This document shows positions 1-64,000 of a stretch of DNA of 64,000 nucleotides, one piece after another. The stretch spans positions 2,852,001 through 2,916,000 of the forward strand of contig JAHREC010000011.1 of the NCBI GenBank assembly GCA_020081605.1. The letters run 5' to 3'. The notes under the pieces are model-generated. The model was given only the letters and a program-made list of their open reading frames with translations, did not search any database and had not been told where the DNA came from. Numbering within the stretch: position 1 is the stretch's first letter; the number at the start of each line of letters is the position of its first letter. This DNA comes from Albifimbria verrucaria. Lineage: Eukaryota > Ascomycota > Sordariomycetes > Hypocreales > Stachybotryaceae. The translations under genes and the position numbers were made by a program.

Positions 1-1768
1 CATTCGGAAATTGACAACAACATGGCGCGAGGCAGGGAACTTCGCCTAGCCCTTGAATTCCGGCGACTTTTGACGCGGTGATACGGCCGAGCTAAGGAAG
101 GCCAAGAGAAAAACAGCTCGTGGCAACGACCCTGCTCTGAACTGAGACCAGTCAGATGCTCTGGCGACCCGCTTCAGCGCCACGCAGGATCCTGCCAGCA
201 CGGTAAGGATAACCCAGGCAGAGCGGACACCAAATCCTCGCGGCGGCTACAACAGCGGGAGGCGGGTTTCCCAGCGGAATGAAACGAGGCGGCTGACTTT
301 GGAACCTTAAAAGGATGGATATGGCGCTTCATGAGACCGGTTTTGGTAACCAGCACATCTCCATTATGCAAGTATTGGATCGTCCTCAGCCTCTGGTAAC
401 GGACCATTTGGATCAAACCCGCGGTGTTTCGCCCGCTTGCCGTACGTCCTTACGAAAAGACCAGGTTTAGGCCGCAGCGAATCATCTGGACCAAATTCTC
501 CTGCTTGTTCCCATTGAGCGTGCTGGATGTAACAGCTCGTGAAGTCCCTACTAGTTGATAGGCTCGCGAAATGCGGCCATGCGGCGTCGCTGGTACACCA
601 TAGATCCTTTATTGTAACCATCTAGATTGGTAATCGGGCGTTACTCTCTGTTGAAAAAAAGAGCGCCATCCACGTCCGTCCGGCAACGAGCCAAGGGCTA
701 TAGTTCTTTCTAGATAGCATTGAGTGTGGCATTATCACAGCGCCGACATTTGCAATGCTTGCATAATAGAGACGAGTCGAGACGTCACCATCAGTATACG
801 AAATCCAGTTAGCGTGAATGCCTGTAAGCTTGGTGTTATAAGACCAAAGTTGCTCTCACTGCTACCATGGACTCCTGTGTGATACCAAAAAAGGCGTCAT
901 GATAGCATCTCCTCAAGAGCTTACTTATCCGCCACCTTGGCTGAAAATGAAGTCCGTTCCCCTTGGTTTCTTTTAGAAGAGATTTGCATGTTGGATAAGT
1001 AAGCCATCATCTGTCACGTATGAGCCTCGCCGAGTGGGATACGGGGTTAATGCTCGACTCGATGTCTGTCTCATCATCCATGACCGGATAAGTAGCAAAA
1101 GTACCGTAGGCATCAAGCCTGGCATTCTTGATGGTTGCCATTTTTGTAACTCGGTAATGGCTTGGCCTATCTTATACAGTTAGGGAGCGAAGATTCGCAC
1201 TTCACCACAAAGGCGTAGCTGAGCTGACCAGAGACATGGGGAAGTTGAGACATGGTGCAGGCCCACCGTTGACCTTGGGAACATTCGATCCAAGCGTAAA
1301 AACTCTCCCGCTCGGCTGAACGATGATCCAGAACCAGATGAAGAGGATAGTATCGGGCGTACCAAGCCCCTCTACTTCTCGGCTCAGGCACTCTTTTGAC
1401 GCCGGAACCCCAATTGCGCTGTGTTAGTGCCAGGACCCGTCTTCCCAAACTTCTCCAAACATGGTCATGCCCGCCAATCGATGTCGGAACATGACCCCGC
1501 ATCCACCATGACTATAAGGCATCTCCAACTAATTCATCTAATATGGCAATTCGGAGCTCGAACCGTCCGATGAGGCCAGCAACGCATTTACAGCATTGAC
1601 GGGGTATATATGACTTGAAGCCAGAAGAGAGGAGAGGGGAGCAGACCGGTTGTCACTCTCTGTCTAGGTTTTGTCTTCGCAATTGAAACAGAAAGATACA
1701 AGCAGACAGCTTGTAGCTCGTCACCATCAGCTTGTTTCTCACCATTACTGTCAACAAACCAATCCAAA
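1..1768. other. Intergenic region, no gene recognised
   Basis: Only short open frames occur, on both strands and overlapping each other. None carries a domain motif or a plausible set of splice sites. The last 150 bases before 1769 should hold the promoter and 5' leader of the next gene, but I see no clear TATA or CCAAT element. Confidence 0.5.
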
Positions 1769-2628
1769 ATGAAGGTTACATCTGCCTCGCTGACCGTGGC
1801 CCTGCTGGCTAGCTCTGCCAATGCCCTTTTCGGTGGCAAGCCTCCCCAAAGCCCGAGACTGAGCTTGTCAAGGGCTTTAACTGGAAGGACCCATTCAAGT
1901 CGGAGGCTATCTCGGGCTTTGATGCCACCTGCGAAGCTTCAGCGACCTTCCCAGCCCTGGAATACAGCCTGCACAACCTCATGCAGCGTTCCCCAAGGGC
2001 TTATTTTCATGGGCCAAGGGCCTCAAGACCTTTTTCTCAGGCCGCGAATACCCCGGTGCATGGGCCGGCTGGGACCGTCACCTCCATGACCGAAGCATCC
2101 TCTTGATGGAGTACAAGGACGTACCTATCGAGGTGCGTGAGTGGATCGAGAAGCAAGACCGCGAGGACGGCTCAGGCAAAGGCCTGTACGCTGTGTTCGA
2201 AAAGCCCAAGGACGAGGATGAGGAGATAACCGAGACGGTCAAATTTCCCAAGGCTGAAGAGGTCGACCGCTCGAAGGACGAGGAGCGTGTTGCCATCTTC
2301 GCGCCTGGAGCCATATACCCGTGTTGCCGCTGTGGGCGGCTGGAAGCAGCTCGTGCAAGGGTAAGTCTACTGTTTCCTTGGCTAATTGGTAAATGACCAA
2401 GGACGTTTCTAACTTGTGCCCTCTGCAGATGAGCTATTGGACCTGTCCAAGTACCAAACGGAACCGAAAGACGGAAGCGTGGTGGGCTGGCCTAAGAACG
2501 GGAAGCCTGCGGAGGGAGAGAAGAACATGGAGTTTGTTGTCACGGTGAAGGCACTCAAGGCGAAGGCGTCTTCCGAGTCTGAAGAAGCGCCATCATCAAG
2601 CGAAACGGTGTCACGAGACGAGTTGTAG
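1769..2628 (+). CDS. ER-lumenal protein of unknown function (signal peptide, C-terminal RDEL)
   Basis: The product starts with a typical signal peptide: Met-Lys, a hydrophobic core of about 15 residues, and an Ala-x-Ala-like cleavage region near residue 20. It ends in Ser-Arg-Asp-Glu-Leu, which fits the KDEL/HDEL family of ER retrieval signals, so residence in the ER lumen is inferred. Exon 1 (1769-2360) and exon 2 (2429-2628) flank a 68-nt intron with donor GTAAGT, branch CTAAC at about 2409 and acceptor CTGCAG. Exon 1 changes frame about three times (near 1835, 1990 and 2318). In the correct frames it reads through aromatic, acidic soluble sequence such as WAGWDRH and EWIEKQDRE, and the join at 2360/2429 continues in frame. 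The breaks near 1835 and 2318 are each explained by one missing base. The C-terminal 30 residues are Ser/Glu-rich. I do not recognise the family. Confidence 0.72.
2361..2428 (+). other. Intron of the RDEL protein gene
   Basis: The donor is GTAAGT, the branch-like CTAAC sits about 15 nt before the acceptor, and the acceptor is CTGCAG. Splicing joins AAG-G to AT-GAG and keeps the downstream frame open to the stop at 2626-2628. Confidence 0.75.
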
Positions 2629-4555
2629 ATAAGCGCCATAGAAAGGGTTTCTAGGTCTGCGCGTACGATACAGGAGTAAAAGGATTAATTGACTGCACTT
2701 ATTCGACTTGATTGGATGTGTTCTTTGCATCGTGAAACAAATGGGCTCACGAGGCGGCTTATTCACCAACCAGGCGAAAGAGCTCGTCGTATTCAGAGAC
2801 AAGGCTCGGTCGTGGGAGAAATCAAGACGGGTCGATACCAGCCGAGCCAGATGACTACGAAGCTGAGCTGAGCATGCTAGGCGATTCGTTGGTATTTTGT
2901 GGACACGACAATGAGAGCTTGGCGCTGGGCAACGTCTGGTGCAGGTAGCGATGACGCAAATTGCCGCTTTCGTCAGGCCGAAGAAAGTCATTGGATTCTG
3001 TGTCGTCCGAATTTGTCTAGTGGACAAAGCGGATTCATGACAAGAGAGCCTAGAGGGCTGTCGTCATAAGGGTTCAGGAGGATGATGTGTTTTCAGTTTG
3101 TACTGTACGGCTTGGTTCACTCAAACTCACCCAATTTTTGTCGTGCCCTTGATGGTTTGATCTAGTCTGGTTAGTCTCAGTTGTTAAAGAAAGAGAGAGA
3201 AGGGAGAAAGGGAAGAAAAAAAAAAAAAAAAAAAAAAAAACCACCAAAAAACCTCTTCATATGACGCAGCCGCATCGCTCGGAGATAACTCGTGCTCGAT
3301 TTGGACGCTGGCGGTTACAGGCGTCGAAGCTATTTGATGAAAAATAAAAACAACCCCGCCAGTTGGTCTCAGGCTGGAAAGCTTGCAGCATCCGTGCACA
3401 TAAACGGATCCACACATGTGGGCTCGCATCGGTTCCAGGCCATGGCGAGCGTGTGGTGCGTGACGATGTGTAATTTCACCGGTACGCGAAACGGCCTTCC
3501 TGTCGGGGCCTGCTAGGAGAGCCCAAAGCCTGGCGGCAGGATCGATTGGCGTGTTAGAGCAGCTCGAGGCATTGAGTAAAGAATATGACCTGGGTGATGA
3601 AAGTGCAGCAATGTAAAGAAGAAGAAGAGGAAGGGGAAAATGTGATAATAAGATGAAGCAGCAAAGGTCAGCCTTGCGAAGCAGAGTCCAGTAACGTTGA
3701 GCAAGGCGCGAGCTACAGCTACCTGATGCACCTACCAAGGTAGCTCAGTTGGTGGCCTTGCCTTATCGTTCGAAGGGCTGGGCGAGTCCCGCCTGTCAGG
3801 TACCTGAGGGTACATGGGCCCAGGCACGACGCCTAAAGCTTCGCCGAGCTTCTACAGCCTACACCACCTGGAGGGAGGTACCTTATCGGCAGCTTCAGCA
3901 CGAATAGATACCTTGCGTTGCCTCGAGCTCAACGGCCAATAATTCACCGGAATTGGAAGGGCTTGAGGAGTCATAGGTCGGCTGGGCCACCAGTCAGTGC
4001 CTGATACCAACCGACGGTACATGATGCATAGGCAGGTAGGATGCTTCACAGCCCAAGCAACCTTGATTGCACTTATTCGGGTACCAATGACGGCTCTGAT
4101 TGTGCACTCACCGCCTGCTTGGTCGCCGGTTGGTGTACGAATTAATGTAGGTACGTGTGCGTCTGTATGCCCGACCGCTGGGCCCCCACCGGAATAGTCG
4201 GGTGTGTTGCCCATGGACCAGGCCAAAGGCTGGAAAGGCAAAACGAAAAAGCCGGAGGTACCCCCAAGTACCGCGCGGTCTTCGTCATTGCCTTACCGCC
4301 TACCCTACCTGGGGCCTGCGTCTTTCTTGACCTTGTCTTGTCCTGTCTTGTCTTGCCTTGCCTTGGAGCTTACCCCAGGCTGCGCTACCAGCCACGAGAC
4401 CAGACGGTAATTTCACCACCCTCTTCCGCTTCCTCTCTCTTCCAATTCTCCCGTCAATCCTCTTCACACCTATTCAGAACCCGACTTTACCTTTAGATTC
4501 CTCCCTTTACGCTACATCTGCCTTTTCAATTCGTATTGTTACCTTCCACACAGCC
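2629..4555. other. Intergenic region with poly-A tract
   Basis: No gene is recognised. The stretch holds an uninterrupted A25 run at 3216-3240, several AGGTACC-type hexamers (about 3799, 3886, 4255), and a pyrimidine-rich stretch with repeated CTTGTC/CTTGCC at about 4320-4365. The last 150 bases are CT-rich, which is usual for a fungal promoter or leader, here of the gene starting at 4556. Confidence 0.5.
3216..3240 (+). repeat. Poly-A homopolymer (25 nt)
   Basis: There are twenty-five consecutive A residues in an intergenic region, preceded by a purine-rich GA tract (3188-3215). It could be a simple microsatellite or the tail of an old retroposed copy. No element is recognisable upstream and I saw no target-site duplication. 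Confidence 0.8.
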
Positions 4556-7500
4556 ATGGGTAGCTTCACCTTCAAGTGGTACGTCGCAACTCCTCTTCTC
4601 TGTCCGCCGTATTCCCGCCGCTACCTGCTGTCGCGATCCCAACACAAGCAGACGTCATGGAGCTGTCGCAGTCTCACACATACCCGCCTTGATGTTGGAT
4701 TCCAAAGCAGTAGCGCAGCGCACGATACTGCCCCTACGTCTACCACACGACGACCTGTTCGTCTTTTTTGCGAGCTCAAATTGTACTGACGGCGCACTTT
4801 TCAGGGAGAAACCCGCCGAAGAGGTTTACGTGACTGGAACCTTCGACAACTGGACCAAGAGCGTCAAGCTTGAGAAACAGGGCGATGTCTTCCAGAAGAC
4901 CGTCGACCTGACCATTCCTACCGACACCAACAAGATTCAGTACAAGGTTGGTGACTCTTCGCTGCAATGTCGCGTTCTTTCCCAGCTCTCCCGTTTGCGC
5001 CCTCGTTGCCTTTGCTCTCCAATGCTGGATCCATATCGCGGTGACGTGCCAAGCTGTTGGCGCGGCTCAACTTGACCGTTGTGCATCGCTGGACCGAGAC
5101 TCACCACCACTAAGGGCCCTCGTCTGGGCCTCGGATTTCCTTGGGGCCCATCAGGCTACCTCAATTGCCAGCCGAGCACCTGGTGCAGGTCAATAACCAC
5201 GTCGCGTCGATAATCGCAACTTTGCGAAACGAAGCATCGTGGCCCAGCCTAACCCCCACGCTTCTGTCGTTTGGGTCTTGGCAGCGTGCGCATTTGTGCG
5301 AGGGTGTATACACCTATTGAGGTGCTCTAGTGACCCGCGTTTGCAGATCGCAATAGCCAAACCCTGCCTTGGATCGGCACAAATAGCGCTGCGTAATGGG
5401 TCAAATGGAAGCACTGGTGACGCCTTTTGAACGTTTGTCTACCACCATCTCAAGCTGGCATGGTGTGACGAGGCGCAAATGCGACATCTGGGGCAGAATC
5501 GACTCGATTTCATGTTTTCTTCATGATTGCTAACATTACGTCTTGCTAGTTTGTTGTTGACAACCAATGGGTTGCCAGCGACGCCGCTCCCAAGGAGGCT
5601 GATCATGAGGGTAACGACAACAACGTCCTGACAGTCGCCGATTTGCAACCAACCGACCCTACTGCCGCCATCCTCAACACCGTCACTCCTACCTCCACCA
5701 CAGCCGCTTTGGCCGGCCAGCAGCCCTTGGAGAAGGCGTCTGAGGACAAGGAGCCCCAGCCCACTCCTTCCGACGTGCCCGGCGGCTTCCTGTCACCCCT
5801 GCCGATGAGCTTAACAAGACTATTGGCGTCAACCCTCTGCCCGCTGCTGCAGGCGCAATCAACCCTATCCAGCTCGCACCTGGTGAGAAGGTTCCTGAGA
5901 CCATTTCTACCCAGGGCATCAACGACAACGTGAAGCTCGACAAGGAATCGTACGAGAAGAGCGATGCCTTGGCTGGTGTTGATACCCAGCTGCCTCCTGT
6001 CACCAGCAACTTGATCCCCGAGTCCAGCCTGCCCATTGGCACTGACGCGACCATCAACACCGTTGGTGCCGGGGCTACCACTACCGAATTAGCAGGACAG
6101 GTCCCCTGGAGCCCAAGGTTCCCAAGGTCGTCAAGGAGAGCCAGGAAAAGGCTGGAGTCGAGCCCGAGGCTAGCGCTGTTCCCGAGGAGGTGAAGGACAA
6201 GGCTGAGGTTGAGAGCGAGCTGAAGGAGAAGGTCCCTGAAGTTCCTCCTACTTCTGAGGGTACTGCTGGTGAGGACCTTGACAAGTCCGACATCCTCGCT
6301 GCCGTTACTGCTGCTGGCGCCGCCGCTGGCGCCACAGTGCTAGGCGCTGCCGTCCTAGCCAAGGATACCATCGCCGAGAATGCTGCCCTGTCGCCAACCA
6401 GGCCGGCACCGCTGTTTCGGACGCTGCCGCCACTGCTAAGGATACCGTTACTGAGGCAGCCGCCCCTCTGGTCGCCCAGGCCAGCACCACCGTTGCCGAT
6501 GCTGCGAGCAAGAATCTACCAGACTCCGTTAAGCAGCAGCTGCCCACGTCGGTGCAGGAGACTCTAGCTACACACACCAAGGAGGTCCCTCGTGAGGAGA
6601 TTTCCCTGAGGTGCCCTCAGAGGTCAAGGAATCCATCGTGGAGGCCGGCGAAAGCCCAGAGGCTGCCGCCAACACCGCTGCCGTCGAGGAGAAGAAGGCC
6701 GTCGAGTCTGAGCTTCTCAAGGAGGTTAAGCCTATTGCTGCTGTTGATGAGACGAAGCCCGAGGTGGAACAGGTCAAGCCTGAGGCGATTGCTGCTCAGG
6801 TTCCTGCCGAGGTTAAGGAGTCCATCGTGGAGGCTGGTAAGACCCCTGAGGCTGCTACTAACCCCGAGGCCGTCGAGGACAAGAAGGCCGTTGAGTCCGA
6901 GCTTCTTAAGGAGGTCAAGCCCGCACCCGCCGCAGATGAGGCCAAGCCCGAGGTTGAGGCGCCCAAGCCTGCTGATGCTGTGGCCGCTGTCCCCAGCGCC
7001 GTCAAGGACTCTCTTGTCGAGGCCGATAAGAGCCCCGAAGCTGCTGCCAATGCCGCCGCTGTCGAGGAGAAGAAGGCCGTCGAGTCTGAGCTTCTCAAGG
7101 AGGTTAAGCCTGTTGCTGCCATTGACGAGACCAAGACCAAGGTCGAGGAGCCCAAGCCCACCGACACTGTGGCTGCCGTGCCTAGCGCTGTGAAGGACTC
7201 GCTTGTCGAGGCTGACAAGAGCCCTGAGGCTGCCGCCAACGCCGCTGCCGTCGAGGAGAAGAAGGCTGTTGAGTCTGAGCTCCTTCAGGAGGTCAAGCCC
7301 GTACCTGCTGCCGAGACCAAGACGGAGGAGGCTAAGTCTGCTCCCGCGCTTGCCGAGACCAAGGTTGAGGCCCCCAAGTCTGAGGCTGTCAATGCTGAAG
7401 TCCCCAAGACTGAGGCCCCTGCCAATGGTGCCAACGGTGCCAACGGCGCCAGCAGTGCCAACGGCACCAACGGCACCAGCTCAAAGCCCGCGGAAGCCGC

Positions 7501-7624
7501 CGCCGCCGCCGGCAGCAGCAGCAAGCCGGCAGACACTGCATCGACCACGACGGACAAGAAGAAGAAGCACCGAATCAGCGCCTTCTTCAGCAAGCTCAAG
7601 GGCAAGCTGTCGGACAAGCACTAA
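4556..7624 (+). CDS. CBM48/AMPK-beta-like protein of the Crp1/Mdg1 type with long repetitive tail
   Basis: Exon 1 (4556-4578) encodes only the first seven codons and two bases. Exon 2 (4805-4946) and exon 3 (from 5550) complete an AMPK-type glycogen-binding fold: EVYVTGTFDNW, then IQYKFVVDNQWV, then NNVL. This matches the fungal Crp1/Mdg1 family, known in yeast as cruciform-DNA-binding and pheromone-signalling-related proteins. The start is chosen because ATG, the 23-nt exon and the splice yield FKWEKPAEEV. After the domain comes a long Ala/Glu/Lys/Pro-rich tail with four tandem 63-residue repeats (6620-7330), a Gly/Ser/Asn-rich linker, and a basic amphipathic C-terminus (DKKKKHRISAFFSKLKGKL). 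Frame breaks near 5791, 6104, 6391 and 6603 are each repaired by one base in a CC, CCC or TTT run. Domain assignment is firm; the cellular role is inferred from the family only. Confidence 0.85.
4579..4804 (+). other. Intron 1 of the CBM48 protein gene (226 nt)
   Basis: Donor GTACGT follows the 23-nt first coding exon and the acceptor is TTTCAG at 4799-4804. Phase-2 joining gives a Trp codon (TG/G) and the conserved FKWEKPAEEV start of the domain. It contains open frames on both strands that are not coding. Confidence 0.75.
4947..5549 (+). other. Unusually long intron 2 of the CBM48 protein gene (603 nt)
   Basis: The donor is GTTGGT, a GCTAAC branch lies at about 5528, and the acceptor is TTGCTAG. 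Removal joins IQYK to FVVDNQW in phase 0, the expected continuity of the domain. It is about ten times longer than the other introns here. I see no structured RNA or nested gene in it, but cannot fold it. Confidence 0.75.
6620..7330 (+). repeat. Four tandem 189-nt in-frame repeats (63 aa units)
   Basis: Units begin at about 6620, 6809, 6998 and 7187. The first three are 63 residues each; the fourth diverges after about 45. Each unit carries a VKxSxVEA motif, then SPEAAAN, then the invariant AVExKKAVESELLKEVKP block, then an acidic, Pro-rich spacer ending in VP. Units 3 and 4 are nearly identical over their first 33 residues, which suggests recent duplication or homogenisation. Confidence 0.85.
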
Positions 7625-8634
7625 TGCTGGACACGATTTACAAAGTTGGAGTGGCCGCGCTCCTCGTCATGTTTGCAATGCAGGTTTATTTGGCCTGATA
7701 TGAGCCTTTGTCGCGTATGTCAATGATTCCCCTGATCCTTGGTAGGCGGCGGAAAGAGTGGTAGAACGTCGTCGGGAGGCCTGGATCATCGTCATATATC
7801 TAATTCATAGTTATGGTTTCTGTCGTCTCACACGTCGCGTAATGTTGAATGGACTTTATTTTTATGTTTTTAGTTGGTGGCATCTATCTATGTATCATAA
7901 CATATCTGGGATATCTCAAGTAGTCGAGGATAATTCTGCATACTCGGGTCAAAGAGCAAGATACCTAGGAACAATTCGTCGTGAATGGATGCTTTGGTCT
8001 GGCTAGATGTGATTGGCCTCTGTTCTTGAACTGGCCGCATCGAGGAAATTCGCTGCCTGGCTGGATGCTGGTGCTGGTGCTGGCGATGCTGACAGAAAGG
8101 ACGAACAGCATTAGGAAGAAAGATCACGTGCAACTAAGCATTTTTCTCCTCTCTCTCGCTGACTAACGCAACTCGCCATCTCCCGTTACGTTAGTCTGCT
8201 TGCTGAAAAGTCCCCCCAATTGCCGGACGACTTTCAGACATGAACTGTGCTGCCCCGCCGTCATTGACTCAATCCATCCACTCCCACCCATACATACCAT
8301 AGTCTATCCCTTCTGGGGTCCCGTCCGTTGCTGGACCCTCGCACGAGAAAGCACTCGTTTCTCCTTGCTGCATCAGCAAACTGTTGTCTTTGCTCTTATC
8401 CATCTCATCTCAGCTCGTTTCCTCCAGCTCCAGCGTATCCTGGTTGTCACCACCACCGGGACCCTGTCTTTCATCGCATCCCCGACGTGGAGCCGTGGGT
8501 CTAAATCCGGTTCGCCCGGTGGCGTCCGAACAGGGTCGAGCTTGGTGGGAAACCGATCTGGCGATTTCCAGTTCATCGTCCCTCAAACCTCGCCCCTCAA
8601 CTACTTGAGCGAGCTGTCCCTGCTGCAGCCGGTC
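7625..8634. other. Intergenic region / 5' leader of the RING protein gene
   Basis: An open frame continuous with the RING gene starts at 8200, but its first 145 codons look like pyrimidine-rich leader: no domain, and Ser/Leu/Pro/Ile-rich with many TC-rich codons. The AT-rich stretch at 7790-7930 probably holds the 3' end of the upstream gene. No other gene is recognised. Confidence 0.5.
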
Positions 8635-10570
8635 ATGAATCCGTCCAACTCGAGCCTGGGAAAGTCCCTTTCCATTCCGACCACTCACTCGCCCGTTGTC
8701 CAAACCGGGCCGCCAACATCCAGCTTCGAGTCATCCCGCCGCCCGAGCTCGACCGGGCCCTCACACGCTCAGCCAGTCCCTCGAAAGGGCCAGGCCACGA
8801 GAAAGCAGCACAGGAATCAACGCCGCCCAGGCTTCGGAGACGAATCGCGTCATCCCGTCGACGACTTTGACAGCATGGCGGAGCTTCGAGCTGTCAGGAA
8901 CCCCTCGAGCCGTCGCGGCCAGACCTCCATCACCCATCTCTTGAACTATTCCATGCCGCGCCCTTACCAGGACCACACTTCCTACGCAAGAACCTACCGT
9001 CGAAATCCTACCTGGGGCCCTGGTTCTGGCTACCATGCAGCCGACAAGGCCCGTTATGTTCACGCCAACTACCGTTTCGTCGTCTCGCCCGAAGGCACCT
9101 ACGCGAAGCATGCCGCCGATGCCGATGCACACTTGGAGTGGAACAGTGTTATGCAAGTTATCGCGTCAAGCGAGTCCCAGCAGGCTTCGTGCCCCATATG
9201 TCTCTCGGATCCGGTGGCACCGCGGATGGCTAAATGCGGCCACATTTTCTGCCTGTCCTGCTTGATCCGATTCATGAACTCGGCCCTCGGGGACGACGAT
9301 GCAAAGTCTGGCCGCGGGGCACGATGGAAGAAATGTCCAATTTGCGAGGATGCTGTATATCTGCACGAGGTGCGACCGGTTCGATTCTATGCTGGGCAAG
9401 AGAGCCCGTTGCCCCGAGTTGGCGACGATGTCATACTCCGCCTGATGGCGAGGACCGCGAGCTCAACGCTAGCCCTGCCTAGAGAGGGTGGCTCAGACGT
9501 GTTGAACGCTGGCAATGACGTGCCATGGCACTTCGCGGCCAATGTGCTGGATTACGCGCGAATCATGAAAGGCACTACAGATTACATGCTGAGCCAATAT
9601 GATGAAGAGATTGCGGCTCTTCTACGGCAAGAAAAAGAAGACGAGTTACTGTTTGGACAGGATGGAGAGTGGGTGCAGAAGGCCATCAAAGCAGTCAACA
9701 CGGCAAAGGAGCGAGTTGCAGATATGGAGACGGCCGATACAGCAGCGCTTGACTTGACCTCTACTCCGTCGAAACAGACTTCAGACGCCGACTTTTACTT
9801 TTACAGCACACCACCTCACTTGTATCTTTCTCCGTTGGATATCCGCATTTTGAAGACAAAGTTCGGTTCCTTCTCGTCATTCCTTCGACTCTCCTCCCCG
9901 CGTCGAGCATATATCCACTGGACATGTCGTGGATGACAACATGCGCAAACGTGCCAAATACTTAGGTCACCTTCCCTATGGCTGCGTTGTCAGCTTCCTC
10001 GAGTGCGACTGGACAGATATAATTCCGGCTAGCACACTGGACACATTCCGCGAGGACATTGAACGTCGACGCAGACGCAACCGCGACAAGGCGGCACAAG
10101 AAGAGCGGGAGCGATTGCAAGCAGAACACATTGAGGCTGCCGCGATCCGCAGCTCAACTGGCTCACGCAGACTACAGCCGTTGGAAGATGAACCCGTGCC
10201 CGTCATGGACTCGGCAGATTTCCAGCCACTCAGCAGCCACTCTGGCACATCACCGCCAGAGCCAAGACAGGGTTTCGACACGCTCGCATCCATGTCGACG
10301 AGCCCATCCACGCAGAGGACTATCTGGGGCACCCCAGCAATTGCTCCGTCACCGATACTTGAACCGACGCATGATGGACCTACGGATGACGGTTGGCTCA
10401 AGGACGATGAGCTCTTGGGTACAGCTGAGCTGGCCTTGCAGATTGAAGCGATAGAGGAGATGGAAAATGGCCCGAGCGTGCAAAAGAAGAGTGCCGCTAC
10501 GGGAGGAGGCAAGAAAAAGAAGAAACAGAAGATTACTCTGATGAGTACCGGAGGTAGAAGGGGTAACTGA
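8635..10570 (+). CDS. RING-finger E3 ligase of the RNF10/Mag2 type
   Basis: The protein has a Ser/Pro/Arg-rich N-terminus, a conserved TSITHLLNYSMPRPYQD block, an AxxRYVHANYRFVV block, then a C3HC4 RING: CPICLSDPVAPRMAKCGH, FCLSCLIRF and KKCPIC. A second conserved region (STGHVVDDNMRKRAKYLGHL, then FLECDW) follows, and the protein ends in a Lys-rich KKKKKQK tail. This order is that of RNF10 and yeast Mag2, ubiquitin ligases known to act on 40S ribosomal proteins; that role is transferred from the family. The ATG at 8635 is preferred over an in-frame ATG at 8200 because the intervening sequence looks like leader. One frame break near 9896 (a CCCC run that should be one longer) separates the RING part from the C-terminal part. 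The next gene downstream, Mpp10, is also a ribosome factor. Confidence 0.82.
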
Positions 10571-11340
10571 AGCTTTGTTAAGATATTTGATTACGCCAAG
10601 GCGTTGCAGCCCTTTGTTCGAGATTTTGTTTCATTTCGGGAGTTGGTATCTCGGACGGCATGGAAGGAGTTTTTGGGAAAGATGAGATTCAAGAAACAAA
10701 GGCTTGTTTGACAGCGTATTGTCATGCTTGTATTTTTCTAAATAGAAATATATGTTTCAAGATAGGCCTGGAGAGTGATGAACAGCAAGACATGCTGTGG
10801 GTGGGCGAGCTTCAACTGGTGATTGAGACAGGCCTCTTTTCTGATTAGGTCGAATACTATATATCTTTTTTTTTGTTAAAGAATGAAAGACTTGCCGGGT
10901 GTTACCTGTCAATCAGTTTCAAATCTTGGTACCGGGTGAAGACATGCTGAATCTGGGGATCATGAAGGCAGGCTAGCTGGCTGCAGTATTTACATTTATT
11001 TATCTCGATGTTCATCCTGCTGGCTGCGCCTATATGCCTGGGCTAATAAGTTAGTACCTGAGGTACTCTGTAAGTTGGTTGAGTAAGTGGCTGGTGCTCT
11101 GTGTATGTGTGTGTACCGTATGTGTGTGCGTGAGAGGTGTGGCGTCTTACTTGAGGCGGGGCATCCAGATAGCCCACTAAAAAGTCTGGATAAGGAGTGG
11201 ATAAGTCAATCGTTATCAGCGGCGAGCAGCCAAAGAACCCTCAAAATAGTCCCAAAATTTTTCTGGGTTCGGCGTCGCCAACTTTCAAGCTGCTAGCCCG
11301 CATCCTGCACCAACAGCCAGTGGGAGTGGAAAGGTTCCCA
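10571..11340. other. Intergenic region
   Basis: No gene is recognised. The first part is AT-rich, as expected of a 3' end. A TAGTACCTGAGGTACT imperfect palindrome lies at about 11051, and GT-rich sequence follows at 11090-11140. The region just before 11341 probably contains the Mpp10 leader. Confidence 0.5.
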
Positions 11341-13558
11341 ATGGCAGTCAACACTTCGCCATCCTTAACATCCACGTCGCACACCCTCACCGCCCTGCCC
11401 GCGCCCATCATGGCTCCCGCCATGCCCAACAGCGCCGGCGACGTCCTGGCTCTGTTGCAGAGCTTGCGGCCCGGTAACCGCCATGTCTTCCTGCAGCCCG
11501 ACGCCTCGATCCCTGCCGGTTCCCTCAACTTGGTCAAGGAGACGTTGGAGGCTTTTGCCGGCCAGGTCAGCGATGAGCAGGCCGAGCGACTGAGGGAGAG
11601 CCGCAAGCGGAAGAGGAACGACGACATCGAGGTCCTGAAAATGCGAAAGGTCTACCTCGATGGCTTTGACACCGCCCAGGTCTGGCAGCAGGCCAAGCGT
11701 ATCATTGGTGGAGTGCTGGAGGATTCAACAACTGCCCTAGATGAACTCGAGGAGCGCAACGAGGTCGGAGTCGACGGACAGACCAACGGTGCCATGTCTG
11801 ATTCTGACGAGGAAGAGGAGATTGACGGTGATGAAGAGGATGATTCGCAATTACAAGACGACAGTGCGGAGGACGAAGATATATCTGAGGATGAAGAACT
11901 CGAAGGAGAGTTGGAAGGCGATTTGGAAGATGACGACGAAGAAATGGACGGCCTTGATCTAGAAGGGGACGAAGAAGACGATGATGAGCTGGACGGACCC
12001 GAGGAGGAATATGTCGAGGACCCCAATGGCCTGAACGACGGCTTCTTCTCCATTGACGACTTCAACCGCCAAACGCAATGGTTTGAGGAGCAAGATGCTA
12101 GAGGCGATCCCAACACCGACCACGCAAGTGACGACGAAGACATCAACTGGGATGCGGATCCTTTCGCGGCTGCGGCTGGTGACTCAAGGCCTCCAAGGCC
12201 TCCAAGCCCAAAGCCGATGGCGGCGAGCTGGAGGATGATGACGAGGACGATGATGACGAGGATGGCCCTACTTTCGGAAATATGGCGCTTGATGCTCCCG
12301 AGGGTGATAGTGAAGACGAGGCTATGGATGACATGGCCGATGATGACGAAGCTAATGACTTCAATGCCAACGACGTCTACTACAAGGACTTCTTCGCACC
12401 GCCGCCCAGAAAGTGGAATAGTGACAAGCCTAGAAAGCCCAGGCAGGCTCAAGAAACGAAGAAGCCGGACAGTGCGGACGTGGAGCGAGCTATGGCTGAT
12501 GTTCGCCGTGATCTGTTCGATGATGAGTCGGATATGGAGGGCTCAGACGACGCCCTGTCGGAAGTGGACGCCGGTGACCCCAAGTCACGTCGCTCGGCAC
12601 ACGAGCGTCGACAGGCCAAGCTGGCCGAGGAGATTCGCAAACTTGAGGCCGAGTCTGTTGCTAAGCGCCAGTGGACACTGTCCGGTGAGGCCGCCGCCGC
12701 GGAGAGACCCGTCAACTCGCTGCTCGAGGAGGATCTGGACTTTGAACACGTTGGCAAGCCTGTACCCGTCATCACCCCTGAGGTTAGCGAGTCTATCGAA
12801 GAACTCATCAAGCGACGTATTCTTGCACAGGAGTTCGACGAGGTTCTCCGCCGCAGACCCGATGTCGACGCCGTGCCCGCCGGCACGCGCCGCGGCATGA
12901 TCGAGCTTGAGGATTCCAAGTCGGCCAAGGGTCTCGCCGAGGTCTACGAGGAGGAGCACGTCAAGAACGCCAACCCAGACACCTATGTCAGTGCCTCCGA
13001 CGAGAAGACCCAGCGCGAGGAGCGCGAGGTCGTGGCCATGTGGGCCGACGTGTGTGGCCGCCTCGACGCCCTCAGCAACTGGCACTACCGACCCAAGCCC
13101 GCGGCACCGACCATCTCGGTGGTGTCCGACGTTGCCGCCGTGGCTATGGAGGATGCTCAGCCCACCACCGCGACGGCCCTCGCCGGCGCCGCCTCCACGA
13201 GCCGCATGGCGCCGCAGGAGGTTTACAAGCCCGGCGACGCCAACGGCGACAAGGAGTCCTCAGCACTCACCAAGGGCGAGGTGGTGCCATCGAGCGGTTT
13301 GCCGGTCGCGCGGGCGGAGATGTCGCGCGAGGACAAGCTGCGCCGGCGCCGCCGCGAGAAGGAGCGCATGCGCAAGGCCGGCGGCACGGACGCCGGCAAG
13401 AAGCCCTCAGCGGCAAGGCCAAGATGCAGCGCGACACCATGGCAGAGCTCAAGAAGGGCGGCGTCAAGGTCATCAACCGCAAGGGCGAGATCACCGATGT
13501 CGCGGGCAACAAGGCCAAGGCCGCCAAGGTGGCCTCCAGCGGGTCGTACAAGCTGTAA
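11341..13558 (+). CDS. MPP10: U3 snoRNP / SSU processome protein Mpp10
   Basis: Mpp10 binds Imp3 and Imp4 in the small-subunit processome and is needed for early 18S rRNA cleavages in the nucleolus. The sequence shows an N-terminal helical region with MRKVYLDGFDTAQVWQQ, a very acidic Asp/Glu-rich middle (about 11800-12350), then NDVYYKDFFAPP, a helical block (SIEELIKRRILAQEFDEVLR), EEEHVKNANPDTY, and a C-terminal block with REDKLRRRRREKERMRK and GGVKVINRKGEI. The family is recognised from this order of motifs. No intron is needed. The frame breaks near 12184 (one A missing in a TCAAGG context) and near 13402 (one C missing from CCC). The start at 11341 leaves about 35 residues before the first conserved block; the frame is open further upstream, so the start is not certain. 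Confidence 0.88.
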
Positions 13559-14214
13559 GCATACTGAAGGACGCTTGGGGAAGACTGGCGAGTGGAAGCG
13601 GGACGTGTGTATATATCCTCTTTTATTATTCCTTTTGTTCGTGGGTGCATCTGGCTATGTCTTGGTGGTTCCGTGCCGTGCCCATGGTCTTGGCTGGGTT
13701 GGGTCGGCGCGGTGATGGTATACATAGAGAGCTGCTTGGACAGGCTGCGTGCGAATAAGATGTTTGTCCGATGTGTGTGTGTTTGCGAGAATTCTGTTTG
13801 TGAGTACATGTCACCTATGCCAAGACAAGATTATAGATTGCGTACGAGTACAGATGCGCATTGTGAGCTTGAAAGTATTGTTTTTTTTTTTTAATATTGT
13901 GCCAGAGATTTGGTCTGGTCGCATCTCCTAGAGATGCCTGTTTCGTCCACAGCGTTGCGTTGCGTTACAAATTGGAAATTGAACCCCTGGGCTGAAGAAA
14001 CCCCATACATGTTGACATGGTACAGTGAGAGCAGATGCTCTCGGAAATCGAGCCCGCAGACTTGTTCCTTTGTTTGTAGTACATTCGTGGCTCCTCTGGC
14101 CAGATCCAACGGTCCCTGCTCCGTGACGTTTTGCCCATTTCATATCCCGTTCATCAACCGCCCCGTTCACGCTTTCCTTCGTACATTCTTGATAGGCGCC
14201 TCACTAGTATCACT
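13559..14214. other. Convergent intergenic region between Mpp10 and the NASP-like gene
   Basis: Both flanking genes end here, so terminators for both strands are expected. A T12 run at 13881-13892 and AT-rich flanks lie in the middle. No further gene is seen. Confidence 0.5.
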
Positions 14215-15871
14215 TCACTCGTCGACCTTGGCCTTCTTGGGGACTCGCCACCGGCGACCTCGTCATCTTCGGCCTTGCGCTTGGTGCTCTCGAGCACAGG
14301 GGCCTCGGGCTGGGGCTGCTTCTTCTTGCGCACCAGGCCCGTCAGGTCGGTGGCGGTCTTCTTGGCCTCGTCGACGCGGGCCTGGGTCTCGGCAGCGGAC
14401 TCGCCGAGGGCGGCGCCGAGGATGCCGCCAATGGGGTTGGCGTCGCCGCCGAGGAGTGCCTGGGCGTCAATGGGGTCTTTGCGAAGGTCAACGAGCTTAG
14501 GACGATGTTAGCCAGGGTGTGCTTTACTAGGAGAGATAGATGATAGCAAAGGGAAAACGTACGCGCTGCTCCATGTCGGCAATGACGTCCTTCATCTCGG
14601 TGATGGCCTGGCGCGCGAGCTCGTTGTCTTCAGGCGACGCCATGGTGGCGAGCTCAACTTCCTTGTTCTGCAGCTTGAGCTTGAAGCTCTTGATGGCAAG
14701 CTCCATTTCCTTGACAGCCTCGTCACGCAGGCCCTGGTCCAACTCCTCGCGCTTGGTGTTGGCGCCGTCTTCGCCGGTGGTGGTGATGGAAGCGAACTCG
14801 AGAGCAAGGGAAAGCTTGAAGTGCGCCTCGGCGATGATCTCCGACTCCTCAGGGTAGAGGCCGAGCTTGTACTTGAGGGAGAGGCGACCGTCTTCGATGG
14901 CGTTGAGGTATCTGCTAGTGCGTTAGCTGCGATTGAAAAGGATAGGTGGATGGTCGGGATGGTATACCTTTCGTTCTCGAGGAGATCTCCGAGAGGGCAT
15001 CGTGGGTATCTGCAAGGCGCTCCTTGATGTGTCTCACAGCCGGCGAGTCCTCCTGCTGAGCTTCTTTACCTTTATCTTCCTGCGCTTCCTGCTCGATCTG
15101 TTGTAGCTGCTTCTCGTAGCAGACACGGGCGAGGTCTAGAATCTCGAAGGCGGTCTGCAGCTCGTCATCCTCCTCCTCCTCGTCACCCTCCTCGCCTTGG
15201 TCATCGCCTTCGGGATCCTACAGAGCGCGGTGCGTGTCAGTATACGGCGCGGATCTTCAATGTGGATCCGCAAGCACAAACCTCGTCGTCGGAGTCGACG
15301 AAGTTCTCGTCGCCGGTGAACTGGAACAATGGCTTCTTCGCGTCCGTTGCGGCAGCAGCGCTGGGCTCCGGCTTAGCTTCTTCGCCGGCCTGGGCGGCGA
15401 CTATGCCAACACCCTCCTGGGTAACCTTCTCTGCGTCTGTGCTAGCTGGCTCGGTGACCTGCTTAGGCTTGCCATTTGCCTTGGGCTTCGCCTTGGCCTT
15501 GGCCTTGTTATCGGCGGCGGCTTGGCCTCCGAGGACATCGCTCTTGCTCTGGCCAACCTTGAACAGGCTGCGACCGTAATGGAACAGGACCTCTGCGTTT
15601 TCGGGGCGGTCTCGCCGTTGATCTCGACCTGGAGGACGCTGGCAATGGAGAGGACGTCGGCGGCCTCCTCGTATTTCTTGTGGGCATAGAGCGCGGTGCC
15701 CTTGGCACTGAGATCGGCGAGAGTGACCTTGCGCGACTTGATGTCTTCCTCGGGCTCCTCATCGGGGTCGACGGATTGAGCCTCAGAGACGGGCTGCTGC
15801 TCGGCCTCGGCTACGAGCTGGTTCTGGTCGGCGTCTGCGACGGGCGGGTTCTGGTCGGCTTGTTCAGCCAT
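14215..15871 (-). CDS. NASP/Hif1/Sim3-type SHNi-TPR histone chaperone
   Basis: The protein starts MAEQADQNPP, has an acidic Gln/Glu-rich N-terminus, a first TPR (ALYAHKKYEEAADVLSIA), the family block EVLFHYGRSLFKVGQSKSD, a long acidic Lys/Ala and Asp/Glu insert, then further TPRs (AFEILDLARVCYEKQLQQ; ERYLNAIEDGRLSLKYKLGL; EIIAEAHFKLSLALEFA), coiled helix KSFKLKLQNKEVEL, and a Lys-rich KKAKVDE tail resembling a nuclear signal. NASP/Sim3/Hif1 proteins escort H3-H4 or CENP-A; this is family knowledge. Exons on the minus strand: 15871-15282, 15217-14968, 14911-14563, 14495-14215; introns are 64, 56 and 67 nt. Frame breaks near 15605, 14987 and 14251 are each repaired by one C on the coding strand. 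An in-frame ATG also lies four codons upstream (15883). Confidence 0.85.
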
Positions 15872-17082
15872 GATGGCAATCAAATGGATACGTCTGTGTG
15901 GGATTGATTGCGCGGCGACCGCAATGGATGAGATTTCAGATTGAGCGATGGGATGGGGATGGAGATGGGAATTGGTTGTTTCGGGAAGTAGATGCTTGGG
16001 GTAGCTATCAGACGAGAGGATGCAGAGTGGACCTCGATGGTGGCATGACGCGCCTAGCTCTTGATGCAGCTCATAGGCGCATCAATTTGACGCGATGTGA
16101 TTGGTAGAGCTAAAGGGCTGCTTTTTAGCTACCCTGGACTAGTGCCGTGTTGGATGCTTTCGGCCTGGATGGGCATGGGCATGCATGGGCATTCTTATCT
16201 GCATGAGTACTTTTCATTATTGCTCTTCCAAGTATTGATACGTCTTGATTGCGCAGGTTGGTACACAAGCTGCATGCATGAACGCTTCGTTCCTGTTTGT
16301 TTTCCTGTCTTTTTTATTGGATTGGATTCGGTTGGAGGGAGTACATAGAAACTCAGAGTATATACCATACAGGCTGGTTGCCGTACATCATTTCCATTGT
16401 TGAAAGAATCTTCAAAAGCTGGTAACCAACATGTTAAAGAGTGCAAGGTGATGTTGAATTTGGGTCAACAACAAAGCAGAACGACCTGAACAGTACTTCC
16501 AGTACCCGACGACATGGATAAGCATAATCTTGAATAGTAATCAGGATCATTTAAGCCTGCACACCTGGTTGCCGTGCATGTCATGCGCTGCACAACCCTC
16601 CCTCTCGTTGTGAACTTTGTAGCAGCATCTCTTACGCCAAGTTCACGCCTGAAGAGTGGCTTGTTTACGACCGCACACTTGACAGCCAAAACAGATAATT
16701 CTCCTCTCACACACAAACTTAAACCACTGTGGCGGCGCCATTGTAGTGATTCATGGGGAGTTGCCAATCGCAAAACATTGCGAGGCCAGGATTCTAAGCC
16801 TTCAGCTGCGATGTCAATCCTCGCTTCAGGGAGCGCTGGTGATGCTACTGGTCATTTCAAGCCGCTGCTTGGCAGCGAAAGCCACACCCAAGATTCTCTC
16901 TTTAAGCAAAGCCTTTTAACGTAGGGATTTACCTTCGCAGCAGGTATAAAGGGAGCTTGGATGCTGAGTCTCATAGCATGGACTATCACGATCCGCAACA
17001 GCCAGCAAAGCATCACGATATCTTCCACGCCCTTTCTTGAAACGTCTCCTCAGCAGAATTTGTCCGGAAACAAAGGCCAATT
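15872..17082. other. Intergenic region, divergent promoters
   Basis: The NASP-like gene is transcribed leftward and the VOC gene rightward, so promoters of both lie here. Only short overlapping frames occur. A TATAAA element near 16945 belongs to the VOC side. Confidence 0.5.
16945..16950 (+). promoter_or_regulatory. TATA box candidate of the VOC gene
   Basis: TATAAA followed by GGGAGC lies 133 nt upstream of the start at 17083, a sensible distance for a fungal core promoter with a short leader. It is a six-base match only. Confidence 0.4.
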
Positions 17083-17642
17083 ATGGACGATGAACAAAAG
17101 CTTACCGTATTATCCCTCCTATCAGATCACGAATCTAGTTCTCCGCTGACGCCTCGCATCAGCAAGCTCTTGGCCAGATCTGCTGGCTCGAGGTGCCCGT
17201 CCACGACGCAGAACGGGCCCAAAAGTTCTACACTGACATCCTCGGTTGGGAATCCCTGCCTTCGAACGCGGCCGAGGAAGTCGCCGTGGGCGCCCGGGCC
17301 GGCATCCGCAGCATGCAGTTCTTCCGCAAGGGCGAGCAGCTGAATGGGGCATTTGTTCTCGTGGACGCGGCCAACCACGTTGCCAACTTCCAGGCCGACA
17401 ATAAGCATGCCGTGCCGGTGCTAGCGAGCTTCTGCGTTACTAACTGCGCAGACACGCTGGAGAAGGTTGCTGCGCTAGGTGGGAAGACGCACGTGTAAGC
17501 CACCCTGGTGCGCCTTGGCAGGTCGAAGGAAGGGCTAACGGTATGATCCAGGGACAAGACAGAAATTGGCAATGGCATGGGGTTCTATGCGAGATTCATT
17601 GACACAGAGGGGAACATGATTGGCATCTGGTCGCCGAAATAA
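17083..17642 (+). CDS. VOC-family (glyoxalase/bleomycin-resistance fold) protein
   Basis: This is a small single-domain protein of about 146 residues. Exon 1 (17083-17106) encodes MDDEQKLT. A 56-nt intron (GTATTA donor, CTGAC branch, CATCAG acceptor) leads to exon 2 (17163-17494), and a second intron of 57 nt leads to exon 3 (17552-17642). Visible features are ICWLEVPVHDAERAQKFYTD with DILGW, a typical first beta-alpha element with a metal-ligand-position residue, then RSMQFFRKGEQLNGAFVLVD, and a C-terminal GFYARFIDTEGNMIGIW strand with an acidic residue near the usual Glu ligand position. The start is chosen because the upstream frame closes at a stop (TAG near 17135) and only the short first exon gives an open start. 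No frame break is needed. The substrate cannot be told. Confidence 0.82.
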
Positions 17643-18880
17643 TGGACAGAGAGGATTGATAGGAACGGCCGTCGGACGGCGTACCGGATCCGGGACCCGG
17701 GCGTTGTGCGGTTCACCACTCCAAGAAGCCCTCTGTGCCCCGTGGCAGCGAGACTTTGTCAGAGCGGATGGCCGTGGGGCTCCTTAGGCAAATCTGTCAT
17801 TGATCCGTAAGCAATAACAGCACCGTGGCATGGTTTTATTTGTTTCCATTGCTTGGCCTCAATCCGGCTCCGAGGCGATAGTTCCGTATCCGCCTGGTAA
17901 TTTGAGGGATCCTCCCAGACCAGGTTCGGAACGGGGTTCCGACGGGGTGCTGCCAACAATGCAAACACTCAAGTCGGACCCTCTCAAGGAGATGGGTCGA
18001 CTGTCCAGCGCCTCGTAGGGATGCACAGCTACAGTAGGCTGGTTGCGGCGTTGATTGAGATGTTTTTGATGGATGAAGAATGACGTCCGTTGGCGTCGCA
18101 GAGGCAAGTGCACGGCAGTTGAATCGGGATTGGAATAGAGGTGAAACGTCTTCCATTTCCAAAAGTTCCTCCGTCCTATGCTTCCCGTAGCAAGATAAGC
18201 TTGTTGTGTAAGGGGTTGCATGGCTAAAGTAACCTAAAGCCTGTATCTCGCATCGTCCCGGCTTGGCTGAAACATGTTGCAGCAAACCAGACGGTATCTT
18301 TAACGCACCAGAACAAGGCAAAGTGGCCAAAGAAAAAAAAAAAGGGTAAAAAAATTAAATGATAACAGTGCAGTTGGGTTGCTGGAGAGCCGCCTGGTGG
18401 AGGCCGGGATCGCCTATTCGTGGAATTTGCAGGCCTGCATAGCGGAACACGGAAGTCGAGGCAAAGGAGGGGGTTCCAGGCATCGGAGAATTTCTAGTGT
18501 GACCTTACATGGCGTGTGGTAGGTAAATCTGACACCCGATTCCTCGGCTATTTTGGCTGATTGCTGGCTTGCCGTGGTTGGAGGGTTGTGTGCAGCCATG
18601 GCCAAGACGATCAGTAGTCAAAGGCAACATGGATCACGATCTAGATAGAAAAGGGTGTCGAGGAAAAGGCAAGCAATCGATGAAACATGATCTATCTATC
18701 TATATCTCTGTATCTGAGTCTGCTAGTCTGTAGGGCCAAGCCTTGCGAGCTGGACGAGAAGAGGTAGAAAGTGGACTAATGGCTGACGCCTTGGCGCATG
18801 AAGCTGGTTGCAAGCCGCTGGGGGGTTCAAGGTGGCATGCTTGGCTGTCGGAAGGGGTGCGAGTCACGTTTGCAGAATGC

Positions 18881-18948
18881 AAGGGAGTGGAAGAGGAAGA
18901 TGAAGAGGAAAAGGAAAGGAAGAGAGAGAGACAAGAGAGAAAGAGAGT
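18881..18948 (+). repeat. Polypurine GA-rich tract
   Basis: About 68 bases are nearly all A or G on the plus strand, with GAGAGAGA and GAAAGAGAG runs. It is a simple sequence with no coding sign and could form triplex DNA, though that is only a possibility. Confidence 0.7.
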
Positions 18949-19335
18949 CAGGTCACGATGTTCTGCCACCCAGCCATTACTCTTGGTGCTATTGGGCTGG
19001 CTGGATGGTGGTGGCACGGAGAGACGGCTCCTGACTGGCGGGTTTATCTGGTGGTTTTTCTCCTATCTTGCGGACCAAGAACGGATGGTCCGTTTGCGTA
19101 GGGTACGTTTTAGTTTCACATGGAACCAGCCATGGTAGATCTGTGGGTTTAGAAGGCCCATTCAGTTGCCGATGGGTGTAAGTGGTAGTGAAACAAAAAA
19201 ATGATGCTGTGGATTTCTAAGACGAAAGCGCAAGCTTCTTGGGCAGGGTAGAGAGGTAAAGGGTTGGAAGGGGAGGGAGGGGCTACGGCGGTGTTACCAA
19301 CCGACTACAGTGCCGGCGGTGGGTTTTCCCCTAGT

Positions 19336-19540
19336 TGGTAGGTATTTACAACTGCCTAGGTAGATGCCAGGTAGTAGAATTACCTGCCTACGGTACGGAT
19401 TACTCGGGTACTTATTGGATGTGATGAAGATAAAGCAGCTAGGAGCAGCATATGTAGGTATCTACTTAGGTAGGCAGGTAAGTACATGCTGCAGGCAGGC
19501 ACGTACTGTAGGTACATACCGATTACTGTAGGTACTAACG
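19336..19540. repeat. TAGGTA/TACCTA-rich low-complexity block
   Basis: The words AGGTA, GTAGGTA and TACCT recur more than ten times in about 200 bases, in both orientations, in the pattern TAGGTAGGCAGGTAAG. The spacing is irregular, so it is not a true tandem array. Similar words occur before other genes in this window. Confidence 0.65.
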
Positions 19541-21921
19541 GGCAACCGGATGAGACTGCAGCTCCCGGTGTTCGCCGGCATCAGCACCGGTATTAGTCAA
19601 GCAACCCTTGGTGATGCAACGTTGGCTGCTGAGATTCGACAGTCGCCAGCCAGCTGTTGCAAATTAGCAGTCGCTTGTAGGCATTTGCGCCTGTATCGTT
19701 AGTGGCCTTGCGCTTGTGAGAGATGACCCGAGATTGAGCATCCCACCTATAGCAAGTGGCTACTAACACGGGCTAACAGGGCGGATTTTGGCTGTAGCCT
19801 CAGTCTGGGGCGGTACCTTGGCCGTCCCTTGGCTGGTTACGCGGGGTCCCAGGGTCGTGATTGGCGGAGAAACATGGGGCCGAGAGCAGTTCCAGCTATA
19901 GGGAGAATTTCAAGGGCCTTTGCTGCTTCCAGCACAAGTCCAATGGGGAGAAACCCCACCAGTTGCGTTAGCGGGGCCCCGAGGGTGGACCCGCCTGCAT
20001 TGCCTTGGTCCCACGCGAACTGCATGTACCTTTCCGCTGCCGCTGTAACCATCCTGCTGTCCGCCGCCCGCAGGTACCTCCCTGCCCAAGCCTCCCGCCA
20101 GCGGTACCTTCTTGACCTGCCTGTGCTGTAAGCTCTGGCAGCGAGCCAAGACTCACATCAACTCTCCTTCGCTCTCACACACACCTCTCGCCATCGTTGC
20201 TGTACCTCTGCCAACCTTTGGCAAACCTCGATGCCTGACTGGCCGCCGGAAATACTGCGAGACCAGGGTTCTGTGCCCATCAACCCATCCTCCCGGGATA
20301 TTATTCCGTCCTTTGACGTCCAAGCTACCGTACAGGTAAGGATGTGCATGGCCCAATCGCTTCTCGACCCCGGCATTGTTCCTCCAACACTGACGCCTTT
20401 TTCGTCGCATACGCGCTTCCAGAACATATTAGACTGAAGCAATTGGCATCTGCCTCTCCGTCTGCTCAGTTTGCGCCTTGGGAAAGCTCCCTCCTCTTCC
20501 TCGCTCGCCTCATCTTCATCCTCATCCCCCACAGAGTCCCTCGGCCCTGCCTCGCGCGGATGAGCACCGATCGCGAACCGCCCGCCCGAGCTTCCCTTCA
20601 CCACCGACCGTCGCTATCCCCAGCGCCAGCTCCATCTGCGCTTCCGCTATCCGGCGACCCCTGGGGACCCTCTCGCTGACCCGGTGCTTCATATACTGCC
20701 GCCCCTGGTCTTCTGTCGCTTCGTCAAGTGACTTTGCGACGGAGCCATTAGCAATCAGCCTTGCAGTCCACGGGTACCACCCGCCGCTTCCACCAACTGC
20801 AGCCCACCAGGAACCCCCATCCCTCTAATCTGGATGGCATCAATCAATATCCTGGCCCATCTCACTCTGCGTTACCTCGTTGCCGTCACCTAAATCCGGG
20901 CAGATCCTCCCCGCTCCTTGTTTCGAACCGACCACACACATTCGCACGCCGCCCACGCAAAGACAACGCACCACACCACTCACGCGCACACACTCGCGCA
21001 CACTATTATTACCTACCGCTGCTACTGTACGCTGCGTCAGAACCGATTTTTCCTGCCTTGCTCGTTTTCTCGTTGCTTTTTCCCTTCCCCTTGCCTTGAA
21101 AAGAACGCACGTACCGTCGCCGGGTATTCCCTTTCGCATTACAGGGCGGCCATCGCTCACACACCCCATCCTCAGCTTGCCCTCCCTACGGGCAGCCGCC
21201 TTATATCACATCATACCCTCTGCTGAAGACGGAAGAAGGACGGAGCTTCTGTCGAGACTGCCCTCGGCGGATCCATTGGCTTAATCAATTTGTCTCGATA
21301 TACCCCCTTCGAGACTCCAGCTATTTCTTCCTTGACTTCATCCAGCCTTTGATTGTCCCGAGCCGCTCTTTGCAGGGATTCGCAATTCAGCCGCCATTAG
21401 ATACCGCCTCTCGTTCGCTGCCCACACGCCTATCCCTTCCGCTTATCGTTGTCAACTGGCACTCGCGTATGCATCGTTGTTGTCACTCCATCTGGCTACC
21501 ACAAGCTTGAGTCGCTCAACATCTCCGCTGCCCTCTTCGAAGTCTTGCTTCGCTGGCCGCTGGCACTGCAACCGCCGCGTCGTTCGAGGTATAGCAGCTA
21601 CCTTCTATTACCCCCTCATTCACTGCTTTTGCCGCCACCCCTCCATTTGCGCTTCTCTGTTGTCGCTCGCGACCTCTCGGCTCTCCCAGGCTACTTCCGA
21701 CGTACTGGGTAGACGGTATTCAGCCGGAAACAGGAGACACAACCACAGGAAGCATCAACCGGTGCACAAATCACAGCCCTGGTTGACCTTGGCATGCGAA
21801 GTTTCTGCCGAGTACAAGAGATTGCAAAAGTGCCAGAAGTTGGTCTCACGGGCCTCGGAACTGCTGATCGGTAGATAGAAGGCGGTACGTTGCGCAGCTT
21901 CACCGTCGCGGGAAACATACG

Positions 21922-24176
21922 ATGGCTGCCGTACAACAATTACTGGCGAGCCCCTCGCCTCCTCCTGCGCCTAGGAGCAATGGAATCAATGGTACCTCTA
22001 CCCCAGTCCGCATGGAAATCGACCGGCCGAGCCACAGTCCCTTCATGCTCAATGGTAGATCGTGCCGAGGGCGCCGCAAACGGGCGACTCGCGAATCGTC
22101 GTAATCGTCTATGGAGCCGGCCAGGAGCGGATTGTGTCGTTGTTCGCCGAGGTTTTGGGAAAGCCTTTCAGGTTAAAAAGCGCGTTCAGCGACGTCACTG
22201 CCGAGGAACACAACTTCGTTATTGGCCTGGCCGCCAACGGAGCAAAAAATGACATCGACTCGAGAGACCAAGAGCTGGTCGTTGCGATCAACGCCCACTG
22301 CGTCAACCTTGGCATGCCCCCGACGTCCAACTTTCCGCCCACTGCGATTACGAATTCCTCTATACCGAATCGTCCTTCCTCCGACGCTACCTCACGAGAT
22401 TCATATCCTTTACGCTTGGTCAGATTAGCCATCACGAAGAGTTGATGGCGAAGCCGAGAACATACTTCATCTCCACCACGTTCCCGGATGTGCATGCGGC
22501 ACTGCCTAACCTGGACATTCTTACGGTCGGCGCCGATGCCGTCGAGATCCGAGTGGATCTGCTGCGGAGCCCCGCGGGACGGGACATTCTCCGACATACC
22601 CAGCCTCAGCTATGTAGGTGAGCAAGTCATGTTGCTGCGGCAAAGGACGGAGCTCCCCATTATATTTACGACGAGATGTACCCGCGAAAATGGCAAGTTC
22701 CCCATGGAAGACCCCAACTTGTACTACGAATACCTTTATCGCGCCATCCAGTGGGGCCTGGAGTATATCGATGTTGAGCTGTGGCTACCTGAGGAGATCC
22801 GGCAGAGGCTGTTTGAGAAGAGGGTAGCTCTCGCATTATGTCTGCGTTCCACGACTTCTCTGGCACGTTCAAGTGGCCCTCACCATATGCCCAGCAAGTG
22901 TTCCAGCAGTCTCAGAAATATGCAGACATTGTGAAGATGATTGCCATCATCAACGACCACAATGAGAACTTTGAACTCGAATACTTCCGGTCCAAAATAA
23001 GGTCTGAGTATCCAGAGGCACCACCACTGTCAGCAGTGAACATGGGAGAGACTGGTCAATTCTCGAGAACTCTCAACAAAGTCTTTACACCAATCACACA
23101 TCCTCTCTTACCTATAATTGCAGCCCCGGGTCAGATGAGCACCGCTGAGATCAATGCTGCCCTGTCGTTACTGGGACAGCTACCCAAGAAGCACTTCTAT
23201 GGCATCAGCAGCAGTGCCTCTCGCACACCCACACCGCGAGCGCCCTTTTACGAGAAGTGCTTCAACGAGCTGGGCTTGCCTCACCACTTCTCCGTTGTTG
23301 AGAGACAGCCCAATAATCCGGCCAGCATGGAGGCATGGTGTAATCAGCGGCAGTTTGGTGGCGCATATGTCGAGCCCGGCTTCTCTCATCACGCGCTTAC
23401 CAAGAACAGTTCCTTCTTTGCAGCTCTAAATAACGGAAACGGTCCGCTGATGACAGAAGCGGCGAGGGCAATTGGCATTGTCGACACCATTGTGGTAAAA
23501 CCGGTGTCCTCATCATCTGGGTCGTCAAACCCGTCGTCAATTCCGTCGAGCCCACCCCATCGCCATAGCGATACGTTTGGTCTGCCACCAAACATGTCCC
23601 TGATCTTTGACAATGCCGGATGGAGAGGTATTTTAAGCACGCTGACGAGCGATCTGGCACCGTCAGCGTATTTTGGGCGATCGGCTGTAGTACTCGCATC
23701 ATCATCTGATGATGTTGCACCAGTATTCTTCGCACTGAAGTCCCTCAACATCTCCAAGATATACACGGTTGGATTCAGGACGCCTTCATCGCTGGCCAAG
23801 AATGCCCCGCCCATTGAGCAGTTTATCAACATGGAGAGCATTCAGCGAGCCCGCTCTGGCACTGACGATGCAAGCCCGTTCCTGATGGTTTCAGCGCTTG
23901 CACCGGAGAAGAGTAATTTGGTGGGCATGCTCATCCGAGTGTTTGGCGCTGCAGGCCCCGTGGTCCATCTGCCCGCAAAAGGTCTTCCTTGACCTTGTGG
24001 ACGGAGGTATGCCAAAGAGCAACGACCCAGGCGCGGTGGCGGAGAAGAACGGGTTCGTGGCATATGGGGCAGCCGACGTGTCGACATTCACTACAGTGGA
24101 AAGCTTGCGACTCCTTGTCGGCCAGAATGTGCCGTCAAGCTTCGTGAGGCTCGCAGGAGGGAGGAGCCTGTACTAG
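21922..24176 (+). CDS. Quinate-repressor-like protein (AROM C-terminal homologue, QutR/qa-1S type)
   Basis: The order matches the last three AROM domains, as in QutR and qa-1S. The N-terminal part (about 22080-22450) sits where shikimate kinase would be but its loop reads YGAGQERIV, lacking the Walker A Lys-Thr/Ser. The type I dehydroquinase part shows [28 protein letters not shown] (active-site His) and [10 protein letters not shown] (Schiff-base Lys). The shikimate-dehydrogenase-like part has [15 protein letters not shown] and [15 protein letters not shown], where AROM has a catalytic Lys after the Pro. A repressor role is inferred from family and from the degenerate kinase and dehydrogenase sites. 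Frames break near 22050, 22335, 22572, 22830 and 23985. The ATG at 21922 begins [16 protein letters not shown], a low-complexity N-terminus. No qa/qut catabolic gene lies in the window. Confidence 0.8.
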
Positions 24177-25762
24177 GCGCAGAGGGTGAGGATGCATTCG
24201 CTCGTGTCAATGACGGGTACCGGGCCGATTTCGTGTCCCTTGACAAGGACAGTCGAGACATTTGGAATATACAAAGGCGGAAAGAGTCGAGACACGCGAA
24301 ATGAGCTCATAATGAAAAGTTACAGGACAGAAGTTGCCTCATCAACATCATGGCGCATTTGCAAGGAGGGCACGCGACTAGGAAGGGTTATCGGAGGACG
24401 ACGTGCCGAGGAGTCGGAACGCCAAATTTGGGCAGCGTCGCGCAAGAAACAAGCATGAGGCGAAATGCTCCGAGAAAGACAAGGGAAGCCCCGGGCTTGG
24501 CCTTAGCGGACCGGCGCATGAATGGCCATCAACGTATTGAGAATTCGAGATGATGCCGGCAGAGATTAGATGTGATAGAGTGGCATGCAGCAGGATGATT
24601 GTCACATGTTGGTTCCTGGGACGCTGGGATGAGACGAGGTTACATCGGCTAGGGTGGAGGGTTGGTGAGCTGCTAGCCGCGCCAATCTCGTGCGCCGCCA
24701 GTTCTTTTCGCGGATGCTTCAATGCAGTGTGCATATAACGTCTTTGCGAAATTAACCTCCGCTGACGAGAGTCCACCGAGGAGAGACGAACCACCTTGAG
24801 TCGGAGATTTGGGGTGTAGACGTTTCCCCTTGCTTCAGTTATTTATGTTTACCCTTTTTTAACCCTTTATGAACTGGTTACATCACTGGTCTGGGCATTT
24901 ATTCGGAGTTGTGGGGACGCAAGAGTCTGGACGCATTCTCTGGGGGTTGATTATATCGTTGGTGTTTTTTGTTCATATGTTTTCATTCTTGGGGGTGTTT
25001 GACTTTGTTTGTTGGATTTACTGTGAATACACTGCGGATGCATAGGGAGCCGGGAGGTGGGCCAAGTTAGGTAGCTAGGCATGATTGAAAGGAAGAAAGA
25101 AAGAAAGTGGATTTTGACAATGCCGTGCTTGTGACCCTGTTTAGTTCGCTTGAGCGGTGTGTGATGCTGGTCTTTGGTTTCTGGTGATGCATATGTAGGT
25201 AGTACTGTACTGCATCGAGTCTCAACTTGGAATGTGAGGGCCAGGTAAGCTAGGTAGTTCATACGCATCTACAAGAACGGAGACTACTAACTTCTCGAAG
25301 TATATATGCTACATCTAGCTTGGCTCAACAGTGTTATTGAAGGAAGCAACATATCTGGCTGTCAAGTTCGGCTTTGAAATAGTCTGTAGCTACAGGGTGC
25401 ATCTTTAACCCCTTTGAAGAAATATCTCCATGTCTCTGCTCATGGCGAAACTGTCTGAGTATTTAATGCTGTTTCACAAGAGAAACCAGTCTTTTCGGTG
25501 GCATTCAAGGAAACATGGGTATAAGACATGAGTTATAAATACATTCTTCTTATACTAACAGTTGAGACTATGTCTTGAAACTTGACCAAGGAGGAATTCG
25601 CGGTCCAAAGTCTGATAGTAGAGCTCATGTGCCAGAGTAATGTCAGGTATTGTCTGAGATTGAGATTGAGATCGTATTTAAAAGGCTTTTCACTTATACA
25701 CAACAGCAGCCTCTATAGCAAAGAGCTCTGGTATTTGCTGTCTATTTATGACTTGAGCAAAA
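24177..25762. other. Convergent intergenic region
   Basis: This lies between the 3' ends of the quinate-repressor-like gene and Trp-tRNA synthetase. The later half is AT-rich and contains a GAAA tetranucleotide run (about 25088-25107). I see no gene. Confidence 0.5.
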
Positions 25763-27519
25763 TCACGCGCTAGGCTCGGCGGCCGCAGGGGCAGCAGCCA
25801 GGGCGGCCTCCTCCTTTTTCTCCTCCTTGGCCTCACTGGGCTTACCACCCTCCTCCTTGGGCTTCTTTTCAGCCTTCTTCTTCTCCTTCTTGTCGCCCTT
25901 CTTCTTTCCGCCGGCAGCGGCGTCCTTTGGCTCCTCCTTGGGCCGGATGGGCAAGGGTTACCGCCCCAGTGGAGCTTGCGGGGCTTCATGTACGATTCGA
26001 GAATCTCGTCGGTGACCTGGGCTCGGCGGGCCTGGAACTTCTCGACGTACTCCTGCAGGATGTCGATGGCGAGCTTCTTCAGGTCACCGGTGAGCAGCTC
26101 ACCGCTGCGGTAGTCCTTGGCCAGCTTCTCGAGCTTGGCATCGTCCTCCTCAAAGTAAGTAAGGTAGATGTAGGATACATCGACGTCAGGGTTACCGCCT
26201 AGTCTGCGGTGATCCTCCAGGTTGGCTTGTCCACCGCTGAAAGCATGGCGGTTGATCTTGGTCTAGAGCGGAGAGTCAGCTGCTACCATGAAAGTATGTG
26301 ACGGTGATGGTGGGACGAACCTTGATCTGCTTGGCGGAATCGGTCATGAAGATGGCCGAGTTGGGGTTCGACGACGACATCTTGCCGCCAGGGCCCTGCA
26401 GGGCGGTGAGGAACTTGGAATGGATGAGGGCAGGCTTAGGGGATGGGTAGCGCATGCGGTGGGCGTTGTCTCGGAGCAGACGGAAGTAGGGATCTTGGTC
26501 GATGCCCATGGGGATCAGACAGGGAATGTCGGCAATGCGCTGCGATCGCGTGGCATCGGGCTCGTCGCTCCAGATCTCGGGGTACGAGGTGGCAAAGGCA
26601 GCGACACACTGGACGGAGGGAAGAAGACCTTGCCGATGTTGGAGCTGGGGAGGGGTTAGCAGTGAAGGTGAAAGTGAGATGAGATGTGGGCGTGGTCGTA
26701 CCTCTCGTTGAAGCCGAAAGCGCCACGGACCTGGTTGAAGGTGACGAGCTTGGAGAACTCCCAGGCATTCATGAGGAAGTGGTTGCCGAGGTACTTGAGA
26801 TCGCTGTAGAGGAAGGTCTTCTTCTGGTCGAAGCCGAGGGCAATGATGTCCTTGGCATTCTCCATGGCGAAGGCGAGGGCATCTTCAAAGGTCAGGTTCT
26901 CCTTGAAGAGGGCTTTTTCATCGTCTGTCAACATGAATACGAGGGGCACGTCGAAGACATCCTGCAGCCACTTTGTGAACTCGAGAGGGATGGTGTGGCC
27001 GAGGTGCAGGCTGCCGGAGCTGGGGCCACGGCCGGTGTAGAGCATGAAGGGCTCGCCGCGCTCATGGTGGGTGAGGATCTTTTCGAAGTCGCGGTGGCTG
27101 AAGAAGAGGCCGCGACGGAGCCAGCGATGGGGCTTGTGACCGGTGACCTTTTCGAAGCGCTCGAGGAGGGCGTCGTCGATGAGGGAGGTGTTCCATTTCC
27201 TGGAGGGGGCCAGAGGGTCAGTGGCTGGCCGTTGGGTGGGTGGATAGATAGATGTATGGATGTATGGGATGTATAGATGGATGGAAGGAAGGGGTGGTGT
27301 CCATGTCCATGTCCATGTCCGCGTCCACGTCCATGGAAGCAGGGGCCTTCTGTACTGTACTCACTTGCAGATGGCTTCGTAGTTGATGGCGACGACCTCG
27401 CCCTCGGCCGTCTGGGCACCTTCGACGGACCAAGGGTTGATGTCCTGGTCCTGGGCGGCGGCCGGGTTGGCGGCGGCGGCGACGGCAGGCAGGGCGGCCT
27501 CGGTGTTGTTCTCGGCCAT
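25763..27519 (-). CDS. Cytosolic tryptophanyl-tRNA synthetase
   Basis: The enzyme charges tRNA-Trp. It is a class Ic synthetase with the HIGH-like motif in SSGSLHLGHTIPLEF and the KMSKS motif as GGKMSSSNPNSA. Other eukaryotic TrpRS features are YTGRGPS, VPLVFMLTDDEK, AFGFNE, GIDQDPYFRLLRD and, near the end, HAFSGGQ and RKLHWGG. Exons on the minus strand: 27519-27365, 27199-26702, 26644-26321, 26262-25763; introns are 165, 57 and 58 nt. After the core the protein has an unusual tail of about 50 residues rich in Lys, Glu and Ala. Frame breaks near 26620 (CCC should be CCCC) and near 25965 are each repaired by one base. The start at 27519 gives an Ala-rich N-terminal extension without a mitochondrial-type presequence, so a cytosolic form is likely. 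Confidence 0.92.
27200..27364 (-). other. Intron 1 of Trp-tRNA synthetase with ATGTCC hexamer repeat
   Basis: The donor is GTGAGT and the acceptor CTCCAG on the minus strand; joining gives ICKKWNTSLIDD. The intron contains a GGACAT/ATGTCC repeat (plus strand 27298-27335) and GATG/TATG-rich sequence. This explains a Met-Asp-rich open frame that is not coding. Confidence 0.75.
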
Positions 27520-30500
27520 GATGGGTGGGTGGTGTTCCTCGATGATCGATGCGACGCCCTCACGCACGACGTGGATGGGAAAAAAAGGGATTGTGGATTG
27601 AGTGACTGTGACTGTGACTGTGACTGACTGACTGAACCGTTTGCTTGACGCGGGGTTCTTTGCTTTGCTCTGCTTCCTTCCCTTTGACCCCTCGTCCCCG
27701 ATCCGGCCTAGCGCCACCAGCAACTCAACTAAGGTACCTTAGATTAGGTACCCTGTACTGTACAGAGGAGATACCAGTAACTTACAGCCAGAAAGAAAGG
27801 AAAAGGAAAAGAAAAGTGACTTGCCCCATGTACCTTGATTAGAAAACAGACTGCCTGTCTAAAGTACACACACCATACCTATTGTACTTTACTATACTCT
27901 GCATACTAGGTAGCTACTAAGTCTACTAATCTTTTTGTAGTCAACTTGCTTCAAACCCAAGCAAGCTCTGTATTCCCAACTATAGCAAACACCACAATCA
28001 AGTAGCTGGCATTAAATGCAGCACAAAACATGTCCATCAGCTCGTTGATAAACCTTTCATAGGACCCCGAGGTCCCCAAATCTGCTGAAACCCCAGGAGC
28101 TTTGATCCTTGCACCCCACGAGTTGATCACGTTACACAGTTCTCCAGTCTACAAATTCTATGCCTTCAATCCCCTCCTCGCGAAGCCAAGAATACTGCAA
28201 AGAAGATCAGGTCCACATATGGGTTTCTTCGTCCATGACTCGCTAGGAAACACGGCATCTCTAAACAGTTCTTATGCAAACGACTGGCTTGGCAAGCTAG
28301 TCTCATCATCAACAACGCCGCATTGCGTACGAACGAATAAAGAGTTCATCAACATTGAAGTCCCCAAATTTCTACATTCTCAAAATGTACATGGTTTACT
28401 GTATAGTGTTTCGTAATATTCTGCGGCTTTTCACCACAGTGTAGTTACACCATCTGATCTCGCAACGGTAGCCCAACCCCAGAGGAAAACGTCAGCAACC
28501 CCCAGGCCTTGTTGAGAATCAACCAACCAAAGACAGCTCAAGTTCAAATCTCATACCAATCTAAGCCATTGAAAAGCACGAAAAGGCAAGGAGATCAAAC
28601 TCGCTCTTCTCAGCCTCATGCGTAGAAAGGCCAGACTGCTCTCGCTAAAATCATCCAAGCCACCAGGGGCATGTAACGGTTTCGAAATTGCTTAGCGAAC
28701 CCCAACTTGGCCAATCGACATGAAAACGGAAAGCTTCTCCCTTTTCCTTTCCTGCGGTAAGCCAGACCCGCAGCCCATTTTGACCTCTGCCCATCCGAGC
28801 CAATGTAAATCCCCGGGAATCATAAACCATCGTGATCAAGATTGAGCTAGTCCAAAGAGCTAAAGAATCATCCGACAGCCACAACCGGAGACTCATCATG
28901 TCCGGTTGTCCTGCTCGCTTCCGGGCAACACAAAACGACTTAGTCTCACTTAACCAACTGGAGATGCCCGCTGGTTTGCACGCTTCAACCATCACATAGC
29001 CGAACCGTTTAAATCATCCCGCGTGCCGTACGAGGGTCATGTGCACTTTGCCGTGACAACTCACAGTGATTGCCTGCCATGCTTGCTCCGTTGGGTAGCA
29101 CTAGCCCGCGTAGTCAGCGCGTTGTCTCGGTAGAAGTCCCAGTTCCCTAACCGCACGAATGAGCCAGCTCTGCCGGTGAAGAAAGGTCTGGCCTGCAACT
29201 GATACATGACGTCGTGAAAGAGGGATTTCTCGGCAGGGGTCATCCTTCAATTATCTTTACGCCCTTACCGAGAGGATAGATGCTGGATCGCAAGGTTTAC
29301 TCGAATTACGGGACTTGGATGCAGGTTTCTGGAGACTTTGTAACGAGATCCGGGGATCTACGAAGTCCCCGGGGACCCGAATTTCAAGAGTAGGTGGCAG
29401 CTCTCCAAGACTTGCCGGACCAACAACCAACTTCGTCCACAACATAAGATGCTAGTCGTGAAGAGTAAGCAATTACAAGACACAGCTGATGTGATCAACT
29501 GTCATCATCGTCTGCCCAGGAAACTGCACAACCTTCCTTAAACCTCAGCCTGTGTTGGCCGATTCAAAGCGCCATACACGCCACATCGCGGCAGCAAGCC
29601 TCCCGTGCTCTTTTCCATTCAAGAAGCATTCCAAATTTAGTGGATTGTGGGCTCATTCCTGCTCCATCCTGGGGTTATAGCAAAGCTTTGTTAAGGCGCA
29701 CCTGCAGCCGGGCTCGAAGCGAAATCTTGGCTATGCATCAGCAGGAACAATTGGATCGTGACTAAATCGCTCGGCGTTCCCAAACAACAAAGTGGAAGAG
29801 GGCGGCCCGAGCCTCCCTGGTCATTTCCACAGCGTGTCAGGTTGAGAAGGTCAAGAGTCGTGCGGCGTGAGCGGATGCGAGATGCGCATTGAAGCTGACT
29901 TGGAAGGCGGTTGTGCTGGTGCTGTTTCGCAAGTCATGCTGCCACCACCCTGCCATGGAAAGGTACCTACCTCATGCTTCTTAATCCGTAGTGCATGTAG
30001 AATCAATTTCCTCAGGGCTTAGCGAGCCAATCAAGGGCCACGAAGCCAAGAGATTCAGCGTCCATGGTGCGGATTTAATGGAAACCCATGATGAACCGAC
30101 ATATCGTCACCCAATCTCATCAAGTCCGCAGACAGGTACGCTGCCTGGGCGGAGCCGTGCTTGCCCTCTAAAGCTCTTGATCGGAGAGAAGACATCTGCC
30201 GCGGGCAAATGCACTGGCAAGCTGCAGCTCGGAGGACAGGCTTCCATGCATGGGTGGGCGACTCCGGGGATGAGCAGGGTCCTGGCAGACCTGCCGAGAG
30301 AATGGGGGTTGTACTGGATCTGTTCCCTCGGCGGAACCAGGGATTGCCTCGATCGGCTCTTTCGAGACCCTCAATAGACCGACTCCCTATTGGACCGTTA
30401 AGCCTAGGCAATGGGCTTCGTGAAGCACATGGCACAAAGCGGCGAGATGGGAGCGCTGCTTCTGGCGGCTTGCACAGTTGTTGTCGCATGAGTCGTTATC

Positions 30501-33500
30501 GTCCCTCCCAGCGGAGCCGGGTGATCCTAATACATGCTATACGATTCGTCGCGACAATACTCTTCTTGCGTGCGGGCGTCAAGCGTTTCCCAGCCCGCGA
30601 CCGGATCTTGCTGCATCCCATGTCCCAGCCTCGGCTCTGCTCGGAGAGCCTTGACCGGCAAGCAGGGAGACGATGAGGCTACCACGGGGTGAAGGCATAC
30701 ATGAAACTCTACGATTGGTCTGAGTTATGTTGTTATGACGACATTTGCAGAGGAGCGCAGGGTCAGCGTAGCTTCCACCCAGTAACTGCGAGAACTGGCA
30801 ACGTTCCAATGTGGCGCGCTTCTGGGGATCTGTTGACGTGGTCCATTACGACACGGAGCCCCCTTCGGCCCTGTCAGCCTCGCTGTACAACATGGACATG
30901 TGGATTGCCACTGGCCGAAGGGATGGGAGCCCGTCGATCGGGGCTATCTCCCATTAGAGCGGGAGAGAAGGCGGGCACCCCGTAGTTTTGAGCGCGGCGG
31001 CCGTCCTGGCCAGGCTCCGTACTAATTTCGGAAGTAGAACGGTTGGGGTCACAGTTGGTTGGCAACGGCAGTTGAAAAGCGAGTGTTTGAGATCTGGGGG
31101 AATGGCAGGGGTTGCGTTGGGCATTGGCGGCCAGCGTCTATGATTCGAGCGCATGGCCGACCCCGGCATGGTGACTTGTGAATGTGCAGCAAGTCAGGCT
31201 CCCTTTGCCTCCGAACGGTTGAGAGCTCGACCGTTCTGGCTTAGACGACCATCTTCTCCACACGAAACCAACTGCCTTACCCCACCATTGCAGGCTTGGT
31301 GATGTGAGTTGTGAGCAAACGGGACGTGGCGCTCAGTCGTTGTGTATCATGACTCGATGCAACCGATGGCTGTGACGGAAGCCTCAAAAGCTTGAAAATC
31401 ACGACGGGAAAGAAAAAGGCCCGAGTTAGGAAACGGACTGGGTGTACTTGGCTCATGGATACGACATTGGCAGCAAAGTGGGACCTGGACGTGCCTTCAC
31501 ACGGTTTCCCAGCGTCGAGCTCACTCAGTTTATCGAACAGGGTTGACAGGAGGCCGTTGCGACTGGCTCCCTCTCTGTGCGTGGCGAGAAGCTTGTGATT
31601 CAAGATATATTGAGCAATGACATGTCATATAGCGCATCGTTCATCGTTGAGGGAAAGACTTGAGTTACCCGGGCCTGCGCGGTTAAACGTTCTGCCATCA
31701 CAACGCCCAAGAGTTGGAGACAAACCAGGGGTCCAGTTTTGGAGTAGCAAGGCGACGGGGCCTCAACCAAGCTCGTCACGTACAGTAGGAACCATGGGAG
31801 CAAGGAAGCTGCTGGCCGGATAAGGGTCATTGGCTGGTGTTGAGGGAATAGAGGCGATAGGAAGAAAGCTATGGCCATCCCTTGCTTCTGACATACATGC
31901 AGAGGATCGCATATACTATACCTTTCTATAGCCTTCCTACTCAAGTCTACCTACCCAAAACTACCTACCTATGGAATACTGCGCCGTACAGTACAGTACA
32001 GTACAGTATGCTGGCCAATTGCTTAGGCGTGGCTGGAGCTGCGAACGGTCGCGCCTCTCGGACCCAACTGTATAGATGTAGAAAGGGGAAGCAAATCGCC
32101 GAGGTCTCAAGCCACAGACGAGCAGGACCTGCGTTGCCGCCAAGCTCGGAGAGTTCAGCGCGGTCAATAGCTGAAAGCCCACAGATGCTGCAAAAGCCGC
32201 GTGGAGTCCCCTAAACTTCAAAGTGTCATGGTTGCAGGTACCGACCTTGGATCGGACATGATGACCTCGAGCACACGCACATCCCGGGGTAACCTCGAAC
32301 CCCATGCATGCAGACGTGCAGACGTGCAGGCGTACCGTACAGCGAGTGGTGCCCTGCGGACCGTTCACTGCCTACCTACCTGGCAGCGCAGGCTCGGTAC
32401 CGTAATCTTGACCTGGCCCAGCACTTACTTACTGGCAGGCTCAACTACCGCTCTCTCATGTGAAGGCGGCGTGTGATGGGACTCCCTTTTCAGGACCGGC
32501 TTTCCGACAAGCGCCGTGACGCTCTGGGCTGAGGGAGGGAAAGGAAATGGGGCACGATGGGCTGAGGAGCTCGTGAAGCTCACACCGTCCGTGTGCGCTG
32601 GAAGAGAAGGCCGGGCTTGGCTGCCATCCGAGTTCCGAGATGCTATTTTCGAAGCTGCACGAGACAGGACGGCGGCGCATACCGCGATTCGATACCACCG
32701 TTTGGTGGCCTCTAGGTATGACTACTCTGGCCACCATCTCGAGGCTGATAAGAGTAGGCAGAGCTGGACCTGTGTTGTAACTATCCGACGATTAATTCTT
32801 GTACCCGTCAGGACGTTTCCTGATGGTTGTGTCACATCTTAACAATGACACCTGGGTGCTCTCTCCGGTGACCTCGGATTTGCCTCCGGATCGTCTCTTG
32901 AAGCCGTTTTGTTTTTTCTTGAAGCAGCAATGCACTCCCCACTGAGGACTAAGCAGCGGTGGCATGCCCGAGGGTCACCGCCTGGATCAGACCCAAGCTG
33001 GAATCGATATCTGGGGCATCCATATGGATCCAAAGGAATGATCTAGGCGGGCCCGAAGGCAACAGCCCCGGCGAGATTACGATTGGGTCCTGCGTCCTGC
33101 TCGTTATGGCAAGTCGTCGGATCTACAGGACGTGCAGATGGCATTGCCGATCGTGGTTGAGCGTGATCAAGCGTAAGTAGAACCTTAGTCTGCTATCCAC
33201 AGGCAGACCGGTGGTTGCGGAGGTCTGGTGCCAGGCTTAGCGATGCCTCGTTAGTTGACACAACCACGGGCCGCAAGGCAAGGCACGCCAGAGCAACGAT
33301 AGCACCAGGAGTTATGGGCTGGGGGTGGGAGAGGGAGATGGGATGGGATGGGGGTCCCCAGGGGGTCGGGCTCAGAGAGGCGGTTCCTATTGAGGCAGGG
33401 CGGAGAGATGCAACTGGTTCCACGCGCGACATGTACTCGATGCGGACCTTTGAGTAACATCGGAGGAGGGGAGGGGTTTGCTAGTGGCTTGCGATGATTT

Positions 33501-34465
33501 CGTGTGTCTGATGGAAGAGTTCCCCGTTGTTATGCCCTTTCCAGCAACAGCGCGCAGCCTCCAACTCCACCTCCCTCCAATATCCACACCACCATCACAA
33601 GAAAAAGGCCCCCAGTCAGCCAGTTTTGCGCTGTGCCATGACCAGGCGTTTTGCTAGAGGAGATTAGGCAATCTTGTTGGAGCACGAGGTGATGGGCGGG
33701 CCTGCCTTGGTCAACCGCGGGCACAACCCGCAGAAGGAGGAAGACGCAGACACACGACGCATCTGAAGTGGGTGAGATGGTGTTGTATTGTGGCGGGCCA
33801 GGCTGGGCAACTGTGAGATCCGAGGTTGCGTATTGCCTGTGGTTTGTTCGAGTCATCGGTCTTTGACGAGGGGGTGGCCACTGAGGGGAAGATCTATCAT
33901 AAGCCTGCATTGACTTGTTAAGTGTGGGCATCTATATGCGCGTATGTGTGTGAGCGAGGAAGAGTACGCGAGCACATGAGAGACAGAGGAGAGAGACAGA
34001 GAGAGGAAAAAAAGGCACATCATTACTGGATCGACTATGAGTGCCTGAACCACACACCGTCTTCAGCAAGCAGCGGGTAACGTGGACAAAAACGTGGATG
34101 CTACCCCGGACGCCGCTGTGCACTAGCCACCTCCACAGTTCCATTCCCCAGCAACTGGGGTAAGGCCTCGAACAAGAAAGCTGGGCCCCCTTTCCCTCAT
34201 TCTGTCATTCCTTTTTGTTTTTTCTGAATTTTTTTTCTTTTTGGGCTTTCTCTTTTCTATCCCCCACCCCTGCCATTTACTTGGTCAAGGAAAAGCCCTC
34301 CGGACCACATGGCCGAGGAGCAATGCGCCCTTATTAGTTCATCAAAGCGAGATGCAACAGGGCAGGGTTAGTACTGGAACCGCCTGTTAGTGCCGGCGCC
34401 AATCGCGTATTAAGTACCGATACTTGTTACCAATGAGGAATAGTAGAGCAGAAATGCGTGAGAGG

Positions 34466-34506
34466 ATGAATGAGTGAATGAATGAATTAATGAGTGAATG
34501 AGTAAA
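34466..34506 (+). repeat. TGAA/TGAG tetranucleotide microsatellite
   Basis: About ten imperfect copies of TGAA or TGAG lie in intergenic DNA upstream of the Zn2Cys6 gene. Confidence 0.75.
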
Positions 34507-34540
34507 TGCCCTCTTCAATTACAGCACCACGTAGCCTAGC

Positions 34541-34562
34541 CTGGCCTGGCCTGGCCTGGCCT
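34541..34562 (+). repeat. CTGGC pentanucleotide repeat
   Basis: Four tandem CTGGC units plus two bases follow a related GTAGCCTAGC sequence. It is intergenic. Confidence 0.75.
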
Positions 34563-34965
34563 TTGCCTTGCTAGCCCAGTCCATCATCCCCAGCTCAGCG
34601 CAGCTGCAGCACCGCTCCCCAACAGCCATGGCAGCACCGCGCTACGCTGCTAGAGCGTGCAGAGAGGCCCTGTAAGGTAAGCCGAGGCCAAGGTCAGAAG
34701 CTGCCGGGCTAGCCTCTCTCCTTCTCCTCATCCCCTTCCCTTCCCCATCCCCATCCCCAGCTTCGCCGTCCAAAACTGACTAACGTCGCCCTCTCACCTC
34801 AACCTCGCTCGCTCGCTCGCTACCTGGACTGCATTACCTCACTCTACCCCATACCTCCCCATACCCCCTACCTGTACCTTAGTGCCTGCCTCCCTACCTT
34901 GCATTCTGCTGCTTCTGCTAGCCTATGCTACTTCGTGTCGCTCCGCTCATCCCTTCTACCCCGGT

Positions 34966-34990
34966 CACCACCACCACCACCACCACCACC
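34966..34990 (+). repeat. CAC trinucleotide repeat
   Basis: Eight CAC units lie in the presumed leader of the Zn2Cys6 gene. A second CAC/CAT-rich stretch lies at about 35279-35325. Confidence 0.8.
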
Positions 34991-35375
34991 TCCTCCACGA
35001 ACCCCCCATAAATGTTTCGTGCCACCGATTGCGCTCTTTGCCCACATAACTTCAACCTCCGTCTGCCTGCTGCTTCCCGGCTCTTCACGATCAGACATTT
35101 TGCCAAGTGGATCTGCGACTCCACGACTGATTGGCGCCTCCCGAACCCGTCTTCCTCTTCTCTGTCTCTGTCGCGCGACCAACATCTCCTTCTTCTCTAC
35201 GCACGGCGCATCGTCCTCGCGGTTGAGCCTCGCCAGCATCTCGGCGCCGACGACGATGTCCTGACGTCCCAGTCCTGACCACCACCACCGTCATCATCAA
35301 CACCACCACCACTACCACCACCAACCTCGACCGGCCTCACCTCACCTCACCTCCCCTTGGCGCCCGTCCCGTTAC

Positions 35376-38300
35376 ATGTCCCAACCAGCCCGCCCCTTCT
35401 TCAAGAGGCTCGAGACGTCATCTCTCGACATGAGCGTCTCTGTCTACGACCAGATGAATGCTCCTCAGATGCCGGGAGTCCATCCTGTGGCCATCGCTAG
35501 GCCCCAGGTTGGCATCGAGCGCCTCCCCACCCGCCGCATGAGCAACGAACCTCGCGAGTCCATGAACTGCAAGTCATGCCGGAAGCGTAAAGTAGGCTCC
35601 TCTCTTTCTTCGAACCTCATTGCTCTCTTTTTTCTTCTTCTTCCCCTGGCTCACAGCGGCTTTTTCATCCATGATCTTGGCTCGTCACATATGCTTACAT
35701 TTCGCAGATCAAGTGCAACCGACTCCGACCCGCCTGTGAGGCGTGTCAAGTTTTCCAATGTCCTTGCATATATGGTGAGCTCTCTCCCCATATCCTCACC
35801 CTGTTCCCGGTGCCCGGCGCCTTGGAGGCGAGAAACGACCTCAAGCGCGTTTCTGTTTCGACCAAAGCCGGAAAAGACATTTGCAGAGCCGTGAGAAACC
35901 GACGGACGCTAACCTGGAGATTTCGCGCCAACTAGACGCTGTGCCTAAGAAGCGTGGGCCGAAGACAGACGTGCTAGAGGCCTTGCTGAAGCGAGTGGAC
36001 GGCCTCGAGGCCAAGCTGAAGGAGAAGAATGCCGAAGCCGGGTCCCCGACGACACCAGGCACTACCGGAGAAGCCACTGCCACATCAGCAGACGGACAGA
36101 GCCCTACGGCTGCAGAACCAAGCAACAAGCGAGTAGCCGTTGATTCGAACTCGTCACCGTCGGGTGGCGATGTAGCCATCTATTCGCCCGATGGCGCCCA
36201 TGCAAGGTCCGCCCCTCATTATTGGCTTGGCAACCTCCGGCACCCAGACTGACACTTGACCAGGGATTCAACTACGCCTCCGGTCCAGACAGATGCCTTG
36301 CTTGACACTTACTTCAACCGCTTCCACGCCAAGCCGTATCACATTCTCGATGAGTCGTCTGTGAGGCAACGCATGCAGCTCAGCCAACTACCAATCTATC
36401 TCTGCCATGCCATCTCCGCCGTCGCTGCGAGGTCAGCAATTCATCTTGTAACCTGCTCAAGCGTAGTGGTGCTAACATAACTTATAGATACACTCCCCAT
36501 CCCGGCGGTTATCAGTCTGCCGTGAAGCTGAGTGAGGAATACGCTGCCAGGGCACGAAGCGAGATAAACACCGATGAACCTTCCGTCGACGGCCTTCAAG
36601 CACTTCTGCTTTTGGTGATTGCCTTTACTGCAGCAGGTAAAGGGAAAAAGGCATATATGCTTATGAGTACGTCCTTCACTTAGCTAGATTGACTCTTTGT
36701 TTTGAGCAAGACCATATCTATCACATATGCTAACAACTTGCAGCATGTGCCGTCGGAATGGCCATGGCTTTAGAGCTGCATCGTGAGATGGATGTCCAAG
36801 CACGGGTTACTCCTATTGAGCGAGAAGTGCGGAGGCGCCTGTTCTGGACCTGCTACCTGCTTGACCGTTACATGGCCTGTGGCTCCAAGCGCCCGTCGCT
36901 CATCAGTGACAAGGTTGTCATTTTGCGCCTGCCCTGTTGGTCGCCGAACCCATCTTCTCTCCCCGTGGAGGGCGAATTCTTCCAGTGCGGCTCCAATTTG
37001 CACCACTTTCAAGGCACTGGCAAGAAATCACAAGGCAGCACCGGCATGCTCATCGACATTAGCCGCATATTAGGGGTCACCAACAGATACCTGGCTTCTG
37101 GCGGCGTCAAGGGCGACACGCACTTCCCTTGGCATTCATTATCAAATCTGTCAAAGATTCGACAAGACCTGGACATTTGGGCGTCTGGCACGGATGACGT
37201 TTTCTCGAGTATAGACACTCTGTTTGGCCAGGCAGACTCGACCATCCTTGTTCTCAGTAAACTGATATACCACCTCATCCACTGTCTTATTTACCGACCT
37301 TTTCTGCCGATCGACCTTGCAGAACTTGCCGGCAATGGCCAGCACCAGTCTTGGCAGATCGAGGCGACCAACATGTGCTTCCTTCACGCAAATGCTATCG
37401 CCGAGCTGATAGAATTAGGGAAGCAAGCGAGCACCATCGAGTGGCCATCATTTGTTGGTTACTGTATCTGCACTGCCGGTACTGTTCACATCCATGGAGC
37501 CCATTACAACAAACAAGGCGCTGGAGGCGAAATGAGCGCATTCAACTCATCGGCTGAGTTCCTGTCAAGGGAGATGCAGCAGCTGAGTGAGCTTCGATAC
37601 GCATGGTCGAGCGTCCAACATCAGCGCGAGACGCTGCAAGCCATTTACAATGCTCATGGAGAGCTCGTTAAATCCTCTGGAGGACATTCCATGCGCTACA
37701 CATCTGGTTTCCACCTCGAAGACTTCTTCGACCGCTACGCTGGTGTTGGTGGCCAGGAGAACCTTTCGTTTTCGTTTGATGCCGCAAATCTGAGCTTGTC
37801 AGACGTCGTCGTGGACTTCACCACGGATGCGTATACCGGCCATGGCCTGTACGCACCACGGGTTGGCGAGGGCATGGATAGGCCTAACCTGAAGCGCAAG
37901 AACACGGCTCCATCAAACCGTAAGCGTCCAGACATCAAGACCCTGACGAGCCTTGGACCCCGCCCACGCCCGACCTTCCTACTCCAGGACATCCACGAAC
38001 ATCAATTTCGCAGCAAGGAGGAGCAATGCCACACCCGTCGCCTGGAATGATGACGACTCCTCTATCGATCCCCACACACGCGCATAATCCGGAGCACAAG
38101 AGACTGATGAACCCTCTCCGAAGCCCTGCCGAAACTACTCTTGGGAAACCACTCTGGCGGAGGCCTCGAGCTGCCACACGGTGCACAGAACCCACATGGC
38201 TCGGGAATCACTGGCATGGGAAACTCGCCGTTTAGTCCTCCTTACAGCTTTGCTTCGGGATCAACCGCAACAAACGCAGGCCATCATTCAATCAACGAGT

Positions 38301-38593
38301 CCAGCGGTGGCTATGACGCCATGTTCGGCACCCTCCCAACCAATGCTTTCAGCAGCCCGGCCGCATGGCACACCGATGACAATCATGCTAAAATCAGCCA
38401 CCCTACGCCCGGAGCTGCTGCACCAAGCCCCGACACACGAAGCAACAACGGCAGCACCGGTACAGCGCAGGCAGACGAAAAGGACCCATTTTTAAGTCTG
38501 CTAGAGCAACTGGCTGAGAATGAGCACCGGTTCAACAACGGTGGCGGAGGCGAACTTGATTTCTTCTTGACTGGTACTGCCAGTGGTACATGA
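35376..38593 (+). CDS. Zn2Cys6 fungal-specific transcription factor
   Basis: A binuclear zinc cluster spans the first intron: [10 protein letters not shown] is at the end of exon 1 and [20 protein letters not shown] follows in exon 2. Then comes a basic linker and coiled segment ([20 protein letters not shown]), an Ala/Thr/Ser-rich spacer, and the fungal-specific regulatory domain ([50 protein letters not shown]). Exons: 35376-35591, 35708-35774, 35936-36206, 36264-36431, 36488-36666, 36744-38593. All five introns have GT donors and AG acceptors and keep phase, which supports the model. The C-terminal 200 residues are Gly/Ser/Asn-rich and change frame at least twice (about 37965 to 38150); I cannot place those breaks exactly. 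The architecture recalls RosA/NosA-like developmental regulators, a weak comparison. Nuclear DNA binding is inferred. Confidence 0.85.
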
Positions 38594-39188
38594 TCCTTTG
38601 AGCGATTTGTGAATGACTGATATATGTATGGATCGAACGCGTGATGATAAAGATGAAGACTAGGCATTTTGTGGATTACTGTAACGTGTCGGGTTGGACA
38701 AATCTCGTCTTTGTGCAGCATTTCTTGGATTGGGCGGTAGCATGAATGGTTTCCGGCAATACATACACAGGGGCAGGAGTTGGGTTGGAGCGGAAACGGA
38801 GGGATTTAGGACTTGTTAGACTTGGATTGCGCCTCTTGGACAGGGTTGGCAAGCGCCTTTTGTCATTATTTTTATTCTCAAGTCGCTGGGCGGCAACAGT
38901 TGTATGTCAGGGGCTTGAATAGAGTATCTGAAGCATGATTGCTTTTTGACTTGAAATTTCGTTAACCACAGTCCAAGACGGATATCACTTTGAGAAACAT
39001 GTATTCATAAACACAGTTAAGTTGTCAACTATTTGACTTTGATTTGTTGCCCAAATTCAGCTTGTGATTCCAAGACCAGTCTATACCTCTATTTACATCT
39101 TAGTCTACATGATAAATATTACATGCTGTCTATAATCTATTATTCGCGAAAAACACCCTTCTACCCAATTGTCATATCTCATACGTGT
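38594..39188. other. Convergent intergenic region
   Basis: This AT-rich DNA lies between the ends of the Zn2Cys6 and P450 genes. No gene is seen; both 3' ends should lie here. Confidence 0.5.
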
Positions 39189-40983
39189 TTATTCGCTCTT
39201 GGCAGGCCACTTGACTCTCCTCTCGGCACGGACGTAGAGGTTGTTGGGCCTGATGAGCTGGAAGTAGGGGTCGTACTCGATGGGGCCGTCCTGGGCCTTG
39301 GAGAACTTGTAACGGTAGATGAGCTTGGGGAGGAAGACCTTGACCTCCTGCAGGGCGAAGTTGAAGCCGATACACATGCGAGGACCGGCGGCGAAGGGCA
39401 CGTAGGAGCCGGTGGGGCGGTTCTTGACCTTTTCAGTATCCCAGCGGTCGGGGTCGAAGCGCGCGGGGTTGTCCCACAGCTCGGCGTTGTTGTGGATGTG
39501 GTGCAGGGCAGGGATGACGATGGAGTCTTTGGGGAGCTTGTAGCCGCCGGGGAGGATCATGTCGACCTTGGCGGTGCGGGCGGGCTGGTAAGAGGGGTTG
39601 TGGCGGCGCTGGGTCTCCTTGATGTACTTGTCGAGGAAGGTGAGCTTGTTGGTGAGGTCGGCTGTGACCTGGGTGTTCTCATCCCAGTCGTTGTCGATGA
39701 GCTCTTGGAGGAGGCGATCCTGCATGCCCTCGTACTGGACGAGGCCGTAGATGAGCCACGAGAGGAGGGAGGAGGTAGTGGTGAAGCCGGCACCGGTGGC
39801 GACGACGAGGGCCTCGGCGAATTGCTGGGGGCAGCTTGTTGCCCTTGTTGTCGGTGGCTCGGAGGCAATAGTCTGTGGAGATGGTGTGAGCGGGATAGTT
39901 CTCGGTTCATGGCAGGTCATGAAAAGGAGGTGAACGGGGACATACCAACTAGGTTATCGGCCTCAAGAGCGGCCTCCTGAAGCTCAAGATCCTTCTCGCC
40001 CTTGGATGCGCGCATGATGGACTCGATAAGGAGCTGCTCGACGCGCTTCTTGTTGTCGGCAAGCTTCTTGGGGTCGCCGAAAGGCATGCTGGCGTACCAG
40101 CTGCCCATGGAGGCGATCTTCTTGTTGAGCTCGAGGTTGACGGCGATGCGGACGACCATCTCGTGGGGAGGGGCGTCGACGGAGGTGAAGTGCTCAAAGT
40201 CCATGCCGAGGACCAGCTTGCCGACGGCCTGGGAGCCGAGCTTCAGCATGTACTGGTAGACGTTCCAGGCCTCCTCGCGCTCGTCGAGCTCGTCGAAGAC
40301 GCTGAAAGAGTCCTCGACGGTGGCCTGCATGGTCGGGGCATAGTGGCGGACGGCCTTGGGGCCCAGGGCGGGTGGCAGGAACTTGTGCGCCTGGCGCCAT
40401 TCCTCGGTGTCGGTGTCACCAAGGAAGACACCGGCGGACTGCAGCTTGATAGGGTGCAGGGGGTGGCCGGGGATGATGAGCTTGGAGAAGAAGTCGGTCT
40501 CGGAGAAGAAGATGTTGGCGAGCTTGGCGTCGTTGGTCTGGTAGATGCGACTGCCGAAGTTGGTGGTGACGAAGAGGGGGCCGTATTTGTCAAAGAGACG
40601 CTGGTGGTTGCCCAGGTGGTCGGGGTAGACCTCGAGGTAGTTGCCGATGTAGGGGAAGCCGGAGGGCCGGGGACATCACGGACGGGTTTGCCGTCTACGG
40701 CCACGGCGATCGGCCCGGAGGCGGCGAGGATATCGGCGGCGCATGTAAGCTCGCGGTTCTGTGCGATGAAGCTGACGCCTGCGCGAGGTGTATTAGTCCT
40801 CGTAAATGCAGTCAAAGTACAATAATGAATTATATTATTCTTTTACTTACCGCTGGCGTCAACAATAGCAAAATGTGACGAGGCGAGGTGCTGCAGCTCC
40901 TCAAAGTCCAGCGACGCCTCAACCTCAATTTCCTTGGTCCGAGAGGGGTCTTCACCCAACAGGTGGAATTGCCTTGAAGCCAT
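39189..40983 (-). CDS. Cytochrome P450, no membrane anchor, with N-terminal extension
   Basis: The heme-binding loop PFAAGPRMCIGF fits FxxGxRxCxG. The I-helix reads ATGAGFTTTSS, the ExxR region is KETQRRH, and FDPDRWD precedes the heme loop. Before the conserved VPGPPA proline region lies an extension of about 85 residues (MASRQFHLLGEDPSRTKEIE, then LDFEELQHLASSHFAIVDASG, then PIAVAVDGK), with no hydrophobic anchor. Its strand-strand-helix-like pattern recalls a ubiquitin-like fold; that is only inference. Exons on the minus strand: 40983-40851, 40778-39946, 39872-39189; introns are 72 and 73 nt. Frame breaks near 40668 (TT should be TTT) and near 39855 (a C run one base short) are each repaired by one base. 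It is divergent from the cytochrome b5 reductase fusion starting 1.06 kb away, a possible redox partner. The substrate is unknown. Confidence 0.87.
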
Positions 40984-42047
40984 GGTCAAGGTTTCTTAGT
41001 ATTGCACAAGCAGATAAGAAAACGGAATTTGGTATCAGAATTGCTCGTTAACAAAAACCACAATCGAGCCAAAAAAAAAGGAGCAAAAGGCAGAAGGGAG
41101 GGGGTATGATAGGTATGTTTAGAGCGTCAAAACGAGGTTCGCGCTTCCAGGCGACGACCCTTTTTAGCAGCGACAAACATGATGCGTCCCATTTATTACG
41201 AAACCCTCGATTACACCATCACCAAGCAGGTTACACATCGCGCAGCATTGAATTTTTCGCTGGGTTGTATTTCCCGCGCCTGACCCAGCGCAAAGGCTTC
41301 CCACGACCCGAGGCACGGCGAGAGATAGGCAACACTGCCAGAAGGATAAGGGTCCGCCCCTTGTTTCCGGTGAGTCCGGCGTACCCATCGCGGCCGCCGC
41401 TAAGGGTCGACAACGGTTAGAAGCACCGAGACTAACAGGGAGCCGGCTCTCGATTCGCCGGTTGTTCCCACCAGGAGGCCCTGGCGTCGAGGAACAGGGC
41501 CTGTTTGGGCTCGGGAGTTGCGCGGCATCAAGAGCCGCTAACTTAGTAAAAGGCTGGCGGCGATTGGCATTCATGACGATACCCATAATTCGTGAACGCT
41601 TCGTTTCGTCCTGCGAGACCAGATGAGGCAAAAGACGGTCGCCTTCTGGTGGTTGCGTCAAGCTGACTGGACCTCGGCACCGAGGGCGTCAGCTTAGATT
41701 AGCTTGCGAAGCTCACACGGCCGGCCGAAACCCGTTATCTCCACAACGGCCGAAATTTCTCTGGAGCTGGGGTTTCCTATTTTTATCGCCCGAAAAGGTG
41801 ATTGTGAGGGAGCGGCGTGTTATGCGTGCGGATAATAATAACGTTCATGCTCCGGGCCTGGGTCTCGCGAGCTGGCTCGCCCACGTCTAGCCTTATCTCG
41901 CGCCCCTTGGTTGTCGTTGCTTTGTGTGTGCAACTTTTTGTTCGTCTGACGTACATACATTGATTGCATCTTGCACTTTAATATTTTTCCTCCTCTCCGT
42001 TGATTTGGCGCAGCTCGTTCCGTAAAGAAAATACCATAGACGTCACA
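40984..42047. promoter_or_regulatory. Divergent promoter region between P450 and cytochrome b5 reductase fusion
   Basis: The two genes start 1,064 bases apart and point away from each other, so this stretch must contain both promoters. Short frames inside it have no motifs. Shared control of the two genes is possible but I see no repeated operator-like site that would prove it. Confidence 0.5.
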
Positions 42048-43483
42048 ATGGCAGAGTTGGCAGAGATTACGGCCCAGGAGGTTGCTGGGCACAAGACGCC
42101 CAATGATGCCTGGATGGTCATCAACGACAAGGGTGAGTTTGTCTAAGTGACGGATTGTGAAAAGAGGTAATACTAACACCATGTTTTTTAGTCTACGATG
42201 TGACCAAGTATCTGGAGGATCACCCTGGTGGCGCTGAGGTCCTGCTCGAGGCCGCTGGTACTGATGCCAGCGAGCCCTTTGACAACGCCGGCCACTCAGA
42301 GGATGCCTTTGAGATTATGGATGAGTTCTGCGTCGGCAAGCTCAAGGGCTCAGGGAAGAAGGCCGCACCCAAGGCTGTGCGCATCATTGGCTCGGCCGTC
42401 GACAAGGCGCCCGTCTCCGTCAAGAAGGGGAGCACTGGAAAGGTCGTCGGCCTAACGCTGCTGTCGCTCAGCACCATTGCCGCCTCGTACGCCGCGCGCG
42501 AGTATCTGCCTAACCTGCCCAAGGCAGCTCTCAAGCTGCCCTGGACCGGCTCTGAGTCTCGTGGCTTCGGCTTCTTCCAGGGCCTGTTCATCGGAGCTGG
42601 CATCCTCACTATCGTGGATACGTTCCTGGCGAACAAGGTCCTGAATATGATCCGCAAGAACGAGTCGTTCCTCAAGTACCCCTCACATCAAGGTCCCCAA
42701 GACCATCCAGTCCGATGTGCTGCTTCGCCGCGGCTGGCTCGACCCCGTCACTTACTACCCCCTTCCTCTCACTAAGAAGACGCTGCTGGCCCCCAACGTC
42801 TACAGACTCACCTTTGCACTCCCCACTGAGCAAACCATCATCGGCTTGCCCATCGGCCAGCACGTCTCCATCAAGGCTGAGATCAACGGCGAGACGGTCA
42901 CTCGCTCATATACCCCCGTGTCTAACAACTCGGACAAGGGCGTTCTGGAGCTTGTCATTAAGGTGTACCCCGATGGCAAGCTGACGAACGGCTACCTGGC
43001 GAACCTCGAGGTCGGTGACGAGGTTATGTTCCGGGGCCCCAAGGGTGCCATGCGCTACTCCTCGGCGTGTGCAGCAAGATTGGCATGCTGGCCGGCGGAA
43101 CCGGCATCACGCCCATGTTCCAGCTGATCCGCGCCATCTGCGAGAACGACCGCGACACAACGGAGATCAGCCTCATCTACGCCAACCGTACGGAGCAGGA
43201 CATCCTGCTGCGGGAGGAGTTGGAGAGCTATGCGCGCCGGTACCCCAAGAACCTCAAGGTGCATTACCTGCTGGACACGCCGCCAGCGGACTGGAAGTAC
43301 GGCTCGGGCTTCGTGACGCAGGAGATGATGGCGGAGCACTTCCCGGCGCCGAGTGACAACACCAAGATCATGCTATGCGGCCCGCCGGGCATGATCAACG
43401 CCGCCAAGAAGTCCCTAGCGAACCTGGGCTACAAGCAGCCCGCGGCCATGTCAAAGATCAGCGACCAGGTCTTCCTCTTCTAG
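42048..43483 (+). CDS. Fused cytochrome b5 / NADH-cytochrome b5 reductase
   Basis: The N-terminal cytochrome b5 domain has WMVINDKVYDVTKYLEDHPG with the HPGG heme loop and a second heme His in DNAGHSEDAF. A linker follows with two hydrophobic stretches (VVGLTLLSLSTIAASYAA and GLFIGAGILTIVDTFL) that may anchor it to a membrane. The reductase domain has the FAD motif RSYTPVS, the VMFRGPKGAMRY block, the NADH motif AGGTGITPMF, and CGPPGMI near the end; it closes with QVFLF. It should pass electrons from NADH through FAD to its own heme and on to an acceptor. Exon 1 is 42048-42132 and exon 2 is 42192-43483; the 59-nt intron has GTGAGT and TTTTAG ends. Frame breaks lie near 42680 (C run probably two short) and near 43062 (G run one short). 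Confidence 0.9.
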
Positions 43484-45371
43484 GTGGATCGGGGGCTGTT
43501 GTAGAGCTACGACATTTGATCTTGGCGGGCTGCCGTTTATCTGTCGACACGTTACGAAGTATAAAAGAGCTATTCTGGGATACCTTCATTTTTTTTTTTT
43601 TTTTTGTGTTTAATTCTCTTTTTCCTTGGGAGTATGTTATAGAAGGGAGAAACTATTAGACAAGATAGACTACTGGTTGTGTATTATTATTACAATCATC
43701 AATAACTGAATACTTTATAGTACACTTATTTGGCCTTTGTAAAGATTGGTGAAATACAGGAGAGGTTGTCGTGCGGTAACAGTGCTGTTAGCAATTGATA
43801 GAGGGTCTAATACGAGGATAATTGGTAAAGCACAAATGAAATGGCACAAAATTAATAGATTGGTATCTGGCATACGAGTATGTCTACAAATGCATTCTGA
43901 TTCTATCTTTATCCAATCCAAATAAGATAGATCCAAACAATCGTTAATTCTTGATGCTTGCAGTCGCATCTTTTCACTGCTCACTTATTTGGGTAACTGA
44001 GCCACCCTTGTCATTCGGACTGACACCGTACCATTCGGACTGGAGATGCCGCATTTTTCTGTCGGGTTGCAAATACGACAATCAGGTGGCTGCCTCGTCG
44101 AGGCGACTTGGCAATAATCACCGAGGCTCGCCACTGAGGCCTGCAGCATGCTACCGCCGAGGCTTGCCACGTTGAAGGCGTCCGAGGTGCCTTCGTTTCC
44201 ACTCGATTATACGCAGTGCCGTGATAATCACAAGCGGTCTGCCTGTTCTACGAAGGGTCCACCGTAGTAGCCTGCGCCAATTAACCGTCTTTGATATCGG
44301 AGTGGCCCTGTTTAGATGGTCGTGCCTCGGACTGAAACCTGGTCTTGGCCACGATTCGGGAGACCCACGTTTTCGAGCACGACGCATCGGAACGCTGATC
44401 CCTGCCATGGCAAGGTCTTCGAGAAGCTGCTCCACTTAATCGAAGAAAGAAAAAGTTTCAGGGACCTTCGTCGACCTCGATTGTGACGAAAGGCTGCATA
44501 TCACGCACGGCATATCGCACGTACCAGGTTCTGGTACCCCGACTGCCTCGGCATGCAAGGGATATGCATAAACTAAGATGATTTGCCGAAGAGTTCAAAT
44601 GACGGACACCCAAGTTTTAGTGGAGACTGATTTAACGTGGTTGATAAGAGGATGCTCAAGCCAAAGATGCCGAGGCTGAAGTTGGGCTCAAAGATTTCTA
44701 GAGTCATTTTCCGTCGCTGGTTGTGTGCTAGACGAGTCAGATGGGCTGCCTCACAACCTTCATTTCGGATTGCATCGTTTGCCGCCGTTTCATTCAATGG
44801 AGAGAAATGGACTGCGAAGAATTGTGGACTCGAAACTCCCCGTCAATCAGTGCCGCCCATGCGTTGCATTCTTCACTCAGTTTCAGGTCTTGCTATCCAC
44901 TCGGATGAAGCACGATTCCTCGCGACCGACCCTTCTTCTAAACCTCCCACACCTGACTGGACCCATCCAGAGGAGAAACAGGCCGTCTACCCGCTGTGGC
45001 GTTCTTTTCCTGTTGCCTCCATCGAACCTTTTTCATGTTTGCGATCGCACTTTGCTGCTTTGGCTTAGGCTAGGCTGAACTATTTGCACTTTAGCTATGC
45101 TGCCTAATCAGGGCTGAGCTGGGCTGAGCTGGGCTGAAACGCTGCACACGTAGTGAACAAAAGGATAGATTCTGGCTGTGGTAATCTTAGAGATTGCATC
45201 ATGGCTTCATTCGTTAATTTCCATGCAGCTTCAATGTCTGGGTAACCTGTCGTCTCCCCGGCAATCGCCAGTTGATGGTGCCATCGCAAACTCACTTAGT
45301 CACAGTACTCGTAAAATCAACACCCTCGTGTGAAGACCAGTTCGTGTTCAGTACGCACTTTCCCTCACAAT
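43484..45371. other. Intergenic region at the border of the accessory block
   Basis: A T17 run (43589-43605) follows the reductase gene, then AT-rich DNA. An open frame at 44637-45068 lacks any motif. Three tandem GGGCTGAGCT units lie at 45111-45137. No gene is recognised. Confidence 0.5.
45111..45137 (+). repeat. GGGCTGAGCT tandem decamer
   Basis: There are two full units and a third of seven bases, flanked by related GGCTTAGGCTAGGCTG sequence. It lies 235 bases upstream of the TPR-HET start. Confidence 0.75.
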
Positions 45372-48300
45372 ATGAGTTCAGATGCTGAAGGCCAGGCCAT
45401 CGGTGAGGACGCTGTTAGGCCGCCGCTCACACGAGAGGAGATACTTGGTCATCTTCTTTCCCAAACCTTTCGTGATGAAAAAGAAAAACTACCTAGTGGC
45501 AGTCTGGAAAGGGCCAGGTATATATTTCAAGCCACCAATCTCTTTATCATGGACTGGGAACAAAATCGGTCGATGGAGTCCCTTGAGTATGCTGCCAAGT
45601 TCGGGCGTGAAGCCTTATTTGAGCTTCCCTGGACATGAAGAAATTCAGCAGTATGTGGATGGGTACATCCTCGTAGCCCAGACAAAAGCCATACTTACAA
45701 AAACCACTGATGCATCCAATGAATACGCCCAAGCTGTTCAAGATGTGATAAGTGTTACAGGTGCTGGGTCGCAAAAGATCGACTTATCCAGCGCTTGGCA
45801 TGGGCGCACTGGGCCACCTTTGAGCACAGCAAAAAGAGTGAGGACCTTGATACTGTCATTGAGAAGATTGAGAAATGTATTCAGACCGTGAGCACGGTTC
45901 TTCCAGAGACAAACCTGGTACTTGGAATGGCTTACAAATTGCGATTCGACTTCACTAACACAATTAGCGACTTGGATCAAGGGATTGATATCATCGAGAA
46001 AGAACTCAAGAACCCTCAATCTGGTGGACCGCAACGGCCTCTGTTTCTCCAAAGGCTCGTGACCTTTTGTTTTATAAAGCTTCAACAATCAGCAAACTTG
46101 GCTGGGTTTGACCGACTTATCGCCAATACCAAGTTTGCCCTTGCGGAGTTGCCTGAATCCAAAGAGAGGGGCTCTCTTGAAGAGAGACTTGTGAAATGGC
46201 AGTTGGCGAGGGATGAGTTAGACCAAGGTCGCACGTGGAAACAGATACTTGACGCTGTTGGTGATCTTGGTATCAGCCCGCCTGGACCAAAGCGGATAGG
46301 AAAGACTCACGTTCCTCAAGAAGTATATGACGCCGTTGCAATCAATCAGCAGCAAATTAGGCTATTAGAGTTACTTCCAGGAAAAGGTGAGGAGGAACTT
46401 GCCTGTAGGCTACATGTTGTAGATTTGAACAAGGAAGCAGGCTATGAGGTAAGTTTTGTTTGAAACGCAACATCGCTCGTTGCTGACATCCCAGGCTCTG
46501 TCTTATACATGGGGAGATCCAGATAAAGTAGCTGAAATTCTTATCGACGGTCACGCCTGCATGGTCACTGTCAACCTTTCCCTGGCATTGAGGAGATTGA
46601 GACTGCCAAGTAAACCACGAATAATGTGGGTGGATGCAGTATGTATCAATCAGAGCAATGTAGATGAGAAAAGTAAGCAAGTGGCTATAATGGGGCAAGT
46701 TTACGAAAACTCCTCACAAGTTGTTGCCTGGCTAGGAGAGCCAAGTGACCCAAAGAGTACAGCGCCCGACACGTCAGCAAGTTCTGTTGTCGATTACAAG
46801 CAAACATCGATCGAGTGGGGCACTGAAGACGACATTCCTCGAATGAAGGCTTTCTTCCTGGATGAAAAGACAGTAGATGACTGGCAGGTTTTTGGGGCCC
46901 TGTCACTTCTCTCGTTGTTCTCGAGAAACTCTCACCTTGACTCACTGCCATTCTTCAAGGACCCTCGTTATCCCGACTTCAATATTGGAATATACCCTTC
47001 AGATTTGTGGCAAGGCTGTTCCAAAGCTCTTTATGAGATTCTTGGTAGCCCTTACTGGAGTCGCGTTTGGATTCTTCAGGAGCTTGTCTTAGGGAAGAAG
47101 ATCCGCATCTATTACGGACGGCATCTTGTCCCCTTTGAAATGTTTTTGGAAGCTGAAAGGCATCTGCACAAGCACTACTACGGATGTTGCTACCAGCATT
47201 GTGCCGCAATATCAAACAACCAGTTGTCTCTTCTTTATGGTCTTGTGCAAGGTTTGCTGCCAATCCGCAGAGTAAAAAATATGAGACAAGCACTTCAAAA
47301 GGGGTTAGGAGCCAAAGTCTCAGAAACCCTGATGTCGGGCATTGACTTCAGAAAGGCAACAGACCCTAGAGATCATATTTACGGTGTTGTAGGTCTCCTC
47401 AAGGAGCAAAAGATGACCCATTGGTGCGCCCCGACTATGAGCTTAAGGTCGAGTCTGTGTTTGCGCGAGCGTGCTTCAAAATCATCCGAGACTCAAACGA
47501 TCTTCAAATCCTCTCATACGCAGATCGCCAAACATTCTTGGATACGCTACCGTCTTGGTGTCATGACTTTGGGGAGAGTGCTATGTTCAACCCGAACCCA
47601 TACGATTGGAGGTCATTCCGTGCTTGTGCCAAAGATGAATTCAACCCAGCCTTGATGAGCGATTCGAAGCTTCTATTAGAGGGCTATCACATTGATACAG
47701 TGGCATACGTCACTGAAGTGAGGCCTTTGAAAGCCTTACTAGGGCATCACTCTCTGCATGGTTCCATCAAGTAGGAGAATTAGGCCGCAAGCATTGTGCA
47801 AACGATGACGGATCATATAAATGGGATAATGAAATGCATTTTGTTGAAGTACTGGGTAGGACAATTCTTGGGGACACCGTACTATGCCAAGACAAATCTT
47901 CGCGCCAGGCAACCTTGGAAGATATTCAGCTGTTGTATAGCTGGTTCCTTTACATCAAGAAAAATATCAATCCGCATACGAAGGACTGGGCTGTAAAAGA
48001 GCTACCGGAGGAACTAACGGGAATTAGAAGCAGTTTCTTGGACCGGACACAGTCAAGGAAACTGTTCATTACACAAGAGGGAAGAATAGGATCAGGAATC
48101 GCATCAGTTTTCGGCCAAGCAAAGGAAGTATTGGTTGGAGACGAAGTCTTTGTATTACCAGGTTCCAACCTGCCCGTCGTCCTCCGTCGATTACAACAAA
48201 GTGAGGCACAAAGTGAAGTTGGCCAAGGAGACGCAAGCACGAGGAATAAGGGTTCCACTCCGACAATTGGATCGAGTGCGAAAGAAGGAGCTCTTTCCTA

Positions 48301-48739
48301 CGCGCTAGTCAGCACAGCGTACGTACATGGACTCATGAATGGCGAAGCGGATGCTTTGGACAATGCGCCGATGAAGATTATTCTGGGCCAATATCCTCTC
48401 CCTACAGGACGTGCTGCTGCTAGAAATGAGGTGACAAAGAACGCTCTGCGAACATCCTTCGCAGTGGGCCACGGAACCACGAAGCACAACACAAAGGAGA
48501 CGCTCTGGATGCAGCCGTATGCACAAGAGCCAGGTCCAGTGTCAGATGGAAATGAACACGCAATCAACGCGGAAGCTTTTCTGTTCCCAGATGGCAGACA
48601 GTGGGACGAATCTTTCAAGCCAATTCCACCACACCGCGTTTGGTTGAGTAAAATGTTTCAGAATATGCCCACCACGGAGGAAGATTGGAGGGAGTATGAA
48701 GATAAGATAGAGGAAAGCGTGCGGAAGAATAGAACATAG
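45372..48739 (+). CDS. HET-domain protein with N-terminal TPR-like region
   Basis: HET domains trigger heterokaryon incompatibility cell death in fungi. The first 340 residues are helical and TPR-like (SMESLEYAAKFGREALFELP; DLDTVIEKIEKCIQTVS; NTISDLDQGIDIIEKELKNP). After a 46-nt intron (46449-46494; GTAAGT, CTGAC, CCCAG) comes the HET core: ALSYTWGD, WVDAVCINQSNVDEKSKQV, then QVVAWLGE and, later, YWSRVWILQELVLGK, all hallmark blocks. The region ATDPRDHIYGVVGLL and the C-terminal GDEVFVLPGSNLPVVLR are also usual for large HET proteins. Frame breaks lie near 45625, 45785, 47412 and 47758; the one near 47412 is one missing A, the one near 45625 perhaps two missing C. The protein is about 1,100 residues. 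A NACHT-ankyrin gene begins 477 bases downstream on the same strand. Confidence 0.87.
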
Positions 48740-49215
48740 CTCGTGATGGAATCGAATGAGCCCTTTTAATAGTCCAATTGTAATAAACTAAAGGTCGTGC
48801 TTTACTTAGATATTTGTTGGCGTAATGTGGTGCTCAAATTAGGCGCGAACAGCCGATGAGATTAACAAGGAACACAAATTGAATAGTCCTCTCGTATCTC
48901 GTAATCTGCGGGGTTATGTAACGCAAGGCTACGAGAAGCAAGATGGGACATGAAAATAACACGTTGGACGTGCCCCTTGTCTTCCTAATAACAGCCAGCA
49001 GGCACTGCATGCCCACGGGCTTGAGTCTATGGTGATTTGAAGAGTTGCGGCCGTTGCAAGCTCATGCTCTTATCAATAATAATGCAGAGCTACTACCTCT
49101 AGGCTTTGCGTTGCCTTTGAATCACCACTGGTACCTGACTCAGAGGCCGGGAGAAAAAGGCTACATCATTTCATGGTTCACCGGGGTCAACATTAGGACA
49201 ATACCGGTTGCTACG
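48740..49215. other. Intergenic region between HET and NLR genes
   Basis: This 476-base spacer contains the end of the TPR-HET gene and the promoter of the NLR gene. A frame open upstream of 49216 continues into the NLR gene but shows no motif, so the ATG at 49216 is preferred. Confidence 0.5.
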
Positions 49216-52200
49216 ATGGATCCCTTGTCTGTTTCGGCCAGTATAGCTGGCTTGGTAACGCTTCGCCGATGGTGTCTTTCGCAAGACCTATCAGTATGCC
49301 AAGGGAGTAAATGATGCCAAGCAGGAGGTGCAGGATCTCTCCAAAAGGTGAGAGATCTGGCGGGCATTCTTCACAATTTATCAATCACTGTTTCCGCATT
49401 GGATGACCACACATTTGATCCAAGCCTTCGCATGCATCATATAAATTCTTGTCGCCAGAGCTTGATGCAATTGGACGCTGCACTATCCAAAGCACAGAAC
49501 GATTTCGATGCCCCTAGTAAGCTAAAGTCTATACAAAGACGACTGAAGTGGCCCCTTTCAACAGCAAAAACGAAGCAAATTATCGAGGATATTGGTCGAC
49601 ATCAGGAAACCATCAGTCTAGCTCTATCAGCAGACTCAATGAGCGCGATTCTGCAGTGCCTAAGCCGACACCATACGCTAGCTCGTAAAGTTGATGGAAT
49701 TGGATTGGATATCAAACGAGCACTAACTATCAACACGCGGATTGAGATGAATAGCAAGCGTCAGGCTGTGCTTGACTTCTTTGCGCCTGTCAATCCTCAA
49801 TACAACTTTGAGATGAGCTTGCGGCTTCGACATCCATTGACTGGGTTGTGGCTTACAGAAGGCTCAATATTCCAGAGCTGGCTCCATTCGAATGACGAAG
49901 GGGACCCCAAGTCGGCAAGGTTATGGTTGAGTGGCATCCCTGGAGCTGGAAAGACTGTCCTAGCCGGCTCTATTATCGAGGAGGCTTTGAGAGAGATGCA
50001 TGAGAATGACGCCACTGCGTTCTTTTTCTGTGACTATAAAAGCGCCCAAAGCCTTGTTCCAACAAACATACTAGGAACAATTGCTGCACAGCTTGCCAAG
50101 CAGGATGATAAGGCATTCGACAATCTGCAAGAATACTACAAGGAGTTGCACCCTGCAAGGCATTTCAGTAAAACGCCAACTACCCACGGGCTAAATCAAG
50201 TTTTGCAATCGATGGTAGAGCATTTCAACCGCGTATTTATCATTGTTGACGGGTTGGACGAATGTCGTGAAGAGATTGATGTTGTGGTGGAGGAACTTCA
50301 CTACTTAGCCATAAGTAATTTGCCGATAAAATTCGCACTGCTGAGCCGCGACGAGCAGATAATCCGCATGAGATTAGAAGATAATTTCTCCCATATCGAA
50401 ATCGCAGCGCATAGGGAGGACTTGCAGCTATATGTTGCTGCGGAAATTGAAGCCCGTGTCCAGGCAAGAAAGCTTCGAATCAAGAGCATGTCCTTCAAAG
50501 ATGAAGTGATTGAGGCAATAGTCAGCAAGTCCGAAGGGATGTAAGTCTTTTTAATGGAAACTCACGTAATCTATATCTCATACCTTGGCAGGTTTCGCTG
50601 GGCTGTTTGTCAGATTGACTATCTTTGCGATTTGCCTAGCGACAAGGCTAGGAAGGAGGCTCTCGCTCATCTTCCTCCAACTCTCAACGCTACCTACGAA
50701 AGGATACTTGAGCGGATCAATGAGGGCACTGAGCAAATTCGACTTTTGGTGCAGAAAGTCTTGCAGCTCATTGCTTGGGAGAAAAAAATATTACATTGAG
50801 CAACCCAGAACTGTGCGAAGCCATTTCAATTTTCGAAGATACCACTTCTATAGAGGCCGATGATATCATCGAGATTGAGGAAGTGACTCTCAGATGTGGA
50901 AGTCTTGTGAGGCAGTCAAATATAGGCGACTACCTTGAATATGCGCATTTCAGTGTCCGAGAATTTCTCGAAGGGGCCGCGGTTGCAACATCACACAAAT
51001 TCTCCGATTATCATATTTCAGGAGACAAAGGATCAGATCTGATAGCGGAAGCTGGCCTTCGTATTCTTACTTTACCTCAATTCTCAAAGTCATTCAGCAA
51101 ATCGAAGGAGCAACTAGAAAGGCTGAAAGAAAGAAACAAGGCACACCTGTTTTATTTCTTTGCTTCCCGATACTTACCAGTCGCTTTGACGTCACGGCAA
51201 TTCGAGAAGCCAAGGACTTGGGAAATGGCCAAATTACTGTTTGATCCAAGCAAGACCTACAACTTCCTAGCATGGTCGGCCAATATTTGCTGCTTTTCAT
51301 TAATGGACGATCCATTTGGACCAATCGATAGGGAGAGGTTCTCGTCCCATCAGTCTTCGCCCTGTCTGTCACCTTCTTCATCTCGTTCATCTGCCAGTTC
51401 GTCTCCCGAGTCTGACGTGGAAGGGTCCGATTCAGAATCCCAACCCAGCAAATCATCTCCGAGAGATACTGAAGTCTTTTTATCCCTATTTCGCATTGAC
51501 TTTACACCACTTCATCTTGCTGCTAGTCTCGGTTTCTCCCCATATGTCGCCACCTAATCGACCTAGGTATGGATGTCAATATCAGAAGCAACTTCGGCAC
51601 ACCGCTCCAAGCCGCACTAGCTGGTCCAACTATCTTCAGTCGGTACGATATCTTTGAGAATGAGCTTCTTACTGATAGAGACGATATCAACTATTACAGA
51701 TACGATTGCCGGATCCCAATTCTAGAAATGTTAATGAAAGCGGGCGCAAGGAACATGGAACAGATTCGTGTCAAGAGCTGGCGACACCACTTCTCCTACG
51801 TGGCTTTCAAAATAGCAGAGAAGCTCGAAAGTTGGGCAATCTTCGGCTACCTGTTAATTGAAGGTATGCCAATAGATGATGAAACATTACAAGAATGCGA
51901 CGTAGCTTCAAGGAAATACTATGGATTCGATATTGAAGGATTTGTCGAAACGGTCCTGCAATCAACAGAGATCTCGAAGTCTATAGATTCTCAGGCAGCT
52001 CGCCTGTATTCTCTGGCTTGGGATTTAGGCGTCAAATTTGGTGTATCGAGCATAATTAACCACAACATCGACAAAACCGGATCCTTTTTAGACATGAATG
52101 ATGAATTATTCTTTGATACGATCACTTTGGCGATAAAAGACGACAATGTGGAATATCTACAGAGAAGTTTCGTCGATACAAGAGTGGAGAGGTATCAGCA

Positions 52201-55200
52201 GGCTCACATGGAGCAATACACACTCCTTCATGTCGCCGCGAGTGAAAACTCGGTTCAGTGTCTGAAAATACTCTTGGAGAGAGGATATGACCCAGGTTTG
52301 AGAAGTAAAGACGGGCAACTCCCTATTCACGCTTGCAGTATTGATGACAACGAAGATGCCCTTCACGTTTTCATTAAGCACCACGTCCAAACAGCCAGCA
52401 AAGACGTTGGACATGGGGCTAGTATATGGCATCATGCCGCATATTTTAACTCTCTTCAGATTTTGCGGGTTCTTCTTAAATCGACCCTGCAAGAGAGACT
52501 CGAGGCACTGAAGGCGACTTCAAAACTGGGACAAACTCCATTGTCCATTGCTCTCCAGGGGGCAATGAACAGGCTGCCCTTCTGCTCTTAGACTACTGCA
52601 CCGAAGAGGCTTGCTTCGGGAGCCAAGTGGACCTATACCGGTTTGCAGCTAGAATTGGCTCTGAAATCCTGGTGAATAGACTATCGGGTGCCGGAGTCAA
52701 ACCCGAACGTGGACCGTCTGGGAATCGCACACCTCTGCATGAAATAAGCCGAAAATGCACTTTGAGCTGTTTGAAGCGGATTTGCGCTCTCTACCCAAAT
52801 GATTCCATGAAGCTAAGCGACGGAAATACTGCTATTGAGGAGTACATGCTTAGAGAAATGATTCACGAAGGTGACCACGCCGATATTATTAGTGAGTTGA
52901 TTGGCAATAACGTCGAATCAACAGATAGAGGGAAACTCGCCAAAATTTGGGAAACCTTCGTCTCAGTCCAGGTATTGGGTCGTAACTTGATTGCGACAAA
53001 CAATACAATTGCAAGGCAAGATGCGTTTGATGTGCTCGAGTTTTTACTGCAGGAGGGCTTTATGCGTGCGTATGAGGAAGAACGGAAAACGTCCGGCCTG
53101 AAACCTTTGTTGATAGCATATCGCAGCTCATTTGGGGTGATACATCTCCATCGTCTCCGCAGTCAATGGTCAAAAAGCCATTGGCATCGTCAAAAGGCCT
53201 GACACCAGTACCATCGCCTCCCTCATCATATTACTCTCCAAGGGTTGTGGACCCAGCACTTTGGAGACCTTCACGAGAACCGCAGCCAGCGCCGACCAAG
53301 AGAATTAAGCGATCGTTCGCCACAACTCCATCTCTACCTCCACTTCAAGACTCCCTGCACCGCGAACAATTCTTGCTTGACCCTGGATCTACGGATGAGG
53401 CGATACTCAGAATAATCAAAGAGGCCCAATACCTCGACACAATCAACAAGGATCCCGCTATCTCTCGCCTGCTGAAACTGAGCATCAGAAAAACTCCAAG
53501 AAACTCTGCAGAGAGCTTTTACGCATTGGGGCCCCGGTTCACAGTGATAAAGAAGAGTCGGCACTGATGCGAGCTTGTAGTATGACCTCGAAATGCGATG
53601 GGGAACTGTTTGAAGAGATTCTTCAATATGCCGACAAGGACAAGCTTGACGACATTCCCTTTGGAAGTACACGAGCTTGTATTCATCTTCTAGGTCAGCC
53701 TGGTGTGACGGACAGCAACAGAAAATTGGAAGCGCTCGTCAAAGCTGGTGCTAATCCAAACCAGACTACTCGAGACAATTTACGTCGTCCTGCTCTTGTG
53801 GATTACCTACTATCGTGGCGAGGCAGTTCGAAAATTAGTGTGACTCTGCTTCATCTTGGAGCGAATCCATTGCTAAAAGCAAAAACAATTATGACGCTTC
53901 GTTGTCAGCCAGTCTAGGAGGACATGAAGAATTCCTTCAAAATCTTTTTGAACATCAGGCCAGTACCGGCGTTAATATCCAGTGGACAGGACGTAGCAGT
54001 GCGTATATTCCTCGTATTAAACAGAGCTTTGTCGATTGTTCAGCGCTACATCTTGCGGCAATATTAAACCGAGTTGGATCTGCACGGTTTTACCTTGACA
54101 AAAATTAATCACCGACGTCGACATCGAAGCAGCGAACGGAGTTACACCGCTGCACATCGCAGCGCATGAAGGACACACCGAGATGGTACAATTCCTTCTG
54201 GACCAAGGTGCCAACATCAACGCGCGGGCTTTGAACAAGCTAAGACCTATTGATTTTGCCATCCGGCAACAAAGGACAATAGTTGTCGAACTTCTGGCCC
54301 AGAAAGGTGAAGGAAATACACCCTCGCAAGACCCACAGAATATGAGATATTCCAACACGGGAGAAAAGCCTCCAGGCTTTTTCAAAGATGCATCATGGTT
54401 GCCAGTCCAAACCAGGAGAGACAAAGCGAGTGCCCTTGAATATTCCATCACGCAAAGCAATCTAAAGATGGGTCTTTACATGATAAAACAAGGCTGCTCT
54501 ACAGAAACCAAGATGCCTAGTTGCCATGCATGCACTCCCTTGCTGCACGCTGTCCGACTCCAGAAAATCGATATAGCCAATATGCTCCTGGACAATGGTG
54601 CCAGTGCCAGGCCAATATATTGTCCGAAGCATGTTATTTTACCATCGCCGGAGTATGATTCAACTGAAGGGGTGTGACAGTCGTTCATGTTGTTTGCCAA
54701 AGAATTATGCTCACTAAACCCCTTCTACAGCGGTTAATGGACAGGTATATTCAAGGCGGTGGCACTTGGCTTTCTTCTCTTCGAACCCCCTGAGCACAGC
54801 AATAGCAGCCCGCAACGACGATGCCTTTCTTGGGTTTTTGATGCACGTGGAAAATAATGCTGTGGCACATACGTAAGACATGGCACCACTCGTTATCCAC
54901 ATGCTTAAATTAAAGCTGACAATATGCTAAACAGTGAAAATGATGGCAAGTCCATTGCGGGCCTTAAGTTGCCTGATGATGTGATACGTATGTATTTGGA
55001 CGAGACGGAGTTTCCAACAAGAGATGCCTGGGTACCACTCTTACATGCAGCCGTCACCTTCTCGAGCCTGGCCATAATTAAAGCTTTCGTCAGCTACAAT
55101 GCTGAAATTGATATCAAAGATCACAATCGGTCCACTCCTCTCCATACTGCGTTAAGATATCAAAGAAAAGATGTGGCAAAGTACCTCATAGACAAAGGGG

Positions 55201-56186
55201 CAAACGTGGCTTCACGTGATAATAATGGCGATACACCACTTTCTATGGCTATTCGGAACTGCAACCTAGAAACTACAAGATATTTAGTCGAACGAGGAGC
55301 CAATTTTAACATAAGAGACACCAAAGGCCGCAATTTGCTATGCATTGCGGCTATCAATGCGTTCGGACTACCACCTAACATGAGGCTTTATGAATACCTC
55401 CTGGACTTGGGTGTTGACCCTTGGGAGTTGGATGAAGGCGGAAATTCGGCTGTGTCTTATGCACTTTCACAGCCAAGTTTATTGACAGTTATTTTGCGAC
55501 GAGATTTATTCAAAGGAGCACCTGTAATGAATTTGGGCCAGTTGGATATTGGAACAGAGACACTGTCGACACTGACGGATTCCTTGCTTCGGCTACGGCG
55601 CTGCTTTCCTGCAGAGGTATTACGAACGGTTGTGCCTATCGAATCGAGCGGAACGAGCCATTTACTTTGTCATGCTGCACGGGCAGACCATCTGTCGCTT
55701 CTTGATTGTTTGTTCTCGCTTGGTATCAATATCGAAGCCGAGGGCTGCGAGCAGGGTACTGCATTAATGGCCGCAGCCGCATTTGGCTGCTTCGATGCCG
55801 TCAGATTGTTCGTCCGACGGGGTGCCAGGATTTCTTACTCGTCAGCAGATGGGACACTACGCAGTGCAGTTCAACTGGCGCTACCCTTCCCAGAAATCGT
55901 TGCCTGGCTTTTATCCAAGCGTTTTACGGCCCAACCTAAGCTCGAGCTATCGCCGCTATCAAGTGAATTTGAACCAGAAGTGAAGCCGTGGAGTGGTATC
56001 ATTCAAGGCGAGTTATCACTAGAAGGGTGGAGCGCACGTTGGTGGGAAGAAACCGATTTAATGTATGCCCAGCGTCTAGTTGAGATTAGAAGAGAGTGGC
56101 TCGGAGATCCCTTACCTGCGAAAGGAGTCAAGCTGCGTACAGACTTGAGGAACAGGGTAACTTCTGAGCAGACGTATCGAGGATAA
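49216..56186 (+). CDS. Giant STAND/NLR protein: Helo-like N-terminus, NACHT, ankyrin repeats
   Basis: It starts MDPLSVSASIAGL, the signature of Helo-like N-terminal domains of fungal STAND proteins, and continues through a helical bundle (to about residue 150). The NACHT domain has Walker A LSGIPGAGKTVLAGSII (about 49925-49975), Walker B VFIIVDGLDECREE (about 50236-50277), and SEGMFRWA over a 51-nt intron (50541-50591). Two ankyrin blocks follow: about 52200-54650, with TPLHIAAHEGHTEMVQFLLD, and 54936-55870, with STPLHTALRYQRKDVAKYLI and DTPLSMAIRNCNLETTRYLV. The C-terminal helix RWWEETDLMYAQRLVEIRRE closes it. A second intron (54869-54935) joins cleanly in phase. At least eleven frame breaks occur (49256, 49343, 50786, 51555, 52573, 53170, 53530, 53905, 54106, 54670, 54793, all approximate). 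Most are fixed by one base in an A, C or G run. About 2,260 residues; an NLR-like sensor is inferred. Confidence 0.82.
50541..50591 (+). other. Intron in the NACHT domain of the NLR gene (51 nt)
   Basis: Donor GTAAGT and acceptor TTGGCAG. Joining restores a Met codon and the typical SEGMFRWAVCQIDYL block of fungal NACHT proteins, so the intron is well supported. Confidence 0.8.
54869..54935 (+). other. Intron between ankyrin blocks of the NLR gene (67 nt)
   Basis: Donor GTAAGA, a GCTGAC branch about 25 nt before the acceptor, and acceptor AAACAG. Joining gives a Thr codon and keeps the frame open to the stop at 56186. An ATG inside the intron (54924) makes the downstream part look like a separate gene, but it is not needed as a start. 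Confidence 0.65.
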
Positions 56187-56360
56187 GAAATTGATTGAGG
56201 ATATTTATTGGCGTTGATATGGCCTACTGCCACTTTATACTTGCCCTGTAGGTTATGTAGAGAGATAGACGTTTATTGTAACCACAGTGCCTTGACTTGT
56301 TCTGGATACAGGTAGACTATGTCTTATCCAGGTAACTTGGAAAAAATTATCACCATGAAA

Positions 56361-56981
56361 TTAACCGTGAGAAGGAGTTCTTCTATCATATTGCCCAGTC
56401 ATCGTGGTACTTTTGGAGTTCATTGATGAAATATTGGTGTGACAATAATAAAGGACCTCGTTGTATTTTGGTCCCCTCCCATCTTCGGTCTTCTCTCCTT
56501 GATTAAAAATCGGAACTATAGTACAACCGATCTTCCCAGCGCACTCAGGGATTTGTTGTCGTATCCATCTGTCCTTCATTTCATAATGTCGTGAATCTAG
56601 AAACAACTATGTTGGTTATCCTGTTGTCAGAGGTATCAGGTGCACGCGCAAGGTACTTACGTTAGGACAATCACTTCTTGCAGTACAGCTGCTTATAGCC
56701 GCCGAATGAACAATACGCTCCATAATCCTGGTAGCAATTCTCAAATTCGGCTCCCAGTCTCTCTCGCTTCTGGTCGATCCCTTCACCATCAGTGCTCAAG
56801 AAACAATCCCACTCATACTCTGGCTCAGGGTAGTCAGTGCAGACGTAGCCGGAACGATCTGTGTGCTCTCCACAAAGGGCGCCGTGCCTGTCCACCGGCA
56901 GACTCGACCCTTATAAGTGCAGTCCGCTAAGGTAGGTTCCAATAGTGACAGAGCGGCAAAAAAATAGATTTGAAGCTGCAT
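56361..56981 (-). CDS. Small cysteine-rich secreted protein
   Basis: A start at 56981 gives MQLQIYFFAALSLLEPTLA, a good signal peptide, followed by a short mature protein rich in Cys, Tyr, Asp and Glu. One frame break near 56862 (TTT should be TTTT) separates the first two Cys from the next six. The frame then reaches a stop at 56671 after a Cys-Lys-Lys end. A minus-strand intron candidate (donor GTAAGT at about 56662, acceptor ACATAG at about 56607) would connect to a further open frame ending at 56361 with three more Cys, but this needs another frame break or a different upstream frame, so the 3' extent is uncertain. The size and Cys content fit a secreted effector or antimicrobial-like protein; that is inference, and I recognise no family. 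It lies tail to tail with the NLR gene. Confidence 0.6.
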
Positions 56982-58343
56982 GGTGTTTTTGGGGAGTTTC
57001 CAGCTGGGGATAGATAATGTGAAAGATTAGTAGCTTGATGAAGATGAGCGTCGAGGATGTGTGTCGAAGAATGAAGGCATTGAGCCGGAGAGGCTACCTG
57101 TTCTGCTCTTATACTTCTCGGATATCGTAGAGTGTTTGCAGTTGAATACTGCGAATTGATGACGAGTAGGATACAATGGGTAGACCTCTTGGCACGAAAT
57201 CATGATTTCATGAGAAGAAAAAAGGGAAAGAGAGGAATGCATGATGCACCCGGTGATCCGTGGCGTTACATCACATCCAACGAAAGCAATGTGTGTTTTA
57301 GTAGCCTTGTCTTGAGACAGCGTCCATGCATGAGGGTTTATTTCTCCACCTCACTCCGATGAAATGGCTTCGGGCTTACGTATATAGCATATTGCGCACC
57401 ACTTGGCTGATACTTCGTCTCACTCAAAGGAATGAGTTCAAGTTGTGCGAATAGTCATGCCTTGATGGGTCCAAAAGGTGGCACAATGTTTCATTACCAG
57501 ACACTCGACATATGTACACAATCACTTTGAAGTCATACGCTCATCATCTTTTTGTACCACAATCCCTAATCCCGTCAACCAGAACTTTATCAAGGGCCTG
57601 CAAGCTTAACTTCATCAGGGCGAAAATACGCTTGGCTATCTCCTCTCCACCAGTCAGTAGTCAGGAAATGACCAATAGCCTCATTTCCCAGAGGGTCGTT
57701 CAAAGCATCTCCTGAATTTGTTCTCTCCAAAATGACAGGTCTTGGTAAACCGGCGGCTACGTGACGTGTCGATTTCCGAGGCCAGCTGTGCAGGCGCCGC
57801 AAATCCGTCGAGTAGAAATGAGAGCGGATAGTTGGCTTTGTGTTCACTTATGGCACCATTGGTTCCCGTATGCTAGTAGTAAAGCAGATGATCGAACAGA
57901 AATTGTTGTGTGAGGGCACCATTGATGATCCAGTCCTGAAATCAACCTTATCGGCATATCACTTCAATGCCCCAAGTCCGTGTCGTATGTATAGCTCAGC
58001 TATATGCTGCGGACTAGTGCTAGGTCGTATGCGACTTTTGGATTGACGTGGTTCCATAGATTTGGAAGAAGGACTAAGCGAGTGCAACCTTGTCACAGCA
58101 GCGATTACTTTGGCAGTATAAGAAGAAGCAATTGCATGCGAGGCGAACCTTTGCCGCAAGCGATATAATTTCGACAGCGTGTTGGCTGATGGATGGCTTT
58201 TGGCGGGTTTGGTTCACATCAGATAAAGCTTGAGATCACGTATCTTCAATCGATCTTCCTTATTTTTAGAATAGCCATAAAGGATATTCAAAATAGCTAG
58301 AATCGTTATTCTTCTTCAATTTATTGATTTCTTAAGTATAATC
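56982..58343. other. Intergenic region
   Basis: No gene is recognised. The frame at 57847-57590 (minus) encodes an 85-residue sequence with WWRGDSQAYFRPDE but has no signal, domain or neighbour to support it. AT-rich sequence at 58250-58345 probably belongs to the 3' end of the hydrolase gene. Confidence 0.45.
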
Positions 58344-59383
58344 TTAAATCAATAGCCAATCTATTAAGGTCTTATGAAATTCTTTAGGATGCGAGATTTG
58401 GGGAGAGTGGCCTAGCCCAGGAAATAGCAGCAGCTTGCTATCAGGGATCTTAGCAGCCACTTCTGGTCCCAACAAGTCATACCTGCCAAGCGCAGCTGCC
58501 ACCTCGGGCGGCGACCAAGCGGCGCCGATAGCCGTCTTGTCTTTGTCGCCGATGATAAGAGCCGTGCGAACTTTGAGGTCTTCGAAGTAAGGTGCTACTG
58601 GCGTGGCGAGGACCATGTCAACGATTTGAGCCTGATTCTTCACAAAATTACCTCGCTGCGATCCGTGGTAGATGTTGACAGACATGTTTACCCAGATGTC
58701 GTACGCAGGCTTCCATTCGCCAACATAGTAGACTCTTTGCTGATAGCTCCGGACAGACTCATAGTTGGTCGCCGCTTCAGTCACGCTGGTTTGGTCGATG
58801 CTGACGTATGGAACGCCTTTCTGGATATAGTCTTCGAGCCCGATTGCATTTACCAGAACAAGGTTGTCAACAGTCTTGGGATATTGTAGACTGAAGCGGG
58901 TGGCGAGCATGCCTCCCATGGAATGACCAATGACAGTGACGTTGCCAATACCCAATGTGTTGAGAAGTTCTCGTGTATTCCACGCAAGTTGGTGCAAGGT
59001 AAACTGATACCTCTCTGGCTTTGAGCTTTTGCAAAAACCAACTTGATCCGGGGCAATGACTCGGTAGCCCTTCTTCGAGAGCACACGGATCGTTCCCTCC
59101 CAAGTCGGCGCGCAGAAGTTCTTGCCGTGGAGCAACACGGCTGTTTTTTGTTGGGTCTTCCTGTCGGCTTGACATCTAGAAAAGCCATATCAAGGTCCTG
59201 AAACTGACTGCGGAATGAGAAGACTTTGACAGGCCATGGGTAAGTGAAGTTGGAACCATTCAAGTCAAGAGGAAACGGGCCATCGTGAATAGACCCATTG
59301 GCTTGGCCAGACACGAGCCTCGAAAATGTTACGGCCGATATAAGACAGGCAAAAATATGCATCCCAGTGCTGCTGAATCTCAT
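58344..59383 (-). CDS. Secreted alpha/beta-hydrolase
   Basis: The start at 59383 gives MRFSSTGMHIFACLISAVTF, a signal peptide; an ATG five codons upstream (59398) is also in frame. After cleavage come an N-x-S/T-rich stretch and the hydrolase fold: LLHGKNFCAPTW (oxyanion region), YRVIAPDQVGFCKSSKP, the nucleophile elbow VTVIGHSMGGMLATRF with the Ser, IIGDKDKT with the likely acid Asp, and FPGLGHSPQISHP with the His. The triad and spacing fit family members of the epoxide-hydrolase/esterase kind. The frame breaks once near 59138 (six As that should be seven). No intron is required. The substrate is unknown; secretion is inferred from the signal peptide. Confidence 0.83.
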
Positions 59384-59398
59384 TATGATGGCCACCAA

Positions 59399-60140
59399 TC
59401 AGAACAAGTAGACAAGAGGGCTCAATGGTTTTATTCGTGGGGTATTTGCAGATGCAGCTGAGATTCCAGAAGCTGGGCGACATCACAACAGACATTGTGA
59501 GCTATTTAAGCTTGAAAGACTGCGCCACTCACCGACGTCAGATAATATGCGAGGGATGCGGAGAATCAGTAATGAAGGTTCGCAATTTAAAGATGTCCAT
59601 GTGATTGGTTCTTGGCTACAGCTTACTGCAACTTTGCGGATCATCAACACCAATCACACCGAAAACCAGAGAGACATCCTGGTGGTGCAATTGACGAAAA
59701 GGCATACCAATGACAGCACGAAGTGTGACTTGAGGAAGACAAATTAAGTAGACGTGCAATATGTCAACAACTGCTTGGGATTGGCTGTCGAGAAGGCCGT
59801 ACTGAGGTGACTAGGTTCTCTTGGAATTAGAAGCTGGCTCCTCCTCTGAATTGGCTCTTCATTTGGCAATTATCTATCGTCCAAGGCAATGTCAGTGGTT
59901 GCATAAAATCATACACGAACCGCGTGGTGTCTGGCAACGTTATGAAGCACCGGTCTTGGGGTTACTAATGCCAAATCTCGTGGGCAACTGAGTCTCTTAA
60001 TGCCCTTATTCAATCTGGAGCAGTCGATCCATTCACTAACGGTATATGCATGTAGACATTTGGTTATCCAAGGTCGTTTGGTAATTATTTGACAGGTGGA
60101 AACCCCAAGGGTTAGCCACACCAAGCGCAGCAGAACCATC
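59399..60140. other. Intergenic region
   Basis: Only short frames without motifs occur. It probably contains the promoter of the hydrolase gene, which reads leftward. Confidence 0.45.
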
Positions 60141-60159
60141 TCGCTACAATCCTAAAAGT

Positions 60160-60610
60160 GAGGAGCGACAAGTCCACGCGGACCCAAAATAAATCGATTT
60201 CGTTGTTACTTGGAGCAGGATCAGACCCTAATGGGATCAGGTCAGCCGAGAAAGAGGGCAAGAACCAGTCGCCCCATGTGCTTATCAACAGGACCGGTCG
60301 AGCCGGCGTCGCCAACCTCCTGATTACCTACAGCGTTAATTCGAATTGGATACCGAGCTTGAAGGCTTGTATTCCTCGCGACGACATGCCGTAGAATCTC
60401 GGCGGCTCGACATGGCGCGCCTGCTTCAAGAACAGGGAGCTGACGCCAACGGCAAGCATCCTATTCGCGGTGGTGGCACTGCGCTACAATTCGCTACCTT
60501 TGTTGAAATTGCCCCTTGCTGTTGAACTGTTGAAACAAGGAGCAGTTCTAAGTGCGTTCTCATCCACCGTAGGCGTCCTTTAGCCGCTCAAAGAGGCAGC
60601 CGAGCATGTG
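60160..60610 (+). pseudogene. Degenerate ankyrin-repeat fragment
   Basis: Three frames carry ankyrin-like pieces in order: SISLLLGAGSDPNGIRS and VLINRTGRAGVANLLIT (60200-60330), LDMARLLQEQGADANGKHP with RGGGTALQFA (60395-60500), and LPLAVELLKQGAVLSA (about 60509-60555). The frame changes and stops between them have no splice sites or homopolymer that would rescue a long protein, and I see no start, NACHT or C-terminal part. It looks like the remnant of an NLR or ankyrin gene, perhaps related to the one at 49-56 kb. Confidence 0.55.
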
Positions 60611-63600
60611 CTTTAGATAAGCTCAGCGTTTAAGCAGTCAGATTTTCGTTGGGCATCTGATACTAGCACACGGAAACATCCTAGCAGCATCGAACGTTAC
60701 GTGCTGCAGAGAAATGATAAGAAACCATGTGCCGGATCTAAGTACAAAGTGGAATTCTTGTCCAAGCCGAGTGTCAAGCGGTGTCATTCCTGGGTGATGT
60801 GAATCATCCTCGGCTAGCCTTCCACCCTGGAGACCGCTTGAGGGCTGTCTTTAGGGTATTTTCTCTCTCTTTTGAGGACCGCCTGGACTAATGACCGATT
60901 CTGCCGTGTACAAGCGCCCGTCCTCGATCCCTCATACGAGGAGCTGATCATTACCTACATTCTTAACCTCGCGCTTGGATCCAACGCCTTGGTCCTCAAC
61001 ATTCGAGACATTAGCAAGCGGTTCGAGCCGAAGTGAGATGCCAATGGCGGGTCTTTATGTATTAATCTTACCCGAGAACGAACAGGCATCAGACTATTGT
61101 CGTCTTGGGCTACCCTTGAGCTCTCTGCGGGACTCAGTCACCTAATTCCACATCCTGCCGCGCCAATCCTAGTAAGCCTAGTACATGTGGAGAATAGCTA
61201 CGCTTCCATAATCTTCAACTTCAGTGGCAGGCTCCGATGTCAGATTTTCCTGATTTGGCTGTTACTGGCAAGGGCTCAGGCGCTACCTATTTCCAAATGA
61301 AGGACTTACGAATCCACCTGAACCAAGTCCAAGGACTCCCATATAACTTATGGAGGTTGAAGTGGGCCGTAATCTAGATAGGTGGCTGTGAGAGAGCTGA
61401 AAATCTGTCGAAGAAAGAAACATAGCATGCCAACATCCATATAGGATTTAAATCTATGGGAATTAGAGTGCTCACGCCGAGAGAGAGTATGCTGGTCTGT
61501 TTCCTGTGTATTAATGCTGTGGGTTTGATCCAAGTACGTAGTCTGTTATATTGCAACACAACCATCTCCTCATATTTGTCACCCATTCATCGTTTGTGGC
61601 TAGAGAAGAAAACCCGACCTTGGGCATAACTTGCATAAAAACAATATGCTTAATCTGTTATGTCGATCATGTATCTCGCTCTTTTTTTCTTTTCTTTTTT
61701 GGTCTCCACAGTTCATTGGTAGCACTTTCACACCTTTTCGTCAACGTTGATGTTGACCATACTTGACTCAGTGCTAACCTGGAGGTTCTTATCGGAGGAT
61801 AATGATCGCTTCTTGTGTACCTGCAGCAAATCCCGGGTTCTATACTGTGTTGAATAACTTGTTGGGATGGATTTAATGAGCATCTGATTGGGTTCACTTC
61901 TTTCGCTCGTTTTGGTTGTTTAATTTCTTCCAAATTTCGTTTATATACGGTGAGATCGTCGACCAAGGCATCCCAGTTCTCACATGAAGCTCTGAGTAAT
62001 AGGATGTAGCTCTAGGATTTTATGGCCAGCCGACGCGTTACCTCTACGTGTCGTGAATTGACATCTATGAGGGTTAGTAGAATACGAATCACAAATTCAA
62101 GAGCATGACACGAGACATTCACGTAACATATGTCATGTTAGCTGCTGTATACGCAACTTTAGACGCTAGAATCGGTACCGTTTCCCATCTGCTATAGAGC
62201 TCTACCCTACATCACGAGTTTAAAACATCGGCCGAAGGGAGTGTCTTGGATTGGTGATGAGAGTCAACCTGCTATGCCCTTTATTCGGAGCAACGTACGG
62301 AATGGGATCTAGGCTGAATCTGTCCCTGGCTCGTTGACCAAAACCTTCAGTGGATTGACTCGTTATTTGTTACTCAGGGATAGCCCGAGTCGAAGACTTC
62401 ACCAATATTCCCATTGTAGGAATTCTAGCTACGTGTGCCGAGGTAGGCGATTCAACAAACCGTTGTTTGCTTCGGCGTTGTTCCTTGAAGGAGTGATAGT
62501 CCCCTGCTAGATGCCCGTGTTGCCTCCAAAAGTCTTATTACATGTGGACCGAAGATGAGGTCAAGTGAGTCTAGCTTTGCCGTTCTACTCGAGAAAAATG
62601 GATGAAAGGAAATGCCCAATCTCCAATTTGCCAGGCCTGGTTTGTTCTGTTTCGCTTTGTCGATGAGTTCCAGTCTTTTATGGGGAGTGACCCACAGCGG
62701 ACCAACGTTGCTAGCCGCTAAGTTGTAAAAATCACCACTGCAAAACAAGGCTAGCAGGGTTTGTTAGTGCCTTGGTGAATTTTTTTTGCTCTATTTTTTC
62801 CTTTTTCTGCCATTGCGGCAAGAAATTCTGCCGGCTGGGCGGTGAGAGCTGCCTTGCAGCTGCTATAAGTAGCCGCCTTACTCTCGTCCTTTCGATTTCT
62901 TTTTCTTTTCTTCTTCACGTCGACAATACTTCAGTATGTCCCCCTACCTTTTCCATCATCACCATCGTCCAAGCGCCTTGCTAACAATCTTGCAGGAGAA
63001 TCATTTCTATAGTATTCGACCTTCTCTTGGTTCCCTAAAAGAGCCACAGATCCCACCCTGGTTGATGAGTGCATATCCTCGACACCCTAGAGTGAATACC
63101 TTGGTCCTCTCGCACTATCCGCAAGGATGGCGGTGACTTGCTCGTCAAGCCACTGTATAGAGAGTCGTTTCCCTCTTGATGATCTCGACCCTGTCCGCGG
63201 TCTGCCTTCGGGCGCGAGGATAGGGTGGGTGTTGATGGACGTCTGACAGGCATTTTTTTCATTGTGGTTCGAGGCTTGTCTCGGTCATGAAGAAGAATCC
63301 ATGTGCGATCAAAACTTCCAAGAAGGGGAAAAAGTTCCTATACACTTGTCCACCCATGTCATGCCGTCAACCTCTTGCGACTTACTCTCTTGGGCTGATG
63401 ATTACCGATGAGACCGTCGTGTTGAGTGCTTGAGACCGTTGAGGCAGGCCTTGGTCTTCAACTCGACCAGCTGTGCGTGGTGGACAGAGCCAAAGAGCAT
63501 AGTTGTGTCTATCCACGCACACCAATTCCTTCGGCGCACCAACATGGCCGATAGAGTCAGTCTTATCTTCAAATGCTGGTGTCGCAAACTGAATTGCTTG

Positions 63601-64000
63601 CTGTTTCTTCTCCCTCTCTTTTTGTTCATGAATCAGCTTGGTTAACATGAATCGCGGAGACTGACTGGCGCATCTCCGTCATGTAAGGCTGCAGTCATGG
63701 CCACGGAAGCCGACCCTTTTGCTCCCAATATCGAACCGGTAGTAATGGAGGAGTGACAGTGACATGGAGAAAGCTGGCCGCCACTTGCTCACATCACCAT
63801 ACATCCACGTCTTCAATGAAACATATTTGAGGAAAGTTAATTTACTTGGAGCATACGCTAGTTGGCAGATATAGACTCCTGATATTCTAATGATACACCC
63901 AATCAGAGGGCAATTGGTCTGTTTTTGCAAAGAGTGCTTACTGTAGAAATTACAGGGATATACTTAGTATATGGGGCTCAAGAACTTTTCAGGCAAACGT
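60611..64000. other. Region without recognisable genes
   Basis: Short frames occur on both strands and none has a convincing motif. The stretch about 60900-61060 (plus) contains small protein-like pieces next to the ankyrin remnant and may be part of the same decayed gene. A poly-T/pyrimidine stretch lies near 61680-61700, and CTTTT/TTTTC runs near 62778-62800. The window ends inside DNA that I cannot assign. Confidence 0.45.

What the first reader, a model, noticed from the sequence alone, without database searches (positions are those of the whole stretch)
45372..56186. TPR-HET gene directly upstream of a giant Helo-like/NACHT/ankyrin NLR gene: candidate allorecognition module
Two same-strand genes, 477 bases apart, encode the two main protein types of fungal incompatibility: a HET protein, here with a TPR-like N-terminus in place of a standard sensor, and an NLR with a Helo-like death-fold N-terminus and long ankyrin sensing region. 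Both parts of the pair have repeat-type interaction regions. A TPR-HET executor next to an NLR sensor could work as a sensor and effector pair. Linkage is seen; functional coupling is inference.
Basis: partly seen in the sequence, partly recalled or inferred. Interest (0 to 1): 0.75.

Follow-up and report, generated by a model that had tools for sequence, protein, structure and literature searches.

The report
Neighbouring fungal cell-death and NLR genes
Two large fungal immunity-type genes, a cell-death (HET) gene and a receptor (NLR) gene, do sit side by side as described, but close neighbours of these kinds are about as common as chance in a genome full of both, so the proposed self/non-self recognition module is not shown.

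Summary
The anatomy is right. A HET-domain gene (45372-48739) and a PF17111-like/NACHT/ankyrin NLR gene (49216-56186) lie on one strand, 476 bases apart. The HET protein's N-terminal ~300 residues are a TPR-type helical solenoid by AlphaFold and fold matches; Pfam TPR models do not see it in the window. The module claim is weak. Of 150 HET and 153 NLR places listed in the genome, 6 pairs lie within 4 kb, against 3.8-5.0 expected. The NLR has its own effector-type N-terminus and no matching motif was found, unlike published NLR/effector pairs. One result goes the other way: two of seven contigs with full-length TPR-HET relatives (Hypoxylon argillaceum, Nemania sp. FL0031) seem also to carry a large NLR, of another subclade and at unknown distance. 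A review states that the vast majority of fungal HET and NLR genes are not allorecognition genes. Both genes are cut by frame changes, in the NLR nearly all at single-base runs; 91-95% identical unbroken copies exist and a housekeeping neighbour is broken too, so assembly errors are likely. Most likely: two ordinary members of expanded immunity families in a HET-rich, lower-GC stretch.

The parts
45372..48739 (+). TPR-HET gene; read in six segments with one predicted intron and four frame changes
45372..46448 (+). N-terminal region: TPR-type helical solenoid (hairpins about every 41-47 residues)
   Evidence: AlphaFold of relative P0002 residues 22-297 and of the window piece 45795-46448; fold matches
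46449..46494 (+). predicted intron (GT...AG, 46 bases) just before the HET core
   Evidence: read from the sequence
46495..47082 (+). HET domain (PF06985)
47083..48736 (+). [quoted passage not shown]
   Evidence: P0001 covers it, 95% identical over HET domain plus C-terminus; P715, S716 nearly invariant and W717 invariant in alignment A2; passage
48740..49215 (.). 476 bases between the two genes
49216..56186 (+). NLR gene, about 2300 residues; two predicted introns and 11 frame changes, 10 at runs of four or more identical bases
49216..49680 (+). N-terminal Helo-like (PF17111) domain, below the Pfam cut-off
   Evidence: 22.4 bits; relative P0122 35.7 bits
49840..50349 (+). NACHT-type NTPase (PF24883 / PF05729)
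50541..50591 (+). predicted intron
   Evidence: read from the sequence
51490..56183 (+). ankyrin-repeat region
   Evidence: Ank_2 matches in pieces 51527-52591, 54099-54677 and 54909-56186
54873..54934 (+). predicted intron within the ankyrin region
   Evidence: read from the sequence

Best explanation
These are two separate members of the two big expanded families of fungal immunity-type genes, neighbours because both kinds are numerous and lie here in a HET-rich, lower-GC stretch that starts at about 44 kb. The first encodes a TPR solenoid fused ahead of a TIR-like HET domain: the solenoid probably binds a partner or ligand and holds back or releases the HET domain, which triggers cell death. 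The second is an all-in-one NLR: ankyrin repeats sense, the NACHT domain assembles, and the N-terminal Helo-like helical domain acts at membranes. Each has both a sensing and an acting part, so neither needs the other. Shown here: domains, the fold of the TPR part, chance-level closeness. Inferred from the families: every step of mechanism.
For: Domains. TPR fold. Family sizes: at least 150 HET places (150 of 297 candidates scored) and 151 PF24883 places (150 of 287 scored). Pairs of HET and NLR places: within 4 kb 6, against 3.8 for random placement (95% range 0-8) and 5.0 for rotation (1-10); within 6 kb 10, against 5.7 (1-11) and 7.5 (3-14); within 10 kb 16, against 9.5 (4-17) and 12.6 (6-20) (the NLR list holds all 80 PF05729 places, checked). 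Two more HET genes follow at 64130-66244 and about 66.9-68.8 kb in window numbering, just past the window end. 21 of 131 HET-HET gaps are within 22 kb, against about 7% by chance. GC 0.47 over 44-64 kb against 0.55 over 30-44 kb. Close metagenome copies are unbroken (P0001 95%, P0121 91%). [quoted passage not shown]
Against: Within 20 kb there are 31 pairs, above the random-placement range (19.0, 11-28) though inside the rotation range (25.0, 16-38): HET and NLR genes do share neighbourhoods loosely. A TPR-HET relative and a large NLR of the same superfamily seem to share a contig in Hypoxylon argillaceum and Nemania sp. FL0031. In this genome two NLRs stand out as close to that superfamily, and one of them is the window's. 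The place lists are lower bounds.
Confidence: 0.72

Rival explanations
1. Sensor-effector pair: the NLR senses through its ankyrin repeats and activates the TPR-HET protein in trans, with the TPR part as the docking site.
For: Same strand, 476 bases apart. A TPR-HET relative and a large NLR share a contig length on 2 of the 7 contigs with full-length TPR-HET relatives: 128437 (H. argillaceum, P0005 and P0199) and 538957 (Nemania sp. FL0031, P0003 and P0242).
Against: Chance-level closeness in this genome. The NLR has its own effector-type N-terminus from residue 1. No shared motif: HET C-end against NLR N-end scores 20 with shuffles averaging 24; HET 1-340 against NLR 1-200 scores 41, reached by 5.6% of shuffles. 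The NLRs on those contigs are in another subclade. A 2012 study that looked for HET/STAND pairs reports none meeting its criteria (PMC3321046, passage).
Confidence: 0.12
2. Allorecognition (het/vic) locus: the two genes form a haplotype whose non-allelic interaction kills mixed cells.
For: Linked non-allelic pairs are a common form of het locus (PMC12881547, passage). A NACHT-ankyrin gene is the likely hetE gene of Aspergillus fumigatus, and Botrytis Bcvic1 is a NACHT-ankyrin gene paired with a SNARE gene (PMC11138114, passages).
Against: Only a small part of HET genes act so (5 of 125 in P. anserina, PMC10197012, passage). No tandem array was found in the NLR region, where near-identical repeats mark the fast-changing NLR sensors of Podospora. 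The described partners of NACHT-ankyrin het genes are membrane-traffic proteins, not HET proteins.
Confidence: 0.06
3. Both genes are dead: the frame changes are real mutations and the pair is a relic.
For: 15 frame changes in the two genes. In the HET gene only 1 of 4 lies at a run of four or more identical bases, so run-length error does not explain those so well. The intact copies are from other, unnamed sources and could differ in this.
Against: 10 of 11 NLR changes sit at runs of four or more identical bases, which with flanks make up 6.3% of the gene. The open segments join with gaps or overlaps of at most 8 bases outside the introns. P0121 (91% identical) crosses nine of the NLR changes and P0001 (95%) two of the HET changes without a break. 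The housekeeping cytochrome b5 reductase next door changes frame between about 43053 and 43073 with no room for an intron.
Confidence: 0.07

Closest known systems
het-B (Bh/Bp) of Podospora anserina (PMC10890737: abstract, outline and passages seen)
   Same: A HET protein with an added recognition domain (there a C-terminal lectin fold) beside a linked partner gene.
   Different: The partner is a PII-like protein, not an NLR; gene order there is conserved in 28 of 31 taxa; here conservation is not shown. The added domain here is N-terminal and TPR-type.
nwd2/het-S and other STAND/effector gene clusters (PMC3321046: passages seen)
   Same: A cell-death effector gene next to an NLR gene.
   Different: There the NLR lacks an effector domain and carries a motif matching the effector's end; here the NLR has its own Helo-like N-terminus and no shared motif was found. 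That study looked for HET/STAND pairs and reports none meeting its criteria.
Botrytis Bcvic1/Bcvic2 and Aspergillus fumigatus hetE (as described in PMC11138114: passages seen)
   Same: NACHT-ankyrin NLR gene with a neighbour or partner gene, tied to incompatibility.
   Different: The neighbours are a SNARE syntaxin gene or a boi1 orthologue, not a HET gene; function there is tested, here not.
TPR-HET relatives P0002-P0008 (Nemania, Hypoxylon, 'Lasiodiplodia mahajangana', Elaphomyces, two unnamed)
   Same: Same layout over 91-99% of the length, 39-46% identity.
   Different: P0006 carries a second N-terminal copy. Seven such relatives stand out among the 120 of 245 matches listed.

Membership tests
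HET-domain protein (PF06985) | HET domain above Pfam cut-off | tested here: met
   102.4 bits against 22.5
HET-domain protein (PF06985) | Domain triggers cell death | not testable with these tools
   needs expression in a fungus
TPR protein | Solenoid of helical hairpins of the TPR kind | tested here: met
TPR protein | Pfam TPR sequence model | tested here: inconclusive
   none listed for the window protein at E <= 1; TPR_10 in 2 of 8 aligned relatives, best 3e-4
Fungal NLR | NACHT or NB-ARC domain | tested here: met
   PF24883 1.2e-33; NACHT 34 bits against 26.7
Fungal NLR | Superstructure-forming repeats at the C-terminus | tested here: met
   ankyrin matches over the second half
Fungal NLR with Helo-like effector | PF17111 at the N-terminus | tested here: inconclusive
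   22.4 bits, cut-off 27.2; relative P0122 35.7 bits
NLR/effector gene pair (nwd2/het-S kind) | Effector gene immediately beside the NLR gene | tested here: met
   476 bases
NLR/effector gene pair (nwd2/het-S kind) | NLR lacks its own effector domain | tested here: not met
   Helo-like N-terminus from residue 1, sub-threshold in the window, above threshold in P0122
NLR/effector gene pair (nwd2/het-S kind) | Matching motif in NLR N-terminus and effector end | tested here: not met
   no sigma or PUASM pattern in either protein (a relaxed G.G.Q occurs once, in the HET protein only), no end-to-end similarity; HRAM and PP motifs were not scanned by pattern
NLR/effector gene pair (nwd2/het-S kind) | Linkage conserved between species | tested here: inconclusive
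   contig lengths agree on 2 of 7 contigs with full-length TPR-HET relatives, with an NLR of another subclade
Allorecognition (het/vic) locus | Balanced polymorphism between strains | not testable with these tools
   one genome held; two metagenome proteins 95% and 91% identical
Allorecognition (het/vic) locus | Incompatibility phenotype | not testable with these tools
   needs strains
Fast-changing allorecognition NLR (HNWD kind) | Near-identical repeats in the sensor | tested here: not met
   no tandem array over the NLR, no direct repeat of 30 bases or more

The most novel reading that the evidence does not exclude
TPR-HET proteins work in trans with large Helo-like/NACHT/ankyrin NLRs, and the NLR beside them has been swapped for a relative of another subclade in different lineages (window: Arachnomyces-type; Hypoxylon/Nemania: P0199-type). 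That would be a HET/STAND gene pair, a kind that a 2012 study looked for and did not find (PMC3321046, passage).
Probability: 0.1. Interest if true: 0.65.

Novelty: new member of a known kind. Interest (0 to 1): 0.27.

Why it matters
[quoted passage not shown] A HET protein with a structured TPR part, in a small family with full-length relatives listed from few genomes, is a tractable case for asking what switches a HET domain on. If the NLR link proved real it would give an NLR that signals to a HET protein in trans, of which I saw no case in the passages read.

Tried and rejected
Closeness as evidence of a pair: rejected as chance level at 4-10 kb; at 20 kb the count exceeds random placement but not rotation. 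Shared amyloid or other motif: none found. P0199-type NLR as orthologue of the window NLR: rejected, the tree joins the window NLR with Arachnomyces P0122 (100/98) and keeps P0199 in another well supported group (window plus 44 rows that I chose from 185 listed relatives). A second TPR-HET in this genome: the N-terminal piece matches only itself. Repeat expansion in the ankyrin region: none seen. RIP decay of the stretch: indices do not point to it (TpA/ApT 0.60-0.78, second index 1.22-1.49 over 42001-64000; thresholds recalled). Papers that name a TPR-HET layout: 'HET-TPR', 'TPR-HET' and 'HET domain', two of three asked for, gave 0 papers; some searches were the other searches for HET/NLR pairs or linked loci. 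That Arachnomyces and Elaphomyces are Eurotiomycetes and Nemania and Hypoxylon Xylariales is recalled. Genome sizes of about 45 Mb used to weigh contig lengths are assumed.

Papers: PMC9815663, PMC12881547, PMC10197012, PMC3321046, PMC4986451, PMC10684091, PMC11138114 passages only; PMC10890737 abstract, outline and passages; others in listings only.
Full report
What is there. The window lies at C8:2852001-2916000 of an unnamed 48.4 Mb, 41-contig genome. [quoted passage not shown] 476 bases separate them.

Frame changes. Neither gene is open throughout. The NLR has two predicted introns and 11 further frame changes; the HET gene has one predicted intron and four further frame changes (introns read). 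Of the 11 in the NLR, 10 fall at runs of four or more identical bases, which with one flanking base cover 6.3% of the gene; of the four in the HET gene only one does. Close copies are unbroken: the metagenome protein P0121 is 91% identical and crosses nine of the NLR changes, P0001 is 95% identical and crosses two of the HET changes. The cytochrome b5 reductase gene nearby is also broken: two frames match residues 17-127 and 109-261 of the same solved chain, 7rom, and the switch lies between about 43053 and 43073, too short a stretch for an intron. The simplest reading is indel error in the assembly rather than gene death. How the genome was sequenced is not known to me.

Relatives. Of 245 HET matches 120 are listed; seven full-length relatives (P0002-P0008) cover 91-99% at 39-46% identity, and P0001 is a near-identical fragment. 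Of 412 NLR matches 120 are listed: P0121 is a near-identical fragment; Arachnomyces P0122 is 41% identical over 99%, while the other listed matches with 97% cover or more are 27-30% identical. Both searches scored only the roughly 8000 candidates sharing most words.

Is the pair conserved? No DNA of other fungi could be fetched, so I used contig lengths as a stand-in. Seven contigs carry the full-length TPR-HET relatives. Two have the same length as a contig with a large NLR in the two lists of 120: H. argillaceum (P0005 and P0199, 128437) and Nemania sp. FL0031 (P0003 and P0242, 538957). The other five do not: N. abortiva (131425; its listed NLRs on 62942 and 133960), L. mahajangana (25384; NLR on 13725), Elaphomyces granulatus and two unnamed. 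FL0031 also has a listed NLR on another contig (P0185, 528999). P0199 was used as a query because of the first coincidence, so H. argillaceum is not an independent test. If genomes are about 45 Mb, which I assume, a given gene falls on such a contig by chance in about 0.3% and 1.2% of cases; with a few such NLRs per genome this is suggestive, no more. Against it, P0199 and P0242 are not orthologues of the window NLR: the tree joins the window NLR with P0122 (100/98) and places the P0199 group apart. Against the N-terminal and NACHT part of the window NLR they rank 81st and 35th, against its ankyrin part 137th and 135th, among 183 proteins compared. Arachnomyces has the orthologue-like NLR but no listed TPR-HET. 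In this genome P0199 finds the window NLR (41% over residues 1-499) and one at C4:1113-1119 kb (51% in the NACHT part) well ahead of the rest; the nearest listed HET place to the latter is about 56 kb away.

Is the closeness unusual? With 150 HET places and 153 merged NLR places, 6 pairs lie within 4 kb; random placement gives 3.8 (95% range 0-8), rotation of one set along the contigs 5.0 (1-10). Two of the six have the HET gene upstream on the same strand. Within 6 kb there are 10 (5.7 and 7.5 expected), within 10 kb 16 (9.5 and 12.6). Within 20 kb there are 31, above the random range (19.0, 11-28) but inside the rotation range (25.0, 16-38). So the two kinds share neighbourhoods loosely, and close pairs are not in excess. 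The place lists are lower bounds (150 of 297 HET and 150 of 287 PF24883 candidates scored); the 80 PF05729 places are all represented. A few pairs are copies on small contigs with near-equal scores.

Setting. GC falls from 0.55 (30-44 kb) to 0.47 (44-64 kb). Beyond the window end come two more HET genes on the same strand, then a dual-specificity phosphatase and an alpha/beta hydrolase. In the genome 21 of 131 HET-HET gaps are within 22 kb, where about 7% would be expected. HET genes of Neurospora are likewise clustered with lineage-specific genes (PMC10684091, passages).

How it most likely works. The HET protein couples a TPR solenoid, a binding surface, to a TIR-like cell-death domain. The NLR couples ankyrin sensing, NACHT assembly and a Helo-like membrane-acting end. 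Each is complete. In the known NLR/effector pairs the NLR lacks an effector and shares a motif with its partner; here the first is not met and no such motif was found. A 2012 study searched for HET/STAND pairs of that kind and reports none (PMC3321046, passage). All mechanism is inference from the families.

Verdict. Observation confirmed; interpretation partly supported: the parts are right, the module is not shown. Interest is modest, mainly for the TPR-HET family, with a small chance that its link with large NLRs is real.

Noticed in passing
window 42161-43483: NADH-cytochrome b5 reductase gene changes frame at about 43053-43073 without room for an intron; sign of assembly indels in this contig.
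   Followed up: yes
window 44000-64000: GC drops from about 0.55 to 0.47 at about 44 kb and stays low past the window end (0.46 in L022); start of a HET-rich stretch.
   Followed up: partly
L022 130-2244 and 2931-4776 (window numbering 64130-66244 and 66931-68776): Two more HET genes on the same strand within about 13 kb after the NLR, the second one also broken in frame; then a dual-specificity phosphatase at L022 7771-8385.
   Followed up: partly
window 58344-59398, - strand: Alpha/beta hydrolase gene (Abhydrolase_1 3e-26 on 58344-59189) with a signal-peptide-like start by eye, between the NLR and the next HET gene.
   Followed up: partly
L023 (C4:1112001-1121000): The other NLR of this genome close to the P0199 type, on another contig and without a listed HET place within about 56 kb.
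   Followed up: partly
G000 C20, C21, C23, C24; C12, C17-C19; C11 and C30: Several PF24883 and HET places have equal or nearly equal scores on different small contigs, as if copies of one stretch were repeated or assembled more than once.
   Followed up: no
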